Part shown: positions 1-64,000 of the stretch, in pieces | Position numbering within the stretch: position 1 is the stretch's first letter | Layout: every line of letters begins with the position of its first letter | Source: Candidatus Saccharimonadota bacterium | GTDB taxonomy: Bacteria > Patescibacteriota > Saccharimonadia > Saccharimonadales > UBA10212 | Assembly: GCA_016176605.1 (NCBI GenBank) | Contig: JACOWW010000002.1 | Coordinates: forward strand, 2,846-66,845 | Length of the DNA stretch: 64,000 nt | Reading direction: 5' to 3' | Notes under the pieces: model-generated | Told to the model about the DNA's origin: nothing | What the model saw: only the letters and a program-made list of their open reading frames with translations | Database searches by the model: none | Program-made: the position numbers and the translations under genes

Positions 1-827
1 GGCGCTGCAGGAGTAATCCTGTACCAAAAATGCGGCTTATAACGGTGAAACCCGACCATCTCTTGTGAGATAATAAAGGGGATGAGGGCAATACCGTGGG
101 AAGTCTAAGTTCAGCTCAACATGCAATTTTGGTGGGGAGTTTACTTGGTGATGGTACGCTTCGGCGGCAAGGCAATCGTTTGAATGCCTTGTTCGAAGTA
201 AACCATTCTTATAAACACCAATCATATGTAGATTGGAAGCATCAAAACTTTCAAGACTACATCTTAAGTTCGCCTAAAACCCGTAAGGGCCGGGGCGTAC
301 GAATTGCATATCGATTTACAACCCGCAGCTTGCCGGTATTTACGGCTTACCATAATTGGTTTTACGTAAACGGCATCAAGCGGATTCCGAAAGATCTTAA
401 ACTAGATTCATTGTCCTTAGCCGTTTGGTTTATGGATGATGGCTGTAAGATTCGTTCGGCTCTCTATCTAAATACTCAGCAATTCACTTTGTTAGAACAA
501 GTCTTCTTGCAAAAGTTATTGCTCGACACGTTTGGATTACAGAGTACTCTAAATCGAGATAAACAATACTTCAGAATCAGGCTCACTACAGATAGTTCAA
601 AAAGCTTGCGAAAGCTGATTGAACCGCATGTAATTGAGTGTATGAAGTATAAGCTGGCCGATGACCTCGTAACGACTGAGTCGAAAGACAAGATTCTGGT
701 AGTTTGATATGCCAGGATAACACGCCGCGTCCTATCGTTAATTCCAGAATATGGCTGGTTTTTAGGCCTAAGTTCGGAGATAGGAACAAGATATAGTCTA
801 CGCCATACGAGAATATGGACTCGAGTA
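1..827 (+). ncRNA. Group I intron 1 in 23S rRNA (3' part), site L2500
   Basis: The window opens inside a group I intron. The catalytic-core S element (AAGATATAGTCT, about 789-800) lies shortly before the return to 23S sequence. A homing endonuclease ORF occupies 96-707. The exon resumes at 828 with CGATGTCGGCTC, which is E. coli C2501 onward, so the insertion site is 2500/2501 in the peptidyl transferase centre. The intron 5' end and the upstream exon lie outside the window. The base before the exon is A rather than the usual G, so the exact 3' splice site (825 to 827) is uncertain. Confidence 0.85.
96..707 (+). CDS. LAGLIDADG homing endonuclease inside 23S intron 1
   Basis: This 203-residue protein starts at a GTG within the intron. 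It has two LAGLIDADG-type helices: the first around residues 12-20 (VGSLLGDG) and the second around residues 109-116 (AVWFMDDG), each ending in the acidic residue that would coordinate the catalytic metal. That makes it a single-chain, two-motif enzyme. Such proteins cut the intronless allele at the insertion site, here expected in 23S domain V, and so spread the intron; some also assist splicing as maturases. No separate promoter is evident, so it is probably translated from the rRNA precursor or the excised intron. The reading frame is intact, so it may still be active. Confidence 0.9.
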
Positions 828-920
828 CGATGTCGGCTCATCTCATCCTGGAGGGGGAGCACCTTCCAAGGGTCGGGCTGTTCGCCCGTTAAAGAGGTAC
901 GTGAGCTGGGTTCAGAACGT
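828..920 (+). rRNA. 23S rRNA exon between the two introns (E. coli 2501-2593)
   Basis: These 93 bases align without gaps to E. coli 23S positions 2501-2593. They include the conserved CGATGTCGGCTCATC of the peptidyl transferase loop and the segment around GCTGGGTTCAGAACGT. The exon ends in T at 920, the base required to pair with the internal guide sequence of the following group I intron. Confidence 0.93.
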
Positions 921-1295
921 AAATCATTGCGTCACTTTGGAGTAATCCAAAGCAGCAAACTAACTAAAATCGGAGAAACCCAAACTTAAGTTCATCGAAC
1001 GCTTAAGAGGGCAACACCGAGGGTAAGTTCCGTCGCAGACGGAAATCCCGTAGAGACTGATCCCTAGGCTTGATTAGTCATCAAGCGTAAGGTGAGATCC
1101 GACGATACGTCGGATCAAATGTTAGCTCCTTAGCTACTAAGACTTTGGCTGAGGATGAAGATATAGTCCGTGCCAGTAGTAATACTGGATTAAGCCGTTC
1201 TTTTTCCGAGGAAAAGGAGCAGCCCGACAAAAATGTATTCCATTTTTGCCGGCGCGATGAGGGAAAACCCTAGGTTGTCCCTCATGGTTGACACG
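921..1295 (+). ncRNA. Group I intron 2 in 23S rRNA, ORF-less, site L2593
   Basis: This 375-nt insertion splits AGAACGT from CGTGAGACAG, the position cut by I-CreI in chloroplast 23S genes (E. coli 2593/2594). It starts after a T and ends in G, as group I splicing requires. The P7 pairing can be seen between AGAGACT (about 1052) and the S element AAGATATAGTCC (about 1159-1170). It contains no ORF of note, so it must rely on its own ribozyme activity or on a protein encoded elsewhere. Confidence 0.9.
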
Positions 1296-1587
1296 CGTGA
1301 GACAGTTCGGTTTATATCCGCTGTGGACGTCAGGAAATTTGCGAGGAGTTAGGCGCAGTACGAGAGGACCCGCCTGAACGCACCGCTGGTGTACCAGTTG
1401 TTCTACCAAGGGCATTGCTGGGTAGCTATAGTGCGGCACGGATAAGCGCTGAAAGCATATTAAGCGCGAAGCCGACCTCAAGATTAGATTTCCCTATGAC
1501 CTCCCTGAAAGACTATCAGGTTGATAGGCGCAACGTGGAAGTACCGCAAGGTATGGAGCGAAAGCGTACTAATAGAGGCATTGACTT
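1296..1587 (+). rRNA. 23S rRNA 3' exon
   Basis: The sequence runs from CGTGAGACAGTTCGG (domain V) through the sarcin-ricin loop (AGTACGAGAGGACC near 1359) to the 3' end near GGCATTGAC. The 3' terminus is estimated from similarity to the E. coli end and could be off by about ten bases. The upstream two thirds of 23S are not in the window. Confidence 0.9.
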
Positions 1588-1861
1588 TTTGTGAACCAAA
1601 GCATGCGTGCAGCCTGCGCGTGAGCTTTGGGAAATGTGCATACGCGGTGTGTAGCACCGCAGTTAACAGTTAGCAGTTTTCAGTTTTCGGTTAGTTTTCG
1701 GTTTTCTGTTTTCAGTGTAAACGGATAACTGTAAACCCACCGTGAATCGTTAATTGTAAACTGGTAATTGCGATGCTATGCATCGCATGACTAGCTATTG
1801 GTAATCAGCAATCTGTAAACTGGCTGATTATGTCGTTTGCTTTACAACGTTCGTAGTTTTT
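1588..1861 (+). other. 23S-5S spacer with processing stem and word-like repeats
   Basis: The stretch just after 23S can fold into CCAAAGC...GCTTTGG (about 1595-1629), a likely processing stem. From about 1660 to 1850 the spacer is made of variants of short words such as CAGTTTTCAG, CGGTTTTC and GTAAACTG, the same kind of low-complexity filler seen between many genes here. No tRNA was recognised. Confidence 0.6.
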
Positions 1862-1979
1862 ATGCTGGTGTTCTTAGCGTGGGGGAAACACCTGTTCCCA
1901 TCCCGAACACAGCAGTTAAGCCCCATGGCGGTTACAATACTTGGGTTTTAGCCCTGGGAAAATAGCAAAACGCCAGCAT
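1862..1979 (+). rRNA. 5S rRNA
   Basis: The ends ATGCTGGTG and CGCCAGCAT form the terminal helix I. The interior has the conserved CCCATCCCGAACACAGCAGTTAAG block (loop B and helix III) and a GCC...GGG helix IV region. The length of 118 nt is normal for bacterial 5S. It is the last gene of the rRNA operon and is followed by a terminator. Confidence 0.95.
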
Positions 1980-1987
1980 TAAGACTA

Positions 1988-2034
1988 TGAGGAAAGAAAA
2001 GCCGCCATCACGGATGGCCTTTCTTTATTTTATT
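1988..2034 (+). terminator. rRNA operon terminator
   Basis: Shortly after 5S, GCCATC and GATGGC form a hairpin with an ACG loop, flanked by AAAGAAAAG and CTTTCTTT and followed by a T-rich run. This is a standard intrinsic terminator for the rRNA operon. Confidence 0.75.
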
Positions 2035-2061
2035 TCTCTGTTTTCTCGAGTCCGGAACAGA

Positions 2062-2084
2062 TTGACTTGTTAAGTATTTTTGTC
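2062..2084 (+). repeat. 23-bp dispersed repeat, copy 1 (copy 2 at 25283-25305)
   Basis: TTGACTTGTTAAGTA followed by TTTTTGTC recurs 23 kb away with one mismatch. It begins with a -35-like TTGACT. The related 10-mer TCTGACAAAA occurs at 25321 and 40493. Function unknown. Confidence 0.5.
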
Positions 2085-2188
2085 AGACCGGCTCCTTATG
2101 CCCGTGTCTGAAGCTAGAAAGATAGAATAAAATTCGGATTTCTTTAAACTTGAGTAGGTCGAAGGTCAACTCCGGGAGCCGTTTGTTT

Positions 2189-2581
2189 TTATTGGCTGGC
2201 GTCAAAAGTCTGATACTTGGATTTTAGTAGCACATTGTCGGCTGTAACTAGCGGCAGGCTTTCGACCAACCCTTGCGCCAGCAGCATCTTATCAAATGGA
2301 TCGCCGTGGCTGGTTATGATTTTTGGTAGCGCGACTACATGTTTTGCCTCAAGCGGCAACAGAGTAAGGCGAGAGCTATCAGCTGCTTTCAGTAGCTGAT
2401 CGGGCGAAAAATCTAAATGTTTCTGAGAATATTTGGTTGCTAATTCCCAAATGGAAACTATAGATAAACAAGCTTCGCCGCCCGAGATTATCGATGCCAT
2501 CGTCAGTTTGCCTATCTTTTGTGGCTCTTGGAGCAACCACAAAAAAACGTGGCTGTCGAGCAATAATCTAGAAGGAGCCAT
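2189..2581 (-). CDS. PIN-domain toxin, VapC-like
   Basis: This is a single PIN domain of about 130 residues. The first acidic residue sits in LLLDSHVFLWLL near the N-terminus, a central acidic residue in SIWELATK, and the last cluster in HGDPFDKMLLAQ and LVTADN, matching the active-site layout of VapC RNases. The start is placed at the ATG at 2581, because PIN toxins normally begin just before the first aspartate and this ATG overlaps the end of the antitoxin gene by 14 nt. A start at 2605 is possible but less likely. It is cotranscribed with the upstream antitoxin. The likely role is a sequence-specific RNase in a type II toxin-antitoxin module. Confidence 0.85.
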   Translation of the reverse strand: MAPSRLLLDSHVFLWLLQEPQKIGKLTMASIISGGEACLSIVSIWELATKYSQKHLDFSPDQLLKAADSSRLTLLPLEAKHVVALPKIITSHGDPFDKMLLAQGLVESLPLVTADNVLLKSKYQTFDASQ

Positions 2582-2831
2582 CCGGCATAACTTTGCTATC
2601 TTCAAATAGCTTGGTTATATCTGGATCAGGACCAACAATATCTTCATCCTTATAACCTATTTTCTTGTCTTTCCAGATGCCAATTTTGATTGGTTTTTTG
2701 ACTGGAACAGGCGAGATAACTGCCTGCGGCTGGCCGTAAGCGCCAATATAGATAGTTTCGCCGGCTTGGGCTTTTTTAACCAGCTTGCTGAGGTTGGTCT
2801 TTGCCTCATAGATTTTAACCACATCATTCAT
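2568..2831 (-). CDS. Phd/YefM-like antitoxin
   Basis: This 87-residue protein begins MNDVVKIYEAKTNLSKLVKKAQAGE, the pattern of Phd/YefM N-terminal DNA-binding domains, followed by PQAVISPV. The C-terminal part is variable and charged and would wrap the PIN toxin. It directly precedes and overlaps the toxin gene, the usual order for these modules, and probably represses its own operon. The 165 bp upstream contain no other gene. Confidence 0.85.
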   Translation of the reverse strand: MNDVVKIYEAKTNLSKLVKKAQAGETIYIGAYGQPQAVISPVPVKKPIKIGIWKDKKIGYKDEDIVGPDPDITKLFEDSKVMPDGSF

Positions 2832-2996
2832 AATAGGATCTTATCAAAAAAGTATGGTCTGGTCAAGCCTAGACCAATATTTTCAAGAGAACCGAAGTCA
2901 TAATACCCTTATTTTATCTGCTTGCCTCGTGAAATTCGGAGAATATTCCTATGAGGTTTTCTTTTAACCTGAGTCCATCGAAGGTCGAGTCCGCAA

Positions 2997-3332
2997 TTAG
3001 AGGATGCCTTTTTCTTTCAGGACTTTTTCCGGTGCCTCTTCGTGGCGGTGGAGGAGTATAGATACTAATCTTCCAAGAGCTTCTCTGAAATCTTCCAGAT
3101 AAAGTTTCTCCATATCTTCTTGCCGAACCCAGCCTTCAGCCCGAGCTAAAAAATCCTGCCTAGAAATAGGCGGGGAAGCCTGATTCATATACCCATCTAT
3201 TTCTCTAGAGCGAATTTCATGAAAGATTCCGTCGGTAGCCATGGTTGCAATGCTCCAAATAGATTCATGCAATACTCCTGCCACTCCGACCGTTGCAATT
3301 TTATGACTACGCCTCTCTGCTACTTCTGCCAT
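2997..3332 (-). CDS. Hypothetical protein, 111 aa
   Basis: I do not recognise this protein. It has no signal peptide or membrane segment; the second half is helical and charged (EDMEKLYLEDFREALGRLVSILLHRHEE), suggesting a small soluble helical protein. No good Shine-Dalgarno precedes the first ATG, so a start at an internal ATG (residue 29 or 32) is possible. It sits alone between the toxin-antitoxin pair and a divergent membrane-protein gene. A short sequence around 2969-2994, just past its stop, resembles one at 2150-2178 past the PIN toxin stop; both contain TCGAAGGTC. Confidence 0.5.
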   Translation of the reverse strand: MAEVAERRSHKIATVGVAGVLHESIWSIATMATDGIFHEIRSREIDGYMNQASPPISRQDFLARAEGWVRQEDMEKLYLEDFREALGRLVSILLHRHEEAPEKVLKEKGIL

Positions 3333-3488
3333 GAAGCGAACTTTAACATAAATCTGCGTATACTACAAAAGCTCATCGGTTTTGAGCCGATGCCTGCCAT
3401 GTAGTGAACTTGTTCTACTACTGCGGTTCACTCCGCATGCCCGTAGTAGTATATAATTCAATTAATAAAGGGTGGCTTAAGATCTAAT
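3333..3488. other. Divergent intergenic region with two hairpins
   Basis: CATCGG and CCGATG (about 3376-3394) form a hairpin, and CTACTACTGCGG can pair with the later CCGTAGTAG (about 3415-3450). It separates two divergent genes. I see no gene in it. Confidence 0.4.
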
Positions 3489-4226
3489 ATGCAGGAAGAA
3501 AGCACACCTACAAAAAACAAGAACAATGAAACGTTATACTTATTTTTTGCATGTTTAGTGCTCGCTTCCATTATTTTTGGGTACATACTCTTAGTCACTT
3601 ATATACTAGGTGCAATTTTATCCGCTAGTGACATCCATCTTGATTGGCATTTTATTCTGAGCTTTACAGATTCGTTAAAGTGGCCGCTGCTAATTGTCTT
3701 TTTGGCGCTTTTGTTCAGAAAAAAAGTACCGGGTTGGGCGGGTAGCCTCGCAAGTAAAATTAAGAGAGTGGTACTGAAATTCGGAGGAGGCGAGGCAAGT
3801 GTTGAATTTGAAGAAATAGAAAAAAAGCAAGAAAATCCAGAACCACCGGATTCTCCACCCGAAATTCAATATGAAGTTTCCTCTGTTCAAGAGGATGACC
3901 ATGCTCGAGCGGCAGAGTTCTGGAAAGAGATGTATAACTTTGAACGATTGTATGGAATTTCTTTTGGGTCACAGCTGAGTGTATTGTTTTATATCAATGA
4001 GCAGAATGGGGCAGATCTACCAAGTCTAAAAAAGTTTCTAGATAAGCATGTCAGTGAAACTGGTGGTAGGGTATACACAAACATCACGGAATTCCTTAAA
4101 TTTCTCATTAACGCAGGCTTTATTATTTGGAATCAAGAAGAGCTGAAGTACAAAATAACGGATAGAGGAAAAAAGTTTCTCAATTATTTAATAATCCAGA
4201 ATTATTCCCTCGATCGGCCTGGATAA
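3489..4226 (+). CDS. Membrane protein, two N-terminal TM helices and winged-helix-like C-terminus
   Basis: This 245-residue protein has one hydrophobic helix at about residues 17-41 and another at about 58-78, then a basic amphipathic stretch and an acidic, proline-rich linker (residues about 105-135). The C-terminal 100 residues look like a small helical domain ending in an element of the form EELKYKITDRGKKFLNYL, which resembles the wing and last helix of winged-helix proteins. The topology suggests a membrane-anchored protein with a large cytoplasmic domain. I do not recognise the family. It is followed by a short hairpin shared with the convergent neighbour. Confidence 0.6.
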   Translation: MQEESTPTKNKNNETLYLFFACLVLASIIFGYILLVTYILGAILSASDIHLDWHFILSFTDSLKWPLLIVFLALLFRKKVPGWAGSLASKIKRVVLKFGGGEASVEFEEIEKKQENPEPPDSPPEIQYEVSSVQEDDHARAAEFWKEMYNFERLYGISFGSQLSVLFYINEQNGADLPSLKKFLDKHVSETGGRVYTNITEFLKFLINAGFIIWNQEELKYKITDRGKKFLNYLIIQNYSLDRPG

Positions 4227-4250
4227 TTCTATGGAAAGCGATAGCACCCA

Positions 4251-4769
4251 CTATTTGGGGGTGGCTTTTATGCCAGTGTAGCTATTTGGATCGTTGATGA
4301 CTTTTACGAACTCAATTGTGTAAGACGGGCTATTTTCGGATAACCCTGAAATTTCGAGGAGTTTTTTCGTGTCTTTGGTTGCACCAGAGGGATCATCTGT
4401 AGAAACAAAGAAATCAATTACCTCTCTTGTGCTGGGTTTGTAAGTTACCAATAGCTCTTTACCATCTTTTTTGAAAGTGTTATCCCATACATCTACGCTT
4501 GGTTGCGCTGCAGTAGGTTCGGTAAGAGAGCCATCAGCAGGAGCACCTAAAATTTCTCTGGTTTGATCAATATTTTTGCCCATTAATCCGGGTATATCGA
4601 AGGCTGGTTTTGGTTTCTGTTCTGCTGGTTGGCTTTGGGTTGTTGGCTGTTGGTTTGTTTGCGTGTTTTTGTCTTCTTTTTTTTCTCCAGTGGCAGCACC
4701 AACAATAATTATAAAAACAACTAGGGCAATTACCCCAGACCAAACCTTATGGGCTTTAATCCATTCCAT
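4251..4769 (-). CDS. Membrane-anchored hypothetical protein
   Basis: The start is set at the ATG at 4769 because AAGGAG lies 8 nt upstream. The 172-residue product has a transmembrane anchor (about residues 10-27), a linker rich in Q, T, P and N, and a C-terminal domain starting at FDIPGLMGKNIDQTREILG, which suggests a small extracytoplasmic alpha/beta domain. The stop codon lies inside a hairpin (CACCC...GGGTG, 4245-4263) that may end transcription from both sides. It follows a gene for a secreted Tyr-rich protein by 8 nt and is probably in its operon. Function unknown. Confidence 0.65.
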   Translation of the reverse strand: MEWIKAHKVWSGVIALVVFIIIVGAATGEKKEDKNTQTNQQPTTQSQPAEQKPKPAFDIPGLMGKNIDQTREILGAPADGSLTEPTAAQPSVDVWDNTFKKDGKELLVTYKPSTREVIDFFVSTDDPSGATKDTKKLLEISGLSENSPSYTIEFVKVINDPNSYTGIKATPK

Positions 4770-4777
4770 ATATCTCC

Positions 4778-5413
4778 TTAGCAATATAATGTGTAGCAAT
4801 CGTCAGATGAATAATCGTCTAAGTATGTGTTGTTATATAAAGAAGATCCATGGCTACTATAAGGGCTGCTGTAACTGCTGTATGGAGTATAAGAATTATA
4901 TAGCGAGCTGCTACTGTAAGGCTTTAGATAGCTACTTCCATAATCACTCAAGCTTTTATACGAACTGCTATAACTATTCACGCCCGAATCAAACAGGTCG
5001 TCGGCGCGATAACCGTAGTTATAGCTGGGAGTATATTTGTAGATCGGATCAGTCCGAAAATCGTAATCATAATCAAAAAGGCTATAGTCGTAAGATTTGT
5101 AACTACTTTTCGTATCATAAAAGGACTGGCCGATATAATAATCTTCTTGAGTAATCCAAGTCGGAGTGTACCAATCTGAGCTATAGTTCTTTGTCGGAGA
5201 GTAATAGGAGTCGTTGTATGCGTTAGACCAGTCACCATCAAAACTGTAATTATCGTATTTGAGGCCATTAGGATCTGAACGCCAATACCCATTTACATAT
5301 TGGCCATTTCTCCAATGACCACTTACCCATCCCGCACTTACGGATGCGGGCGCTAATAACAAGACAAAAGCAATAATTCCTGAAAGGAAACTAATTCTCC
5401 ACATATACGCCAT
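4778..5413 (-). CDS. Secreted tyrosine/serine-rich low-complexity protein
   Basis: A clear signal peptide (hydrophobic residues about 8-24, cleavage after ASVSA) is followed by GWVSGHWRNGQYVNGYWRS and, later, a DNYS segment. This matches a common surface-protein motif with the pattern G-Y/H-x-R-x-N-G-x-Y-V ... R-S-x-P-x-G ... D-N-Y-S. The remaining 150 residues are dominated by Tyr, Ser and Asp in short irregular repeats (SSYKSYDYS, YSSYSSPYSS) and end in DDCYTLYC. It is likely an extracellular or wall-bound, possibly disordered or aggregating, protein. It heads a probable operon with the membrane-anchored gene downstream. Confidence 0.7.
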   Translation of the reverse strand: MAYMWRISFLSGIIAFVLLLAPASVSAGWVSGHWRNGQYVNGYWRSDPNGLKYDNYSFDGDWSNAYNDSYYSPTKNYSSDWYTPTWITQEDYYIGQSFYDTKSSYKSYDYSLFDYDYDFRTDPIYKYTPSYNYGYRADDLFDSGVNSYSSSYKSLSDYGSSYLKPYSSSSLYNSYTPYSSYSSPYSSHGSSLYNNTYLDDYSSDDCYTLYC

Positions 5414-5434
5414 AATACTCTCGTAATGTATAAA

Positions 5435-5734
5435 TCACAACTTCGCTTCAATAGTTAATTTAAGGTTGCTTAAGTCTTGGGAAAGGGTGAATATAGCTCT
5501 TTGGGTGCTCTCTTGGCACGACCTCAAGTCTGAGCTCGTTCCCGACTTACCCTCCATGCATTTTGCGAAGATGTCTTCTTCGAGTTCGGGAAGTTGTTGA
5601 ATTTTTAGCTCAACATCCGCCAGCTGATTTTTTAAATCCTGTTTTTCTTTATAGTCTTTATAGAAAAAATAGCCCCCAACGCTTGCTCCAGCCAGCAATA
5701 TTAACGTACTCAGGTAAACCAACCCTCTTTTCAT
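5435..5734 (-). CDS. Small single-pass coiled-coil protein
   Basis: This 99-residue protein has an N-terminal signal anchor (residues about 5-25) followed by a charged helical segment (KDYKEKQDLKNQLADVELKIQQLPELEED) typical of a coiled coil. Two cysteines lie in the C-terminal half. A TATAAT on the minus strand inside the repeat just upstream (about 5744-5750) suggests its own promoter, which could also serve the two downstream minus-strand genes. No known family recognised. Confidence 0.6.
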   Translation of the reverse strand: MKRGLVYLSTLILLAGASVGGYFFYKDYKEKQDLKNQLADVELKIQQLPELEEDIFAKCMEGKSGTSSDLRSCQESTQRAIFTLSQDLSNLKLTIEAKL

Positions 5735-5742
5735 AAAACGAA

Positions 5743-5915
5743 TTATACGCGGGGAGGGGCCACAGCCCTAAATCTTGACGGATCGAAATAGAAGTATTCC
5801 TTCTCTTCGGCCTTCAGGAATTAGAGCTGGATAAACCACAGCACCATCACGTTGGTGCTGGGTGAAGAAAGGCCTGTCCAGATGTAGTTTCTTAAACTAC
5901 GGCTGGGGAATAGAG
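5743..5915 (+). repeat. Intergenic repeat R1, copy a
   Basis: It begins TATACGCGGGGAGGGGCC, contains CTAAATCTTGACGG, a perfect 8-bp hairpin CAGCACCA/TGGTGCTG (5839-5860) and a perfect 7-bp hairpin GTAGTTT/AAACTAC (5884-5900), and ends GGGGAATAGAGCCCGG. About 100 bp are nearly identical to copy e at 8356-8490. It lies between divergent genes, so it may carry promoters. Confidence 0.75.
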
Positions 5916-5937
5916 CCCGGTCCGATTACGCTCGTGC

Positions 5938-5965
5938 TTGCAGTTTGGTTTTAAAGTTCTACAAT
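5938..5965 (+). promoter_or_regulatory. Putative promoter of the gene at 5983
   Basis: TTGCAG (5938-5943), a 16-bp spacer and TACAAT (5960-5965) precede AAGGAG and the ATG at 5983. Confidence 0.55.
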
Positions 5966-5982
5966 AAGTTCGAAGGAGTTTT

Positions 5983-6462
5983 ATGGGAGAGATAATTAAG
6001 TTCGATAGCTTAGAAACTATGCTGGAAGCACACAGGCGAGTCCCAACACCCGAAGAAGTTGAGATAGAAGCGCGAGTTGCGCCGGTGCTTGATAAGATTT
6101 TTGCAGAAATTACCGAGGAAGAAAAGCGGGAAGCCGAGAATCCGCTCTATCCGCTGTTTCGCGGTGTCCAGCCGTATACAGCTGATACGCCGCCAGAAGG
6201 TGAAATGGCTTTTTTGCTGGAGCCTGTAACGCTCAAGCGTGACGATGGATTGGTGGTCAACTTGGAGCGGACACGGGACGGAGAAGTTACTTTAGCGATT
6301 GACCGTGTCTTCTCGTGGTATAGCTACGAAGATGTCAGCAAACTCGGTGATGGATGTTGGGATGTGGGCGTCTACCGATTAGCCTCCAGGGGTGTTTTTG
6401 GCGAGCCAACAGATTTTGGGAAGATTCGACCTTTCGGTGACGAGCTCCGAGCTGCTGCATAG
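5983..6462 (+). CDS. Hypothetical protein, 159 aa
   Basis: The start is supported by AAGGAG 5 nt upstream. The protein is acidic and soluble. Residues 1-50 look helical (ETMLEAHRRVPTPEEVEIEA) and the rest forms likely beta strands (GLVVNLERTRDGEVTLAID). I do not recognise it. It stands alone on the plus strand with its own promoter and is followed after 85 bp by the NUDIX gene, which it may be cotranscribed with. Confidence 0.55.
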   Translation: MGEIIKFDSLETMLEAHRRVPTPEEVEIEARVAPVLDKIFAEITEEEKREAENPLYPLFRGVQPYTADTPPEGEMAFLLEPVTLKRDDGLVVNLERTRDGEVTLAIDRVFSWYSYEDVSKLGDGCWDVGVYRLASRGVFGEPTDFGKIRPFGDELRAAA

Positions 6463-6547
6463 AAAGCCAATCAACTGCAAGCATAAGGAATGCGCAGGAG
6501 GGGAGGGGGCGGACAGTTTTGCGGCCGTCGTTTGGTATCATTGATTC

Positions 6548-7066
6548 ATGGCTCAGGAGATGATTGACGTGATTGATGAAAACGGTGCGGTCGTTGATAC
6601 CATGAGTCGTGAGGCTGCCGATAAGCTAAACCATCTAACTCAGAATGTTTTAGTATTTATTTTTAATTCAAAAGGCAAAGTCTGGATTCAGAAGCGTGCA
6701 AAGACCAAAAAACATTTTCCAGAGCAGTGGGATATCTCGGCCTGCGGGAATGTAACCAGCGGCGAAAAACCCGATGAAGCGGCCAGGCGAGAAACGCTCG
6801 AGGAAATGGGCATCAAATCAAAATTGGTGTTCGTAGAAAGCTTTTTGAATGAATTCCCAGGCCAAGATAACCGAACTTATCGTCGTCTCTCACACCTTTA
6901 TGTCGGTGTTAGCGACGAAATACCGAAAGAAAGCGACGAGGTGGACGAGTTTAAGGCAGTTCCGCACAGACAACTGGCAAAAACTGTTGCCGAGCACCAA
7001 AATCAATACATTCCTTCTTTTCTACTTGAACTCGAAAAAGCAGTCACTGCTTACAAAAAAATATAA
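6548..7066 (+). CDS. NUDIX hydrolase, IPP isomerase/YfcD-like
   Basis: This 172-residue protein carries a full Nudix box (G-x5-E-x7-RETLEEMGI, about residues 68-90). The N-terminal strand IDVIDENGAVVDTMSR and the segment NVLVFIFNSKGKVWIQKRAKTKKHFPEQWD are those of the isopentenyl-diphosphate isomerase/YfcD branch of Nudix enzymes. It would hydrolyse a nucleoside-diphosphate-linked or isoprenoid-diphosphate substrate with Mg2+. Without the wider pathway the substrate cannot be assigned. It lies alone in the accessory island and is followed by a repeat with a hairpin (GTGGAAT/ATTCCAC) that may stop transcription. Confidence 0.8.
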   Translation: MAQEMIDVIDENGAVVDTMSREAADKLNHLTQNVLVFIFNSKGKVWIQKRAKTKKHFPEQWDISACGNVTSGEKPDEAARRETLEEMGIKSKLVFVESFLNEFPGQDNRTYRRLSHLYVGVSDEIPKESDEVDEFKAVPHRQLAKTVAEHQNQYIPSFLLELEKAVTAYKKI

Positions 7067-7146
7067 ATGTGTGGAGAGGCCCAGTGGAATAGTTTGCCTC
7101 TGGCAGAATTCCACGGGCTAAAAGGCGGAGCGAATAGAGCCTGCGG
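7067..7146. repeat. Intergenic repeat R1, copy c, between convergent genes
   Basis: It contains GGAGAGGCCCAG, a 7-bp stem GTGGAAT/ATTCCAC and the family signature GGCGGAGCGAATAG. Because it separates convergent genes it may act as a two-way terminator. Confidence 0.55.
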
Positions 7147-7440
7147 CTACTGCCTATGGACTAGGGTGAATTCTCCAGATGGCGTGCTACCCAAATCGCA
7201 GTTATAACAATACTTTCTTGATATCTTGCCTATGCATTCGACGGTGAGATCAGCGATCTCTGGTGTTACATCAAACTCACTTTGAATTATTCCAGAAACC
7301 TCAGACCATTCGACGGGCGGCCATGAGTCATATACTAGTTGAGCGGCTCTATCTCTGAGTGCAATTTTATCGTGATCCTCAATATCAACCCCAAGGAGTG
7401 GACAATTCTGGTCTATAGGAATTGGTTCAGGTTTGGCCAT
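7147..7440 (-). CDS. Hypothetical protein, 97 aa
   Basis: The ATG at 7440 is preferred over an upstream TTG. The protein is small and acidic, with an IIQSEFDVTPEIADLTVECIGKISRKYC helix pair and a CYNC motif near the C-terminus. It resembles generic short hypothetical proteins and no family is recognised. A minus-strand TATAAT directly upstream within repeat R1d suggests its own promoter. Confidence 0.45.
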   Translation of the reverse strand: MAKPEPIPIDQNCPLLGVDIEDHDKIALRDRAAQLVYDSWPPVEWSEVSGIIQSEFDVTPEIADLTVECIGKISRKYCYNCDLGSTPSGEFTLVHRQ

Positions 7441-7580
7441 ACTCAAATTATACGCGGGGAGGGCTTGCCCAGCACATAGTTTATGTGCTGGGGGCGGAGC
7501 GAATAGCCCTCCTTCGCCAAGGCTTTGGAGGACGGGCCTGTCCGCCGCAGCTTTTTTGATCTTCGTAGCTTCAGCTAAGG
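7441..7580 (+). repeat. Intergenic repeat R1, copy d
   Basis: It starts TATACGCGGGGAGGG, then a perfect 11-bp hairpin CCCAGCACATA/TATGTGCTGGG (7468-7492) and GGCGGAGCGAATAGCCC. It shares its start and the GCGGAGCGAATAG block with other copies in this island. Confidence 0.7.
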
Positions 7581-7612
7581 AGATGGCGGAGACGGTAACT
7601 CGCTAGCTGTCT

Positions 7613-8116
7613 TTACTTTTGCTGGACGGCTTTCCAGAAATCAGATGGTTTAATAATCTCCACGACTTTGTATCTTTCTAGCTCGAGCAGGTCATTATCG
7701 CCGGTGATTATTAAATCGCATTTACCTTCAGCTGCTGCGGCTAAGATATGAAGATCTTTTGGGTCTCGAATGTCTGATTTTATGTCAGATTCTTCAACGC
7801 TAATAATCTCGCACAATTCACTTAAATATAGTCTGAATTGACGTCTCCATCTATAAGGTGCGGAAGTTTTAGCACGCAACTGGCTCATAATCTCGCTAAT
7901 TAGTGACTCGGAAGCAATGATTGTGCAGTTATCTAGGCAGTAAAACACTACCTCTTCCGGCCTGCCGCCATAGACTATCGCCGAATACCAGACGTTAGTA
8001 TCAAGTACGATTCTTAAACTTGGCGATATTTTGGCGCCACGGCTCGCGCTTGCGGCGTTCCACTGTAATTTCGTCAGCCACTTCTTTCTCTGACTTGTAG
8101 GAAATGTCTTTCGCAA
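7613..8116 (-). CDS. PIN-domain toxin (PIN_3/COG1569-like)
   Basis: The PIN fold starts at SLRIVLDTNVWYSAIVYGG, with a middle acidic cluster (SESLISEIMSQL) and the C-terminal pair DPKDLHILAAA and DLIITGDNDLLEL, so all expected acidic residues are present. PIN_3 proteins normally start just before RIVLDTN. Here there is no ATG, GTG or TTG in frame nearer than the TTG at 8116, which would give a 33-residue extension and a 116-nt overlap with the antitoxin gene. The true start may be a rare codon around 8020. It is probably a toxin RNase paired with the RHH antitoxin upstream. Confidence 0.75.
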   Translation of the reverse strand: MRKTFPTSQRKKWLTKLQWNAASASRGAKISPSLRIVLDTNVWYSAIVYGGRPEEVVFYCLDNCTIIASESLISEIMSQLRAKTSAPYRWRRQFRLYLSELCEIISVEESDIKSDIRDPKDLHILAAAAEGKCDLIITGDNDLLELERYKVVEIIKPSDFWKAVQQK

Positions 8117-8294
8117 ATTCTTTGGCCTCCGCCATAAGTTTTTTAAATTGTTCTATCTTTTCCTCATCACGTAGATACTTTATAGCTGCTGTCCGCAAGA
8201 AGTCACTGCGGCTGCCGAATTGCTGCTTGGCTTTTTTATCAATTTGGTCAGCCAATTCCTTAGGAAAAGATACGTTGAATGTTTTTACGCTCAC
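8001..8294 (-). CDS. Ribbon-helix-helix (CopG-type) antitoxin
   Basis: The start is the GTG at 8294, preceded by GGAGG at good spacing. The N-terminus (SVKTFNVSFPKELADQIDKKAKQQFGSRSDFLRTAAIKYL) is a textbook RHH DNA-binding domain: one strand followed by two helices with SRSDFLR. The C-terminal half is charged and helical and would bind the PIN toxin encoded in the overlapping gene downstream. It likely represses the promoter at 8316-8344. Confidence 0.85.
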   Translation of the reverse strand: MSVKTFNVSFPKELADQIDKKAKQQFGSRSDFLRTAAIKYLRDEEKIEQFKKLMAEAKEFAKDISYKSEKEVADEITVERRKREPWRQNIAKFKNRT

Positions 8295-8315
8295 TGTCGC
8301 TGTCCTCCAGTTAGT

Positions 8316-8344
8316 ATTGTATGAAAATTGTATAAAAATGTCAA
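8316..8344 (-). promoter_or_regulatory. Promoter of the RHH/PIN toxin-antitoxin operon
   Basis: On the minus strand TTGACA (8344-8339), a 17-bp spacer and TACAAT (8321-8316) form a near-consensus promoter just upstream of the antitoxin GTG. Confidence 0.7.
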
Positions 8345-8355
8345 TATTAAATTGA

Positions 8356-8520
8356 ACGTGGGAAGGGGCCACAGCCCTAAATCTTGACGGACCGAAATAG
8401 AAGTATTCCTTCTCTTCGGCCTTCAGGGTTTAGAGCTGGGTAAACGGAGCGAATAGCCACAGCACCATCACGTTGGTGCTGGGTAAATCTGTCCGCCATA
8501 GCTTCCAGCGAAGGTGGGAG
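8356..8520 (+). repeat. Intergenic repeat R1, copy e
   Basis: It is nearly identical over about 100 bp to copy a (both have CTAAATCTTGACGG, AGAAGTATTCCTTCTCTTCGG and the CAGCACCA/TGGTGCTG hairpin, here 8460-8481), with an added CGGAGCGAATAGCC block. It sits downstream of one minus-strand gene and upstream of another. Confidence 0.75.
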
Positions 8521-8533
8521 CCAGCCTGGGGTT

Positions 8534-9007
8534 TTATTTCAGTCGTCGCATGTAGGTTCTGTTTTGCACAAAAAACCAAACCATGCCCGCTAAGGCGGCT
8601 CCGTAATCCTCGGCGTTTGCTTGCAGAGCATCATGAGCCAAAGGTTCGAAAGGATCATGATCGGGATCAAATATTACTGCCTGTCCAGCCTCGACTATAT
8701 AATCAGCCGCACTGGCCGCGGCAAAAGATGTTGCAAGTCTGCGTCTATTCGACCATCTGAAGGCTGCCCAAGCCGCGGCATAGCCCAAAACAGGGTGCTT
8801 TAGGGTTTTACCTATAGTCTCAGCAGCGTCAGGCAAGCCACCCATCAAATGATATTTTTCAGCTAAACCACCGGCTAAGGCTAGTCCCGCAAAGCCCAAG
8901 CCTGTAACAATCCTTTTTCTTCTGCCTTCTAGACTATCTGCCTGTCTTTGGGCCTCTGCCTCTAGCGATTCTGGTGCGGCAACAGCTAGTTCTGCAGTAT
9001 TAGTCAT
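8534..9007 (-). CDS. Hypothetical protein with weak hydrophobic segments
   Basis: This 157-residue protein has an acidic, alanine-rich N-terminus, then moderately hydrophobic segments around residues 34-48 (VTGLGFAGLALAGG), 72-84 (VLGYAAAWAAFRW) and 135-148. It could be a small membrane protein or a helical bundle. I recognise no family. A TATTAT element upstream on the minus strand could be its -10. It is separated from its neighbours by R1 repeats on both sides. Confidence 0.5.
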   Translation of the reverse strand: MTNTAELAVAAPESLEAEAQRQADSLEGRRKRIVTGLGFAGLALAGGLAEKYHLMGGLPDAAETIGKTLKHPVLGYAAAWAAFRWSNRRRLATSFAAASAADYIVEAGQAVIFDPDHDPFEPLAHDALQANAEDYGAALAGMVWFFVQNRTYMRRLK

Positions 9008-9091
9008 AAGATAAATTTATTTTGAAGCCTTATCGTAAATAATACCAGAGAAATAAAGCGCGGAGAGGGGATAGGGCAGGGTCTTTTTGGC

Positions 9092-9583
9092 TTAATCTAT
9101 TAGGCCGTAGGAGAACCGTTCATCTATTTCCGCACTAACTCTAGATGAGCGTTCTTGCCGCCAGTAATCAAGATATCTGCCTCTTACTCCGGCGTCTTTA
9201 GCGAGTGCCACTACTTCGTCCGGTGTACCGACTAAAACTTTTGGTAGTTCTGGGTTTCTTTTTAGACGGGGGACAAACTGTTGCCAAACGCCATCAACAA
9301 GTATTAATCCTCGGGCAGCTTCTGAAATCAAATATGTGTGAGGAGGCCAGCACCATTTTAGCTTCCTGCCGAAAGGGTAAAATACGTACCCTTGCTCTTT
9401 CAAACTAAGCCGCATTGGTTTTGTTATCCAGGCGCACACTACCTTCTGATGAATATCCTCTGGGCTGTAGCCCTCTCTTTCTGCTACAAGCTTATAGTTA
9501 GACTCTGAAGCCTTGATGATATCAGGGTGATCAGAAGTTAACAGACCAGCGTCTCGAAAGCTTGCTGCGACCTCAACCGACAT
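9092..9583 (-). CDS. Hypothetical protein, 163 aa
   Basis: Not recognised. It begins with a helical region, then WCWPPHTYLISEAARGLILVDGVWQQF, a pattern that loosely recalls His-containing strands of transglutaminase-like folds, but a matching cysteine and aspartate could not be placed with confidence. It has no signal peptide or TM helix. A minus-strand TTGACT and TACAAC-type promoter lies between its start and the repeat at 9620. It lies at the edge of the repeat-rich island. Confidence 0.45.
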   Translation of the reverse strand: MSVEVAASFRDAGLLTSDHPDIIKASESNYKLVAEREGYSPEDIHQKVVCAWITKPMRLSLKEQGYVFYPFGRKLKWCWPPHTYLISEAARGLILVDGVWQQFVPRLKRNPELPKVLVGTPDEVVALAKDAGVRGRYLDYWRQERSSRVSAEIDERFSYGLID

Positions 9584-9619
9584 AATAGGTTACTTGTAAC
9601 AGTTGTAGTTGCCTCAGTC

Positions 9620-9670
9620 AATAACGGGGAGGGATTTTAGAGGAAAGGCTTAGGGAATAGAGCCCGGCTT
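9620..9670 (+). repeat. Intergenic repeat R1, degenerate copy g
   Basis: AACGGGGAGGGATTTTAGAGG and AGGGAATAGAGCCCGGCT match the two ends of copy a (GGGGAGGGG and GGGGAATAGAGCCCGG). The middle of the element is missing, so this is a short form. Confidence 0.5.
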
Positions 9671-9679
9671 AGTTTCTTA

Positions 9680-9718
9680 TTGACTTTTGTACGATTAAAG
9701 CGTACAATTGAATTGTAC
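9680..9718 (+). promoter_or_regulatory. Promoter and palindromic operator of the toxin-antitoxin operon
   Basis: TTGACT (9680-9685), a 17-bp spacer and TACAAT (9703-9708) form the promoter. The perfect inverted repeat GTACAATT-G-AATTGTAC (9702-9718) overlaps the -10, an ideal site for autorepression by the antitoxin. A further GTAC...GTAC pair lies between the boxes. Confidence 0.8.
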
Positions 9719-9738
9719 TTAATAATTAAGGAGTAAAC

Positions 9739-9990
9739 ATGGGTACTAAAACTATCGGTGCCAGTAAACTTCGCAGTAACTTAGCTGCGGCGCTTAATTC
9801 GCTTGGCGGCAACGACGTACTAATCGTTACCCGCCGCGGTAAAAAAGAGCGGGCCATTGTTGATATAGACAAGTACGAAGATTTGCTGGCGGCTAGCGAC
9901 CCGCAGTATCTGGCGAGTATCAAAAAGGCGCGGGAGGAATACAAAAAAGGCGAGGTTGTTAATTTCAATGACGCTTTTGGGAACCTCTAA
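9739..9990 (+). CDS. Phd/YefM-type antitoxin
   Basis: This 83-residue protein starts TKTIGASKLRSNLAAALNSL, the Phd/YefM DNA-binding fold, followed by VLIVTRRGKKERAIVDIDKYEDLL. A good AAGGAG precedes the ATG. The acidic C-terminus would neutralise the RelE-like toxin encoded 3 nt downstream. The palindrome over the promoter is its likely operator. Confidence 0.9.
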   Translation: MGTKTIGASKLRSNLAAALNSLGGNDVLIVTRRGKKERAIVDIDKYEDLLAASDPQYLASIKKAREEYKKGEVVNFNDAFGNL

Positions 9991-9993
9991 ACC

Positions 9994-10257
9994 ATGTCAT
10001 TTAAAGCCTACGTCATTACCAAAACGGCGTACGAAGACATAAAAAAACTGGACAACGCCACCAAAAAAAAGTTGAAAGACCGCTTGGAGTTCCTGCTTAT
10101 TCTAGACGACCCGCTGTCGCGGGCTGTGAAACTGTCGGATCCGCGGCAAGGAACCTACCGCTGGACGATTGGTGATTATCGCGTAATCTTCGACGTCCAT
10201 AGAAGAAAAGTTATTATTTTGCGCGTTCAGCACCGAGGTGAAATATATAAAAGTTGA
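9994..10257 (+). CDS. RelE/ParE-family toxin
   Basis: This 87-residue basic protein has the RelE fold: AYVITKTAYEDIKKLD, KKLKDRLEFLL, the core strand GTYRWTIGDYRVIFDV, and the final strand VIILRVQHRGEIYKS with the conserved HR...Y. Those residues fit a ribosome-dependent mRNA interferase rather than a gyrase poison, though this cannot be decided here. It forms an operon with the antitoxin before it and ends at a terminator. Confidence 0.9.
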   Translation: MSFKAYVITKTAYEDIKKLDNATKKKLKDRLEFLLILDDPLSRAVKLSDPRQGTYRWTIGDYRVIFDVHRRKVIILRVQHRGEIYKS

Positions 10258-10306
10258 CATTAACACAATGAGGTGATACCATAAGCATAGTTTCAGGGGA
10301 AAGTGA

Positions 10307-10330
10307 GGGTCTTTTCTAGAGACCCTTTTT
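10307..10330 (+). terminator. Intrinsic terminator after the RelE operon
   Basis: GGGTCT and AGACCC pair with a 7-nt loop, followed at once by TTTTT. Confidence 0.8.
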
Positions 10331-10358
10331 GAGTCCTCTGACACAATATAAATTTACC

Positions 10359-10384
10359 CGCCAATCCGCCATAGGCGGAAGGCG
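10359..10384 (+). repeat. Palindromic hairpin upstream of the KGG gene
   Basis: CGCC-AA-TCCGCC-ATA-GGCGGA-A-GGCG folds into a two-part hairpin 20 nt before the ribosome binding site. The core is of the same kind as the palindromes found inside coding genes in this window. Confidence 0.55.
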
Positions 10385-10402
10385 AGCGAGAGGAGAAATA
10401 AC

Positions 10403-10606
10403 ATGGCTGGTACACATGCAGGTGGCGCCAAAGCGGCTGCCACCAACAAGACCAAGTACGGCAAAGACTTTTACGCCCGCATTGGGGCTATGGGCGGTAA
10501 GATGGGCCACACCGGTGGCTTTTACGCTAACCGCGACCTAGCCCGCAAGGCTGGTGCTATTGGCGGCCGCATTTCGCGCCGTGGCAAAGCCAAAGTCGCC
10601 GCCTAA
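10403..10606 (+). CDS. KGG-repeat general stress protein
   Basis: This 67-residue, Gly/Ala/Lys-rich protein carries the motif GFYANRDLARKAGAIGGRISRRG, typical of KGG/con-10-like stress-induced bacterial proteins, with a GAMGGKMGH element before it. AGGAG lies 8 nt upstream of the ATG. Such proteins are hydrophilic and thought to protect cells under stress; the molecular role is not established. It is monocistronic with a hairpin in the leader. Confidence 0.8.
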   Translation: MAGTHAGGAKAAATNKTKYGKDFYARIGAMGGKMGHTGGFYANRDLARKAGAIGGRISRRGKAKVAA

Positions 10607-10703
10607 AGGCAAAGAACAAAAAGCAGAAAACAATAAACAAAGAACAATAGGCAAAAGGCAGTTAATAAACACTGCCTTTTGTTTATTAAAGTGAAATTTA
10701 CTT
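10607..10703. repeat. Word-like intergenic repeat (AAACAA type)
   Basis: Variants of AGAACAA, AAACAATAAAC and AGGCAAAAGGCAG are followed by CACTGCCTTTTGTTTATT, which is complementary to the left part and can act as a terminator hairpin (AAGGCAG...CTGCCTT). Confidence 0.6.
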
Positions 10704-11060
10704 ATGAAAAAAGATACACTTTCATTAAAAGCAGATGAATATGCCCACAGGGTATATAAATTAACCTTTGAACTCCCCAAGAATGAGTTGTACGGCACTA
10801 CTTCTCAATTACGACGGGCTGCGATATCTGTTCCTTTAAATATGGTAGAAGGATATGCAAGACAATCTATAAAAACAGAGATTCAATTCTTGCGTTTTGC
10901 CTATGGATCACTTAAAGAGAGTCAGTACCTAATTGATTTTGCGCTTATCGAAGGATTAATAACTAGAACTGAAGCCGATGCAGTCACTCAAAAAGGTGAC
11001 GAGTTAGTTAGAATGTTATGGGCTAAGACAAAAACCTTAGAAAGGAAAAACAAAGATTAA
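10704..11060 (+). CDS. Four-helix-bundle protein (IVP, 23S intervening-sequence family)
   Basis: This 118-residue all-helical protein has the family marks LPKNELYGTTSQLRRAAISVPLNMVEGYAR near residue 25-55, and later FLRFAYGSLKESQYLIDFA. This is the family first seen encoded in 23S rRNA intervening sequences and later found as a common free-standing gene, often in CPR genomes. Its structure is a pentamer of four-helix bundles; function is unknown. It is flanked by word-like repeats on both sides, which fits a mobile past. Confidence 0.88.
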   Translation: MKKDTLSLKADEYAHRVYKLTFELPKNELYGTTSQLRRAAISVPLNMVEGYARQSIKTEIQFLRFAYGSLKESQYLIDFALIEGLITRTEADAVTQKGDELVRMLWAKTKTLERKNKD

Positions 11061-11111
11061 AAAACAAAAGTGAGCAAAGACTGGTAGCCTCAAGTCTTTA
11101 TTGCTTTTTGT

Positions 11112-11657
11112 TTATTGCTTACTGTTTTTTGTCAGCCGGTATGGCCGGACAAAACGGCCGCTGCTGACTTTCCAGGTTGTGCCGCAGTTATAACAGCGAT
11201 AAGTTGAGGTGCTTTGCTGTAAAACATGCGTACTGCAAGACGGGCATTCACTGCGGTGGTGCAGCCAATCGCGGTAAGTGTCAAGGCAGTTTTGGATGTG
11301 GTCTTCGCCAATGGTCACGCCGTATTTCAAGCCTATTTTAGACGCCAAATGCCAGGCTTCGCCCTCCATTTTAAGGAGTTCGAAATCACCTGAATAATTT
11401 TTGTGTTTAAGCAGGCCGTGAGCTAATTCATGCAGCACACCAAAGCGGATAAGCTCTGGGGTTAGGGTGGGGTTAAAGGTTATTGTATTGGTTTTGGGCG
11501 ACCAGTGTTCTTGCTTGCCGCGACTGAACGTAAAGTCCGGATAATCACGGCTTAAGCGCTCAATAAATTTCTTAGTTGTAGCGCTTAAACGATCTGCCGG
11601 CACTTTTGAGCCTATTTTTTTAGGCAGGGCGTCGGTTATCTTTTTGGTTATTGCCAT
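11112..11657 (-). CDS. SprT-like zinc metalloprotease with zinc ribbon
   Basis: A zincin motif VLHELAHGLLKH (HExxH) and a downstream glutamate in MEGEAWHLA form the active site. The C-terminal third has CPSC and CYNC pairs about 20 residues apart, a zinc ribbon as in SprT/Spartan proteins. It has no signal peptide. The family includes DNA-protein crosslink proteases; a repair role here is inference. It lies 1 nt after the ROK kinase gene in the same direction, so the two form an operon with the kinase first. Confidence 0.8.
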   Translation of the reverse strand: MAITKKITDALPKKIGSKVPADRLSATTKKFIERLSRDYPDFTFSRGKQEHWSPKTNTITFNPTLTPELIRFGVLHELAHGLLKHKNYSGDFELLKMEGEAWHLASKIGLKYGVTIGEDHIQNCLDTYRDWLHHRSECPSCSTHVLQQSTSTYRCYNCGTTWKVSSGRFVRPYRLTKNSKQ

Positions 11658-11658
11658 G

Positions 11659-12471
11659 TTAAATTCCTAGTTTTTGGCGAAGGAAGACATAGCAGCCATA
11701 AATCACTGCCTCTTCCGGTTTAGCGGCTTTAATAATAGGCGGAATAGGGACCATACGATTTCTGATTTTGGCAATTTTTTCTGCGAGCAAGGAGCCAAAT
11801 TTATCAAAATGAGCACCAACACCCCCGCCAATAATTACTACATCTGGTTGAAAGGCCGCCAAGGCAGCATCAAAACCCACAACCAAATCATCTGTATATC
11901 GCTCCCATATAGTTGGGTTGTTGGCTTCTGAGGCCTTCAGGCCAAAGCGCTCTTGAAAAGCCTTACCTGAGGCAAAAGCTTCCCATTTTTGCAGACTTCC
12001 ATTGTGGTTGATAAGCATATTACCAATCTCACTATCTGCTAATTCAGGCACAATATTACCATTTGTGATAATACCAATACCAATTCCGGTTCCGATTGTC
12101 ACATAAACGACCTTTTTATATTCTTTATGATTTATTGCTTCATAAAGTCCTGCCAATTTAGCATCGTTCTCAATAAATACATAATCTAGGCCCAATAACC
12201 TAGAGACGTCCTGTTTTATCGGTATATTTTGCCAGCCCAAATTACCAAATCTAACGCCAATACCCCGACTCCTATCTAATCTACCCGGAAGTGCGCAGCA
12301 GCAAGCCTTTATCTGAAAATCTTTAAACTCAGCTAATGTTTTTTTAAGTTCTTGCAGAAAATTTTCGTAGTCTGGCGGAGTTGGAAATTTGGCTTGCCGG
12401 GAAATTTGGCCATTTTCATCAAAAACAGCCAACAATGTCTTAGTACCGCCCACATCTATCCCCAAATACAT
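11659..12471 (-). CDS. ROK-family sugar kinase
   Basis: This 270-residue protein has the ATP-binding signature YLGIDVGGTKTLLAVFD at its start, the second phosphate motif VTIGTGIGIGIITNG and an adenosine motif VVIIGGGVGAH. This marks a ROK glucokinase-type enzyme. The zinc-binding CxCGxxGC of typical ROK kinases is absent, as is the usual GExGH: the region reads DSEIGNMLI. The sugar specificity is therefore open. It is followed directly by the SprT-like gene. Confidence 0.85.
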   Translation of the reverse strand: MYLGIDVGGTKTLLAVFDENGQISRQAKFPTPPDYENFLQELKKTLAEFKDFQIKACCCALPGRLDRSRGIGVRFGNLGWQNIPIKQDVSRLLGLDYVFIENDAKLAGLYEAINHKEYKKVVYVTIGTGIGIGIITNGNIVPELADSEIGNMLINHNGSLQKWEAFASGKAFQERFGLKASEANNPTIWERYTDDLVVGFDAALAAFQPDVVIIGGGVGAHFDKFGSLLAEKIAKIRNRMVPIPPIIKAAKPEEAVIYGCYVFLRQKLGI

Positions 12472-12476
12472 AAAAA

Positions 12477-12590
12477 CAGTTTACCATTTACCGTTTACCA
12501 TTCACCATACGTTTACCGTTCTCCGTTTTCCGTGGTTAAGGGTTAATGGATAATGCAAGGTAAAAGGTGAATAGCTAAAGGTTAACGGCA
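12477..12590. repeat. Word-like imperfect inverted repeat (TTTACCGT / AACGGT type)
   Basis: The left half repeats variants of TTTACCGT and TTCACCAT; the right half repeats GGTTAATGG, GGTAAAAGGTGAA and GGTTAACGG. The halves are approximate reverse complements. It separates two divergent transcription units. Confidence 0.7.
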
Positions 12591-12754
12591 CTATTTACAA
12601 AGGTGGGACACCTCTGTATAGTAGTGCTTAATCTGCTTTATTAACGAAAAACATAAGACACCTCGCATCGAGAGTTTCTTATCGCGCCGGGTGCGGAAGT
12701 AAATCTGCACACTCGGGCTATTTTCCGGAGAGCGGACAAGGAGATAATTTTTTA
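12591..12754 (+). promoter_or_regulatory. Structured leader of the S1-protein gene
   Basis: GCACTAT...ATAGTAGTGC with an inner AGGTG...ACACCT (12589-12630) forms a hairpin, and CCGGGTGC...GCACACTCGGG (about 12690-12720) forms a second. These may regulate the S1 gene, as S1 mRNA leaders often do, but no known class was recognised. Confidence 0.45.
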
Positions 12755-13999
12755 ATGTCAAAGACGGCTACGAAAAATTTGACACGTTCGACGGAGCCAA
12801 AGCGCCGCTCAGCGTTAGCCTCTTCGAGCCTGAGCCTCAGAGCCGAAGGCCTGAGCGATCCGCCAGCTGGCAGAAAGTCGAAGGAGTTGACTATGGACGA
12901 GCTTTTAGCCGGTAGCGACATAGCTCAAATTAAAGCTGGTGATGTAGTCGAGGGCCTTGTTAGCTCGGTCAAAAAACACGAGGTTTGGGTAGACTTAGGC
13001 CCCAACGGCGTGGGTGTAATATTTCGGCGTGAAGTCAGCGCCGCGCCGCTTAAAGAAGGTGAAACAATAACCGCTAGCGTAGTTGACCCGGAGCTGGACG
13101 AAGGCTACGCCCTGCTAAGCATGAAGCGGGCCAGTAAAGACCGCGGCTGGGGCGAGTTGCAAAGAATATTTGACGCTCAAGAAATCGTTGAAGTATTACC
13201 TTATAGTGCCAACCGCGGCGGCTTGCTGATTGAACTGGAGGGCATCCGCGGCTTTATGCCGGTTAGCCAACTATCGGCCGAGCACTACCCGCGTGTTTCT
13301 GATGCCGACAAAGATGAGATTTTAAATAAATTGGGCAGTCTTGTTGGCAAGACCTTGCGCGTCCGGATTTTAGATACAAACCGCAAAGACAATAAGCTAA
13401 TCTTTTCTGAAAAGGAAGCCGTGCGCGACGATATGCAATCAAGGCTGGCCAGCCTTAAAGTCGGCGACGTAGTCGAAGGTGTTGTTACTGGCGTAATTGA
13501 TTTTGGCGCGTTTGTTAATGTCGACGGTATTGAAGGGTTGGTTCATATCTCTGAAATATCTTGGGAACGCGTGGAAGATCCGCGCAAATACGTCAAAGTC
13601 GGCGACCGGATCAAGGCCAAAATCATTGCTATCGACAAAGATCGTTTGAGCCTGTCCATCAAGCAAATGTCCGAAGACCCCTGGATGGCTGAGGTTAAAC
13701 AATTCAAAAAAGGCGACGTTGTGGAGGGCAAGATTACCCGTATCACTCCTTTTGGGGCCTTTGTGCAGCTTTCGCCGAGCGTAGAAGCGCTAGTTCATGT
13801 TTCGGAAATGAGCGACGATGACAGCATCGATCCGGAAAAACTTTTTAAACTTAATGAAAAGAAAAAGTTCAAAGTTCTGGAAATTGACACCGAAAACCGT
13901 AAAATCGCCTTAAGCCTCAAAGACGTAAAAACTCAAAGCTCAAAGCCCGCCCCCATGAAGGCTACGGCAAGCAGACCAAAAGTTAAAGAAGAGTTATGA
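12755..13999 (+). CDS. rpsA: Ribosomal protein S1-like, four S1 domains
   Basis: This 414-residue protein has four OB-fold S1 repeats at about residues 60-125, 145-215, 233-303 and 320-388. The last two are the most canonical (GDVVEGVVTGVIDFGAFVNVDGIEGLVHISEIS, GKITRITPFGAFVQL). Bacterial S1 binds mRNA upstream of the start codon and helps initiation; four-domain forms are common outside Proteobacteria. Residues 10-45 are unusual: Ser/Arg-rich and encoded by palindromic DNA (CTGAGCCTCAG, GCCGAAGGC), so probably an inserted repeat. An internal ATG at residue 47 could be the ancestral start. It is 19 nt upstream of infB and likely cotranscribed. Confidence 0.85.
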   Translation: MSKTATKNLTRSTEPKRRSALASSSLSLRAEGLSDPPAGRKSKELTMDELLAGSDIAQIKAGDVVEGLVSSVKKHEVWVDLGPNGVGVIFRREVSAAPLKEGETITASVVDPELDEGYALLSMKRASKDRGWGELQRIFDAQEIVEVLPYSANRGGLLIELEGIRGFMPVSQLSAEHYPRVSDADKDEILNKLGSLVGKTLRVRILDTNRKDNKLIFSEKEAVRDDMQSRLASLKVGDVVEGVVTGVIDFGAFVNVDGIEGLVHISEISWERVEDPRKYVKVGDRIKAKIIAIDKDRLSLSIKQMSEDPWMAEVKQFKKGDVVEGKITRITPFGAFVQLSPSVEALVHVSEMSDDDSIDPEKLFKLNEKKKFKVLEIDTENRKIALSLKDVKTQSSKPAPMKATASRPKVKEEL

Positions 14000-14018
14000 G
14001 TGGCCGGAGAATAAAAAT

Positions 14019-15794
14019 ATGGCAAACGAACCCACAGCTAAGACCATCGAAATCGGCGAACAAATCACTGTCGGAACACTGGCCGAACTCCTGGAATTGC
14101 CAGTCTCTAAACTAATAGGGGAGCTTTTTAAAAACGGCGTTATGGCGACCGTTAACGAAAAAATTGACTTTGATACGGCCCAAATTATCGTTGGCGAAAT
14201 GGGGCTTGACGTTGAGCTTGCAAAAAAAGATCACGAGGTACCAGTCCCACGGCCAAAGCGTGAAGCCAGCAACAAGGCCCAGCCGCGCCCGCCTGTAGTT
14301 GCCGTTATGGGGCATGTTGACCACGGTAAAACCACCTTGCTTGATGCTATCCGTGAAGCGGAAACGGTCAAAGGCGAAGCCGGCGGCATCACTCAGCACC
14401 TAAGCGCTTACCAGGTTAAACACAACGGCAGATTACTAACGTTTATAGACACGCCCGGCCATGAGGCCTTCGCCGCCCTGCGTGAACACGGCGCCCGTCT
14501 GACTGATTTGGTTGTACTGGTAATTGCCGCCGATGAGGGGATCATGCCGCAAACTGTCGAAGCTATTCGCTTTGCGCGCAGCGCCGGTGTCAAAATTGTT
14601 GTGGCGGCTAACAAGATGGACAAGCCGAGCGCTGACATTAACCGCTTAAAACAGCAACTATCAGAAAATAAGCTGATGCCCGAAGACTATGGCGGCGAAA
14701 CTATCGTTTTACCGGTTTCGGCTAAAACCCGCGAAGGCCTGCCGCAGCTTCTGGATATGGTCGTTTTAGTAGCTGACGTGCAAGAGCTGAAAGCCGAGGC
14801 GACTGGCTCGGCGCAGGGCATAATTATTGAATCGCATATGGAAAAGGGCCGCGGCCGGGTGGCTATCGCGTTGGTAGAGCAGGGACAGCTGGAGCCTGGC
14901 GACTTTGTGGTAGCTGGCGGCACTTACGCTAAAATCCGAAATTTGGAATCAACTACCGGCGAGGCGCTCCAGTCTGCCGGACCATCGACCCCTGTAATCA
15001 TTACAGGGCTTAAGCAGTTGCCGGACTTTGGCGAAGAATTTTTTGTTGTAGCCACGGAAAAAGAGGCCAAAGCTCGGGCGGCCGCGGCCAGCGAAGCTAA
15101 AAGGGGCGGCGGCGCGACAGCGGCCACCACCAGTGGTGAGCTGCTGCGCATTATTAGCCGGGCCCGGGAACTTACGCATCTTAACATCATTGTCAAAGCC
15201 GATGTCCAGGGCTCGCTGACTTCTGTAGTCGACAGCCTAAAGGCCCTGGACACCGAGGAAGTAGCAGTTAAAGTTGTTGACTCCGGCGTCGGTGTAATTA
15301 CCGAAAACGACGTTCACACCGCCGCCACATCCGGTGCTATTATTTATGGTTTTCATACTAGCTTACCGCCGAGCTTAAAAAACCTGGCGCTGCGCGACCA
15401 CGTATCCATTAGAATCTTCAGCGTTATTTACGAGCTAATTGACGACGTTAAAAAAGAGCTGGAGACTTTACTGGTGCCGGAAGTGGTCGAAGAAGAACTG
15501 GGCCGATTGATTGTAAAAGGTATATTCAAAACTACTAAAACCGCAACTATCGCCGGCGGCGAGGTAACGAAGGGAAAACTGGCGATTCCAGCGCTGGCTC
15601 GCGTTTATCACAACAAGGAATTAATAGCCGACAATCTGGAAGTTACTAATCTCAAAAGCGGGCCGACCGACGTCAAAGAGGTCAACGAGGGTCAGCTGTG
15701 CGGCATAAGTCTTAAAACCGAGCAAAAGCTGGATCTCGCCGAAGGCGACCGAATTGAATTATTTACTCGCCAAACCAAATCCCGCACCCTATAA
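14019..15794 (+). CDS. infB: Translation initiation factor IF-2
   Basis: The product is 591 residues, a short IF-2 without the long N-terminal extension. A small IF2N-like domain (residues 15-65) is followed by the GTPase domain: G1 GHVDHGKT (98-105), G3 DTPGHEAF, G4 NKMD, then domains II, III and the C-terminal fMet-tRNA binding region. It delivers initiator tRNA to the 30S subunit. fmt and def occur 6 kb away, so formyl-methionine initiation is in use. The rbfA and nusA genes common in this operon elsewhere are not adjacent. An AT-rich terminator-like sequence follows the stop. Confidence 0.97.
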
Positions 15795-15861
15795 AATCTA
15801 TAGTTTTATTTTTTTCATTGTTTGCTACAATTTAAGCAAAGCATAAACGAATAGGTGGGAA

Positions 15862-16203
15862 ATGGGCGACCAAAATTCAAATTCAAATGATACTCAAAGT
15901 CAGCCAACGGAAGACCGATCTGATCAACAGCCGCAGAACGATGCACAAGTTTCCGGTGCAGGCACAAAAATCCAGCAAGTTAAGCAGCGAGCCCTTCAGG
16001 AACTTGTTCCTGTAATTGACTCCTTAAATAGCGAACCGGAACGAAAATACGAAATTTTGATGACGGCTGCCCGCTCGGCTTCAAGCGACGAACTACTCGA
16101 AAAGGCTTTAGAAGTTGCTACAAAAATCGCAGAGCCTAATGCGAAAGCGGAAGCATTGGTTGATATATTGAACGAAGCCAGCTTCCAAGAAAGCAACTCT
16201 TAA
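15862..16203 (+). CDS. Hypothetical protein, 113 aa
   Basis: The N-terminal 35 residues are low complexity, rich in N, Q, S and D, and probably disordered. The rest forms three or four helices, two of them alike in style (ELVPVIDSLNSEPERKYEILMTAARSA; KIAEPNAKAEALVDILNEA), reminiscent of helical repeat proteins. An extended -10 TGCTACAAT lies at 15823-15831, so it probably has its own promoter. Its stop lies 3 nt from the stop of the convergent glycosyltransferase gene. Function unknown. Confidence 0.55.
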   Translation: MGDQNSNSNDTQSQPTEDRSDQQPQNDAQVSGAGTKIQQVKQRALQELVPVIDSLNSEPERKYEILMTAARSASSDELLEKALEVATKIAEPNAKAEALVDILNEASFQESNS

Positions 16204-16206
16204 GAA

Positions 16207-19200
16207 TTAGTGTGCGGCTTGCCACCGCCTTAGGTTGGCTACCATTCTAGACGCATCCGTAATTGTGAATTTACCATCAGGATGCCAGTTGACCTTTACG
16301 CCGATGATTGTGAGCATTCGATTCAGATTACGCATTACTTCAGAGTTTAGAAGATTTAGTCGGCCATGTTTGTACGAGGTCGCTCTCTCGGTAGTCAGTG
16401 AACTTCTGTACATATCCAATGTCTGATTAAGCATTGTCTCGGTATTATCTACTACTCTATCAACAGCCGCTTGATCGCTAAAGTCAAGATCTCTTAAATT
16501 AAAATCTTTTGTTCTAAGGTCATCATATGCACTGAAGACTTCATCCCATTGGGCTGCCGGAGCGCCTCCGTCTTTGAATAATTTTTCTAGTGCTCGGCGG
16601 GCGGATGTATTTATTTCACTGCTTCTGCCTAAGAAAGCAATAGGCCTGCGCGTCTGCGCACCGGCCCGAACAGATTTAATCATTCTGCCTAGTTCTACAT
16701 CTTCGCCCAATGAAGTGCCGGAACGATAGCCTCCAACCGCGGTGTAAATTCCTGGCCGGAAAACAAAATTTGCACCTGAAGAGCCTATTTCGTTACGTTT
16801 CTTACGAAGGTATATTTCTATCATTTGCATCAAACGGGTGGCTGCTAACGTTTCAGGGTGAGCTTTATAAGCATCATAGCCCCAATCAATAAAACCTAAG
16901 AAACCATCAACTTCTGGCTGAGTGGTGGCCCTTTCTACGATAGTTTTAAGATAGTTCGGATCAATCCATTGAGAATCGGCATCGTTAGACACTAAAAGCA
17001 CATCATTCAAATCAACACCGCGTTCCATTAAGTCTGTAATGATGGTGTCTGTTACAGCTTTACGCACCCAACCAATGTTAGCTTCTTTGGATTGAAGTTC
17101 TTTATGCATCAGGCGGACTTTGATGTTTGGATTATCATTTTGGAATCGTCTAATTTCCCTAATAGTCTTATCCGGTTTTGAACCGGCGGGATTATTAGCA
17201 AAGACAACTATTTCGAAATCATCTTCAGGTACCCCTTGCTGTTTTGCATACTGTTCCAAGGTGCGATATATATTGTTACCTTCCTGATGGGCGGCTGCTG
17301 GAACCATAATCACTATTTTAGGTTTGTCTACTTTGGGCTGTTTTTCAAGCTGTGATTTAAGACCACCTAAAGTTTTCTTGTAACTTGGTCTTAATGAACG
17401 TAAGTATCTTGTTGTGGATTTGTTGGCGTCAATCTTTGCGTCAGGATTGGCCTCTAACTCTGGTGCAAAGGGTGCTACTCCTCGGCGCCCTCGGCCTTCA
17501 CTGCTGCCTCCAAGATAAGACTCACCACCACGGTAATACCCGTAACCAGGGCCTTCGGGGCGTGTGAGCTCTTCTAGGCCTCGCCGGGCATATATAGGTA
17601 AGACCGGCGGTATCTCAACTGGCAGGTCTTCTGAGGGCGCTTCTAGAACTGTTAGGAAGTGTGTGTGTTGCTCAGTTACCGTTCTCTGAACAGTGTCAGT
17701 AATCGAACCGACCTTGTTTTCGCCGACAACTGTAGCCAGCATCCGGGCCGATACGCCGCCGTCCTGTGTCTGGCCGGTAACTTGTACGGCCTCAGCGAAT
17801 GCTCCTTTAAAGTGGGCATGGCCATCAACCGCTTCAAACAGATTTTTACCGGCGAAGCTGTCGGCATCAATTATAGCGTTACCGTTACCGTCAACCGGTA
17901 TCATTTCTACCCACTGCTGGGTCCCGCGGGTCATGGACAGGGCAACATACATTTTGCCTTCCTGAATAAGCTGTGGTGCATTAGCCGCCTCGGCGCCGTG
18001 GAACGACCAATCTGGGCGCATATTAGCGATGTTAAAGACATAATTGCCGTTTTTATCTATTCCTGTACCACTTTCGCCGCCCCAGTACTGCCTCAATTCA
18101 TTTAGATCGAAATTGGGTGCCGGTGTGTTGTTGTCGTACCACAGCTCCCTATGGATACGGATAAACTCACGCGGGTGCTTTTCAATGAACTCTTGGGGAC
18201 TGCGAGTAACTGATTGAGCAACGGTGTCGGGATCGTTATATGTCAGGGTGTCTTGATGCAGGTTCCAGCCTTTTTCAGTTAGATCGTGTCTAACCCATTT
18301 AGCCAGATTACCCTGTGTATCCCACTCCAAACCTCTGTCAAGGACTGGTTTACTATCGGAGTCGATGATATCCCAGCCGAACTGTTCTCCCGGCCGGGCA
18401 TGGATCAATTGGTAGCCTTCGGGTAAATCTACACCCACCTTATGAGTCTGGTCTGTCAGATATTCTGGGCCTTCAAAAAAATCACGGTGTAGTTCCGAGC
18501 CGTCAGAAGCCTTGCTGCCACCGAATAGCCAGCCGGCCAACAAACTGCGCCGGTCGCCACCGTCGCCTTCAAACACTCCACGCAAGCCGCTGTCGGTCAG
18601 TGCGTGAATTTCCTGGGCGGCAAGACCAAGTGTTTCGCCGGCAATAAAGGCTATGCCGGCCATCTTCATCGTTCGGCACCAACGCAGCCGTCTGAAGGCT
18701 CGGTCTTTTTGGTCTATGTCGGCTTCAAAGTATTCATTAATGGCATCAAAGTTAGCCCCGACCAGTTCATCAAGGTTCCGGGAGGGGAAGGTACCTTCCG
18801 CGCTATCATCAATGGCTTGCTGCAGCGTTTCTGAAGCCTGAGCCAGTAGGATGTCGAGGTTAAGCCGCTCACTTTCAACAGCTATTTTGGCGGAATATTC
18901 AATTAAGTCTATGTCTCTTTCATCGGACATGGCAATCCGGGCCCGGGCGTTACTGACATGGGCCAGCAAGACCCGTACGCTATCAGGGCTTGTCGGATCC
19001 AGGCCGTCCAATGCCTCTTGAATATTATTAGTCAGTTCTTCGGCTGAAACTGTTTCGTATCTGGTAGCCTCAAACTGCTCGCGACGAACAGCTTCTTCTT
19101 CCGGCATCTGCTGACCTTCGGCTCGCTGACGCAGATGTGTCCGTCGCTCCTGACCAACCCGCAAATGTTCGCGGGCACCAGCTATGACACCAGCGCCAAC

Positions 19201-20064
19201 ACCCAGTCCAACCACGGCTCCGGTAGCCGTAATAGCTTTCTTAGTAGTAAATTTGGCCAAGCCCATGGCAATACCAACAGCTGCTCCAATAACAGCTTCG
19301 TTGGCAAAAGTCATGTGGTGTTCATGCATCCAGTTAAGTATCCTATCCGTAGCTTCCATCCTAACCTCTGTGCGCACGCCCATTCGAGCTTCGCCGATAC
19401 GGCCGGCAATGGCTTCGTCCAGGCGATCTAGACCTTCCTGGTGCCCGTGCGCTAAGCGGACATTTTCAGCTACTTCTAAAATATTGTCGGCATACATCAA
19501 GCCGCGGTTCCGATCTTGGTCGTGCACGCGGGCACCATATTCGCTTAAGATACGCGTCCGTTCTTCCACCAGCGCGTCGTGGTCTATGGCACCCCTGGCA
19601 TACTCACCAATCAGCTGCCTGACTTGATCCATTAACGCTCGGCCATGTTCGGTACTCTCCAGATCTTCATTCCTTTCACCCTCGTGTAAGTTGTCCGAGG
19701 CCAAACGTTCCACCACGGCACCAGTTTCACGGTCATGGTCCGCCTGGCTCCCTTCATCAAGAGCGTAGATATTCCCAGTTTCTATAATCTCACCACGGCC
19801 ATGCCGAATCTGTCTCTGGCGGTAAAAATCACGGGCGATGTTGCCGTACCAGATCCGCCTTAGAAAAGCTCGAGAACGTCCTAGTCGTTGGCCTTCTTGA
19901 ACCTGTGTTTGCTGGTTTATCAACTCTTCAGCGCTGTCTACGGCGTTAGAAGCAACAGCGTGAGATACGTCGGCAATCTGAACCTGGAACCGCGGATCGT
20001 CTTCCTGGGTTTCTTCAGCTGGTGTTTGTGCCGGTTGTGAGGATGAGGAAAGTGTTTCAGGCAT
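16207..20064 (-). CDS. Giant membrane protein with C-terminal GT2 glycosyltransferase domain
   Basis: In this 1285-residue protein the C-terminal third (about 912-1160) is a GT-A fold glycosyltransferase: KIVIMVPAAAHQEGN opens the fold, NDADSQW (about 1025-1031) is the DxD-type metal and sugar-nucleotide site, and SSGANFVFRP and SLGEDVELG match the acceptor and ED motifs of GT2 enzymes. The N-terminal 900 residues are unrelated to known GT2 regions as far as I can tell: charged helical segments, a Gly/Ala-rich hydrophobic region at about 253-293, another at about 465-488, and a beta-rich part before the catalytic domain. It may build a cell-surface polysaccharide. A DUF5663-like gene precedes it by 9 nt and is probably cotranscribed. 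Confidence 0.75.
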   Translation of the reverse strand: MPETLSSSSQPAQTPAEETQEDDPRFQVQIADVSHAVASNAVDSAEELINQQTQVQEGQRLGRSRAFLRRIWYGNIARDFYRQRQIRHGRGEIIETGNIYALDEGSQADHDRETGAVVERLASDNLHEGERNEDLESTEHGRALMDQVRQLIGEYARGAIDHDALVEERTRILSEYGARVHDQDRNRGLMYADNILEVAENVRLAHGHQEGLDRLDEAIAGRIGEARMGVRTEVRMEATDRILNWMHEHHMTFANEAVIGAAVGIAMGLAKFTTKKAITATGAVVGLGVGAGVIAGAREHLRVGQERRTHLRQRAEGQQMPEEEAVRREQFEATRYETVSAEELTNNIQEALDGLDPTSPDSVRVLLAHVSNARARIAMSDERDIDLIEYSAKIAVESERLNLDILLAQASETLQQAIDDSAEGTFPSRNLDELVGANFDAINEYFEADIDQKDRAFRRLRWCRTMKMAGIAFIAGETLGLAAQEIHALTDSGLRGVFEGDGGDRRSLLAGWLFGGSKASDGSELHRDFFEGPEYLTDQTHKVGVDLPEGYQLIHARPGEQFGWDIIDSDSKPVLDRGLEWDTQGNLAKWVRHDLTEKGWNLHQDTLTYNDPDTVAQSVTRSPQEFIEKHPREFIRIHRELWYDNNTPAPNFDLNELRQYWGGESGTGIDKNGNYVFNIANMRPDWSFHGAEAANAPQLIQEGKMYVALSMTRGTQQWVEMIPVDGNGNAIIDADSFAGKNLFEAVDGHAHFKGAFAEAVQVTGQTQDGGVSARMLATVVGENKVGSITDTVQRTVTEQHTHFLTVLEAPSEDLPVEIPPVLPIYARRGLEELTRPEGPGYGYYRGGESYLGGSSEGRGRRGVAPFAPELEANPDAKIDANKSTTRYLRSLRPSYKKTLGGLKSQLEKQPKVDKPKIVIMVPAAAHQEGNNIYRTLEQYAKQQGVPEDDFEIVVFANNPAGSKPDKTIREIRRFQNDNPNIKVRLMHKELQSKEANIGWVRKAVTDTIITDLMERGVDLNDVLLVSNDADSQWIDPNYLKTIVERATTQPEVDGFLGFIDWGYDAYKAHPETLAATRLMQMIEIYLRKKRNEIGSSGANFVFRPGIYTAVGGYRSGTSLGEDVELGRMIKSVRAGAQTRRPIAFLGRSSEINTSARRALEKLFKDGGAPAAQWDEVFSAYDDLRTKDFNLRDLDFSDQAAVDRVVDNTETMLNQTLDMYRSSLTTERATSYKHGRLNLLNSEVMRNLNRMLTIIGVKVNWHPDGKFTITDASRMVANLRRWQAAH

Positions 20065-20073
20065 ATCGTGCCT

Positions 20074-20376
20074 TTATTGCACTGGGGCGGTCCCTAAATA
20101 CAGCTGCCTAAATTCAGCTAAGGCCAAAGCAACAACTCTCTCTTTATTAGGTACGTTAGTATTAATAAAATCTTGCACAGCTTGCTCATTGGGGGAGGAA
20201 GCAGTTAGTTTTTCTAGTTGGTCAAACTGCTCGTCGCTTAATGAGTCAATTAGTCTTTTATTGACAATCTTTTCCGCCCTCTCAGATAAATCTTTAACCA
20301 GCCGGTCATAAACTGCCGGATCTAAATTAACAGGCAAGCCCTTCTCCTTAAGTAGATCTTTTACAAATTGTTCCAT
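20074..20376 (-). CDS. DUF5663-like protein, paralogue 1
   Basis: This 100-residue all-helical protein has MEQFVKDLLKEKGLPVNLDPAVYDRLVKDLSERAEKIVNKRLIDSLSDEQFDQLEKL, then a segment ending PNKERVVALALAEF. It matches the layout of the gene at 21230 (LLxxLGL, helix with R or K, L(S/T)DxQ(F/L)D(Q/E)xE, (F/V)PN). I place both in the DUF5663 family from memory. Function unknown. It heads the operon with the giant glycosyltransferase, and a hairpin lies in its leader. Confidence 0.7.
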   Translation of the reverse strand: MEQFVKDLLKEKGLPVNLDPAVYDRLVKDLSERAEKIVNKRLIDSLSDEQFDQLEKLTASSPNEQAVQDFINTNVPNKERVVALALAEFRQLYLGTAPVQ

Positions 20377-20399
20377 AGTGTTTTTCTTTTTTAACTTTT

Positions 20400-20433
20400 C
20401 TAGTGTAAATTGTAGTCCGAACTACCACACTAG
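20400..20433 (-). promoter_or_regulatory. Leader hairpin of the DUF5663/glycosyltransferase operon
   Basis: CTAGTGT/ACACTAG and an inner GTAGT/ACTAC with a CCGA loop form a stable hairpin 24 nt upstream of the start codon. Confidence 0.5.
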
Positions 20434-20490
20434 GCAAGCACCTTTATATATAACACCTGTGTATAAAGTATGACTATTACCCTCTAATCC

Positions 20491-20562
20491 TTGTTATATG
20501 TCAATAAAAGTGCTATAATTTCTTTAACTCTGGAGACAAGGTGGGCTCTGGATGTTCAGAGC
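20491..20562 (+). promoter_or_regulatory. Cassette A promoter and 5'UTR hairpin
   Basis: TTGTTA (20491-20496), a 17-bp spacer and TATAAT (20514-20519) are followed in the leader by a perfect hairpin GCTCTG-GATGTT-CAGAGC (20545-20562). A GAAAGG Shine-Dalgarno precedes the ATG at 20602. Confidence 0.7.
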
Positions 20563-20601
20563 GCTCATCTTTTCTTCACCCTACGACGAAAGGTATAGAC
20601 C

Positions 20602-21117
20602 ATGACCAGGCATTTGGTCTGGGCGGTCGCCGTACTGGTGACCGCAGTGCTGGTGGGTGCCGGCGTTTCGAGCGCCAAGCCCCCGAAGTACCCGGATAAG
20701 ACGACCACGATCGTGCAGATCGCGGTCCAGGAGACGGTGACGGATGGCGGCACCCTGAAGATCGGGGGTCGTATCCTGAACCAGGCGAATCACCGCGTTC
20801 GCGGCCTGACGCTCGTGCTTGTCTGGGCGTGGGATAACGCGAGTCCCAGCCCGAGTAACGAGCTTGAGGTCACCGCTGTCCGGGGGCTGCGGTACGTCGA
20901 TGGGAGCCACAGGCTCCTACGGGTGCCGACGGTAAATGCCAAGAAGGTGCGTCGCTTCGTGCTGACGGTGACGGCGCCGGATCGCGGGAGCACGGCCCAC
21001 GGGTCGCGTAACCCCCTCCACCTCGTCGTCTGGGCCGTCGTCATCCGTGTCAACCCGGGCGACGGAACCTGGAAGAAGCGGAGCCGCCCCAGCACCGCTG
21101 ACTACGTCGAAAGCTAG
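20602..21117 (+). CDS. Cassette A: GC-rich secreted protein with Ig-like (DUF11-type) domain
   Basis: The 171-residue product has a signal peptide (residues 1-25, ending VSSAKPP) and one beta-sandwich-like domain with the pattern GGTLKIGGRILNQANHRVRGLTLVLVW, as in DUF11/CARDB-like adhesion or structural domains. The gene is strikingly GC-rich, with most codons ending in G or C, unlike genes on both sides. It has its own promoter, leader hairpin and two hairpins after the stop. It separates two DUF5663-like genes. It looks like a single-gene insertion from a high-GC source, possibly an actinobacterial host; that origin is inference. Confidence 0.75.
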   Translation: MTRHLVWAVAVLVTAVLVGAGVSSAKPPKYPDKTTTIVQIAVQETVTDGGTLKIGGRILNQANHRVRGLTLVLVWAWDNASPSPSNELEVTAVRGLRYVDGSHRLLRVPTVNAKKVRRFVLTVTAPDRGSTAHGSRNPLHLVVWAVVIRVNPGDGTWKKRSRPSTADYVES

Positions 21118-21121
21118 GGGA

Positions 21122-21167
21122 GCCGACCATGTCGGCACAGTCGGGCGACGCTTACGCGCCGCCCGAC
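21122..21167 (+). terminator. Cassette A 3' double hairpin
   Basis: GCCGAC-CAT-GTCGGC (21122-21136) is followed by GTCGGGCG...CGCCCGAC (21140-21167). Both stems are perfect and GC-rich; there is no long T run. Confidence 0.65.
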
Positions 21168-21229
21168 AATTCCAAGTTATTTGGAGGGTTATTTATAAGA
21201 CGGTTGTGATGTAGGATATAATACATATA

Positions 21230-21583
21230 ATGTTTCAACTTGACGATAATTTGTTACAGCAACTCGGCCTGGGCAGTTTACCGCCGGCCGAAAAGAATAA
21301 GATGCTGGCTCATATCTATGAAACCCTGGAACTCAGGGTCGGCATGAAGTTGGCCGAGCAAATGACTGACGCCCAACTGGACGAATTTGAGAAATTTATA
21401 GATAACAATGACGAAGCCGGCGCCCTTAAATGGCTGGAGACTAACTTCCCCAATTACAAACAAGTCGTAGCTGACGAATTAGAGAAATTGAAGATCGAAA
21501 TTAAGCAACAGGCCCCGTCGATAATCGAAGCCACCATGAAAGAGCTGGACGGCCAGCAGCCGCCTCAGGCTGCTGCAGCCTAA
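21230..21583 (+). CDS. DUF5663-like protein, paralogue 2
   Basis: In this 117-residue helical protein NLLQQLGLGSLPPAEKNKMLAHIYETLELRVGMKLAEQMTDAQLDEFEKF is followed by WLETNFPNYKQVV, a pattern I associate with DUF5663. It shares layout with the gene at 20074, suggesting an ancestral duplication now separated by cassette A. TATAAT at 21217-21222 lies only 8 nt before the ATG and no Shine-Dalgarno is seen, so the mRNA may be leaderless. Function unknown. Confidence 0.75.
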   Translation: MFQLDDNLLQQLGLGSLPPAEKNKMLAHIYETLELRVGMKLAEQMTDAQLDEFEKFIDNNDEAGALKWLETNFPNYKQVVADELEKLKIEIKQQAPSIIEATMKELDGQQPPQAAAA

Positions 21584-21697
21584 TTTTCAATTATCAATTT
21601 TGCAATTTACAATCATTTTTCAATAATTTAATTTTCAAATGTTTGGCTATTGTTTCATTGTGTCTTGAATGAAAATTGGAAATAGTAGTTTTGTAAA
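21584..21697. repeat. Word-like intergenic repeat (CAATTTTCAA type)
   Basis: The left part has variants of AATTTTCAATTATCAA and GCAATTTACAA; the right part has TGAAAATTGGAAA and TTTTGTAAATT, roughly complementary. It separates convergent genes and may terminate both. Confidence 0.6.
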
Positions 21698-22597
21698 TTA
21701 CTTCTTGTATCCATGCAAAAAGTCTTTGCCGCTCATGGTCCGGCCGCTCGGGGCTTTTAACTGCAGTATTTCCAGCCAGCCCTGCCTACCGGCAGGCAGG
21801 CGGGCTCCGCACTGCATGACTAAATCGCCGTCGTTTTGGCCACTGGCCACGCGAGCTTTTGTAATAATTACATCATAGCCAAAAATCTTGGCCTGGCTTT
21901 TTGGCCAGCCGGCATAAGCTCTGACTTCACGCTCCAATACCTTGACTGGCTTTTTGAAATCAATCACTCCATCTTCTTTAACAAGTTTCCTTGAGTAGGA
22001 CACCTCATGTTTAGTAACTGTTTGTGGAAATGGTTGTAGCTGTCCGTTAAAGTACTTTGGCAAGGTGCTGACTAATAAAACGTGGCTAAGCTTGATTAAT
22101 ACGTCCGTTAACCTGGGCGTTGTAATGCCAGCCGGCATGTCGCAGCGAGCGTAAGCGAGTAACGGACCCTCATCCATCTTTTCGACCAGCAGCATCAGGC
22201 TGACCCCAGTTTGTTTTTGCCCAGATAAAACAGCGAAAGTAATCGGGTCAGCACCACGCCACTCCGGCAATATCGAAAAATGGCTATTGATGATGCCCAG
22301 AGGAAAACTATCGATAACTTTTTGCGAGATGATAATCCCAAAATCTATCAGGATCGCCGCTTTAGACTCGAATTTACGGCTATCAAAAAGCTCATCTAGC
22401 CCTGTCTTATTAGCGGCGGTGTAAACTGGCAATTTGAGCTGCTGAGCGAGCTCTAAAACCGGCACAGGGCCGCGGTGACGCGGCGGCCGCGGTTTAGTAA
22501 TTACGGCCTCAAAACTGAAGTCCGGCGTCAGCCGGCGCAGGCTGGCAGCGGCAACGGGGCCGCTACCGAAAAAGATCAGCTTTTTTGACTGCTTCAT
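21698..22597 (-). CDS. fmt: Methionyl-tRNA formyltransferase
   Basis: This 299-residue enzyme transfers a formyl group from 10-formyl-THF to Met-tRNAi. The motif INSHFSILPEWRGADP contains the catalytic N, H and the SLLPxxRG signature; the start FFGSGPVAAASLRRL is the Rossmann strand. Near the C-terminus RLPAGRQGW interrupts the C-terminal barrel and is encoded by a palindrome (CCTGCC-TACC-GGCAGG, about 21781-21796); this is a known in-frame repeat insertion type in CPR genomes. The gene overlaps def by 35 nt and follows it in one operon. Confidence 0.95.
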   Translation of the reverse strand: MKQSKKLIFFGSGPVAAASLRRLTPDFSFEAVITKPRPPRHRGPVPVLELAQQLKLPVYTAANKTGLDELFDSRKFESKAAILIDFGIIISQKVIDSFPLGIINSHFSILPEWRGADPITFAVLSGQKQTGVSLMLLVEKMDEGPLLAYARCDMPAGITTPRLTDVLIKLSHVLLVSTLPKYFNGQLQPFPQTVTKHEVSYSRKLVKEDGVIDFKKPVKVLEREVRAYAGWPKSQAKIFGYDVIITKARVASGQNDGDLVMQCGARLPAGRQGWLEILQLKAPSGRTMSGKDFLHGYKK

Positions 22598-23135
22598 AGT
22601 CCATAGATATTAGTTTTCCATCCTCAGCCAGCTTGTAAAAGGCATCGGGCTGACCTTTAATATAGTCGACAAACAGCCTACCATTTAAGTGGTCAACTTC
22701 ATGCTGGATAACACGGGCCAAAAACCCCTCGGCCCGCACGCGCACAGATTGCCCGCTTTCGTTAAGCGCTTTCATTCGGACTTTGCTGAAGCGAGGAACC
22801 TTCCCATAGATGTCTTTGACGCTTAAACAACCTTCAAAATCTTCCGAAGCATCACCGTCGGCTTTTATAATTTGAGGATTGATAAAGACGCTAAAAGTCT
22901 TGTCTTTTTTGTTGTCAAAATTATTACGGATAGCGATAATTTTGTAAGGCTGGTTAATTTGGATAGCGGCTAGAGCCACACCGACTTCGTGAGGACGATT
23001 AGCTTCCCAGTCCAGCGTCGCGGCTTTCATGTCTGCGATGATTTTGCGGACTTCATCAGTAATGGTGCTAACCTTGCGCGACTTTTCGCGCAGATACGGA
23101 TGAGGCAAAGTAATAATTAAATCCTTGCTTGACAT
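22563..23135 (-). CDS. def: Peptide deformylase
   Basis: The ATG at 23135 (MSSKDLIITLP) is preferred over one six codons upstream. All three metal-site motifs are present: GVALAAIQI (motif 1, with A replacing the usual G at one position), EGCLSV (motif 2) and QHEVDHLNG (motif 3, HExxH). It removes the formyl group from nascent proteins. It forms an operon with fmt, its functional partner; map is 4 kb away. Confidence 0.95.
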   Translation of the reverse strand: MSSKDLIITLPHPYLREKSRKVSTITDEVRKIIADMKAATLDWEANRPHEVGVALAAIQINQPYKIIAIRNNFDNKKDKTFSVFINPQIIKADGDASEDFEGCLSVKDIYGKVPRFSKVRMKALNESGQSVRVRAEGFLARVIQHEVDHLNGRLFVDYIKGQPDAFYKLAEDGKLISMDYEAVKKADLFR

Positions 23136-23154
23136 CCTAGATAGTATAAACAAG

Positions 23155-23244
23155 CAAGGAGCAACTAGAAACTGGGAAATAGAAAATAGTACCGACAGGA
23201 CTTTTTACTAATTCCTAATTGCTGTTTACTGTTTGCTAATTTGC
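23155..23244. repeat. Word-like intergenic repeat (TTCCTAATT / AACTAGAAA type)
   Basis: Variants of GCAACTAGAAACTGGGAAATAG are followed by ACTAATTCCTAATTGCTGTTTACTG; the halves are roughly complementary. It lies between def and priA. Confidence 0.55.
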
Positions 23245-25197
23245 TTATAGCAAATTGATGGGGTCAAGGTCTATTTGCCAATCGGCGGGGACGCTTTTAG
23301 CTAGCGTCACCAGGTGGTCGCGGTCTTTGCTTTTGCAAACCAGCTGGTAGTAAAAGTAGCGGCCGCGGCGGGCGTAAAAGCTAGGTGTTGGGCCAGTGAT
23401 TTCGACTGGCAATTCCTTGAGTGTTAGTTTCTTTTTGAGGTTTTCCGCGGCCGTTTGCGCTCCATTCAGTGTGGCGCGTTTACATGTCAACTGCATCAGA
23501 TAGCTAAACGGCGGAAAGCGATAGGCTTGGCGCTCGGCTAAAGCGTGCTTATAAAACGTCAGCCAGTCACGATTAGTAGCACTTTTTACAACGATATTGC
23601 CTGGATCCAGGCTTTGGATGATTACGTGACCGCGGCCATGGCCGCGGCCAACCCGCCCGATGACTTGGTAAAGCAGTTGAAAAGCCCGTTCTTCACTGGT
23701 GTAGTCAGGCAGGGCCAAAGAAGTTTCGGCCGACACTATTCCAACAAGGTTTAGTTTGGGTAAGTCAAAACCTTTGGCTAGCAACTGCGTACCGACTAAA
23801 ATGTCTACCTCGCCGCCGCGCAGGCGTGAATAAAGCTCATTTACGTGTTCGCCCGCCACGTTATCGCTGTCAAAACGGGCCAGCCGATATTGCGGAAATA
23901 GTTTAGCGATATTATCGATCAGTGCCTTGGTGCCGATACTGCGATAGATAATATCGGGGTTATGACATTTTGGGCACTCCAGCGGCGGCATTTGCCTAAA
24001 ACCGCAGATGTGGCAGCGGGCCTGGTGTTTATCCTGGTGATATACCAGCGGCACATCACAGTGCGGACAGAGCAACTGCCAGCCACAATTGTCGCACAGG
24101 ATCAGGTGCGCCGAGCCGCGGCGGTTAAGATAAACCATGACTTGCTTTTTGGCCGCCAGCTCTTGATTTGCGGCCTCGATCAACTGGTTTGACAGATAGG
24201 GGTTGCGCGTAAAGTTCCGGCGGTCTTTAATGTCTACCACTTCGGCTTGTGGCTGGCCATGGACGTGCTTGATGGCCAATTCCTTCATTCGTATGACGGA
24301 ATTGTGACGTCGCGCTACGTAATAATCCACTACCGAAGGTGTGGCGGTGCCTAAGATAACTTTAGCCTTACTGATTGCGCCCAATTGACTGGCGACGCGC
24401 GGAGCATAGTAGCGCGGCGATTGTTCCTGCTTGTAGGACGGTTCGTGGGCCTCGTCAACTACTATCAAGCCCAGGTCTTTAACGGGGGCAAAAAGAGCCG
24501 AACGCGGCCCGATTATGACGACCGGTTCGGTGGCTTCGAGTATTTGAAACCATAGTTGTTTACGCTTTGCGGCCGAAAGTTGTGAGTGCAAGACGTAAGT
24601 CGGGTGCGGCAGTAACTGTTCGACGGCGGCCGCCAGCTGAGTGGTCAGGGCAATTTCCGGCGTCAAAAGCATAACAGAGCATCCGGCGTCCAATACTTCG
24701 CGGGCCAGTTCCAAATAAACTCTTGTTTTTCCAGTACCAGTGTCGCCGTGCAGCAGAACTGTTGTGCTTTTTACCTTTTGGATGCCGGAAATTGCCTGTT
24801 TTTGGTCTTTGGTAAGAGGTAAATCAAACTCGATTTGGACGGCTGGCGTGGCTGTAATCGATTGGTCATGCTCGGGATGGGTGCGCCGAATCGTGGGTTT
24901 AGTGGGGGCGAACTGGCGCATAGCGTCGCTGAGAGTGGTGCAATAATAATCCGCTAGCCAACGGGCTAGTTTGAGACAATGTGTTGGCAGGGGCGTGTTA
25001 CTTATTAGGGCTTTAATAGGCTTGGTGTTGAAGGTCGGTTTAGCGACTTCGCGTATGACAAAGCCGCTGGCCACGCGCTTCTGTAGCGGCACTGTCACTA
25101 CGGCCAGCGGTTTAAGTTTATCCTCTGAAGAATAAGTCAGCGGGTGACTGCTGTGGTAATGGCTGTCGGCCAAGAACACCTCATAAAAATAGGGCAT
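23245..25197 (-). CDS. priA: Primosomal helicase PriA
   Basis: This 650-residue superfamily 2 helicase has Walker A GDTGTGKT, Walker B DEAH, GTATPS (motif III) and the C-terminal QVIGRVGRGH motif VI. Between the two helicase lobes are the zinc-binding cysteines (CDNCGWQLLCPHC, CHICG, CPKC) typical of PriA. The N-terminal 3'-DNA-end binding domain is shortened compared with the 730-residue E. coli protein. It restarts stalled replication forks. A word-like repeat separates it from def. Confidence 0.95.
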   Translation of the reverse strand: MPYFYEVFLADSHYHSSHPLTYSSEDKLKPLAVVTVPLQKRVASGFVIREVAKPTFNTKPIKALISNTPLPTHCLKLARWLADYYCTTLSDAMRQFAPTKPTIRRTHPEHDQSITATPAVQIEFDLPLTKDQKQAISGIQKVKSTTVLLHGDTGTGKTRVYLELAREVLDAGCSVMLLTPEIALTTQLAAAVEQLLPHPTYVLHSQLSAAKRKQLWFQILEATEPVVIIGPRSALFAPVKDLGLIVVDEAHEPSYKQEQSPRYYAPRVASQLGAISKAKVILGTATPSVVDYYVARRHNSVIRMKELAIKHVHGQPQAEVVDIKDRRNFTRNPYLSNQLIEAANQELAAKKQVMVYLNRRGSAHLILCDNCGWQLLCPHCDVPLVYHQDKHQARCHICGFRQMPPLECPKCHNPDIIYRSIGTKALIDNIAKLFPQYRLARFDSDNVAGEHVNELYSRLRGGEVDILVGTQLLAKGFDLPKLNLVGIVSAETSLALPDYTSEERAFQLLYQVIGRVGRGHGRGHVIIQSLDPGNIVVKSATNRDWLTFYKHALAERQAYRFPPFSYLMQLTCKRATLNGAQTAAENLKKKLTLKELPVEITGPTPSFYARRGRYFYYQLVCKSKDRDHLVTLAKSVPADWQIDLDPINLL

Positions 25198-25199
25198 AG

Positions 25200-25398
25200 C
25201 CCTATTTTAGCTCATAGCTCATAGCACATAGCCATTAGCCACTAGCTGGGGACTAAAAGCTGCGTGCTGAGAGCTAAAATACTTGACTTGTTAAGTAATT
25301 TTGTCCCGTTTTTGGTCCGATCTGACAAAATCCGAGACAAAAAAGCTTTTAGCTAGGGACTTTCAGCTTTTAGCTTGCCGCGGAAGTGGCAAATGATG
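25200..25398. repeat. Word-like intergenic repeat plus 23-bp repeat copy 2
   Basis: TAGCTCATAGC, ACATAGCC and TTAGCCACTAGC words at 25208-25245 are matched by AAAGCTTTTAGCT and TTTCAGCTTTTAGC at 25342-25375. The 23-bp repeat (see 2062) lies at 25283-25305, and GACAAAAT words around it can form a second stem (TTTTGTC...GACAAAA). Confidence 0.6.
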
Positions 25399-25429
25399 TA
25401 TACTTTACTTCGACTTAAAGTAAGTAAAG
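25399..25429 (+). promoter_or_regulatory. Operator of the HTH regulator
   Basis: CTTTACTT (25403-25410) and AAGTAAAG (25422-25429) are perfect inverted half-sites with an 11-bp spacer, 10 bp before the GTG start. A -10-like TATACT (25399-25404) overlaps the first half-site, which suggests autorepression. Confidence 0.6.
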
Positions 25430-25439
25430 AGGCGGGTAA

Positions 25440-25727
25440 GTGTTAGATACGTTTATCACTTCAAGGGTGCGCAGAAAAATTATCGTGGTCTATGCCAAGT
25501 ACCCCGATTTTAAGACGCATGTAAGAGGTTTGGCCAAGCTTATCAAGGAAGACGCCGGTAATATCCAGCGCGAGCTGAAACGGATGGAAAAGATTGGTTT
25601 TTTGATTTCCGAGCGCCAGAGCAACACTAAAATTTACTACACCAATAAGCATTTCCCAATCTTTAAAGAACTGCAAAGCATCGTTTTGAAGTCCCAGCGC
25701 GCCGCGAAACCACGCCAACAACTCTAA
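25440..25727 (+). CDS. Winged-helix transcriptional regulator (ArsR-like)
   Basis: This 95-residue protein starts at GTG. The fold reads SRVRRKIIVVYAKYPDFKTHVRGLAKLIKEDAGNIQRELKRMEKIGFLISERQSNTKIYYTN: helices, a recognition helix around NIQRELKRMEKIG and a two-strand wing, as in ArsR/MarR-like or KilA-associated DNA-binding proteins that sense contact rather than metal. No metal-binding cysteines are present. The inverted repeat just upstream is its probable operator. Targets are unknown. Confidence 0.75.
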   Translation: MLDTFITSRVRRKIIVVYAKYPDFKTHVRGLAKLIKEDAGNIQRELKRMEKIGFLISERQSNTKIYYTNKHFPIFKELQSIVLKSQRAAKPRQQL

Positions 25728-25841
25728 CATTAGCAACCAGTAAATAGTAACTAGGAATTAGCTATTTCCTATTTTCTAATTTCTACTTTCTTCGGCCAGA
25801 TTGGTTTTGTAAAATTACACCTGTAATGTACAATATGGCCG
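25728..25841. repeat. Word-like repeat upstream of rpsU
   Basis: TAGCAACCAGTAAATAGTAACTAGGAA is followed by TAGCTATTTCCTATTTTCTAATTTCTAC, approximately complementary. A possible -10 lies near 25828. Confidence 0.5.
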
Positions 25842-26054
25842 ATGATCCAAGTTACGCGTAAAGATAATAAAGAATCTGTCGAGAACTTGTTGCGCCGCTT
25901 CGGCCGCAAGGTACAACAAGCCGGCGTCCTGACTGAGGCCAAGCAGAGCCAGTATTTTGAAAAGCCGCTGAGCAAGCGCGACCGCCGCACAAAAGCTATC
26001 CTGCGTAACCAGCGCAAGGCGGCCAAAATTAAGAAGCTCAAACTCGGGCGATAG
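25842..26054 (+). CDS. rpsU: 30S ribosomal protein bS21
   Basis: This 70-residue, very basic protein has the bS21 pattern: a short N-terminal strand (MIQVTRKDNKESVENLLRRFGRKV), then long helices and a Lys/Arg-rich tail (RDRRTKAILRNQRKAAKIKKLKLG). It contacts the anti-Shine-Dalgarno region of 16S rRNA. It is followed after 8 nt by yqeY, the usual bacterial partner. Confidence 0.93.
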   Translation: MIQVTRKDNKESVENLLRRFGRKVQQAGVLTEAKQSQYFEKPLSKRDRRTKAILRNQRKAAKIKKLKLGR

Positions 26055-26062
26055 GGAAAGTC

Positions 26063-26512
26063 ATGCAAGAAAAGCTGGACAGCGACCTAAAGACTGCGAT
26101 GCTGGCTGGCGACAAAGTACGTACAGAAGTCTTAAAGGGGTTAAAAAACGCCTTGCAGTACGAAGCGGTAGCTCAAAATACCGCTGATCGCCGGCTAAAT
26201 GACGAACAGATTCAGAAAGTCCTGGCCCGCGAGGCCAAAAAGCGCCAAGAAGCGGTCGATATTTACCGCCAAGGTGGTTCGGCCGAGCGGGCGCAGGCCG
26301 AATTGGCCGAAAAGAAGATAATTGAAGAGTATTTACCAGAGCAAATGGGTGAAGCAGCCATTGCCGATCTTGTCAAAGAAGAAATTGCCAAGATAGACAA
26401 CCCGAGCATGGCCAATATGGGTCAAATAATAGGCGCCGTGAAATCTAAGCTGGGAGTTGGTGCAGACGGAGCAACAATTGCACGTATTGTGAAAGAAGGA
26501 CTCAACAAATGA
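26063..26512 (+). CDS. yqeY: YqeY/GatB-tail domain protein
   Basis: This 149-residue helical protein has the YqeY/Aim41 pattern: LDSDLKTAMLAGDKVRTEVLKGLKNALQYEAV, LAREAKKRQEAVDIYRQGG and the C-terminal half ending MGQIIGAVKSKLGVGADGATIARIVKEGL. The domain is the same as the tail of GatB, which binds tRNA, though free-standing YqeY has no proven role. Its TGA overlaps an ATG (26509) that opens a small ORF through the next repeat. Confidence 0.9.
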   Translation: MQEKLDSDLKTAMLAGDKVRTEVLKGLKNALQYEAVAQNTADRRLNDEQIQKVLAREAKKRQEAVDIYRQGGSAERAQAELAEKKIIEEYLPEQMGEAAIADLVKEEIAKIDNPSMANMGQIIGAVKSKLGVGADGATIARIVKEGLNK

Positions 26513-26610
26513 GCTACTTTAACCATTTACTTTTTACCGTTCACCATGCATTAGCCATAATCCGTTCACAATGGATAACGGAAAACGGTAAAAGTACGGT
26601 AAAAGGTTAA
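26509..26610 (+). other. Small ORF through a word-like repeat, from the yqeY stop toward adk
   Basis: The ATG overlaps the yqeY stop (ATGA). It runs 33 codons through variants of TTTACCGTTCACC and GGATAACGGAAAACGG and stops 20 nt before the adk start. Whether it is translated is unknown. Confidence 0.25.
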
Positions 26611-26630
26611 CGGAAAACGGAAAACGGCCT
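26513..26630. repeat. Word-like imperfect inverted repeat (ACCGTT / AACGGT)
   Basis: The left half has TTTACTTTTTACCGTTCACCAT; the right half has AATGGATAACGG, AAAACGGTAAAAG and GGTTAACGG. It is very similar in wording to the repeat at 12477-12590. Confidence 0.65.
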
Positions 26631-27164
26631 GTGATAATTATTTTTGGAAATGTTGGCTCTGGTAAGGGTACCCAGGCCAAGTTGTTAGCCGAAAGATTGA
26701 ATTACCCAACGATATCAACCGGGCAGCTGCTGCGTAGCAGCAGTGACCCAAAAATTAAAGCTGTTTTGGACTCCGGGAAATTAGTAAGCAACGAAATTCT
26801 CTGCCCGCTATTGGAAAAAGAGTTAAAAAGGATCAGGGCAGATAAAAACGAATTTATCCTGGACGGCTTCCCGCGGCGGGTTAATCAGGCTAAATGGCTG
26901 GTAGACAAAATAAGACGCGGCGAGCTTAAATTCTCTGTGGCCTTATGCTTAAATTTAACCGAGGAAACCGCACTTGAAAGGTTGAAATTGCGTGGCCGCC
27001 ACGACGACACCCCCATAGGAATTAGGCAACGTTTTGCAGAATATGAGACATCAGTTGTTCCAACAATTGAGTATCTGCAGTCCCAGGGATTTAAAGTTAT
27101 TGAAATTGACGGCAGCCGTTCGGTAGAGGAGGTTTCTGCCAGTATAAAGAAAGCTTTGGGCTAA
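26631..27164 (+). CDS. adk: Adenylate kinase
   Basis: This 177-residue protein starts at GTG. P-loop GNVGSGKGTQ (near the N-terminus), the AMP-site ISTGQLLR, and FILDGFPRR identify an adenylate kinase; RLKLRGRHDDTPIGIRQRF covers the ATP-side arginines with a short lid, so no zinc-lid cysteines are expected. It balances AMP, ADP and ATP. Its TAA overlaps an ATG that opens a bridging ORF leading into map. Confidence 0.93.
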   Translation: MIIIFGNVGSGKGTQAKLLAERLNYPTISTGQLLRSSSDPKIKAVLDSGKLVSNEILCPLLEKELKRIRADKNEFILDGFPRRVNQAKWLVDKIRRGELKFSVALCLNLTEETALERLKLRGRHDDTPIGIRQRFAEYETSVVPTIEYLQSQGFKVIEIDGSRSVEEVSASIKKALG

Positions 27165-27316
27165 TGAAACGAATTAAAGTCGAAACTTCAAACAACAAAC
27201 TTCAAATTTCAAATAAGTTACAAACTCCAAACTTCAAAATTTGTTGTTTGATTTTTGGTGTTTCTTTGTTGTTTGATTTTTGGTTTTTGAATTTTGCCTC
27301 CGAAGGAGGTGCTTGA
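27164..27316 (+). CDS. Bridging small ORF between adk and map, 50 aa
   Basis: The ATG shares one base with the adk stop (TAATG at 27162-27166) and the TGA shares bases with the map start (TGATG at 27314-27318). The ORF passes without a stop through a word-like repeat (AACTTCAAAC, AATTTCAAA, then TTTGATTTTTGG). The product would be basic at the N-terminus and hydrophobic at about residues 27-44. Its last codons contain the map Shine-Dalgarno GAAGGAGGT. It may be a real small protein or only a device for translational coupling; there is no independent support. Confidence 0.35.
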   Translation: MKRIKVETSNNKLQISNKLQTPNFKICCLIFGVSLLFDFWFLNFASEGGA

Positions 27317-28065
27317 TGAGGGCAAAGACTCCAGCAGAAATTGAAATTATGCGTGAGGGCGGCAAAAAATTGGCTCAAACGCTCCAAAAACTGGCTGTCA
27401 AAGTCCAGCCAGACATTACACCCAGAGAGCTTGCCAACATCGCTGAAGAAGAGGTCAAAAAAGCCGGCCTGCGGCCAATCTTAAAAGGCTATGAAGGTTT
27501 TCCGGCTGTAATGTGTATTTCGATCAACGATGCGATTGTACATGGTATGCCAGGCAAAAAACCGATAAAAGAGGGCGACGTAGTTAATCTGGACCTGACT
27601 GTCGGTTATAAAAACCTTATTTTAGACTCGGCTATTAGCGTTTACGCTGGCAAAAACCCACCGGCGGACATCAAACGCCTGCTGGAGGGCACCAAGCGGG
27701 CGCTAGAGGCCGGTATTAGGGCTATTAAAGGGGACGGTACGCGGGTCGGTGATATCTCTGCGGCTATCCAAAACACCCTAGATGGCTATAATCTGGGTGT
27801 TATTCGCGACTTGGTCGGCCACGCCGTCGGTGACAAAATTCATGAGGAACCAAGCATTCCTAACTACGGCGTGGCCGGCACCGGACCGGTACTACCAGCC
27901 GGCGTAACAATTGCGGTTGAACCGATGGCTTCACTGGGTGATTGGCACATAGACACAGCCAACGACGACTGGACAGTAATCATGCGCGACGGCTCTATTG
28001 GCGCCCATTTCGAACATACGGTACTGGTGACCGAAGATGGCGCCGAGGTCCTAACCGCGATCTAA
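27316..28065 (+). CDS. map: Methionine aminopeptidase, type I
   Basis: The start is the ATG at 27316, directly after GAAGGAGGTGCTTG. In this 249-residue protein the metal ligands can be seen in NLDLTVG and LDSAISV (two Asp), GHAVG (His), EPMAS (Glu) and FEHTVLV (Glu, His). It removes N-terminal Met after deformylation. It follows adk as in the classic secY-adk-map-infA order, of which only these two remain here. The 3' end overlaps the end of the convergent gene by 15 nt. Confidence 0.95.
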   Translation: MRAKTPAEIEIMREGGKKLAQTLQKLAVKVQPDITPRELANIAEEEVKKAGLRPILKGYEGFPAVMCISINDAIVHGMPGKKPIKEGDVVNLDLTVGYKNLILDSAISVYAGKNPPADIKRLLEGTKRALEAGIRAIKGDGTRVGDISAAIQNTLDGYNLGVIRDLVGHAVGDKIHEEPSIPNYGVAGTGPVLPAGVTIAVEPMASLGDWHIDTANDDWTVIMRDGSIGAHFEHTVLVTEDGAEVLTAI

Positions 28066-28560
28066 TCCTAAGAAATCCCAAAGGTAATCAACTTGTTGTT
28101 GCAGAGCTTGCAGCAGCTTGTTGTTTTGAGCGATTTTTTGTTTTTCAGCCAGCTTCTCTTCAATACTCCCATTAAATAAAATATCGTAGTTAATTCCGAT
28201 TTCCTCTAGAAGACTAACATTTACACCAAGTGCGGCCAGTAAGCCTTTGTCGTGTTGCGAAGTTGCCCGTTCTAATGCCGCATATACCACTGGCAGCGGT
28301 ATTTCCTTCATGGGAACATGCTCCTCGCTGCCCCATTGGGGGGAGTTTGACCCTTCCATTAAACGAACGTGTTCACAAAATAGCTGCCCTATCGAATCGG
28401 CGCCCATACGATAACGGCGCCCATCAATAATTCGTTCACCACTAACATTGCCGATAAAAATATAATCTTCGTCGTTGGCAGGGTTTCCTTCAGGACCCAA
28501 AACCCACATATGAGGTGCATAGTTGCGGTCTGTATTCCTACCACCCCATGGATTTGGCAT
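28051..28560 (-). CDS. Hypothetical protein, 169 aa
   Basis: Not recognised. The N-terminal part is rich in Gly, Asn and Trp (MPNPWGGRNTDRNYAPHMWVLGPEG) and looks like beta strands (DYIFIGNVSGERIIDGRRYRMG). The second half is helical and ends in a coiled-coil-like EEKLAEKQKIAQNNKLLQALQQQVDYLWDFLG. No membrane segment or signal. It is alone on the minus strand, tail to tail with map. Confidence 0.55.
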   Translation of the reverse strand: MPNPWGGRNTDRNYAPHMWVLGPEGNPANDEDYIFIGNVSGERIIDGRRYRMGADSIGQLFCEHVRLMEGSNSPQWGSEEHVPMKEIPLPVVYAALERATSQHDKGLLAALGVNVSLLEEIGINYDILFNGSIEEKLAEKQKIAQNNKLLQALQQQVDYLWDFLGLDRG

Positions 28561-28657
28561 ATTAAGGCAATATTAACCTAGAACTTGCCAGATATAAAGC
28601 AGTAGCGTTATACTGCAAATAGGTTAATAAACAGTAAACAATAAGCAATAAACAAAA

Positions 28658-29923
28658 ATGTCAGAAGAAAAATTTTCTTATTTTGTCGGCCTGGATATCG
28701 GTACTACCGCTGTCAGGTGCGTGGTTGGCGAGCTGGCCCCGACGGGAACGCCGGGGCTGGCCGGCGACGCCGCCCTGCCAAGCATCATCGCTTTTTCCCA
28801 AACGCCAAACGGCGGTATGCGCAAAGGCAATGTGGCTCATGTCGATGAAGTAGCCCAAGCTGTCATTGACGCCGTTACAGAGGCCGAGCGAATCTCTGGT
28901 AAGGAAATAAAAGTCGCAACTATCAATGTCAACGGCGGGCATGTTCAAGGTATTAACGGCAAAGGCGTGATTGCCATCAGCTCACCGGATCGTGAGATAT
29001 CGGTTGATGACCGACTGCGCGCTGAAGAGGCCGCCACGATTATCCAATTACCGGCGAATAAAGACATAATTCAGGTTTTTGCCAAAAATTACCGTCTGGA
29101 CGGGCAGGAAAATATCAAAGATCCCGTCGGCATGCACGGTGTACGCCTGGAAGTCGATACCCACATGCTGCTGGCTGGTACGCCAGCTCTGAAACTGCTC
29201 GACCAGGTACTTACCCGGGCCGATTTGCATGCCTCACACCGGTCTGTCAGCAGTTTGGCGGCGGCCGAAGCGGTACTGGACCGCAAGCAAAAAGAATCGG
29301 GCGTAGCGGTCGTTGATATTGGCGCGGCTACAACCAATGTAGTGGTTATTGAAGACGGCGAAGTCGAACATATTGCCGTCATACCGATGGGCGGTAACCA
29401 TGTCACCAATGATCTGGCTATTGGCCTTAAAACCGACCTGGACGTTGCCGACCTTATAAAAGTCAAGCACGCCTCCTTAAGCAAGGCCGCCGTAGGTGAG
29501 GGCAGTTTTGTGCGCGGCGGCGAAGAAATACGCTATGAGCGTGAAATGATGCGCCTGATTGCCGGTGCGCGTGTAGAAGAAATACTAGAGTACGTCGATA
29601 AGGAATTCAAAAAGATACACCGCAGTAAGAAACTGCCTGGCGGGGTAGTCTTCGTCGGCGGCACAGCTCAGCTGCCGGGCCTGGTCGACTTTGCCAAAGA
29701 AGCTTTGGAATTACCGGCAAGGGTGGGCAGTTGGCAGCAAATCCCCAAAGTTATTGACGGCTTTGACGGGCCGCAGTTTGCGCCGGCGGCCGGGCTGATG
29801 CTGCTGGATATGTACCTAGGACCGGCTTCGAGCGGAATGTTTGACGAGATCCAAACCGGCTTTTTCAAGTCCGTAAAAGCGCCGTTTGGCAGAGTGTTTA
29901 ACAGATTAAAAACCCGAAAATAG
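28658..29923 (+). CDS. ftsA: Cell division protein FtsA
   Basis: This 421-residue actin-fold ATPase has phosphate-1 motif GLDIGTTAVRCVVGE, phosphate-2 VVDIGAATTNVVVIE and the adenosine motif VFVGGTAQLPGL; an SHS2 (1C) domain lies between. The C-terminus ends in a basic amphipathic stretch (SVKAPFGRVFNRLKTRK) suited to membrane binding. After VGEL there is an extra Pro/Gly/Ala-rich segment (about residues 27-38) encoded by GC-rich palindromic DNA (GCCCCG...CGGGGC, 28735-28756), probably an inserted repeat. It tethers FtsZ to the membrane; ftsZ follows after 331 bp. Confidence 0.95.
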   Translation: MSEEKFSYFVGLDIGTTAVRCVVGELAPTGTPGLAGDAALPSIIAFSQTPNGGMRKGNVAHVDEVAQAVIDAVTEAERISGKEIKVATINVNGGHVQGINGKGVIAISSPDREISVDDRLRAEEAATIIQLPANKDIIQVFAKNYRLDGQENIKDPVGMHGVRLEVDTHMLLAGTPALKLLDQVLTRADLHASHRSVSSLAAAEAVLDRKQKESGVAVVDIGAATTNVVVIEDGEVEHIAVIPMGGNHVTNDLAIGLKTDLDVADLIKVKHASLSKAAVGEGSFVRGGEEIRYEREMMRLIAGARVEEILEYVDKEFKKIHRSKKLPGGVVFVGGTAQLPGLVDFAKEALELPARVGSWQQIPKVIDGFDGPQFAPAAGLMLLDMYLGPASSGMFDEIQTGFFKSVKAPFGRVFNRLKTRK

Positions 29924-30254
29924 CCTTGCAATAAAAAATGTATACAAAAAGTTATTGAACACTGATCATTGACCATTGGGCATTGATTTTTTATTGACCA
30001 TTTGGCATTGAATACTGTCCACTTCAGCGGCGAATTATATTTTTGCTCGTAAATTTAGCTTAACGCGATGGCTGAGTATTAATTGCATTCAGGCTGGTGA
30101 TTTGCATATAATTAACTAATAAGTTTTGTGAGGTAAGAATGTCAACAAATACGAATCACCAGCAGTTATCAGTTAACAGTTATCAATTAACAGTAGCTAC
30201 ACTGCCCACTGGTCACTGCTTACTGTTCACTGGAGCGACCGAAGGGAGCGTTTT
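29924..30254 (+). promoter_or_regulatory. ftsA-ftsZ spacer: word-like repeats and ftsZ promoter
   Basis: Two repeat zones (29955-30020 with ATTGACCATT-type words; 30165-30235 with CAGTTAACAG and CACTGGTCACTG words) flank a promoter TTGCAT (30083-30088)-18 bp-TATAAT (30107-30112). An ATG at 30139 with GAGGTAAG before it opens a 42-codon ORF that ends inside the start of ftsZ. Confidence 0.55.
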
Positions 30255-30267
30255 GTGCCTAAAGTAG
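30139..30267 (+). other. Possible leader ORF overlapping the ftsZ start
   Basis: 42 codons run from an ATG preceded by GAGGTAAG, through the CAGTTAACAG-type repeat, to a TAG at 30265-30267, 13 nt into ftsZ. It could couple ftsZ translation to the leader. An ORF this short can arise by chance. Confidence 0.25.
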
Positions 30268-31802
30268 AGCCAGCCATTGAAACTTTTGCGCGTATCAAAG
30301 TAGTAGGTGTCGGCGGCGCCGGCGGCGCGGCCATCAACCGTATGGTAAACGCTGGAATAACAGGAGTAGATTTTGTAGCCATCAACACCGACGCCCAAGC
30401 GCTGCATCATTGCAAGGCCAACCACAAAGTGCACATTGGCCAGGAAACCAGCCAGGGACTGGGTGTCGGGGCCGACCCCGAACTGGGCCAAAAAGCTGCC
30501 GAAGAATCAATGGCCGAAATAGAAAAAGCCGTAGCCGGAGCCGATATGGTCTTTGTAACCATTGGCGCCGGCGGCGGCACCGGCAGCGGCGCCGGCCATC
30601 TTGTTGCCAAAGCCGCTCAAGACGCCGGCGCGCTGGTGGTCGGTTTCTCGACCAAACCGTTTGCTTTTGAAGGCGAAAAGCGTCGCCGTAACGCCGAAAT
30701 AGCCATTGAAAAACTCAGCCGCAACGTCGATACACTGATTGTTATCCCCAATGATAAGCTGTTGCAAACCATTGACCGCCGCACGCCGCTGTTGGAGGCC
30801 TTCAAAGTCGCCGATGACGTTCTACGGCAAGGGGTTCAGGGTATTTCCGATCTCATTACCGTTCACGGCTTGGTTAACCTAGACTTCGCCGATGTTAAGA
30901 CCGTTATGCAAAGCGCCGGCACCGCCTTAATGGGTATTGGCCGCGCCAGCGGTGAGAACCGCGCGATAGAAGCCGCTACCCAAGCTATTTCCTCGCCGCT
31001 GCTGGAAGTTTCGATCGATGGCGCCCGCGGTATCTTGTTTAACGTCATCGGCGGTACAGATATGTCGATGCACGAAATTAACAGCGTGGCCGAGACTATC
31101 ACTGCCGCCGCTGACGAAGAGGCTAATATCATCTTTGGTGCCACTATCAATCCAGACCTGGAGGGCGAACTGATTGTAACAGTAGTGGCAACCGGCTTTG
31201 ACGATGCCTATTACGCTCGTCGCGACCAAGCTACGGCTAGACTACTTAAGCGAGTCAGCGATAGCAGCGCTCCGCTAACACCAGCGGTGCCGGTAGATGA
31301 AGCCACCATGGCCGATATCGAAACGGACCTCAAGCCTCAGCCAGCTGGCGCCCATGATTTTCATAGTGATGATACGCCTAATATCTGGGCGCTTTCTGAC
31401 GAACAAAACATCAGCGAAGAAAGCCGCGAGTCGGACGAATTCGCCGATAAGGAGATTGATAAACCGTCTTTTTTGCGTCGTTTCGGACTCGGCAAGAGTA
31501 AAAAGTCATCTAAAGACGAACCAGCTGTAGCGGCCGATGAAGACATCGCTGCCGCCGCTGACGACACTGCCGCGGTTGGCGATGATGATAACGTGGCCAC
31601 CACACCTAGCGACAAGCCGCCCAAGCCGCCGAAGGTCGCTAATGAATATGGTGAAATAACAGATGAAGAGCCGCAACCAGGTGCCGACGAAAAAGACACT
31701 CAAGATAAGCCAAACGACGCCGAAACGGACGATAAAAAGTCTGACTCCGACGCCGCAGGCGGGTCGGAGTCCCGACCGAAGCGTCGGGAGAAGTCCGACT
31801 AG
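30255..31802 (+). CDS. ftsZ: Cell division protein FtsZ
   Basis: This 515-residue protein starts at GTG. The tubulin signature GGGTGSG is at residues 106-112, with IKVVGVGGAGGAAINRM before it and the T7-loop region ADVKTVMQSAGTALMGIG after. The GTPase core ends near residue 325. The C-terminal 190 residues are far longer than usual: acidic, low complexity (DDTAAVGDDDNVATTPSDKPPKPPK), and they lack an obvious conserved C-terminal peptide. The very end is encoded by a palindrome GGTCGGAGTCCCGACC (31762-31777) also found in nrdJ, so the tail seems to have been altered by a repeat insertion. It assembles the Z ring. Confidence 0.96.
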   Translation: MPKVEPAIETFARIKVVGVGGAGGAAINRMVNAGITGVDFVAINTDAQALHHCKANHKVHIGQETSQGLGVGADPELGQKAAEESMAEIEKAVAGADMVFVTIGAGGGTGSGAGHLVAKAAQDAGALVVGFSTKPFAFEGEKRRRNAEIAIEKLSRNVDTLIVIPNDKLLQTIDRRTPLLEAFKVADDVLRQGVQGISDLITVHGLVNLDFADVKTVMQSAGTALMGIGRASGENRAIEAATQAISSPLLEVSIDGARGILFNVIGGTDMSMHEINSVAETITAAADEEANIIFGATINPDLEGELIVTVVATGFDDAYYARRDQATARLLKRVSDSSAPLTPAVPVDEATMADIETDLKPQPAGAHDFHSDDTPNIWALSDEQNISEESRESDEFADKEIDKPSFLRRFGLGKSKKSSKDEPAVAADEDIAAAADDTAAVGDDDNVATTPSDKPPKPPKVANEYGEITDEEPQPGADEKDTQDKPNDAETDDKKSDSDAAGGSESRPKRREKSD

Positions 31803-31964
31803 ATAGATCTAAAACTGAGTTTGTGAAAAGCACATCAATAAAAACTTGCTATTGCGCTATAGCTGGGGTTACTATAGCTTCCACGGGCACTAAATGTAGT
31901 AGTGCTGGCACATTAAACAAAAAAACGCGACCAATACTCGCGGTATTACAGCAGGAGTAGGAAA
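31803..31964. other. ftsZ-nrdR spacer
   Basis: It contains GCTATAGC and CTATAGC words (31855-31880) that can pair, and a hairpin with GCACTA...TAGTGC (31888-31906). AGGAG lies 4-9 nt before the nrdR GTG. No gene seen. Confidence 0.4.
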
Positions 31965-32432
31965 GTGAAATGCGCGCAGTGTAATTCGACGGATAATAAG
32001 GTAGTTGAGTCTCGCGATGTCGCCGAAGGCGAGGCTATTCGGCGCCGGCGGCAATGTCTGAAATGCAATTATCGCTTTACGACCTACGAACGAATTGAGC
32101 GCCCCAACTTGGTCGTTATCAAACGCGATGGTACGCGGGAACTGTTTTCCCGCGACAAGCTGATGAGCGGCCTGCAGCACGCCAGTGAAAAAACTGCTTT
32201 ATCCAGTTTGCAGTTGGAAAACTTTGTGGCTAGTGTTGAGCGTGAGCTTTATGGCCGCGGCGAGCCCGAGGTTACCAGCGTCGACATCGGTGAGCTGGTT
32301 ATGACGGGCCTTTCTAGGCTCAACGAAGTTGCCTACGTGCGTTTTGCCAGCGTTTATCGCAAGTTCCGCGATATTTCTAGTTTTGAAAAAGAATTATCGC
32401 GGATCCGCAAAGGGCGCTCGCACAATAAGTAA
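31965..32432 (+). CDS. nrdR: Transcriptional repressor NrdR
   Basis: This 155-residue protein starts at GTG. A zinc ribbon with Cys3, Cys6, Cys31 and Cys34 (MKCAQC ... CLKC) is followed by YRFTTYERIERP and an ATP-cone domain (VIKRDGTRELFSRDKLMSGL). It senses dATP/ATP and represses ribonucleotide reductase genes; nrdJ follows directly, the expected target. The TAA stop is part of a 9-bp inverted repeat end (GTAAAACTG) of repeat R3. Confidence 0.95.
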   Translation: MKCAQCNSTDNKVVESRDVAEGEAIRRRRQCLKCNYRFTTYERIERPNLVVIKRDGTRELFSRDKLMSGLQHASEKTALSSLQLENFVASVERELYGRGEPEVTSVDIGELVMTGLSRLNEVAYVRFASVYRKFRDISSFEKELSRIRKGRSHNK

Positions 32433-32535
32433 AACTGTGCGTTTCGCGCGGCGTCGACTCCCGCTGAGCAGGTCAGTCGACTCCGGCTGCACTCCGCTGG
32501 ACCCAGTTTTACCTACAGTACTCGCTTAACAACCA
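32429..32535 (+). repeat. Dispersed repeat R3, copy 1
   Basis: Bounded by GTAAAACTG (32429-32437) and CAGTTTTAC (32504-32512), a perfect inverted repeat. The interior (GTGCGTTTCGCGC, GCAGGTCAGTCGACTC, GGCTGCACT) and the following ACTCGCTTAACAACC recur at 60525-60630. Confidence 0.75.
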
Positions 32536-32674
32536 TGAGCTGCAAAAAAATGTATTGCACGTGTGATTTTTATGGGTTACCATAAAAAGTACTAAGGGAG
32601 CGCAGTCCGCGATAAAAATACGGGCTGGGTAAATAAAAATCTAAAAACAAACTAATCAAAGAGAGGGTAAAATT
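32536..32674 (+). promoter_or_regulatory. nrdJ leader
   Basis: TGCAA...TTGCA (about 32541-32559) and TTTTATGG-GTTA-CCATAAAA (about 32570-32589) are inverted repeats upstream of nrdJ. Either could be an NrdR-related site or a hairpin. No cobalamin riboswitch is seen. AGAGAGGG precedes the ATG. Confidence 0.45.
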
Positions 32675-35620
32675 ATGGCACAAGCTACCAAGTTATCTGT
32701 TCGGCGGCTTTTTACCAAGCCAAAAAGCCAAGCGTACGACCAACTGCGGTGGGTCAAGCGCGACTCAATCATCGTAAACCCGGCGACGAGCAAACCGGTT
32801 TTCGAACAAAAAGGCGTCGACTTTCCTGAAGGCTGGAGCTTAAACGCTATAAATATTGTTGCCCAAAAGTATTTTACCGGCACACCGGGCAGCTCTTCTC
32901 GTGAAGCTTCGCTAAAACAACTTATCAATCGAGTGGCAGACACCATTACTCGCGAGGGAGCACAAGGCGGTTATTTTGTCAATCAGGCCGAGGCCGAAGA
33001 TTTCCGCGAGGAGCTTAAATATATCCTGGCCACCCAGCGCGCCGCTTTTAACTCGCCGGTTTGGTTTAACATTGGTGCTAAAGGCCGCTCCCAGCAGGCC
33101 AGCGCCTGCTTTATTTTAGCTGTTGATGACACCATGCCAGCCATTTTGAATTGGTACTTTGAAGAAGGCATGATTTTCAAGGGCGGCAGCGGCTCTGGCA
33201 TTAATGTCAGCACTCTTAGAAGTTCCAAGGAACCGCTAGGCAAAAGCGCCGGTACGGCTTCGGGGCCGCTGTCATTTATGCGCGGCGCCGACGCCAGCGC
33301 TGGCGCTATTAAGAGCGGCGGTAAAACTCGCCGGGCCGCCAAAATGGTCATTTTGAACGCTTCGCACCCCGACGTCGAGGAATTTATCTGGTGTAAGGCA
33401 CTGGAAGAGCGCAAGGCCCGCGCGCTGGAACAAGCTGGTTTTGACATGAGCTTGGACGGCAAAGACAGCTTTTCTCTGCAGTATCAAAACGCCAATAACT
33501 CGGTACGGGTAACCGATGAATTCATGCGCGCCGTAGAAAACGACGGTGATTGGGGTCTGAGCGCAGTTACCACTGGGGAAGTTATCCAGACGGTCAAAGC
33601 CCGTTCGATTTTTCATCAGATCGCTGAAGCGGCGTGGGAATGCGCCGATCCGGGCCTGCAATTCGATACTACTGTCAACCGTTGGCACACGGTACCCAAT
33701 GCCGGCCGCATCAATGCCTCCAACCCCTGCAGTGAATATATGCATCTAGATAACTCGGCCTGTAACTTGGCCAGTATTAACCTGCTTAAATATTTAAAAG
33801 AGGACGGCAGTTTTGACATTGAGGCTTTCCGCCACACCGTTGAGCTGATATTCACTGCCCAGGAAATCTTAGTCGGCTACAGCGAATATCCGACTAAAAA
33901 TATCACTAAAAATGCTAAGATCTACCGCGAACTTGGCTTAGGTTATGCCAACTTGGGCGCGCTTTTGATGGCCCAGGGGTTGCCTTATGACAGTGACGAA
34001 GGCCGCGCCCAGGCGGCCGCCATCACGGCGCTGATGAGTGGTCATGCTTATGCGACCAGCGCCCGGATTGCCAAGCGCGTTGGTACCTTCGGCGGCTATG
34101 AAAAAGATCAGGCAGGCCTGAATAAGGTTCTAAAAATGCACCGCGATGAAGTCAAGAAGATTGACCCTTCGATGGTCAGCGAAGAACTGCTATCGGCTGC
34201 CGCTAGCGCCTGGGATGAAGCGGTCGAACTGGCGGAACTTTATGGCGTGCGCAACAGCCAGGCGACAGTTTTAGCACCGACTGGTACTATTGGCTTGATG
34301 ATGGACTGCGACACCACCGGTATCGAACCAGACCTGGGTCTGGTGAAGGTCAAGAAATTGGTTGGCGGCGGTACCATGCGCATTGTTAACCAGACTGTGC
34401 CAAGGGCCCTAAAGGCGCTGGGTTACAACCGCAGCCAAATTGACGATATCGTTAACTTCATTGATATCGAAAAGACTATTTTGGGCGCGCCACACCTCAA
34501 AAAAAATCACCAGCCGGTATTCGCCTGCAGTATGGGCGAGCTTGCCATCCACTACCGCGGGCACGTCAAAATGATGGCAGCTGTCCAGCCGTTTTTATCC
34601 GGGGCTATCTCCAAGACTGTCAACATGCCCGAAGATGTCACGGTAGAAGATGTGCAGCAACTGCACATGGACGCTTGGAAGATGGGTCTAAAGGCCGTGG
34701 CGATTTATAGAGATAATTGTAAAGTTGCCCAGCCGCTGTCGATGGCCAAAAAAGCCCCGACGCTCGCCGAAGGCGAGATGCGGAGTTCCGACTCCGCCGC
34801 GGCGGACGTCGGAAAGGGCTCTTCTAAAGAAGTGCCTGTCGGGGCTGTTACCGCAGCTATAGAGGCTGTTAACCAGCCGTTTGTAGCCCGTAGCGCCGTT
34901 CGCCATGAATTGCCGCGGATGCGTAACTCTAAAACTTTCAAGTTTGTTGTCGCCGGTACCCGCGGATACGTGATAGTTGGTGAATACGATGACGGCTCAC
35001 CCGGGGAGCTATTTATTAGTAGCTCCAAGATGGGCTCAACCCTACGTGGTGTCCTGGACTCCTTTGGCATTGCTGTCAGCTACGGTCTGCAGTACGGCGT
35101 GCCGCTTAAAAGTTACGTCCGGGCATTTGCTAACACCAGCTTTGCCCCAGCTGGTGTCACCGATGATCCGGAGATTCGTACCGCTAGCTCATTAATCGAC
35201 TACATTTTCCGCCGATTAGGTAAAACTTACCTGAGCTTTGACGAGCGTTTGGAGGTTGGCCTGGCTTCCGTGGACGACCAGCCAAAGGGGCAGACCAGTT
35301 TACTGGCTGACGCAGCGCCCCAAGACACTATTGTTGAGCAAGCCCTGGAAACAGTAGCTGCCGCCGAGGCGGCCATCTCCGAAGCTGTTACAACCGTGGC
35401 GGCTAGTACCGCTCCGACGCCTCAATTGAAAGATTGGGGGTCGGAGTCCCGACCACCTGCTCCAATCGAAGCATCAGAGCCAGCGTCGGAGCAGACCGTG
35501 TCCAATAACGCGCTTCCCGATGCCACCGCACCGCTTTGCTATAACTGCGGTAACCAGACTATGCGCTCCGGCTCCTGTTACGTCTGCACTGCCTGTGGAA
35601 GCACAACTGGCTGTTCTTAA
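32675..35620 (+). CDS. nrdJ: Adenosylcobalamin-dependent (class II) ribonucleotide reductase
   Basis: In this 981-residue protein the ten-stranded barrel is recognised by FNSPVWFN near the start, the loop ASNPCSEYMHLDNSACNLASINL with the catalytic Cys, and LAPTGTIGLMMDCDTTGIEPD. The C-terminal tail CYNCGNQTMRSGSCYVCTACG is a zinc-ribbon or redox-active Cys cluster. It makes dNTPs from NDPs or NTPs using vitamin B12, with no oxygen need. The linker between the core and tail (about residues 690-720 and 920-930) is encoded by palindromes (CTCGCC-GAA-GGCGAG; CGGAGT-TCCG-ACTCCG; GGTCGGAGTCCCGACC), so repeats have entered the coding region. It is likely controlled by NrdR encoded upstream. Confidence 0.96.
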   Translation: MAQATKLSVRRLFTKPKSQAYDQLRWVKRDSIIVNPATSKPVFEQKGVDFPEGWSLNAINIVAQKYFTGTPGSSSREASLKQLINRVADTITREGAQGGYFVNQAEAEDFREELKYILATQRAAFNSPVWFNIGAKGRSQQASACFILAVDDTMPAILNWYFEEGMIFKGGSGSGINVSTLRSSKEPLGKSAGTASGPLSFMRGADASAGAIKSGGKTRRAAKMVILNASHPDVEEFIWCKALEERKARALEQAGFDMSLDGKDSFSLQYQNANNSVRVTDEFMRAVENDGDWGLSAVTTGEVIQTVKARSIFHQIAEAAWECADPGLQFDTTVNRWHTVPNAGRINASNPCSEYMHLDNSACNLASINLLKYLKEDGSFDIEAFRHTVELIFTAQEILVGYSEYPTKNITKNAKIYRELGLGYANLGALLMAQGLPYDSDEGRAQAAAITALMSGHAYATSARIAKRVGTFGGYEKDQAGLNKVLKMHRDEVKKIDPSMVSEELLSAAASAWDEAVELAELYGVRNSQATVLAPTGTIGLMMDCDTTGIEPDLGLVKVKKLVGGGTMRIVNQTVPRALKALGYNRSQIDDIVNFIDIEKTILGAPHLKKNHQPVFACSMGELAIHYRGHVKMMAAVQPFLSGAISKTVNMPEDVTVEDVQQLHMDAWKMGLKAVAIYRDNCKVAQPLSMAKKAPTLAEGEMRSSDSAAADVGKGSSKEVPVGAVTAAIEAVNQPFVARSAVRHELPRMRNSKTFKFVVAGTRGYVIVGEYDDGSPGELFISSSKMGSTLRGVLDSFGIAVSYGLQYGVPLKSYVRAFANTSFAPAGVTDDPEIRTASSLIDYIFRRLGKTYLSFDERLEVGLASVDDQPKGQTSLLADAAPQDTIVEQALETVAAAEAAISEAVTTVAASTAPTPQLKDWGSESRPPAPIEASEPASEQTVSNNALPDATAPLCYNCGNQTMRSGSCYVCTACGSTTGCS

Positions 35621-35658
35621 CCCTTGACCCTAAACCCTAGCCCCTATACCCTAGACTT

Positions 35659-35988
35659 ATGAAAGTCATTGTGCTTTACCATAAACAGAGTGACCATATC
35701 GGTTTGGTAGAAGAATTTAGCCGCGACTATAAACGCTTTAAAGGCAAAGAATTGGAGCTTATCAGTTTGGAGACCCAGCAAGGCGCTGATTACGCCAACC
35801 TTTATGGCATTACGCAGTATCCAGCCTTTTTAGCTATTGCCGAGGGTGGCACTATGCAGCGTATGTGGCAGGGCATACCGCTGCCGCTAATGGACGAACT
35901 CGACTATTACACCCGCGACCAAGACCTACATGACTACAGTGGGGCCAGTAGCCACCGCCTGCGTATCATCCAACCTCTGACCGCCTGA
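35659..35988 (+). CDS. Thioredoxin-fold protein lacking the CXXC motif
   Basis: The 109-residue product has a thioredoxin-like order: strand KVIVLYHKQSDHIGLVEEF, strand LELISLETQQGADYANLYGITQYPAFLAI (with the cis-proline region TQYPAF) and strand GTMQRMWQG. Where thioredoxin has WCGPC this protein reads YHKQSDH, with no cysteine anywhere. It therefore cannot act as a dithiol reductant. It lies 38 nt after nrdJ, with an ACCCTA-type word repeat between, and is probably cotranscribed. It may be a degenerate or binding-only partner of the reductase. Confidence 0.65.
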   Translation: MKVIVLYHKQSDHIGLVEEFSRDYKRFKGKELELISLETQQGADYANLYGITQYPAFLAIAEGGTMQRMWQGIPLPLMDELDYYTRDQDLHDYSGASSHRLRIIQPLTA

Positions 35989-36077
35989 TTTCAAGAAGGC
36001 TCCTTGTAAATGAAGAAAATATGTTGTGGTATGTTATCTCTGTTATTTATGACTTTCTTCCGTTAAAATTATGATTA

Positions 36078-39077
36078 ATGAATAAAGTGAAAAAGTCTGC
36101 TACGGCATTGGCCGAAGAGAAGATGCTGAAGCTTTGGGCTAAGGAAAAAACTTTTGAAAAAAGCCTAAAGTTACGCGAAAAAGCGCCCTACTTCAGTTTT
36201 TACGACGGCCCGCCTTTTGCCAATGGCCTACCGCATTATGGCCATGTAGTGCCTTCGACCATCAAAGATGCCGTTGCCCGCTATAAGACAATGCGGGGAT
36301 ACTACGTACTTCGAGTGGCTGGCTGGGATACTCATGGCTTGCCGGTTGAGTACGACGTCGAAAAACAGCTGGGCCTATCAGGTAAAAAACAGATCCTGGA
36401 AATGGGCGTTGATAAGTTTAATCAAGCCTGCCGGGACTCGGTATTCCGCTACAAAAGCGAGTTCGAGGACTTTATCCGTCGCCTGGGCCGGTGGGTAGAT
36501 CTGGATAACTCCTACGCCACATTAGATGATAGCTACATCGAGAGCGTCTGGTGGGTCTTTGCCGAAATTTACAAAAAGGGCCTGGTTTACAAGGGTTTTC
36601 GCAGTATGCCGTACTGCCCGCGCTGTGCCACACCGTTGTCTAACTTTGAGCTTAACCAGGGCTACCAGGACGACATAGAAGACCCCAGTGTTTTTGCTAC
36701 ATTCCCGCTGAATGATAATCCAAAGGTGAAATTGCTGGCTTGGACGACGACGCCTTGGACACTGCCGGCGAATGCCGCTCTGGCAGTCGATGCCAAGGCC
36801 GATTATGCTTATGCTCAGCTCAAAAAAGACGGCTCAGTGCTCGTTTTAGCCAAAAAACGCCTCGATGTACTGGATTTACGGAAAAGCGACTATAAGGTCT
36901 TAAAAACGGTCAAAGGCAAGGAGTTGGTCGGACTAAAATACCAGCCATTGTATCCGTTGCCCAAAAACCATAAGTTTACTTCCCAACAAACAGAAAAAGC
37001 CTGGCATGTTTATGCTGATGAGAACGTTAGCTTAGAAGACGGAACAGGTATCTTGCATGTAGCACCACGCTATGGAGAAACCGATTTGGCGCTTGGCCTA
37101 AAAGAGAGGCTGCCACTGCTTGAAAGTGTCGACGGTAATGGGCTAATGGTCTGGCCTGAATCAGTCAAAGGTTTGTTTTTCAAGAAAGCCGATGAGCACA
37201 TAATTGCTGACCTCACCAGAAAAGAGCGCATATTTGCTGCCGAAACCGCCAAGCACACCTATCCGTTCTGCTGGCGCTGCGACACGCCGCTGATGTATTT
37301 TGCCACGCCGTCTTGGCTAATCAAAGTGACTGATATCAGAGATGATCTGGTTAAAAATAATCAAAAAATTAACTGGATACCCAAGCACATCCGCGACGGC
37401 CGTTTTGGCAACTGGCTGGCCGATGCCCGTGATTGGGGTATTTCACGCAACCGCTTTTGGGGCTCGCCACTGCCGGTCTGGCTGTGCGATAAAGAACACG
37501 TAACAGTGGTTGGCAGCCTGAAAGAGCTAAAAGAAAAAGCGGTTAGTTTGCCAAAAGAATTGGATTTACATCGCCCCGGCATTGATAAAATCGAGCTGAA
37601 GTGCGACAAGTGCAGCCGGCCGGCAAAACGAGTAGAAGAAGTTTTCGACTGCTGGTTTGAATCGGGCGCTATGCCGTACGCTTCCATTCATTATCCTTTT
37701 GAGAACCAAGAAGAGTTTAAAAAAAGCTTTCCAGCGGAATTTATATCTGAAGGGCTAGACCAAACCCGGGGTTGGTTTTACACCTTGCATGTACTGGGAA
37801 CGGCCCTATTTAACGAGCGCGTCTACCAAAATGTCGTCTGCCACGGTATTGTAGTGGCCGGTGACGGTAAGAAACTTAGTAAACGCCTAAACAACTATCC
37901 GCCGCTGGATAAAGTATTTAACACCTACGGTTCTGACATCCTTCGCTTCTTCATGCTTAGTTCACCGGTAGTGGTAGGGGAAGAAGTACGTTTTTCTGCC
38001 GATCATCTGCGCGACACTCAGCGCAATGTTTTTATGACGCTGCAAAACAGTTTTAGTTTCTTTAAGACCTACTCCGAAGTTGACAAATGGCACCCTACGG
38101 GTACGACCCGTAGATCTACGGGTCGTACCCGTAGGGACGCGATAGAGGCGCCATCTTCAGATAATTTGTTAGATAAGTGGATTTTAGCCAGACTAAACCA
38201 AACGATTTTAGAAGTGACAGCCGGTGCAGACTCTTATCAGATCAATAAAGCCACCCGCCCGATTGTTGAACTGTTGGAAAGCTTGTCTAACTGGTATATC
38301 CGCAGGAGCAGACGCCGTTTCTGGAAATCAGAAAACGACAAGGATAAAAACCAAGCCTATACAACTCTACACTACGTTCTGACCGTAATTAGTCAGCTTT
38401 TGGCTCCCTGGGCGCCGTTCATAGCCGATGAGTTGTGGCGCGAACTGACCAAAAACACCAACCAGCCAGAATCAGTCCACCTTAGTGACTGGCCGACCTC
38501 TGTAAAAGAGCCAGATAAGGCTAGTACTAAAGTACTAGAAGATATGGATATCGCCAGGGCCATAGTTCGTATCACTTTATCAAGTAGAGCAGATAAAAAG
38601 GTTAAGGTTAGACAACCTCTGAATTTACTAACATATTCATCTGAGAAAAGGCTGCACGAAGAGATAGAATCGATCATTTTAGATGAAGCTAATGTGAAAA
38701 AAATTACTTTTGATCCCGAGTATAAGAAAATCGGTATTGCAATAGACAGCGAGCCTGCAGATATTAGACCTGCAATAGGTGTAATACTTGATACTGAATT
38801 AACGAGTGAGCTCAAAAACGAGGGGATAATGCGCGAATTAGTGCGGCATGTCCAAAATGCTCGTAAAAAGGCCGGTTTGAACGTCGATGACCGTATAAAA
38901 TTGCGCCTAGAAACCGACTCCAAAGAGGTTAATGAAGCTATCAAACAGTTCAACAACACTATCTTTGCTGAAACCTTGACCATAGCTGAATTAACAGGAG
39001 AAGGGGATTACTCCGAAACTGTCAAAGTCGAAGACCAAGAAGTAAAAATCAGCCTAAAAAGGGTCATAGGGTCATAG
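36078..39077 (+). CDS. ileS: Isoleucyl-tRNA synthetase
   Basis: In this 999-residue class I synthetase the HIGH motif appears as LPHYGH and KMSKS as GKKLSKR; the editing domain (TTPWTLPANAAL, HVAPRYGETD) and the Trp/Cys-rich SWLIKVTD, CWRCDTPL region are in place. Around residues 672-687 a 44-bp perfect palindrome (38093-38136) inserts GTTRRSTGRTRRD before the anticodon-binding domain. The last codons and the stop come from the first units of a tandem 8-bp repeat. Charging of tRNA-Ile depends on this enzyme, so the inserted residues must be tolerated. Confidence 0.96.
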   Translation: MNKVKKSATALAEEKMLKLWAKEKTFEKSLKLREKAPYFSFYDGPPFANGLPHYGHVVPSTIKDAVARYKTMRGYYVLRVAGWDTHGLPVEYDVEKQLGLSGKKQILEMGVDKFNQACRDSVFRYKSEFEDFIRRLGRWVDLDNSYATLDDSYIESVWWVFAEIYKKGLVYKGFRSMPYCPRCATPLSNFELNQGYQDDIEDPSVFATFPLNDNPKVKLLAWTTTPWTLPANAALAVDAKADYAYAQLKKDGSVLVLAKKRLDVLDLRKSDYKVLKTVKGKELVGLKYQPLYPLPKNHKFTSQQTEKAWHVYADENVSLEDGTGILHVAPRYGETDLALGLKERLPLLESVDGNGLMVWPESVKGLFFKKADEHIIADLTRKERIFAAETAKHTYPFCWRCDTPLMYFATPSWLIKVTDIRDDLVKNNQKINWIPKHIRDGRFGNWLADARDWGISRNRFWGSPLPVWLCDKEHVTVVGSLKELKEKAVSLPKELDLHRPGIDKIELKCDKCSRPAKRVEEVFDCWFESGAMPYASIHYPFENQEEFKKSFPAEFISEGLDQTRGWFYTLHVLGTALFNERVYQNVVCHGIVVAGDGKKLSKRLNNYPPLDKVFNTYGSDILRFFMLSSPVVVGEEVRFSADHLRDTQRNVFMTLQNSFSFFKTYSEVDKWHPTGTTRRSTGRTRRDAIEAPSSDNLLDKWILARLNQTILEVTAGADSYQINKATRPIVELLESLSNWYIRRSRRRFWKSENDKDKNQAYTTLHYVLTVISQLLAPWAPFIADELWRELTKNTNQPESVHLSDWPTSVKEPDKASTKVLEDMDIARAIVRITLSSRADKKVKVRQPLNLLTYSSEKRLHEEIESIILDEANVKKITFDPEYKKIGIAIDSEPADIRPAIGVILDTELTSELKNEGIMRELVRHVQNARKKAGLNVDDRIKLRLETDSKEVNEAIKQFNNTIFAETLTIAELTGEGDYSETVKVEDQEVKISLKRVIGS
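38093..38136 (+). repeat. Perfect 44-bp palindrome R4 inside ileS
   Basis: The left arm CCCTACGGGTACGACCCGTA plus GA is exactly the reverse complement of the right arm. Related sequences with GGGTACGACCC occur at 50570 and 57648. Confidence 0.9.
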
Positions 39078-39132
39078 GGTCATAGGGTCATAGGGTCATA
39101 GGGTCATAGGGTCATAGGGTCATAGGGTCATA
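39061..39132 (+). repeat. Tandem repeat, nine exact copies of GGGTCATA
   Basis: Nine 8-bp units start inside the last codons of ileS and supply its TAG stop. They are followed by GGGTTAGAG and then by the roughly complementary CTATACCCCTATACCCCTC (39146-39180). Confidence 0.95.
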
Positions 39133-39265
39133 GGGTTAGAGAAAACTATACCCCTATACCCCTCTCACCCTACAGCCCTCGCCCTAATGTATTTATTACC
39201 ATTTTAGCTTGATTATCTGCGGTGTATAATTCAAGGTCCAATAACAAATAAAAAAGGGGGCAATT

Positions 39266-39467
39266 ATGATGGTGCGACGCTGCGACATTTGTAAAAAAGT
39301 TATAGATTTTCAAAAAAAGGAACTATCTAGACATTAGCCGTGCAATGTATCCAAGGATAGAAATTTGCCTACCTTGTGCCGAACCAATTATTCATGTTTT
39401 AAAGAGAAATAAGTTGCTGCCTAAGAGGTTATTAAAAAACCTACAGCCTACTGCTTCTGAGGTGTAA
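39266..39467 (+). pseudogene. Small zinc-ribbon protein gene split by a frameshift in a run of seven A
   Basis: An ATG with GGGGG ahead opens MMVRRCDICKKVIDFQKKELSRH, then a stop. If one A is removed from the A7 run at 39312-39318, the frame continues as NYLDISRAMYPRIEICLPCAEPIIHVLK to a TAA at 39465, giving a 66-residue protein with two CxxC pairs (CDIC, CLPC), a typical small zinc ribbon. Either the gene is broken, or it uses slippage on the A run, or the assembly has an error. An intrinsic terminator follows directly, which supports a real transcription unit. Confidence 0.65.
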
Positions 39468-39480
39468 CTGGGTTGGAATA

Positions 39481-39503
39481 CTCCTTTGCAAGGAGGTTTC
39501 TTG
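39481..39503 (+). terminator. Terminator after the zinc-ribbon gene
   Basis: CTCCTT-TGC-AAGGAG followed by GTTTCTT. Confidence 0.7.
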
Positions 39504-39540
39504 TAAATAACAGGGGTAAAGGGGAAACATAAGCAGGGTA

Positions 39541-39569
39541 TTGACAAAATAACGAGATTATGCTAATAT
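39541..39569 (+). promoter_or_regulatory. Cassette B promoter
   Basis: Consensus TTGACA (39541-39546), a 17-bp spacer and TAATAT (39564-39569) with an extended TGC before it. This is the strongest promoter seen in the window. Confidence 0.85.
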
Positions 39570-39630
39570 GTGCTTTGCTTAATCACTGAGGTGGTTGGGC
39601 AGCACATTTACAGATTGAAGCCTAGAGTTT

Positions 39631-39678
39631 GCCGGGAGCAAATTGCAGATCGATATTGATCTGCAATTTGCTCTCGGC
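39631..39678 (+). promoter_or_regulatory. Cassette B 5'UTR hairpin, 21-bp stem
   Basis: GCCGGGAGCAAATTGCAGATC (39631-39651), loop GATATT, and its complement (39658-39678) pair over 21 bp with a single G-U. AGGAGG follows at 39703 before the ATG at 39714. Confidence 0.9.
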
Positions 39679-39713
39679 AATCCCGCCGAAGCAATTTCTC
39701 CAGAGGAGGAGAG

Positions 39714-40214
39714 ATGATTCATGACTACAGGTATCAGGAAGTCGCCCGGCTTTTTTCCGGAGTCTTGAAACACTCCGGGATCAAGCCCCGCTTCTCCGCC
39801 TACCCCTTCGTTTCGCAAGAGGCGAAGAAGGTCGGCGGCCGTGAGATACTGTCAGACAGCACCTCCCACAGGCCGGTTCACTGGCATCTCCCCGACGGCG
39901 GAGTAGTCCGCTACGTCGGGCCAGTGCTTGTCAACCAGTGGTCACCACTGGTTGAGACGGTTCTAAACCGCGCAGCGGCGCGGCGGATCGTCGCCGAGGT
40001 CACCTACGTCACGGTGACCGAGGAGCGGGCTCGCCAGCTCGCCGCTCTGTCTTCCCTCGACATGAATCGGAGGGAGCTCAATAAGCTGGCCCTGGAGCAC
40101 GGACTTCAGGGCCCCCCGGTCATCTTGGCCGGACTGGTCGAGACCAACGAGATCGCCTATGGGGCGGTCGAGGAAGTCCTGGCCGAGCGGCGTCGGGCAA
40201 CCATCGCCGCCTAG
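39714..40214 (+). CDS. Cassette B: GC-rich hypothetical protein, 166 aa
   Basis: Strong AGGAGG and ATG start. The codons end mostly in G or C, unlike ileS upstream and rplU downstream. The protein is soluble, with an N-terminal helix (YRYQEVARLFSGVLKHSG), a beta region around WHLPDGGVVRYVGP and a helical C-terminal half with NRRELNKLALEHGLQGPPVILAGLVETNEIAYGAVEEVLAERRR. I do not recognise the family. Consensus promoter, long leader hairpin and a 350-nt structured 3' region make this a self-contained unit, probably well expressed. Confidence 0.7.
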   Translation: MIHDYRYQEVARLFSGVLKHSGIKPRFSAYPFVSQEAKKVGGREILSDSTSHRPVHWHLPDGGVVRYVGPVLVNQWSPLVETVLNRAAARRIVAEVTYVTVTEERARQLAALSSLDMNRRELNKLALEHGLQGPPVILAGLVETNEIAYGAVEEVLAERRRATIAA

Positions 40215-40560
40215 CAAGGGGGGAACGGGTCCTTCGGGACCCGACTGAGAAAGATTTGAGCGCTTTTTGGTTCGGCTCCTTCGAGAGCTGATCCGACTGA
40301 TAGGAGCGCGCTCCTCCAAACGGAGCGCCGCCCGGCGCTCATCTAGGTTTCACTAGATCCAGCACACTCCCGCTGGTAGGCCCAACTACCGGATGAACAT
40401 CCGCTAGTCGCGGGGCCGCTCGAGGCGGAGAAGTGCTGGTTGTCAGGACGTGTCATGGCACATAGGCCACAAGAACGGCACGTGCGACACAATCTGACAA
40501 AATCCCCGGGAGGACGAAGGGGCGGACGCAGGCGGCGTCCCCCTTCGTCCCTCTCGGGCG
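40215..40560 (+). ncRNA. Highly structured 3' region of cassette B, possible non-coding RNA
   Basis: No ORF, but a chain of stems: GGGTCC/GGGACCC (about 40228-40245); GAGCGCC-GCCC-GGCGCTC (40323-40340); ATCTAG/CTAGAT (40341-40358); then a branched unit closed by CCAGCAC/GTGCTGG (40359-40439) holding TCCCGC/GCGGGG, GGTA/TACC, GGAT/ATCC and CCGC/GCGG; and an 11-bp stem GGACGAAGGGG (40512-40550). It does not match tRNA, tmRNA, RNase P or SRP RNA by eye. It may be a long 3'UTR or an independent RNA. Confidence 0.5.
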
Positions 40561-40573
40561 CAACACTTTAGAT

Positions 40574-40593
40574 GACCCGGGAGGGTCTTTTTT
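40574..40593 (+). terminator. Intrinsic terminator of cassette B
   Basis: GACCC-GGGA-GGGTC followed by six T. Confidence 0.9.
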
Positions 40594-40692
40594 ATACCAA
40601 AGTTCTATAACCCTACAACCCTACAACCATTGTAAAATGGGTTTTCATCTGTTAAGCTCTAGTCTGACTAATATTATTTTTGAGAGAAGAAA

Positions 40693-41031
40693 ATGGCAGA
40701 AAAAACAGCCAAAAAGGCAGTCATTGCGACTGGCGGACATCAATATCTGGTGTGGGAAGGTCAAGAACTCGAGGTTGAGAAGCTCGATAGTACCAAAAAA
40801 CTTGAGTTTGAGGCCATGCTGGTGATTGACGGTGAAAATATCAGCATCGGTGCGCCGGTGGTTGCTGGCGTGAAAGTAACTGCCGAAATTGTTGAGGAAG
40901 AGGTCAAAGCTGATAAGATCGTGGCTATCCGTTTTAAGGCTAAAAAACGGGTGCACAAACGACGCGGCCACAGACAAAAATTGACCAGGATTCGCATTGC
41001 TAAGATAAGCATATCTGCCCTCAAAAAATAG
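40693..41031 (+). CDS. rplU: 50S ribosomal protein bL21
   Basis: This 112-residue protein has the bL21 features: KAVIATGGHQYLVWEGQELEVEKL at the start and the RNA-binding C-terminus KKRVHKRRGHRQKLTRIRIAKI. It binds 23S domain I near bL20. The usual partner rpmA (bL27) does not follow; the next gene is the giant adhesin. An ACCCTACA word repeat lies upstream at 40603-40627. Confidence 0.95.
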   Translation: MAEKTAKKAVIATGGHQYLVWEGQELEVEKLDSTKKLEFEAMLVIDGENISIGAPVVAGVKVTAEIVEEEVKADKIVAIRFKAKKRVHKRRGHRQKLTRIRIAKISISALKK

Positions 41032-41159
41032 TTCGCAAAAACCGTCGCAAAAAAACGTTCCGTAACACTTGACAGCGGGACGCTTATGCTTAATACTGGA
41101 AAGCGTACACTTTTATATACGCGCGCGTATAGAAAACCAAAACGTACACAAAGAAAAAA

Positions 41160-44100
41160 ATGGCTCTGCAAAACAAAATATGCGTAGGCTGTAGTAAGCA
41201 ATTCGAGGGCCGCCCGAATGCCAAGGCCTGCTCTTCGAAATGCCGCAAACGTTTTTTTAGGGCCCGTCAGGCCGTTAAGCAGGAAGTCGAAAAGCTAGCC
41301 GAGCTGCGCGATGAAATAAAGCAAGATATTCACGGCAGCCTGTCACTGCCGCAATTGGCGCCAGCTGTGGCTGATGAGGTTGCGGAAGACTCCGAGCTAG
41401 AAAGTCCCACAGATAACCAGCCGCCATTTTTAGATGATTTAAGTTCTTCGCAGGCCGTTATGGCACCGAAAGAGACTCAAGCTGCACCACCTGTGAGCCA
41501 AGATCCTGTTCAGCCCTCTGTTCAAACATCCTTCCAACCGGTTGAAGAGCCGGTTTTCTCACAACCGCCAATAATTTCACTGGAACCGCCGCCGCCAGCC
41601 CCGGATAAATGGGAGCAGTTGCAAAATTCCTGGCAAAACCCGGCCGTTGTTCCGGCACCCCAGGAAAACGCACAGGCACAAGCCCCCGTCGTTGATAACG
41701 CACCGGCCCAGGCGCCAACCATTCCTGGAAGCGGGGAGATTCAGGTACCCGCACTCCTAGAGTCTACGCCGTATGAGGCACCGACCCTTGAAAACGCGCC
41801 GTCGTCTCCTGTGATCGTGCCTGAAATGCCGGCGGCGCCTAAAGGCCCAACTAACTGGTTCAAAAATAAACCGCTGAGCGTTACCCTGGCTTTTGTGGTA
41901 CTTATCAGTCTGGCGTCGGGCGTTTTTGCTATTACCGGTCTGTTGCGCGGGTCCCCGGAAAACCAGACTGGCTTAAGCTTGCAGCAAGATACCACCGATG
42001 ACAGTTTACTTAACGTCAAAGACGCCAAGCTGACACTAAACCTCGATACTACGATAGTCACTAAACTGGGTATTGGCACCGTGCCGACCGGTGATGCCAG
42101 TCTTCAAGTGGCCGGCGACATCCAATCCACCGCCACTATTTTTGCCAGCGGCGGCGGCTCTTCGCTCAGTAACGCCGGTTTGACCATCAACAATGTGGTA
42201 GTTTGTACGGCAGCCGGCTGTGCCAGCAACGTAGCCGGCGTCAATGTGTTATTGCAAAATGCGGTACTTGGCACCCAACAGATTGGCAACATATACATTT
42301 CGGGAACGGTCACGGCCGGTAATTTTTCGGGCAGCGGTGCCGGTTTAACAGGAGTTAATGCTGCTAAACTGGAAGGCAACGCCGCCAGTTTCTTTACCAA
42401 CGCCAGTAATTTAAACACCGGTACGTTGGCTGATGCGCGCTTGAGTTCCAATGTTTCACTGCTTGGACAAACAATTGATTCAGGCGAGATTTTGGATGGC
42501 ACGATCACCAACGTAGACATTGCGGCCGGTGCGGCGATTACTTATGCCAAACTCAACTTAGCGGCTTCGATAACTAACACCGACATAGCCACGGGCGCAG
42601 CTATAGCTTATAGTAAATTGAATCTGGCCGGCTCGGTTGTCAGCACCGATATAACTGACGCTACGCTGGTGAACGCTGATATTGCCGCCGCCGCCGCCAT
42701 TGACTGGAGTAAAATCAACAAAGCCGGTTCCTCTTTGGCCGATCTAACTACCCGCTCAGCGTCCGATTTGACTTCTGGTACTTTAGCTATCGCCCGTGGC
42801 GGCACAGGCGCCGGTACGGCCCAGGCCGCCATAGATAATCTTTCCGGCTTAACCACCACTGGCGATTTACTCTACTATGACGGAGCTAACTCCACGCGTT
42901 TGGCTCGGGGCGCCAACGGCAACTGTTTACAAAGCAGCGCGATAAGCATTGCTTGGGTAGCTTGTGCTGGCCTGATCAATCTGCAAAACGCCTACGACAA
43001 CGGCAACACCATTACCACCTCTGATGCCCGCAACCTGACTCTAACCTTCGCCGACACGGCCACCGACGCCAACCTAGTCGTCTCCACAGCTACCGGTTCG
43101 ACTGGTTTCACCACCATCTCTAGAGCTGATGGCGCCGGCACGGCTGACCCGGCCCAGCTGCTGCTGATAGACAACCTAGACCTTGATCGGGCCCAGCCAA
43201 TTGGCTTAAAGCTGCAGAGTGCCGCCGGCGGCCTAACTACGGCCATTGACGCCACTGACCCGGAGATCGTCACCGCCTTAGCTATTGGCTCCAACACCAT
43301 CACCACCACCACTACTACCATCGCCGCCACCGAACTGGATCTGCTGGACGGCCACGACGTGGCCCTGGTCGACACCAATGACGCGGTGGCTACGGCTATC
43401 ATTGGCAGCGGCGCCTTAGCTAGCGGCTCTATCGCTGCCGGCTTTGGCACTATTTCCACCGCCAACACCATCACCGGCACCACCCTCAACGGTACTACCG
43501 GTATTAACACCGGAGCCGGGGCCGGCACTCAGCGAATAGATTTATCTGGCAACCTGGTTAATATTGGTAACATTACCGGCACCGGCGCCATTATCCTCAG
43601 TGCTACCAATGCCGCCTTAACCCTGCAAACCACCACCTCTGGCAACATTGTCATCAATGGCGCCGGCAGCCTGGATGTCCAAGACGCCACTACTTTCGCT
43701 GGTACGGCCGGCTTTAATGGTGTAGCCACCTTCAATACAGATGTAGATATTACCCTAGCCGGTACCGAAAACCTGGCTATTACCTCTGATCTAGCTGGCA
43801 CCGTCAACGTCCTTAGCCTAGTTGCCACACCCTCTGCCAGTGCCGGCACCACTAGAGGCTTTTTCATCCAACAAGCTGACAGCGCCAACACTAACGGCCT
43901 AGACCAGGCCCTGTACATCGACAATGCCGACACTAACCTAGCCATCCCAGCCGCTATTTCTATCCAAAACTCCGGCGGCGGCGGTTACACCACCATTATT
44001 GACAACGCCGGCACCCTAATCTCCGGGGCTGAGCTTAACCTACTTGATGGCCACGACGTGGCCCTAGTCGACACCAATGACGCGGTGGCTACGGCCATAG

Positions 44101-47100
44101 TTGGTACTGGGGCCTTAGCGGCTGGTTCCTTGGCGGCCGGCTTCACCACCGTGGCTGTCGGCCAGGGCGGCACCGGCGCCACCACCTTTACGGCTAATGG
44201 CGTGCTGTACGGCAATACTACTGGCGCCATCCAGGTAACGGCTGCCGGTACTACTAACCAGTGTTTAATCGCTACCACTGGCGCTGCCCCAAGTTGGGGC
44301 AGCTGTGCCGGTGCCACAACCACGTTGCAAAACGCCTACGATAACGACGGTGATGGCAGTGACAGCATAATCGCGCTGACTACTGCCGACGATTCCCTCA
44401 TTTTCCGTAACCCAGCCGCCGGCGGCAGTGACTCCACTTACATTCTGACCTTAGATCAACTATCCACCGGCGCTAGGGGCGGCTTGTCCATCCAATCGGC
44501 CGGCACCAGCAACCTTTTGCTTATTACTGATACCACCGCTACCGCCAGTGACGTAATGACAATCGCTGACGGTGGCGCCACCACCTTTAAAAACCAGACC
44601 AACTCCACCACTGCCTTCCAGATTCAAAACGCCGCGGGGACGAGCTTGCTGACAGCCGATACGTCAAACTTACTGGTGACGGTTGGTGGCGACTTGAAGA
44701 TTGGCCAATCTACAGACGTTTGGTCTAAAGCATCCCAAGCCACGGCTGGCACCATTGCCAGCGGCGGCACCTCGGGTATTGATCGAGTTCATGGGATGAC
44801 GGCAGTCTACAATGGCAGCCTCTACGTTGGCACCGATAAAACCAACGCCGCCGAGGTCTACCGCTACGACGGCGGCACCACCTGGACCAAGGTGAGTCAA
44901 GCCACGGCTGGCACTATTGCCAGCGGCGGCACCGCAAGTATTGATGGTATTAATACTATGACAATCTACAATGGCAGCCTCTACGTTGGCACTCTTGAAG
45001 CCAGTGCCGCCGAGGTCTACCGCTACGACGGCGGCACCACCTGGACCAAGGTGAGTCAAGCCACGGCTGGCACTATTGCCAGCGGCGGCACCGCGCTTAT
45101 TGATCGAGTTCATGGGATGACAGTCCACAACGGCAGCCTCTATATTAACACTCAGAAAACCAACGCCGCTGAGGTCTACCGCTACGACGGCGGCACCACC
45201 TGGACCAAAGTGAGCCAAGCCACGGCTGGCACTATTGCCAGCGGCGGCACCGCAAGTATTAATAGTGCTCATACGGCGGCAGTCCACAACGGCAGCCTCT
45301 ATATTGGCACTCAGAAAACCGGCGCCGCTGAGGTCTACCGCTACGACGGCGGCACCACCTGGACCAAGGTGAGTCAAGCCACGGCTGGCACCATTGCCAG
45401 CGGCGGCACCGCAAGTATTGATCAAATTCATGGAATGGCAGTCCACAACGGCAGCCTCTACGTTGGCACCGAGAAAGCCAATGCCGCCGAGGTCTACCGC
45501 TACGACGGCGGCACCACCTGGACCAAGGTGAGCCAAGCCACGGCTGGCACTATTGCCAGCGGCGGCACCGCAAGTATTGATGGTATTAATACTATGGCAG
45601 TCTACAGTGGTAGCCTCTTCCTTGGCACTCTTGAAACCGACGCCGCCGAGATCTACCGCTACGACGGCGGCACCACCTGGACTAAAGTCTCGCAAGCTAC
45701 TGCCGGAACAATTATGAGCGGCGGAACAACGCTTGTTTCTGGCGTTCAGGCTTCGGCCGTCTATAATGGCAAGCTCTATTTTGGTACCTTTAAAACCGGT
45801 GCGGCTGAAGTTTACGGTTATAGCGCCGTAGCGACACTAAGTACCAATGGTAGCAACGGACTTAACGTTGAGATCAATGGCACCTCGGTGGCTAGCTTAT
45901 CCAAAGCCGGTGCGGGACTATTCCAAAATTCCACCAACTCTACTACTGCCTTCCAGGTGCAAAACTCCGCAGGGGGGCAGCTCTTTAATATAGATACCAC
46001 CAACGCCGTACTTACCTTAAACGGTGTCAACGGCGCCGCCTTGCAAGCCTGGCAGACCAACGATTCCAGCGGCTTTACGGCCTACGGAGAGTTAGCCACC
46101 GCCGCAGCTAACGGCTATATTTATAGAATCGGCGGTTCGCCGGATGGCAGCGCCGGCGTCACCTCTGTTATTTACGCTAAGATCAACGCCAGCGGTTCAG
46201 TTGGTACCTGGAACTCTACCAGCGCTTTGCCTACCACCCTTTCGGATCAGGGGGCAGTGGCGGTCAACGGCTATGTGTACGCGGTCGGCGGCTGGAATGG
46301 CACAGTAGTAGTAGACTCGGTCTACTACGCCAAAATCAACCCTGACGGTACCTTGGGCAGCTGGACAGCCACTTCTTCGCTAACTGCGGCCAGGGGACAA
46401 CCCGGCGTGGTGGCCGCTGGCGGTTATGTTTACGCGGTTGGCGGCTATAACAGTACCGCTCAAACTACAGTGTACTATGCCAAAATTAATGCTGATGGAA
46501 CTTTGGGCACTTGGGCAACCACTTCGGCGCTGTCTGTCGCCCGGGCCTTTGGCGGCGCGGCCGTCGCCAATGGCTATGTTTACTATATGGGAGGCGATGA
46601 TGCCGCCGCCGCCGCCAGCAACGTGGTCCAGTACTCCCAGATCAACGCCACCGATGGCACCTTGGCGGCATGGGCTACCACCTCGACTCTGCCCAGCGCT
46701 GCCACGCATGTACCGGCCGCAACGCTCAACGGCTACCTTTATACTATAGGTGGCAAAATTTCCGGTAACCCCAGTAGCACGGTTTCTTACGCCAAGCTCA
46801 ACGCCAACGGTACCACCGACGCTTGGGCCAACGACACTAACACCTTGCCAGCGGCGATTCAATTCTCCGGCGCGGCTACCTATAATGGCTACCTATATTC
46901 GCTGGGCGGGTACACCAACGCGGCCGGCACTACGCCAACCTCGGCTGTCTACTATGCCTCGGCCTCCCGTATCAAAGTGGCCGGCTCGCTGGATTTGGTC
47001 GGCACTAGCGGCCAAACACTGGCCGATAGCGGCAGCGGCGGCAGTCTAACTGCCGGCAATACCAGCATTATTGGCAGCCTGCAGGTGCGCGACCAAGCCA

Positions 47101-48692
47101 GATTGGCTAATGGCCTAGCCGTCCTAGGCGCCAGCAACTTCGGCGCGGCGCTCTTCCAAAACGCCGCTGACTCCACCATTGCCTTCCAGGTGCAGAATGC
47201 GGCGGGGACAAAGGTGCTTGGTATAGACACCCTAAATGGCGGACTTATTACTCATGCCCCGGCAACACTTCTAAGTGGCCAGTCGGCATTTACTCAAACC
47301 ATTTCTACCAACGGGCCCGGTACGATTGATAGCTTTGTACAAAACGTGACAGTTGGCGCGACAGCTTCAATCAGCCGAGGTATGCATATAACGGTAACAG
47401 ATAATAATACCTTGGGCAGTGTCAACGCCGGACTACTGGTGAGTATGGAAGGAACCAATACAGCTCAGTCTCAGATCGGGGTGGAAGGAAGTGTTAACCG
47501 TGGAGTAGGCGTTTCCGGTATCTCGACCGGTGCGTCGGCCGGTAATAACTCATGTTCTCTTACTACCACATCAATTGGGGTATGCGGAAGTTCATCAGCC
47601 GGCACAGGTGTGACCGGTCGTTCCTCAGCGGCCGGAACCAGTTTAAGCGATACGCTTGGCAACGGTGTTTCTGGTGTAAACAATGCTGTTGCTACAGCCG
47701 GGAACTTTTACAAAGGCGTGCGGGGAGTAACCACCACTAATGCCAATGCGGCTTATACTGCAATAGGCGTAGCTGGTCAGGCTAAGGGTGGGACAGGCTC
47801 CACAACCTACGGCGGCTACTTTACACTTGATAGTGCATCAACCGGTACTGGGGCAGCTATTTACGGCAGTAACAACACGATAGCTACAAATATTCTGCAG
47901 CTCCAGGATAACACCACCGACATATTTACGATAGCAGACGCAGGTGCAGTAACCGCCAAAAACTCCACCGACTCCACCACCGCCTTCCAGATCCAAAACG
48001 CCGCCGGCAGCTCCAACCTACTAATTGCGGACACCACCAACACTATTCTTAAAGTCGCCACCGCCGGCAGCCCGACACAGGCCGGCACAACTCTCTTTGC
48101 CACGGTCGGTGAGTTTTCTGGGGCCTTGCGACTGGGCGACGGCACCAACTACGCCCAGTTTGACGGCACTACCCACGAGCTGACCCTCAACGGCAATGCC
48201 CGTCACACCCGTCGCATGATACTGTCGCCGGAATACGCCGGTGCCACCATGACCGCTGACGGTGCCAGCAACACCGGCACCATGACCTCAGATAATATGA
48301 CCAGTACTCCATTCCGTAATTTTTATAAATGGCTTAATACCCAGGGAACGGCCCAGGATTATGATATTTGGGTCAGGATTCCGCTGCCGTCGGACTTTGC
48401 GGCCATGGCCGCCACACCAACGCTTAGTCTTGATACGTATACATCAGATACGACCAATGGCACCGTCTTAGTTACGGTTTATGATACTAATAACTCAGCA
48501 GACTGTACATCTGCTTCATTTACCCCGACAGCGACTACTACTTGGCAATCCAAAACTGCCACTACCTGTCTAGATACCGGCACTTACGCCGCCAATGGCA
48601 CAATAACGATTGATATAAAAATAACTGGGGCTGCCACCACTGGCGACACCCGCATCAGCAGTCTCTACTTTGATTACTTGAGTAAATGGTAG
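41160..48692 (+). CDS. Giant repeat-built surface adhesin, 2510 aa
   Basis: Order: residues 5-35 form a zinc-finger-like motif (CVGC ... CSSKCRKRFFRARQ); a Pro/Gln/Glu-rich linker to about 230; one membrane helix at about 236-262; then about 2250 extracellular residues. These include beta-helix or fibre-like segments (two copies of LLDGHDVALVDTNDAVATAI; four copies of STTAFQ(I/V)QN(A/S)AG), about seven blades of 53 residues (about 1183-1557), six Kelch repeats with YVYAVGG (about 1641-1934), and a C-terminal beta sandwich after RMILSPEYAGATM. There is no signal peptide; the internal helix serves as anchor with the N-terminus inside. It is likely the main host-contact protein. A second surface gene follows after 10 nt. 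Confidence 0.85.
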   Translation: MALQNKICVGCSKQFEGRPNAKACSSKCRKRFFRARQAVKQEVEKLAELRDEIKQDIHGSLSLPQLAPAVADEVAEDSELESPTDNQPPFLDDLSSSQAVMAPKETQAAPPVSQDPVQPSVQTSFQPVEEPVFSQPPIISLEPPPPAPDKWEQLQNSWQNPAVVPAPQENAQAQAPVVDNAPAQAPTIPGSGEIQVPALLESTPYEAPTLENAPSSPVIVPEMPAAPKGPTNWFKNKPLSVTLAFVVLISLASGVFAITGLLRGSPENQTGLSLQQDTTDDSLLNVKDAKLTLNLDTTIVTKLGIGTVPTGDASLQVAGDIQSTATIFASGGGSSLSNAGLTINNVVVCTAAGCASNVAGVNVLLQNAVLGTQQIGNIYISGTVTAGNFSGSGAGLTGVNAAKLEGNAASFFTNASNLNTGTLADARLSSNVSLLGQTIDSGEILDGTITNVDIAAGAAITYAKLNLAASITNTDIATGAAIAYSKLNLAGSVVSTDITDATLVNADIAAAAAIDWSKINKAGSSLADLTTRSASDLTSGTLAIARGGTGAGTAQAAIDNLSGLTTTGDLLYYDGANSTRLARGANGNCLQSSAISIAWVACAGLINLQNAYDNGNTITTSDARNLTLTFADTATDANLVVSTATGSTGFTTISRADGAGTADPAQLLLIDNLDLDRAQPIGLKLQSAAGGLTTAIDATDPEIVTALAIGSNTITTTTTTIAATELDLLDGHDVALVDTNDAVATAIIGSGALASGSIAAGFGTISTANTITGTTLNGTTGINTGAGAGTQRIDLSGNLVNIGNITGTGAIILSATNAALTLQTTTSGNIVINGAGSLDVQDATTFAGTAGFNGVATFNTDVDITLAGTENLAITSDLAGTVNVLSLVATPSASAGTTRGFFIQQADSANTNGLDQALYIDNADTNLAIPAAISIQNSGGGGYTTIIDNAGTLISGAELNLLDGHDVALVDTNDAVATAIVGTGALAAGSLAAGFTTVAVGQGGTGATTFTANGVLYGNTTGAIQVTAAGTTNQCLIATTGAAPSWGSCAGATTTLQNAYDNDGDGSDSIIALTTADDSLIFRNPAAGGSDSTYILTLDQLSTGARGGLSIQSAGTSNLLLITDTTATASDVMTIADGGATTFKNQTNSTTAFQIQNAAGTSLLTADTSNLLVTVGGDLKIGQSTDVWSKASQATAGTIASGGTSGIDRVHGMTAVYNGSLYVGTDKTNAAEVYRYDGGTTWTKVSQATAGTIASGGTASIDGINTMTIYNGSLYVGTLEASAAEVYRYDGGTTWTKVSQATAGTIASGGTALIDRVHGMTVHNGSLYINTQKTNAAEVYRYDGGTTWTKVSQATAGTIASGGTASINSAHTAAVHNGSLYIGTQKTGAAEVYRYDGGTTWTKVSQATAGTIASGGTASIDQIHGMAVHNGSLYVGTEKANAAEVYRYDGGTTWTKVSQATAGTIASGGTASIDGINTMAVYSGSLFLGTLETDAAEIYRYDGGTTWTKVSQATAGTIMSGGTTLVSGVQASAVYNGKLYFGTFKTGAAEVYGYSAVATLSTNGSNGLNVEINGTSVASLSKAGAGLFQNSTNSTTAFQVQNSAGGQLFNIDTTNAVLTLNGVNGAALQAWQTNDSSGFTAYGELATAAANGYIYRIGGSPDGSAGVTSVIYAKINASGSVGTWNSTSALPTTLSDQGAVAVNGYVYAVGGWNGTVVVDSVYYAKINPDGTLGSWTATSSLTAARGQPGVVAAGGYVYAVGGYNSTAQTTVYYAKINADGTLGTWATTSALSVARAFGGAAVANGYVYYMGGDDAAAAASNVVQYSQINATDGTLAAWATTSTLPSAATHVPAATLNGYLYTIGGKISGNPSSTVSYAKLNANGTTDAWANDTNTLPAAIQFSGAATYNGYLYSLGGYTNAAGTTPTSAVYYASASRIKVAGSLDLVGTSGQTLADSGSGGSLTAGNTSIIGSLQVRDQARLANGLAVLGASNFGAALFQNAADSTIAFQVQNAAGTKVLGIDTLNGGLITHAPATLLSGQSAFTQTISTNGPGTIDSFVQNVTVGATASISRGMHITVTDNNTLGSVNAGLLVSMEGTNTAQSQIGVEGSVNRGVGVSGISTGASAGNNSCSLTTTSIGVCGSSSAGTGVTGRSSAAGTSLSDTLGNGVSGVNNAVATAGNFYKGVRGVTTTNANAAYTAIGVAGQAKGGTGSTTYGGYFTLDSASTGTGAAIYGSNNTIATNILQLQDNTTDIFTIADAGAVTAKNSTDSTTAFQIQNAAGSSNLLIADTTNTILKVATAGSPTQAGTTLFATVGEFSGALRLGDGTNYAQFDGTTHELTLNGNARHTRRMILSPEYAGATMTADGASNTGTMTSDNMTSTPFRNFYKWLNTQGTAQDYDIWVRIPLPSDFAAMAATPTLSLDTYTSDTTNGTVLVTVYDTNNSADCTSASFTPTATTTWQSKTATTCLDTGTYAANGTITIDIKITGAATTGDTRISSLYFDYLSKW
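44706..45830 (+). repeat. About seven 159-bp tandem repeats encoding beta-propeller blades
   Basis: The segment encoding SQATAGTIASGGT starts near 44741, 44900, 45059, 45217, 45376 and 45535, with a diverged last copy near 45696. The period is 159 bp (53 residues). Copies share long identical blocks, for example VYRYDGGTTWTKVSQATAG, and differ mainly in the loop after GGTASI. Confidence 0.9.
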
Positions 48693-48702
48693 GGGTAGGT
48701 GA

Positions 48703-50553
48703 ATGAAAAAAACATTAAGGTTAACACTGACCAGCCTAGGAATAATAGTTGCGGCTCTGGCTTTGGTTTTAACTCCCGGCTGGCTGCCCCAAAAACCGGC
48801 GGTTGGCCAGGGGCAACCAGTCCTAACAACCCCTAAACGCATTTATTTGCCCGATGAAAAACCGCATTTTACGCTTAAATTCCAAGCTTCACCGACCCAA
48901 AGTTCCTCTTTTGCGACTCAAAAAGTTTTAGCGGCCGAGCCGGTCCAAACCGAAGTGCTGTATAACGGCCAGCCTATAGATATGCCGGTTGTGGTAACCG
49001 AAACCAGCAGTGGGTTGGACTTGACTATTAACCCAAAGGAGCCGATCAAGCCCGGCAAATACACCCTAAAAGCTACCGTTAACACCGACGAAGGTCCCCG
49101 TACTACCAGCCAGAATTTTGCCTGGGGCGTGCTGGCTGTTAACACTGATAAAGCCACCTATCTGCCCGGCGAAACGGCGCTCATCCAAATGGCCGTGCTA
49201 TCTTCGGACGGCCACACCATCTGTAACGCGCCGCTGTCGCTAACGGTTACGGCGCCCAATGGCCAAGAAACCACGCCCGCGGTCCAAGCTTCGGGTATCT
49301 GCCAGGGCGACACTTACGTACAAAAGCCGGACTACACCACCTCTTATCAGGTAGGCGAACCCGGCCGCTACAAAATGCTCCTGCGGCTGGCCGACAGCGA
49401 CTACACGCTAAGCGATTACTTCGAAGTGGCCCCAACCGTAGCGTTTGATATCACCCGGACTGGCCCAACCCGCATCTACCCGCCAGTCGACTACGCCATG
49501 ACCTTCCAAATCCACGCCAACCAAGACTTTATCGGCACGGTAACGGAGACTCTGCCCACTTCTTTCCAAATTACTCCTGGCGATGGCGGGCAGGTGATAA
49601 CGGAAGGCGAGGTAAAAAAGCAAGTTAAATGGCAGGTAGACTGGGCGGCCGGCGGCGATTATGAGCTTAGCTACCATTTTAAAACCCCGCTCGTCAGCCC
49701 GGCCTTTTACTTCATCGGTCCGCTGACACTTTCTTCGGACGAGCAACAAATTTTTCAAGAATCGCGCCGCTGGCAAATCGCCGTTGACGCCATAGTTTAT
49801 GTCGGTGAACGCGGCACGCTCAATGTCAATAATGGCAGCGGTTTGACCCAAGCTGTTACCATGGCTTCTAACGCCACGGCCGGTAATACGATTATTCTTG
49901 TCTTCGCCACCCGCGATACTGTTGCGACTGTGGATAGCATTGCCGACGGCCGTAGCAACACCTGGACTATAGATAAAGGTCCGCTGAATACATATAATAA
50001 TCTTGTTTTTATTGCCTCGACGAGGCAAGATACGGCAACTTTACAGACTAACGATACAATAACAGTTACTTTTAATACTGCACCAAACCAAGCCCGTCTA
50101 GCAGTGTTGGAGGAATTTTCAGGTCTGGCCACCTCAAACTATGCAGATGTCACAGCTTCTGCTAATGCCAGCTCCACTACTCAAACCACAGGAACAACTG
50201 CTACTACTGCACAAAATGATGAGTTAGCAGTTACAGCTTTCAATATATCAGCCGACCCTTCTGGGGTCACCGCTACACACGACTCAAGCTACACCGATTT
50301 TACAACCTGGACCCAGCAAGCTCTCACCGGTGATGGGCAAGATAAGAGGCTTGCTACTCAATACAAAATTCTAACGGCAACAGGAACTCAGTCTTCTACA
50401 ATCACTCTTGATGCAACTCACGGCGCTCAAGGTATGATTGCCACCTATAAGATGGCAGCTGCTGGCTGTGGCTCGCCGACGACCGATGATCTAATGCGAC
50501 ACGGCAATTACTTCTGCAGTGGCGCCGAACAAAGCTTCTTCTGGGCCTCCTAA
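48703..50553 (+). CDS. Secreted multi-domain surface protein
   Basis: This 616-residue protein has a signal peptide (about residues 1-30) followed by Ig-like or MG-type beta domains (KRIYLPDEKPHFTLKF; DKATYLPGETALIQMAVL), the latter resembling bacterial alpha-2-macroglobulin or adhesin repeats, and an SSTTQTTGTTATT-rich domain. The C-terminus ends TTDDLMRHGNYFCSGAEQSFFWA, a short tail I associate with surface proteins of this group; it may be a sorting or anchoring signal. It is 10 nt downstream of the giant adhesin, so the two probably form an operon and may interact. Confidence 0.75.
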   Translation: MKKTLRLTLTSLGIIVAALALVLTPGWLPQKPAVGQGQPVLTTPKRIYLPDEKPHFTLKFQASPTQSSSFATQKVLAAEPVQTEVLYNGQPIDMPVVVTETSSGLDLTINPKEPIKPGKYTLKATVNTDEGPRTTSQNFAWGVLAVNTDKATYLPGETALIQMAVLSSDGHTICNAPLSLTVTAPNGQETTPAVQASGICQGDTYVQKPDYTTSYQVGEPGRYKMLLRLADSDYTLSDYFEVAPTVAFDITRTGPTRIYPPVDYAMTFQIHANQDFIGTVTETLPTSFQITPGDGGQVITEGEVKKQVKWQVDWAAGGDYELSYHFKTPLVSPAFYFIGPLTLSSDEQQIFQESRRWQIAVDAIVYVGERGTLNVNNGSGLTQAVTMASNATAGNTIILVFATRDTVATVDSIADGRSNTWTIDKGPLNTYNNLVFIASTRQDTATLQTNDTITVTFNTAPNQARLAVLEEFSGLATSNYADVTASANASSTTQTTGTTATTAQNDELAVTAFNISADPSGVTATHDSSYTDFTTWTQQALTGDGQDKRLATQYKILTATGTQSSTITLDATHGAQGMIATYKMAAAGCGSPTTDDLMRHGNYFCSGAEQSFFWAS

Positions 50554-50640
50554 CCCACCCCCCTTTACGGGTACGACCCATTAGTTGCAAGCACCAGCAT
50601 TTTATTTTATTTATGGGTCGTACCCTTAGGTGGGGGTTGT
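50554..50640 (+). terminator. R4-type inverted repeat after the surface operon
   Basis: The arms ACCCCCCTTTACGGGTACGACCCA and TGGGTCGTACCCTTAGGTGGG are nearly complementary around an AT-rich centre. The arm core GGGTACGACCC matches the palindrome in ileS. It likely terminates the surface-protein operon. Confidence 0.65.
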
Positions 50641-50721
50641 AGTCTTGGATAGGTGTTGGCTGAGTAATCAAAAAATGTTATGCTAACATATGAATCTGGG
50701 ATAACCAACAGGCAAACAAAC

Positions 50722-51486
50722 ATGGCTAAAAACGTAATCGCGATCTTGAACCAAAAAGGCGGCGTAGGCAAAACTACCACCGCAATTAATTTGGCGGCCT
50801 TTTTGACTAAAACCGGGCGGTCGGTGCTGGTCGTGGATGCCGATCCACAGGCTAACACCACCAGCGGCTTGGGACTGGATAAAAACTCGCTGGACTCTAC
50901 GTTGTACGACGTCCTGTTTTCGCACCCCGAAGCATCAACTACAATCCAAAAAATAGGCCGCGTTGGCTTATATTTGCTACCAGCCAACGCCAACCTGGCC
51001 GGCGCCGAAGTGGAACTAGTAAATACGCCGGCCCGAGAACTTCAGCTTAAAAAAGTACTCGATCAATTGGACTTTGATTACATTTTGATCGATTGCCCAC
51101 CATCGCTCGGTCTTTTATCGGTTAACGCTTTAAGCGCGGCGACAGACGTCCTAATTCCCGTACAAAGCGAATATTACGCCATGGAAGGCCTCAGCCAGCT
51201 TCTGGCCACCATCCAGCAGGTCAGGCAGGCCCTGAACCCCAATCTTAACATCTTAGGTGTCGTTATTACGCTTTACGATAACCGCACATCTTTATCACAG
51301 CAGGTAAAGACTGAGCTGGAACGCCATTTTGGCGACAAACTCTTCGAGACGTTAATACCGCGTAATGTACGGCTGGCCGAGGCGCCGAGTTTCGGGCGTA
51401 CTATAATAGAACATGATAAGTGGAGTAAAGGCGCCCGAGCCTACAAGGCATTAGCCAAGGAACTAGAAAGAAGACTACAATCATGA
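50722..51486 (+). CDS. parA: Chromosome partitioning ATPase ParA
   Basis: The ATG at 50722 (MAKNVIAILNQKGGVGKTT) is preferred; an in-frame ATG at 50680 would add 14 unusual residues. In this 254-residue protein the deviant Walker A KGGVGKTT, Walker A' VVDADPQAN, and Walker B ILIDCPPSLG identify a ParA/Soj ATPase. It moves ParB-parS complexes using ATP-dependent DNA binding. Its TGA overlaps an ATG that opens a 47-codon bridging ORF to parB. Confidence 0.95.
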   Translation: MAKNVIAILNQKGGVGKTTTAINLAAFLTKTGRSVLVVDADPQANTTSGLGLDKNSLDSTLYDVLFSHPEASTTIQKIGRVGLYLLPANANLAGAEVELVNTPARELQLKKVLDQLDFDYILIDCPPSLGLLSVNALSAATDVLIPVQSEYYAMEGLSQLLATIQQVRQALNPNLNILGVVITLYDNRTSLSQQVKTELERHFGDKLFETLIPRNVRLAEAPSFGRTIIEHDKWSKGARAYKALAKELERRLQS

Positions 51487-51626
51487 AGTTTACCGTTCAC
51501 CGTTCACCGTTCACCGTGCATTTACGATTGGCCGTTTACAGTGAAAAGCTTAAAACAGAAAACAGAAAACATATTGAAAACCGAAAACTGAAAATTGTAA
51601 ACCGGCTGGGAGGCGTTTGTGGCTAA
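51483..51626 (+). CDS. Bridging small ORF between parA and parB, 47 aa
   Basis: The ATG overlaps the parA stop as ATGA (51483-51486). The TAA at 51624-51626 lies 8 nt inside parB, whose GTG is at 51619. In between the frame is open through a word-like repeat (TTTACCGTTCACCG units, then GAAAACAGAAAACA and AAAACTGAAAATTG). The product would be short and basic. It contains the parB Shine-Dalgarno GGGAGG. It may couple parB translation to parA; protein function is doubtful. Confidence 0.35.
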   Translation: MKFTVHRSPFTVHLRLAVYSEKLKTENRKHIENRKLKIVNRLGGVCG

Positions 51627-52485
51627 ATTATCACTGGGCCGCGGCTTTGATACATTAATACCGACAGAACTTGATACTGCAATCCTGCAAGAAGAAGGTG
51701 TTCGTATACATAAATTACTCATTAGTGAAATAGTGCCTAATAAGGCCCAACCGCGCCGCGGATTTGACAAAACCGAGCTTTCAGGCCTCACGGCTTCCAT
51801 TAAAAAACACGGTGTGCTGCAGCCCATAATTGTTGTCCGCCATAGTAAAGATGATAACTACCAAATTGTGGCTGGCGAGCGGCGCTGGCTGGCCGCCAAA
51901 GCAGCGGGCCTTAAGCACATACCCTCAATAGTCCGTTCACTACAAGAACTCGAACAGCTGGAACTAGCTATAATCGAAAATATCCAAAGGGTAGATCTCT
52001 CGCCGCTGGAGCAGGCCATGGCCGTGTATAAATTACAACATAAATTTAGCCTAACTTTGGAAGCCATCGCTGAAAAATTAGGCAAAGCCCCTTCAACCAT
52101 AAGCAATATGGCCCGTTTACTAGAGTTGCCGGACGATGCCCGCCAGGCGCTACAAGATAGAAAAATTAGCGAGGGGCACGCCCGGGCAGTACTAGCCCTT
52201 AGAGGGAAGTCGAATAAACAACAAGAATTACTAGATTGTATATTAAACAACAGTTGGACTGTCCGCCAGGCCGAACAATTTGTAGTTGCCGCTAAAGCTG
52301 GTGCTTCTTTGGACCAGGCCAAAGGCCGCACAAAAAACGAGTCAGAAATTACAAAGAGTCTTTCCAGAAAACTAAATCGCGATGTAAAAGTCAGGCATAC
52401 AGCCAAAGGCGGGCAGTTGATTATTCATTTTAAAAACGAAAAAGACCTAAGCAAGCTAGCAGAGCAGCTTGCTAAAGGCAAATAG
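51619..52485 (+). CDS. parB: Chromosome partitioning protein ParB
   Basis: This 288-residue protein starts at GTG with GGGAGG 7 nt upstream. The N-terminal LGRGFDTLIP motif, the CTPase/ParB box (NKAQPRRGFDKTELSGLTASIKKHGVLQPI, VAGERRWLAAKAAG) and the HTH region (TLEAIAEKLGKAPSTISNMARLLELP) are all present. It binds parS sites and spreads as a CTP clamp. No 16-bp parS consensus was noticed near the operon. It is convergent with lepB. Confidence 0.95.
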   Translation: MAKLSLGRGFDTLIPTELDTAILQEEGVRIHKLLISEIVPNKAQPRRGFDKTELSGLTASIKKHGVLQPIIVVRHSKDDNYQIVAGERRWLAAKAAGLKHIPSIVRSLQELEQLELAIIENIQRVDLSPLEQAMAVYKLQHKFSLTLEAIAEKLGKAPSTISNMARLLELPDDARQALQDRKISEGHARAVLALRGKSNKQQELLDCILNNSWTVRQAEQFVVAAKAGASLDQAKGRTKNESEITKSLSRKLNRDVKVRHTAKGGQLIIHFKNEKDLSKLAEQLAKGK

Positions 52486-52581
52486 AAATTAGAAAATAGC
52501 AAATAGTATGCCGCACAATTTATCTACTCAACAAAAATTCTAGTCGCTGGTTCCTAATTACCAATTTCTGTTTCCTAGTTT
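52486..52581. repeat. Word-like inverted repeat between parB and lepB
   Basis: AGAAATTAGAAAATAGCAAATAG on the left and CCTAATTACCAATTTCTGTTTCCTAGTTTCTA on the right are roughly complementary; likely a two-way terminator between convergent genes. Confidence 0.6.
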
Positions 52582-53226
52582 CTAAAATCGTTGGGCTTTG
52601 CTTAGCGGGATGACACGTAGCGCTAATTTGCCGACAATTTTTTCTGCCTTGACTGGTCCAAAATAGCGCGAATCTTCAGAATTAGTGCGGTTATCACCGC
52701 TAACGAACACTTCATCACTGCCAAGTGTGATATCCGTATTGCCTGGGGTGGTAGGCGAAGCGATGCGATATAAGCCGCTTTTGTCTGGATCAAAACCACC
52801 CGGGTAGTCTTTGTTATAAACGCTAACTTGTTCGTTTTTAACCACCACTCGCTCGCCGGGCAGCCCTATTACCCTTTTGATTAGTTGTTTTTCGCGGTTT
52901 GTACCGAAGTTAAGACCCTCTTGGTTAAAGATTATTATGTCGCCGCGATGGGGAATATAGGCCTGTCCGCCCAGGCGCGCCAGAGTCCTGGGAATTTTAT
53001 TCACAATTAAACGGTCGTTGTTTTGGAGGGTTGTTTCCATGCTGCTACCCTCCACTTGGTAGGACTGGATAACAAATTTGGTCAGTCCAAAAGCCAGGAC
53101 AACTGCCGCCGCAATGATGCTGAGTGTCGAAATAACTTCTTTGGAACGGTGAGATAAACCGGCCCACTGACTGCGGATGCGACCAAAAAGCAAATCGCCG
53201 CTAGGAATTTTATTGTCGGGACCCAT
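52582..53226 (-). CDS. lepB: Signal peptidase I
   Basis: In this 214-residue protein one N-terminal membrane helix (about 33-52) is followed by the catalytic Ser62 in EGSSMETT and Lys117 in LIKRVIGLPGE, then the conserved GDNRTNSEDSR. This is a type I signal peptidase with the Ser-Lys dyad, cleaving Sec signal peptides outside the membrane. Its substrates in this window include the Tyr-rich protein, the cassette A protein and the 616-residue surface protein. Confidence 0.95.
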   Translation of the reverse strand: MGPDNKIPSGDLLFGRIRSQWAGLSHRSKEVISTLSIIAAAVVLAFGLTKFVIQSYQVEGSSMETTLQNNDRLIVNKIPRTLARLGGQAYIPHRGDIIIFNQEGLNFGTNREKQLIKRVIGLPGERVVVKNEQVSVYNKDYPGGFDPDKSGLYRIASPTTPGNTDITLGSDEVFVSGDNRTNSEDSRYFGPVKAEKIVGKLALRVIPLSKAQRF

Positions 53227-53295
53227 AAACCATCATTATAACCCATCAGGGTTGGCACAGTGCGTAGGTCCTGCTAATGCTATACTGGTCAAGAC

Positions 53296-54927
53296 GTGAT
53301 ACATGGTAAAAGGAAATCAAAAGTGTCCGCTGGCCGCAGACGCTCCATAGATGGAATTGTATCTGATGGCCGCCGTCTGGGCGTTCCTTCTGCCGAGCCG
53401 TTTCACCCGCATAGTCAGACGGATACACTTGGCGGCAGTCTGCGCCGAGCTGAAGGCTTTCATCCCATGCGCTCCGGCTCGGGCAGCATTGGGGTAACGG
53501 CCGCTGCGGCCGAAAACAGCTTAGCGCTAGACGAACCTATCGTTTTAGACGAACCGGCACTCGGTAAAAAAGAGCGGAAAAGTTCTCGTTTTTTTCTGCG
53601 AAAAATCGGGCTCAAACGGACCGCACTAACGCTTTTGGCTATTTTGCTGGCCGGCGCGCTGTTTTTAGGTATCAAGTTTTATATAACAGAGCGGAACCTG
53701 TTCCGCGGCGGCGGCGGCGCGCCGGCACTGGCTTCTGACATAGATATCAACAAACTCAAGGGCGAAGGTGACGGCCGTATCAATATCCTGGTTTTGGGTA
53801 TCGGCGGTCCCGGGCATGAAGGCGCCGACCTGACCGATACAATAATGATGGCCAGTATTGACCCCATCAATAATCAGGTGGCACTGCTAAGTTTGCCGCG
53901 CGACCTTTGGATAAAAATACCAGGTAATGGCTCGCAAAAGGTTAACGCCGCTTTTGCCTATGGCAAAGAGGGCTCAAAAAGTAAAAATCTTATTGACCAG
54001 CAAAGAGATGGGCTGGCCTTGCTCGACAAAGCGCTGACCCCCGTTATCGGTATACCTATCCACTACCATGCGGTTATTAACTTCAAGGCTTTTTCTCAAA
54101 CCGTCGACGCCGTTGGCGGGGTTAGCTTTAATGTGCCCGAAACTCTTTATGACCCTAGCATTGCCTGGGAAAACAAGGGTAATCCCACGATTGCCCAAAA
54201 AGGCCTGCAAAGCTTCAACGGGCAGCGCGCGCTACTATACGCCAAATCGCGCGAAACCTCTACCGATTTCGCCCGCAGCCAACGCCAGCGCCAGCTGATG
54301 GTCGCCCTAAAAGATAAAATACTGTCGGCTGGGACTTTTTCTAACCCAATAAAAATATCGCAGCTGCTCAGTAGTTTTGGCGACAATATTTATACAGATT
54401 TTTCACTCAACGACATAAAGCGGCTATATGAAATTATCTCGAAGATCCCGTCAAAAGATATAAGTTCACTGGACTTGGTAACGCCGCCACACGACTTATT
54501 GACCACTAATGGGTTAAACGGTTTTTCCGTCGTCCAGCCTAAAGCCGGGCTTTATGAATACGGGCCATTGCAAAACTATATCCGTAACGCCCTGCGGGAT
54601 GGCTTATTGACCCGCGAAAACGCGCCGGTCGCTGTTTACAACGCAACAGACATAGCGGGCCTGGCCACCAAACAGGCAGATGTCCTCAAATCTTACGGCT
54701 ATAACGTAACGGCCGTCGACAGCTTGCCCAAAGCGACAAATCCAGCCAAAACAGCATTAGTCGACCAAAGCGGCGGCTTGGCTAAGTACACTCGTCACTA
54801 TCTCGAACAGCGGTTTAGTACCATAGCCCAAGACAGTCTATCTAAAAACGTAGGTGTATCACCGCCGGCTGGGACCAAATTTGTTATAATTCTTGGCAAA
54901 GATGCCACGACCTACGCACCGCAATAG
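53296..54927 (+). CDS. LytR-CpsA-Psr (LCP) family wall polymer ligase with LytR_C domain
   Basis: The start could be the GTG at 53296 or, with a better AAAGGA site, the GTG at 53323. A cytoplasmic Arg/Ser-rich N-terminus (about 100 residues) leads to a membrane helix (about 108-130). The LCP domain begins INILVLGIGG and contains TDTIMMASI, LLSLPRDLWI (the conserved Arg and Asp), VNAAFAYG, and ARSQRQRQLM. A LytR_C-like domain occupies about 450-543 (VAVYNATDIAGLATKQADVLKSYGY). LCP proteins attach polymers to peptidoglycan. The stop lies inside a 12-bp hairpin. Confidence 0.92.
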   Translation: MIHGKRKSKVSAGRRRSIDGIVSDGRRLGVPSAEPFHPHSQTDTLGGSLRRAEGFHPMRSGSGSIGVTAAAAENSLALDEPIVLDEPALGKKERKSSRFFLRKIGLKRTALTLLAILLAGALFLGIKFYITERNLFRGGGGAPALASDIDINKLKGEGDGRINILVLGIGGPGHEGADLTDTIMMASIDPINNQVALLSLPRDLWIKIPGNGSQKVNAAFAYGKEGSKSKNLIDQQRDGLALLDKALTPVIGIPIHYHAVINFKAFSQTVDAVGGVSFNVPETLYDPSIAWENKGNPTIAQKGLQSFNGQRALLYAKSRETSTDFARSQRQRQLMVALKDKILSAGTFSNPIKISQLLSSFGDNIYTDFSLNDIKRLYEIISKIPSKDISSLDLVTPPHDLLTTNGLNGFSVVQPKAGLYEYGPLQNYIRNALRDGLLTRENAPVAVYNATDIAGLATKQADVLKSYGYNVTAVDSLPKATNPAKTALVDQSGGLAKYTRHYLEQRFSTIAQDSLSKNVGVSPPAGTKFVIILGKDATTYAPQ

Positions 54928-54963
54928 CAAAGCACCCAGCAAAGCTGGCCGCTTTGCTATTGC
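54921..54963 (+). terminator. Hairpin overlapping the LCP gene stop codon
   Basis: GCAATAGCAAAG (54921-54932) pairs perfectly with CTTTGCTATTGC (54952-54963); CAGC-AAA-GCTG sits inside. The TAG stop is within the left arm. There is no long T tract, so it may be an mRNA end structure or an attenuator rather than a classic terminator. Confidence 0.6.
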
Positions 54964-55115
54964 TTCTGGCGCACTGCTGTGTCAGAAACTGCGCTGCTCG
55001 CTCACTGTATGTCAAATACAGCTCCCTCCACTGCTCGTTTCTTCCTTGCATTGCATCCAGATGCGTAAGTCGTGGTTTCACAAGATTTATCCTAATTTGA
55101 AACCGGAGTTATTTG

Positions 55116-55868
55116 ATGCGCTCTATACTTCCTAACAAATTTAAACCAGCCAAGGGCTTTTCGCACGCCATCCACATAGCGCTACTAGCTCTTTTGCCAA
55201 TCCTGGCTTATATCTTAGTGCGTATTAACTTTGTGTCTGTAGCCATCGGTCTAACTCTGATTAGTAAGTGGCGAATTGTAGCCGTAAGGCCCCGGTACTG
55301 GCTAGCCAACTTTATAGCTAACGGTGTGGATATAGTGGTCGGCGTTTCGTTTATTATATTCATGAGCAACACCTCAGTGACCTGGTGGCAACTGTTCTGG
55401 ACTTTTCTTTACGCCGCATGGCTGATATGGCTTAAGCCTAGAAGCGATGTCTTGAGCGTTTCGGCCCAGGCTATGGCCGGTCAGCTGCTGGGGTTGGCTG
55501 TCATCTACCTTAAATTCGGCGACGCTTCTTTGGCGGGGCTGGTAGCGGGTACTTGGGCAGTGACTTACTTGGCCGCCCGCCACTTTCTGGCCAGCTTCGA
55601 AGAACCCCACACGGCTCTATTGGCGCACGCCTGGGCCTTTTTTGGGGCTTCGCTGGCGTTTGTCTTGGGCCACTGGCTGCTTTTTTACGGCACGGTAGCC
55701 CAAACAATCGTCATTTTAACGACTATTGGCTATTGCCTGGCGGCACTTTACTATTTGGACGCCACGCAGCGGCTGAGCGCCTCCCTGCAGCGACAGATGC
55801 TGAGCATTATGACTGCTATATTAGTTATAGTGTTGGTCCTTTCCGACTGGACCGGCAGCACCGTCTAA
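55116..55868 (+). CDS. Polytopic membrane protein, 250 aa
   Basis: The ATG at 55116 is preceded by GGAG. It has about six to seven hydrophobic helices (residues about 18-36, 40-50, 67-85, 89-106, 120-136, 140-155, 175-200, 203-220, 230-247, some short). Helix breaks carry few charges, and no known transporter motif is visible. A TTG-initiated ORF (54893-55135) spans the gap from the LCP gene but is more likely chance. Function unknown; the context among envelope genes suggests an envelope role. Confidence 0.65.
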   Translation: MRSILPNKFKPAKGFSHAIHIALLALLPILAYILVRINFVSVAIGLTLISKWRIVAVRPRYWLANFIANGVDIVVGVSFIIFMSNTSVTWWQLFWTFLYAAWLIWLKPRSDVLSVSAQAMAGQLLGLAVIYLKFGDASLAGLVAGTWAVTYLAARHFLASFEEPHTALLAHAWAFFGASLAFVLGHWLLFYGTVAQTIVILTTIGYCLAALYYLDATQRLSASLQRQMLSIMTAILVIVLVLSDWTGSTV

Positions 55869-56256
55869 CAACGGTGCCGTTATCCATTTTCCATTTACCT
55901 TTTACCCCAGCACTAAATCTTGAAGCTCCATAATCTGCATGCCATGGCGACATGCCGTGGATTGCAGACTACTACGCTCAGGCTTTAGTGCGGGGCAGGC
56001 CATACATTTACCATTAGCCCCTCCTTCACCACCTCCTTCGCCAAAAAGCTTCGGAAGGTCAAGAAGGTTACGGAGGGCAGGCATTAACCATTGAGCTTCA
56101 TGGATAACGGTAAACCCAGCACTTAGCTTAAGTATCTTAGAGACTCGAGCTAAGTGCTGGGTAAACGGATAACGCAGGGTGAACGGTGAATGGTGAAAGG
56201 TAAACGGCTTACTTTTTAAGCCATTTCTAAGCTAAAATGTTTAAAAAGTAAGTGGT
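55869..56256. repeat. Compound intergenic repeat region upstream of htrA
   Basis: No gene. The outer parts are word-like (TTTTCCATTTACC at left; GGATAACGGTAAAC, GGTGAACGGTGAATGG at right). Inside are a CCCCAGCACTAAA...TTTAGTGCGGGG stem (55905-55994), sharing CTAAATCTTGA with R1 copies a and e; a CTCCTTCG...CGGAGG stem; and a perfect 14-bp stem CCCAGCACTTAGCT/AGCTAAGTGCTGGG (56115-56161). Confidence 0.75.
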
Positions 56257-57450
56257 ATGGCAATTATCCAATTTAACAAGCCTGATCTACCAAATATACG
56301 GCCCCTAAATATCCGCCAGCGGGCAAAGAACGGCCTATTGGTAATTATTTGTGGCGTGGTTGGTTTTGCCGGCGGCCTGCTGGGCGCTCAAGTTAATAAA
56401 AACAACTTGGCCCAAACTACAACCGCTCAAAAACAACAATTTATTTCTAACGAAAGCCAGCTGATCGCCCAAATTGCCAAGGATGTCGGTTCCAGCGTGG
56501 TATCTATCGATACTAGCAGCGAAACTAACGTAACTGACTTCTTCGGTTTTGTCTTCCCACAACGCCAATCAGGCGCTGGTACAGGTTTTGTAATACGTGA
56601 TGACGGCGTAATTATGACCAACCGCCATGTTGTGCCAGCCGGTACGCAGAAAGTTACAGTGACTATGTCCGATGGTACGAGATACAATGATGTGCAGGTA
56701 CTGGGACGTACCGCCCAAAGCAACTCATTGGACGTAGCTTTTATTAAAATCCGCGACTTGAAAGGCAAAAAACTGCCGGCTGTGACACTTGGCGATTCAG
56801 CCAAGATGCAGGTCGGCGACCGGGTGATAGCCATCGGCAACGCCCTGGGCCAGTTCCAAAACACCGTCACGGCCGGCATTATCTCCGGTCACGGACGAGA
56901 TGTGGTAGCCAGCGACCAATCAGGCACCGTCGCCGAGAACTTAAGCGACCTTTTCCAAACTGACGCGGCCATTAATTCCGGTAATTCCGGCGGCCCGCTG
57001 GTCAATATTAACGGGGAAGTCATAGGTATCAATACGGCTATTGCCGGCGGCGCCCAAAACATCGGCTTTGCTATCCCAATCAATGACGTCAAGGGCCTGG
57101 TTAATGGCGTGTTAAGCACCGGTCAGCTCAAACAGCCATACCTAGGTGTTCGCTATGTCTCGCTGACTGACGATTTGGCCTATCAAAATAACTTGGATGT
57201 TACCCGCGGCGCCTACATTGTGCCTAGCAATGATAATTCCGGGGTAGTTTCAAATAGTCCAGCCCAAAAAGCCGGTTTGAAAGAAAAAGACATCATTACC
57301 AAGGTCAACGATATTTCGATTGACGATAAAACCAGCCTCACCAGCGCTCTGAGTCAATTCAAAGTCGGTGACATAGTCAAATTGACGGTGGTGCGCGACG
57401 ACAAAACTATAACGGTGAACGTAACTTTGGAAGAAGCACCAAATCAATAG
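56257..57450 (+). CDS. HtrA/DegP-like serine protease with PDZ domain
   Basis: This 397-residue protein has an N-terminal membrane anchor (about 26-45), then the trypsin-like domain with the catalytic triad His124 (TNRHVV), Asp159 (NSLDVAFIKI) and Ser244 (NSGNSGGPL), and one C-terminal PDZ domain (about 300-395; VSNSPAQKAGLKEKDIITKVND). It would degrade or refold damaged proteins outside the membrane and so look after the many surface proteins encoded here. It follows the compound repeat region and is monocistronic. Confidence 0.95.
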   Translation: MAIIQFNKPDLPNIRPLNIRQRAKNGLLVIICGVVGFAGGLLGAQVNKNNLAQTTTAQKQQFISNESQLIAQIAKDVGSSVVSIDTSSETNVTDFFGFVFPQRQSGAGTGFVIRDDGVIMTNRHVVPAGTQKVTVTMSDGTRYNDVQVLGRTAQSNSLDVAFIKIRDLKGKKLPAVTLGDSAKMQVGDRVIAIGNALGQFQNTVTAGIISGHGRDVVASDQSGTVAENLSDLFQTDAAINSGNSGGPLVNINGEVIGINTAIAGGAQNIGFAIPINDVKGLVNGVLSTGQLKQPYLGVRYVSLTDDLAYQNNLDVTRGAYIVPSNDNSGVVSNSPAQKAGLKEKDIITKVNDISIDDKTSLTSALSQFKVGDIVKLTVVRDDKTITVNVTLEEAPNQ

Positions 57451-57495
57451 GGATAAGCGGTAAGCGTGCAGGGATAAGGTCAAAAAATCATTCCC
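57451..57495. repeat. Word-like inverted repeat between htrA and prmC (continues into the prmC 3' end)
   Basis: GGGATAAGCGGTAAGCGTGCAG on the left is matched by CCTAACGCTTCACCCTCAACGC (about 57496-57525), which lies in the prmC coding end. The repeat therefore overlaps the C-terminus of PrmC. Confidence 0.5.
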
Positions 57496-58356
57496 CTAAC
57501 GCTTCACCCTCAACGCTTCACCCTGCTTAAACAGCTGTATAAAATTGTCTGTTTCCAACAGGTTGTAATTAGCATGTCTAGCTATCTGCCTAAGTTTTTG
57601 GTGCTGGGGCGGCAGGGCCTCAGTAAATACATACTTAACCCCTCTACGGGTACGACCCTTAGAGGAGTTAAGTTGGTCAAATAAACGGCGGTAAACATCT
57701 AGCCCATCAGGACCGCCAAAGATGGCCGACTTTGGTTCGCGGGCTGCGGCCGGGTTAATTTGCCACTTATCTGGCACATAGGGCAGGTTGGCCAGCAAAA
57801 TATCGTACTTACGGGCCGGACGGTTGAGCAAATCGCGTTTATAGCAATGCAGGTGTAGTTCGTGCATATGGGCATTGTGGCGCGCCACAGCCAAACAGCT
57901 GGCGTCGATATCATACAAGTCAACCTCCGGATTGTGCAATTCCAGCGCCGCGCTAATCCCCAACGCTCCACAACCTGTCCCGATATCCGCTATTTTCCAG
58001 GGTGCCACCCTGGAAATAGGGGAATTGTGGTGGAGTAAGTTTTTTAGCATGTCGATCATCGCCTCGGATTCCGGCCGGGGTTCTAGAACGTGCTTATTAA
58101 CTTTGAACTTTCGGCCGTAAAATTCGCTAAATCCACGGATGTATGCTAACGGCTCGTGACTGGCGCGCCGAGCTACTTTTTTATTCAATTTCTTGAGCTG
58201 CTCGGGTTTTATTTCCACTTCCGGGTGCGCCAAAACCCACGCCCGATCCCGTCCCAGTTCATCCTCAAGAAGAATTAGGCTATCCAGTCGCGATGAAGCA
58301 ATGTTGGAATTCGACAATTTTTTAGTAGTTACAATCAACCACCGGTTAATTTTCAT
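57496..58356 (-). CDS. prmC: Release factor glutamine methyltransferase PrmC
   Basis: The start is taken at the ATG at 58356 (MKINRW), overlapping the kinase gene by 11 nt. In this 286-residue protein the SAM motif VADIGTGCGALGIS-type segment (ADIGTGCGALGI) and the catalytic NLPY (NPPY variant, ANLPYVPD) identify PrmC, which methylates the GGQ glutamine of RF1. A palindromic insertion (57634-57672, arms CTTAACCCCTCTA and TAGAGGAGTTAAG around CGGGTACGACCC) adds SSKGRTRRGVK near residue 240. It is in an operon after prfA and the P-loop kinase gene. Confidence 0.92.
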   Translation of the reverse strand: MKINRWLIVTTKKLSNSNIASSRLDSLILLEDELGRDRAWVLAHPEVEIKPEQLKKLNKKVARRASHEPLAYIRGFSEFYGRKFKVNKHVLEPRPESEAMIDMLKNLLHHNSPISRVAPWKIADIGTGCGALGISAALELHNPEVDLYDIDASCLAVARHNAHMHELHLHCYKRDLLNRPARKYDILLANLPYVPDKWQINPAAAREPKSAIFGGPDGLDVYRRLFDQLNSSKGRTRRGVKYVFTEALPPQHQKLRQIARHANYNLLETDNFIQLFKQGEALRVKR

Positions 58357-58858
58357 TGGCAAGAGCAATTATCTGGTCAACAACTTTTTTTAGCGGCTGT
58401 CGGCTATCAATTTCTGTGGCTGTAGGCACATTAAGTAAATTTCTCTGGAACTCCTCATGGCCCTCTAGTATTTCTTTTAATTGCTCAGGGTTTTTTCCGT
58501 AATCATTTGTATCTCTGTTTTGCAATCTGTGACGGATAGTTTCCACATCTGCGGTTAGGACAAATATATTATGAAAAAGTGAATAAAATCGCTCTTGGTT
58601 AGAAACTATTGCTGCCACAAACACAGTATCAGCACTTTCTAGTAATTTTCTAAGGCCTCCCTCTTGCCAGTTCCATGCATAAGTTGACCAATCTGTTGGA
58701 GGTTCTGGCCGCACGGCTGGTTGGCTAGTTGCTTTATATTCAAAACGCGTTACTTCCGGCAAATCATCGGTATTATATGCCGTAAAGCCCCGTTGCTTAA
58801 GTTCTTCGACAACGGAAGATTTACCCGTGCCGGCGTTACCCGTTATTAAGTATTTCAT
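58346..58858 (-). CDS. P-loop kinase-like protein (AAA_18/shikimate-kinase-like)
   Basis: This 170-residue protein has a Walker A GNAGTGKS at residues 7-14, followed by a lid-like stretch and a predicted Walker [24 protein letters not shown] resembles the LID of small nucleotide or metabolite kinases. The substrate is unknown. Its start overlaps the prfA stop by 4 nt (ATGA) and its end overlaps prmC by 11 nt, so the three genes are one tightly coupled operon. Confidence 0.8.
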
Positions 58859-59910
58859 GACTCTTTTTGGATCAGTTGGCGCTCGTAACTTTGCAGCTTT
58901 TCGATTAAGTCGTCAATTTCGCCGTTGAGGGCGCCGGGCAGGTTGCTGCGCGAATAGCCGATGCGGTGGTCGGTTATACGGTCCTGCGGGAAATTGTAAG
59001 TGCGGATTTTTTCACTGCGGTCACCGCTACCGATCAGTGCCCGGCGGGCGTCTCCCAGTTGTTTTTGTTCTTCTTCAATCTTCATTTGCAACAGCCGAGA
59101 ACGCAATACAGACATAGCTTTTTCGCGGTTTTTGATCTGGCTTTTTTCATCTTGCTGGGTGACTACCATGCCGGTAGGCAAGTGGGTAACACGGACCGCC
59201 GAGTCGGTAGTATTAACAGATTGGCCGCCCGGGCCGCTGCTGCGGAAAACATCAATTTTTATATCCTCTGGCACGATTTGCACATCTGTTTCCTCGGCTT
59301 CCGGTAGCACGGCCACAGTCACCGTACTGGTATGGATACGGCCCTGGCTTTCGGTAGTTGGTACACGTTGGACGCGGTGCACACCGGCTTCGAATTTAAG
59401 CATTTTGTAGGCATTTTCGCCGTGGACCATAAAGACAATTTCCTTAAAACCGCCGGCTTCAGACGGGCTTTGGTTTAAAATCTCGATTTTATAGCCATGG
59501 ACTTCACTGAAGCGTGCGTACATGCGGTAGAGGTCGCCAGCAAACAGGCTGGCTTCATCACCTCCGGCAGCCGCCCGAATTTCAACAATCGCATCTTTTT
59601 CGTCATTCGGATTCTTAGACAACAACGCCTCATCTAGCTCTTTCTTAACCCCGTTGAGCTGCTTTGTTAACTCCTCGATATCGTCCTCTGCAACTTGGAT
59701 TAATTCAGGTTCTATATCTTTCAAAAGCAGCTGTGTATTTTCAAGGTTTTTCTGAATTCTCATTTTTTCGTCGAACAAAGATACAATTCTAGCAACATTC
59801 TTGTGCTCTTTTGCAATGGTAGGATATTCAGGAGTTATTGCTATTGCTGTGTCCTGTAACAGATGATTTAATTCATCTAACCTTTTTCTGTAGTTTTCTT
59901 CTTGATTCAT
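58855..59910 (-). CDS. prfA: Peptide chain release factor 1
   Basis: In this 351-residue protein the GGQ motif is at residues 228-230 ([11 protein letters not shown]), and the RF1-type recognition segment [13 protein letters not shown] (residues about 183-195) carries a P-x-T tripeptide, as expected for UAA/UAG reading rather than RF2 SPF. It frees finished peptides at stop codons. It is cotranscribed with prmC, which modifies its GGQ. UGA is also used as a stop in this window, so an RF2 gene is expected elsewhere in the genome. Confidence 0.97.
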
Positions 59911-59976
59911 TCTTTAACTCCAGTATATAAAAAACGACCGAAAACAGATATGCCCGGACGCTTTAGCGTGGATTAG

Positions 59977-60357
59977 TTATTGTTCTCGGGCTTCTTCGGT
60001 TTTTACTGCCTCACCGTTGCCCAATTTCTGAGCTTGAGGTTTTTTCGATTTTTGACTAACGACTTTCGACTTACGACTAGCTGACGATGCAGCTTTGGTT
60101 GCCTTCGCTGCTTCGGCAGCTTTTTGGCGGGCCTTAAACTTGTCTACACGGCCTTCGATGTCAACGATACGCTCCTCGCCAGTGAAATAAGGGTGTGAGC
60201 TGGAAGAAATATGGACTTTGACCAATGGGTATTCAACGCCGTCCAAAGTGATAGTTTCTTCAGCCTCGGCGGTCGAGCGGGTCAAAAAAGTAGTACCGTC
60301 GTTACTATCCTGAAAAACAACCGGCCGGTAGTTCTTGGCGTGTATATCTTTTTTCAT
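59977..60357 (-). CDS. rpmE: 50S ribosomal protein bL31, long C-terminal tail
   Basis: The N-terminal 80 residues fit bL31: MKKDIHAKNYRPVVFQDSNDGTTFLTRSTA and the SSHPYFTGEERIVDIEGRVDKFK signature. It is a C-minus (zinc-free) form, lacking CxxC. The last 45 residues are an Ala/Lys-rich tail (KAAEAAKATKAASSASRKSK) not found in standard bL31. It forms a bridge between the subunits. The start codon sits directly next to an 11-bp leader stem. The 66 bp to prfA contain no gene. Confidence 0.93.
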   Translation of the reverse strand: MKKDIHAKNYRPVVFQDSNDGTTFLTRSTAEAEETITLDGVEYPLVKVHISSSSHPYFTGEERIVDIEGRVDKFKARQKAAEAAKATKAASSASRKSKVVSQKSKKPQAQKLGNGEAVKTEEAREQ

Positions 60358-60461
60358 CCCGTTAGAACCTCAAAAGACCTACATTGTTTATCAGCACTTT
60401 GAAACGAGCACGCGTGTTCAAACACCGCGCAAAGTTCGGAAGTTAAGTGAGTTCTAACGGG
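60358..60461 (-). promoter_or_regulatory. Candidate bL31 leader (autoregulatory hairpin)
   Basis: On the minus strand CCCGTTAGAAC pairs perfectly with GTTCTAACGGG, and the latter ends exactly at the rpmE ATG. The GAGG Shine-Dalgarno is at the inner edge of the stem, and a second hairpin (GAACACGCGTGCTC) lies inside. Folding would hide the start codon region, as in ribosomal-protein leaders. Confidence 0.7.
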
Positions 60462-60832
60462 ATTCATAGCTCGCACAGTATAACTTTTTTACTCTGTTAG
60501 GTCAATGACGCTCGCACCATTCAGAAAAGTGTGCGTTTCGCGCCGGGTAGCCTCCCGCCCGCAGGTCAGTCGACTCGGGCTGCACTACGCTTGACCCACT
60601 CTTGTTGAATAATGCTCGCTTAGTAACCCTGCGAACAACATCTACTCAGGTTAGCTCCGATGCCCGGAAAAGCTAGGGGCTCGCTTGACAGCTACTGTTT
60701 TACATCATTCACTACCTTGGTAGTCTCTGCCATGCTCCAAAAATTATCAGGCTTGCTTAACAATCAATTGTTCAGCATAAGCAATTTACTTGTTTGAAAT
60801 TTCATGTTAATTTCGTTCTACAAGGAGATCTT
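60462..60832. other. Gene-free region with repeat R3 copy 2
   Basis: Repeat R3 copy 2 spans about 60525-60630. After it, TTGCTTA...TAAGCAA with an inner AACAAT/ATTGTT (60753-60787) forms a hairpin just before the gene at 60833. No ORF with a plausible start was found in the rest. Confidence 0.6.
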
Positions 60833-61375
60833 ATGGATTTTGAAGGTTTAAAAGTTAAAACAGCTGAAAAAGAAAAACAGGACGAGAGGTGGTTTAAATC
60901 GAAGATGATCGAAGGCTATGGAATTATAATTCAACAATTCGGGGAGCTTGCAACCCTTCTGCAATCTTCGGAAATTAACCTAGGAGAGATGGAAAGTACT
61001 ATTCACCAGCCATCCGGCATGGCAATCGCCCAAATAGAAGTTGGTAATAGACATGGTTTACTAGCGTTTGGCGGAGTGGGTCCAGAAAGCAATTTTACTG
61101 TTCACTATAGCTTACGTTCCATAGACTCTATGCTACGTTTCCCAGTAATAGATGAGGTCTTTGGTATAGACTCACGATATTGGCAAGATCGTGAACACTG
61201 GGATAGTTGGGATATCGCAGCAGTAGATGGAATGGTCGGCACCATGTTAGAAGAAGCTCCTAAAACTCTAGCCATGCTTATCGAAGCGGCGAAAGATCCT
61301 GATTTAAATGATCCTGAACTGGCCGAGCGAGTCCGCAGACACTACGAAGAACGTGATTTGCAAGAAGCCATCTAA
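60833..61375 (+). CDS. Hypothetical protein, 180 aa
   Basis: The start is the ATG at 60833 because AAGGAG lies 6 nt upstream. The protein is acidic and soluble with a helical N-terminus (EKEKQDERWFKSKMIEGYGIIIQQFGELATLL), a central beta region (AIAQIEVGNRHGLLAFGGVG, NFTVHYSLRSID) and a helical C-terminus (ELAERVRRHYEERDLQEAI). Not recognised. It is monocistronic between the R3 repeat and the rpsB leader. Confidence 0.55.
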   Translation: MDFEGLKVKTAEKEKQDERWFKSKMIEGYGIIIQQFGELATLLQSSEINLGEMESTIHQPSGMAIAQIEVGNRHGLLAFGGVGPESNFTVHYSLRSIDSMLRFPVIDEVFGIDSRYWQDREHWDSWDIAAVDGMVGTMLEEAPKTLAMLIEAAKDPDLNDPELAERVRRHYEERDLQEAI

Positions 61376-61521
61376 TCTGTTAGACTTCTGAGGTTAAATT
61401 AAGCAGTGAGGTTTACCCACCAAACTTTCTTTGAAAGTTCAGGCGGGCGAGAATCCTCCTAGCTGAATCCGTGTAGGATCAGACGGGCAGAACTTCACGA
61501 AGTGGAAGGATTAATATATAC
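61376..61521 (+). promoter_or_regulatory. rpsB leader with several hairpins
   Basis: AACTTT-CTTTG-AAAGTT (about 61425), CTGAATCC-GTGTA-GGATCAG (about 61463-61482) and CTTCACGAAG (about 61494) are inverted repeats in the 146 nt before rpsB. S2 leaders are regulatory in other bacteria; this one matches no class I know. GGAAGGAT is the likely Shine-Dalgarno. Confidence 0.5.
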
Positions 61522-62418
61522 ATGGCAGTAGCCAATGTAGGTCACGTTAAAAGTAAATCGTCTGTAATGACTGCCGTTTCGTCAGATGCAAAGCGGACTT
61601 CTTTCGAGGTAGACATTAAAAAGTTGTTAGAGGCTGGTGCGCACTTTGGTCATCAGACTAGCCGCTGGCATCCCAAAATGGCGCCCTATATTCACAGCAA
61701 ACGGGGCGGCAGCCATGTTATTGACCTGACTAAAACAGTCGAGGCCCTGGATAGCGCGCTAAATTTTTTAAGTGATACAGCCGCCGCCGGCAAACAAATT
61801 TTGCTGGTTAGTACTAAACGTCAAGCCAAGGACAAAATCAAAGAAGTCGCGCTGGCCACCAACATGCCTTATGTCACCGAGCGCTGGCTAGGTGGCATGC
61901 TGACAAACTACAACACCATCAGCGTACGTATTAAGTACTTAGTCGACCTAGAAAACCGGATGGCCAGCGGCGAGCTGGAAAACCGCTACAGCAAGCTAGA
62001 AGTCCAGCACTACGGCGAAGAAATCGAAGAGATGAACCACCTCTATGGCGGTATCAAAGAACTGCACGCTAGGCCCGGTGCTGTTTTTGTAGTTGATATG
62101 CAAAACGATGAGATAGCCGTCAAAGAAGCCCGCAAGTTAGGTGTTCCAGTTGTCGGTCTGACCGACACCAATGTTGACCCCACCATTGCCGACTATCCAA
62201 TCCCATGTAACGATGATGCGACTAAGACCATAAATTTAGTTTTGGATTATGTGCAACAAGCTATTGCTGATGGCCAAACCAAGGTCAAAAAAACAGCCAC
62301 AGACGAAAAACCAGAAGCGGCCGGCGCTAAAATTGCAGCCGCGACCAAAGAAACAGATGGCAAAGAACAGAAGACAGAAAAAGAAACTGTAACTGCGCCA
62401 GTGAAAGGTATAGGCTAG
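61522..62418 (+). CDS. rpsB: 30S ribosomal protein uS2
   Basis: In this 298-residue protein the S2 core starts at residue 33 (DIKKLLEAGAHFGHQTSRWHPKMAPYI) and includes TKRQAK, RWLGGMLTNY, and the C-terminal VVGLTDTNVDPTIADYPIPCNDDA. The N-terminal 30 residues and the charged 45-residue tail (KPEAAGAKIAAATKETDGKEQKTEKE) are extra. It binds the 30S head-body junction near S1. tsf follows after 4 nt. Confidence 0.97.
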   Translation: MAVANVGHVKSKSSVMTAVSSDAKRTSFEVDIKKLLEAGAHFGHQTSRWHPKMAPYIHSKRGGSHVIDLTKTVEALDSALNFLSDTAAAGKQILLVSTKRQAKDKIKEVALATNMPYVTERWLGGMLTNYNTISVRIKYLVDLENRMASGELENRYSKLEVQHYGEEIEEMNHLYGGIKELHARPGAVFVVDMQNDEIAVKEARKLGVPVVGLTDTNVDPTIADYPIPCNDDATKTINLVLDYVQQAIADGQTKVKKTATDEKPEAAGAKIAAATKETDGKEQKTEKETVTAPVKGIG

Positions 62419-62422
62419 AATC

Positions 62423-62887
62423 ATGACAAATATTGATATTAGCGAAGTAAAGCGTTTGCGCGAGCTGACAGGAGTCGGCATCACTGACGCGAAGGCTGCG
62501 CTGGTGGAAGCCGAAGGTGATTTTGACAAGGCGCTGGCAGCCATGCGCAAAAAAGGCTTAACGAAGGCAGATAAACGCAGCGAGCGCGAGGCCAGAGCGG
62601 GGCTAATTGGCGGCTACGTGCATGATGGCCGCATCGGCGTTTTGGTAGAAGTAAATTGCGAGACCGACTTTGTGGCTAAAACTGATGAATTTAAAGAATT
62701 AGTCAAGGATTTGTGCCTACATATCGCCGCCAGCGAACCCGAAGATGTAAAAATGCTCCTTGACCAACCTTTCGTCAAAAATCCAGAAATTACCGTAGGC
62801 GATTATATTAAAGAACATGTCGCTAAACTGGGCGAAAACATTGTCATTAGGCGCTTTGCACGCATGGCGCTAGGCGAGGTAAATTAA
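62423..62887 (+). CDS. tsf: Elongation factor Ts, short form
   Basis: The 154-residue product is about half of the 283 residues of E. coli EF-Ts. The N-terminal UBA-like domain (VKRLRELTGVGITDAKAALVEAEGDFDKALAAMRKKG) and the core motif LIGGYVHDGRIGVLVEVNCETDFVA are intact. The second half of the core is reduced to a single VKNPEITVGDYIKEHVAKLGENIVIRRFARM stretch. Short EF-Ts is found in several bacteria. It exchanges GDP on EF-Tu. pyrH, which normally follows, is replaced by cassette C. Confidence 0.93.
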   Translation: MTNIDISEVKRLRELTGVGITDAKAALVEAEGDFDKALAAMRKKGLTKADKRSEREARAGLIGGYVHDGRIGVLVEVNCETDFVAKTDEFKELVKDLCLHIAASEPEDVKMLLDQPFVKNPEITVGDYIKEHVAKLGENIVIRRFARMALGEVN

Positions 62888-62893
62888 AAAGAC

Positions 62894-62984
62894 GGGTGCT
62901 CTCGGAGCAGTTTTTCAACTGCTACCACGAAGGTGCACCCGCCATTATCCCGACGGGTGCACCTTGGGGTGCGTTCCCGTCGGG
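62894..62984. terminator. Terminator zone between tsf and cassette C
   Basis: AGCAG...CTGCT (about 62906-62923) lies after tsf. For the minus-strand cassette, CCCGACGGG/CCCGTCGGG (62949-62984) with an inner GCACC-TTGG-GGTGC is a very strong stem, and GGGTGC/GCACCC (62894-62940) adds another, ending in CCCGTCTTTTTAA on the minus strand. Confidence 0.75.
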
Positions 62985-63009
62985 GGCGGAGGAGAAACCG
63001 AAAAGGCGA

Positions 63010-63195
63010 TCATGCTCGCTTCTTTCGACCTAATCGGCGACTGATGGCGTCTGGTAGCGCCAGGAGTATGACTATGAGTCCGACTCCTGTGCAAGCAAGT
63101 CCGATAAGCATGTTGCGAGCATCCTGGTCGCCATTGAGCGCATCAGCGATCGTGTCCGTAAAGGCGTTCTCTGCGTAGTACGGCTTCTTTATCAT
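63010..63195 (-). CDS. Cassette C: small GC-rich membrane protein, 61 aa
   Basis: The ATG at 63195 has AGGAG upstream. One transmembrane helix (about residues 30-48, LIGLACTGVGLIVILLALP) is followed by a basic tail (RRLGRKKRA), so the N-terminus is probably outside. It is GC-rich in codon use and 11 nt downstream of a second membrane-protein gene, so both belong to one transcript. Not recognised. Confidence 0.65.
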   Translation of the reverse strand: MIKKPYYAENAFTDTIADALNGDQDARNMLIGLACTGVGLIVILLALPDAISRRLGRKKRA

Positions 63196-63206
63196 CACGT
63201 CTCCTG

Positions 63207-63530
63207 CTAGTAGGGTCGTGGCTCGAAGAAGCCCTGCCAATCCATGAGAACCAGGGCGAACAGGCCAGCAAATGCCAATCCACCGCCACTGGCAGCGATC
63301 ACAAACTCCCACGACAGGCTCGTAATCGCGACCGCGGAACCGGCAGCGCAAGCTGCCGATACTCCAGTCGCAACCACGGCACGCCGGAGAAGCTTCACCT
63401 TCATTTCGCGGGGCAGAATTTCGCTGTTGCCAGGGTCATCGCACCAACCGGAGCCATTGGCGAAGCCCAATGCGGCCACAGCGAGCGCGATGAGCGCGAA
63501 AAGTGACAGTCCTACAGCCAGGAATTCCAC
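63207..63530 (-). CDS. Cassette C: GC-rich three-helix membrane protein, 107 aa
   Basis: The start is a GTG at 63530 with AAGGAGGAG just ahead. Three hydrophobic helices lie at about residues 2-24, 49-70 and 74-95. The loop after helix 1 has SGWCDDPGNSEILPREMKVKLLRR. Codons end mainly in G or C, unlike tsf and frr on each side. It is the first gene of cassette C. No family recognised; a role in the membrane is all that can be said. Confidence 0.65.
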   Translation of the reverse strand: MEFLAVGLSLFALIALAVAALGFANGSGWCDDPGNSEILPREMKVKLLRRAVVATGVSAACAAGSAVAITSLSWEFVIAASGGGLAFAGLFALVLMDWQGFFEPRPY

Positions 63531-63556
63531 TTCTCCTCCTTAAACCGGAAAGAACA

Positions 63557-63578
63557 GGCCAACACGGATGTGTTGGCC
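63557..63578 (-). promoter_or_regulatory. Cassette C 5'UTR hairpin
   Basis: GGCCAACAC and GTGTTGGCC pair perfectly over 9 bp with a 4-nt loop in the leader of the minus-strand cassette, about 27 nt before the GTG. The promoter lies in the AT-rich stretch at about 63585-63640, but its boxes are not clear. Confidence 0.75.
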
Positions 63579-63642
63579 CGCGTTGACGATAAAGTAATTA
63601 ACCCACAAAAGCGTAAATTATTCAATCTGATAAAATTTAAAC

Positions 63643-64000
63643 ATGAGCCCCAGTCAGATTTTGGAGGAAGTCAGAAGAAAAATAGACGCCGCTACGGCGC
63701 ATTTACAAGATGAGTTAAAAAAACTGCGCACCGGCCGGGCCCACCCCAGCATGCTCGATAGCGTAATGGTCGAGGCTTACGGACAAACTATGCCGCTTAG
63801 AAGCGTGGCGGGAATAACCGCGCCTGAACCGCAGCTGCTGCAAATCAGTCCCTTTGATCCAAGTAACTTACAGCCCATCGCCGAAGCCATCAGAAATGAC
63901 CAGTCACTCGGATTAACACCAACCGACGACGGCCGGGTAGTACGCATTAATCTACCCCCTATGACAGCTGAAAACCGCCAAGCTATGGTTAAAGTTCTAA
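63643..64000 (+). CDS. frr: Ribosome recycling factor, 5' part
   Basis: The frame is open from the ATG at 63643 to the window end (119 residues seen of about 185). The start ILEEVRRKIDAATAHLQDELKKLRTGRAHPSMLDSVMVEAYG is the RRF signature, with LRTGRA in domain I; domain II follows (PLRSVAGITAPEPQLLQISPFDPSNLQPIAEAIRN). It splits post-termination ribosomes with EF-G. In most bacteria it follows pyrH in the rpsB-tsf-pyrH-frr order; here cassette C lies between tsf and frr. Confidence 0.96.
   Translation, partial: MSPSQILEEVRRKIDAATAHLQDELKKLRTGRAHPSMLDSVMVEAYGQTMPLRSVAGITAPEPQLLQISPFDPSNLQPIAEAIRNDQSLGLTPTDDGRVVRINLPPMTAENRQAMVKVL

Follow-up and report, generated by a model that had tools for sequence, protein, structure and literature searches.

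The closest described systems are the REP/REPIN elements and their RAYT transposases (TnpA-REP), in which short hairpins with a 3-nt loop occur at dispersed sites, singly and as inverted pairs. REPs within genes (tRNA synthetases, DNA ligase and others) and REP-flanked RAYT genes have been described, with the intragenic REPs forming a minority (PMC3733652), as has the recognition of REP hairpins by TnpA-REP (PMC8266576); REP/REPIN elements with RAYT and intragenic GTAG REPs are also treated in a further source (PMC3116915). A second group comprises the Rickettsia palindromic elements (RPE, 105-146 bp) and the coding palindromes of Wolbachia, which lie in frame in conserved protein genes (PMC2229807). 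RPE-4 and RPE-6 have been grouped with the CGTC REPs and were found not to be associated with transposase genes (PMC3733652). No report on RAYT or REP in CPR bacteria was found in the literature searched.

The window analysed here is a stretch of 64,000 nucleotides from the genome of a tiny Saccharibacteria-type CPR bacterium from groundwater (728 kb, 89% complete; G000 below). It carries a palindrome in the gene for isoleucyl-tRNA synthetase which a first-pass annotation had likened to the Rickettsia elements. This likeness holds for the behaviour of the element, but REP/REPIN hairpins with their RAYT transposases are closer kin: in relatives of the window genome, several hairpin families flank a RAYT-like gene of their own and are found in frame within essential genes as well. 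The palindromes accordingly represent a REP/REPIN system of the intragenic kind, which earlier work has described, and not elements of the Rickettsia type; the statement that the system works like a REP/REPIN stands firmer than the statement that it is one. The ileS palindrome is probably a non-autonomous REPIN-like element spread by a RAYT, with its in-frame survivors translated and settled hairpins apparently overwritten. What is new is the lineage, the large proportion of copies within genes and their density, and signs of an apparent hairpin turnover at fixed sites.

The ileS palindrome and its repeat unit

36078 to 39077, plus strand: ileS, isoleucyl-tRNA synthetase, the host gene (TIGR00392, 888 bits against a cut-off of 621)
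38093 to 38136, no strand: perfect 44-bp palindrome in ileS, an inverted pair of 19-bp units

The ileS reading frame of 999 aa is preserved by the palindrome, whose arms (38093-38114 and 38115-38136) measure 22 nt each and are 100% complementary with a spacer of 0, just as the perfect in-frame palindrome with identical arms had first been annotated. Its units (38095-38113 and 38116-38134) are joined head to head by AT, and two more outer pairs follow at each end, outside the 19-bp unit. Folding of the palindrome as single-stranded DNA gives -25.4 kcal/mol (z = -8.2), and the mRNA hairpin, at -48.3 kcal/mol for the 80-nt stretch (z = -8.5), is very stable.

In G000, 26 residues separate the motifs DKW and LDxW. 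Of the nine orthologues from the family that were compared, seven have 14 residues there, and the other two (G002 and G006) have 21-22. The palindrome does span about 15 codons, the number of residues it had been said to add, but the net gain against the common orthologue form is 12 residues (36 nt, in frame). Occurrence of the same residues in distant orthologues, which would have spoken against an insertion, was looked for, and they are absent from the nine family orthologues and from PDB 1ILE. Placed by alignment, the insert is opposite a loop of the Thermus enzyme 1ILE shortly before DRWLLARM, and the valS insert of G000 is in the corresponding linker.

The repeat unit is the 19-bp hairpin CTA(C/A)GGGTACGACCC(G/T)TAG with a 3-nt loop. 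Its boundaries were drawn from the pairing in 65 copies from five genomes: beyond the core four further pairs are kept per side and pairing is at background from the fifth on, which sets the unit at 19 bp. The first outer pair is formed in 60 of the 65 copies, as C-G in 26 and as A-T in 34, so both sides change together (covariation); all copies of G006 have A-T, and 13 of 16 in G008 have C-G. At the hairpin foot, where REPs canonically have an unpaired GTAG, the C-G type has this tetranucleotide within the stem and the A-T type reads TTAG. As in REP/REPIN elements, singles and inverted pairs are both present at dispersed sites. The pairs measure 40-44 bp, and this size, together with the 19-bp unit and the link to RAYT, sets them apart from RPE.

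The sequence that the first-pass annotation had seen shared by three elements, GGGTACGACCC, is real: the window has five exact copies, or six against 0.64 expected when one mismatch is allowed, and a search of the whole genome gives 13 exact cores against 0 in a reversed-letter control. Cores were counted in 61 related genomes and in 380 of the phylum; high counts are confined to one family (G000 13, G002 14, G006 12, G008 16, G013 10), with counts mostly zero and at most five outside it. These copy numbers (about 10-16 cores per genome) are low for a REP/REPIN system, and the share in conserved genes is large. Viral contigs searched for the inverted pair had none. A genome-wide pair scan outside the family found Acidobacteria gp6, with a different outer stem, and isolated single cases elsewhere. 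In the Acidobacteria gp6 MAGs (L082, L093, L095, L099, L101) the GGGTACGACCC pairs are inverted and have outer stems rich in A (AAAAGGGG..CCCCTTTT); several lie within open frames, and two apparently share one site of a gene.

Stable hairpins with compensatory stem changes, placed by several genera in identical loops, could be retained for a function of the DNA or RNA itself, whether as a site of binding, as a signal for uptake or as an mRNA structure that regulates core genes. However, G001, a genome of the same genus as G000 and 99% complete, has 0 cores and the distribution elsewhere is patchy; several unrelated sequences occur at one site; and the dozen or so copies per genome are far below known uptake signals, which have far more. 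Such a function is therefore judged quite unlikely.

Further elements of the window

57496 to 58368, minus strand: prmC, release factor glutamine methyltransferase, host gene of two REP-type hairpins
57633 to 57673, no strand: single unit within a 41-bp palindrome in prmC, with a AGGAGTTA tail and a net gain of 4 residues
57994 to 58016, no strand: second, different prmC hairpin, TTTCCAGGGTGCCACCCTGGAAA, of the type flanking a RAYT of G001
50557 to 50637, no strand: intergenic inverted pair with a 31-nt spacer, after the surface operon

The elements noted earlier in prmC and after the surface operon are thereby both recovered. The prmC product is above the cut-off of TIGR00536, with TIGR03534 giving the best E-value but 184.6 bits against a cut-off of 199.1. 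G006 has an inverted pair at a comparable distance from its own prmC. More copies of the TTTCCAGGGTGCCACCCTGGAAA type are found in G000 in TatD-like and prfB-like genes (named by eye from the sequence). Perfect stems of at least 9 bp with 3-nt loops also occur in open frames of the window at 39931-39955, 44283-44303 and 46308-46328, two of them within the ORF of a 2510-aa surface protein.

In-frame copies in conserved genes

In-frame copies were found in valS, ileS, ksgA, prmC, lepA, ruvC, tgt, ychF, tsaD, an rsuA-like gene, nnrD and mnmA, and the corresponding loops are empty in sister genomes. Hairpin-free orthologues have a near-constant loop length (prmC 8, lepA 11, ruvC 16, rsuA 9). A match in G015 was rejected as the native RsuA motif RVVPVGRLD. 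Most copies of G000 are intragenic, while REP/REPIN elements are mainly extragenic; in-frame copies within genes, including those for tRNA synthetases and DNA ligase, are nonetheless known from REP/REPIN systems as well. The mnmA genes of G006 and G001 (L054, L204) hold another coding palindrome, LPAGRQG from CTGCCTGCCGGCAGGCAG, at an identical position.

The dispersed in-frame copies and the empty sites of orthologues, which in-frame scoring and orthologue comparison were meant to reveal, support the idea of a coding-compatible mobile palindrome, as do non-palindromic tails common to unrelated loci. Next to the GGGTACGACCC unit the tail AGGAGTTA is found in ruvC, prmC, ychF and one intergenic copy; next to a TGATAGG hairpin the tail ACTAATGCTTA is found in tsaD, tgt and one intergenic copy.

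The copies to survive would be those that landed in frame, and in one of the stop-free reading phases, within loops of conserved genes that tolerate them. As the frame is kept, they are probably translated, as short loops rich in Arg/Thr/Gly or Leu/Val/Arg/Pro, and may be neutral to the protein. A ribosome that skips the hairpin by programmed bypassing, a reading for which the strong mRNA hairpin speaks, could dispense with coding altogether; it would not require frame and stop-free phase, yet the CDS copies examined retain both, and bypassing is accordingly very improbable.

Inverted pairs add 6 to 13 residues in most cases (22 in tsaD of G008, which has a long spacer) and single hairpins 0 to 6; the net gain is nearly always below the size of the hairpin itself. 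At the N-terminal site of ksgA and the first site of tgt, among others, the length is unchanged. This counts against our proposal, since simple insertion does not predict gains that are smaller than the hairpin and sometimes zero. Such gains would follow if the element takes the place of part of the loop, or equally if residues beside it were trimmed afterwards.

In a shuffle test of twelve genes, G000 has 12 hairpins where about 0.25 are expected; these genes were chosen for carrying the core and the enrichment is therefore biased for the core family, a bias that does not extend to the other hairpin families found there. Unselected 100-kb stretches of four genomes have few such hairpins within genes, and the density is therefore uneven. 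Misassembly can create palindromes. Against chance or artefact stand the shuffles and the recurrence at orthologous sites of separately deposited MAGs with the coding frame kept. For the family this recurrence has already refuted chance and artefact, which have next to no probability left.

RAYT-like transposases and their hairpins

As in REP/REPIN systems, an HUH/Y1 transposase gene is flanked by hairpins, here in the relatives of the window genome, and several hairpin families exist per genome. The RAYT-like proteins of the family have about 205 residues and are above the cut-off of Y1_Tnp. The HUH pair and the tyrosine are invariant in 21 of 21 aligned proteins, all of which match the REP-associated tyrosine transposase model NF047646, with the two scores inspected both below its cut-off. 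In this divergence from the NCBIfam model they differ from the RAYTs of described systems. A PDB sequence search with one RAYT as query had no match and the RAYT profile search only weak matches, to ISDra2; the fold was compared for this reason. An AF2 model of the G013 RAYT (pLDDT 88) matches the ISDra2 transposase and the RAYT-REP hairpin complex 4ER8; of its transposase matches, 4ER8 aligns over the greatest length. The fold and the predicted recognition of end hairpins are shared with IS200/IS605 elements (ISDra2, IS608), but here the hairpins disperse alone and the gene is not carried.

The hairpins that flank RAYTs differ from gene to gene. The G013 RAYT (G013:C32) has an inverted pair with the GGGTACGACCC core on either side, and the RAYT G006:C8 has this core at its 3' flank; in both cases the outer stem differs. 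The exact outer stem CTAMGGG..CCCKTAG was seen at no RAYT, and the ileS family is thus linked to a RAYT flank by its 11-bp core, not by the whole stem.

Three more RAYT-linked hairpin families exist besides GGGTACGACCC, and these are also found in frame. The second, TGATAGGTTNAACCTATCA, flanks RAYTs of G006 and G002; the variant at the G002 RAYT is that of most dispersed copies in G002, and the G006 variant likewise in G006. In tgt, tsaD, ligA and mnmA its in-frame reading is VIGLTYH. The third and fourth families behave like the second. In the CAGGGTGSCACCCTG family, the TTACAGGG stem is present in the RAYT flanks of G011 and in most G011 copies examined, and G000 has the TTCCAGGG stem that is also beside a G001 RAYT. 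These flanks and genome-matched variants are the strongest argument that a RAYT may mobilise the hairpins, an argument which is correlative. A RAYT-type transposase (IS200-like HUH, Y1) would act on single-stranded hairpins and leave copies across the genomes of this Saccharibacteria family.

G000 departs from REP/REPIN systems in that neither PF01797 nor a RAYT protein search detected a RAYT, cognate or other, in this 89% complete genome; its copies may therefore be relics. This would also suit palindromes of the Rickettsia and Wolbachia type, reviewed for RPE as in-frame insertions in many conserved genes (PMC2229807), that spread by another route and are associated with RAYTs only incidentally. 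Such a coincidence is hard to reconcile with several families that each flank a RAYT within one genome family, with genome-specific variants matching, and it is considered unlikely. Spread by a RAYT is the reading retained here.

Apparent hairpin turnover at fixed sites

Another difference from REP/REPIN systems is that one loop carries different hairpin families in different genera. In a single loop of tgt, G000 has a GGGTACGACCC pair, G006 has TGTGATAGGTTTAACCTATCACA, G008 has TGCTACAAGGTTTAACCTTGTAGCA and G013 has TTCTAAGGGTCATACCCTTAGAA; one loop of ychF has three different hairpins across G000, G006 and G011, and ksgA has three kinds in four genomes. Two different hairpins with identical flanks are present in tsaD. 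G000 and G006 have a valS site in common, and even their 33-nt spacers there are recognisably alike; both hairpins are C-G in G000 and both A-T in G006. Parallel insertion into a few tolerant loops and exchange in place would both fit these patterns; change in place is favoured at tsaD and valS because the flanks and the spacer, respectively, are shared. Hairpins at settled sites appear to be replaced over time by the current type of the genome. The target-site duplication that goes with terminal inverted repeats in classical MITEs was not evident in the site comparisons, the sites being divergent.

The ileS and prmC genes of G002 and G006 (L149, L151, L044, L057), two genera from one sample, are unusually similar, which suggests gene exchange or binning overlap. 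With a common sample and some genes so alike, sites shared by these two genomes may reflect gene transfer.

A more general proposition, put forward tentatively and rather doubtful at present, is that RAYT systems overwrite coding hairpins at fixed loops of essential genes with the type of the resident transposase while the length stays about the same. If true, loops of core proteins would record the transposases that each genome has had over time.

Significance

RAYT-REP systems are extended by these findings to streamlined CPR genomes, whose DNA codes for protein almost throughout and where a selfish repeat has to pass as protein. The orthologous sites, some empty and others with single, paired or exchanged hairpins, provide a test bed for the still unproven mobility of REPs and allow a direct test of how core enzymes tolerate inserted loops. 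Such loops in CPR proteins are probably derived from parasites and should not be read as adaptations.
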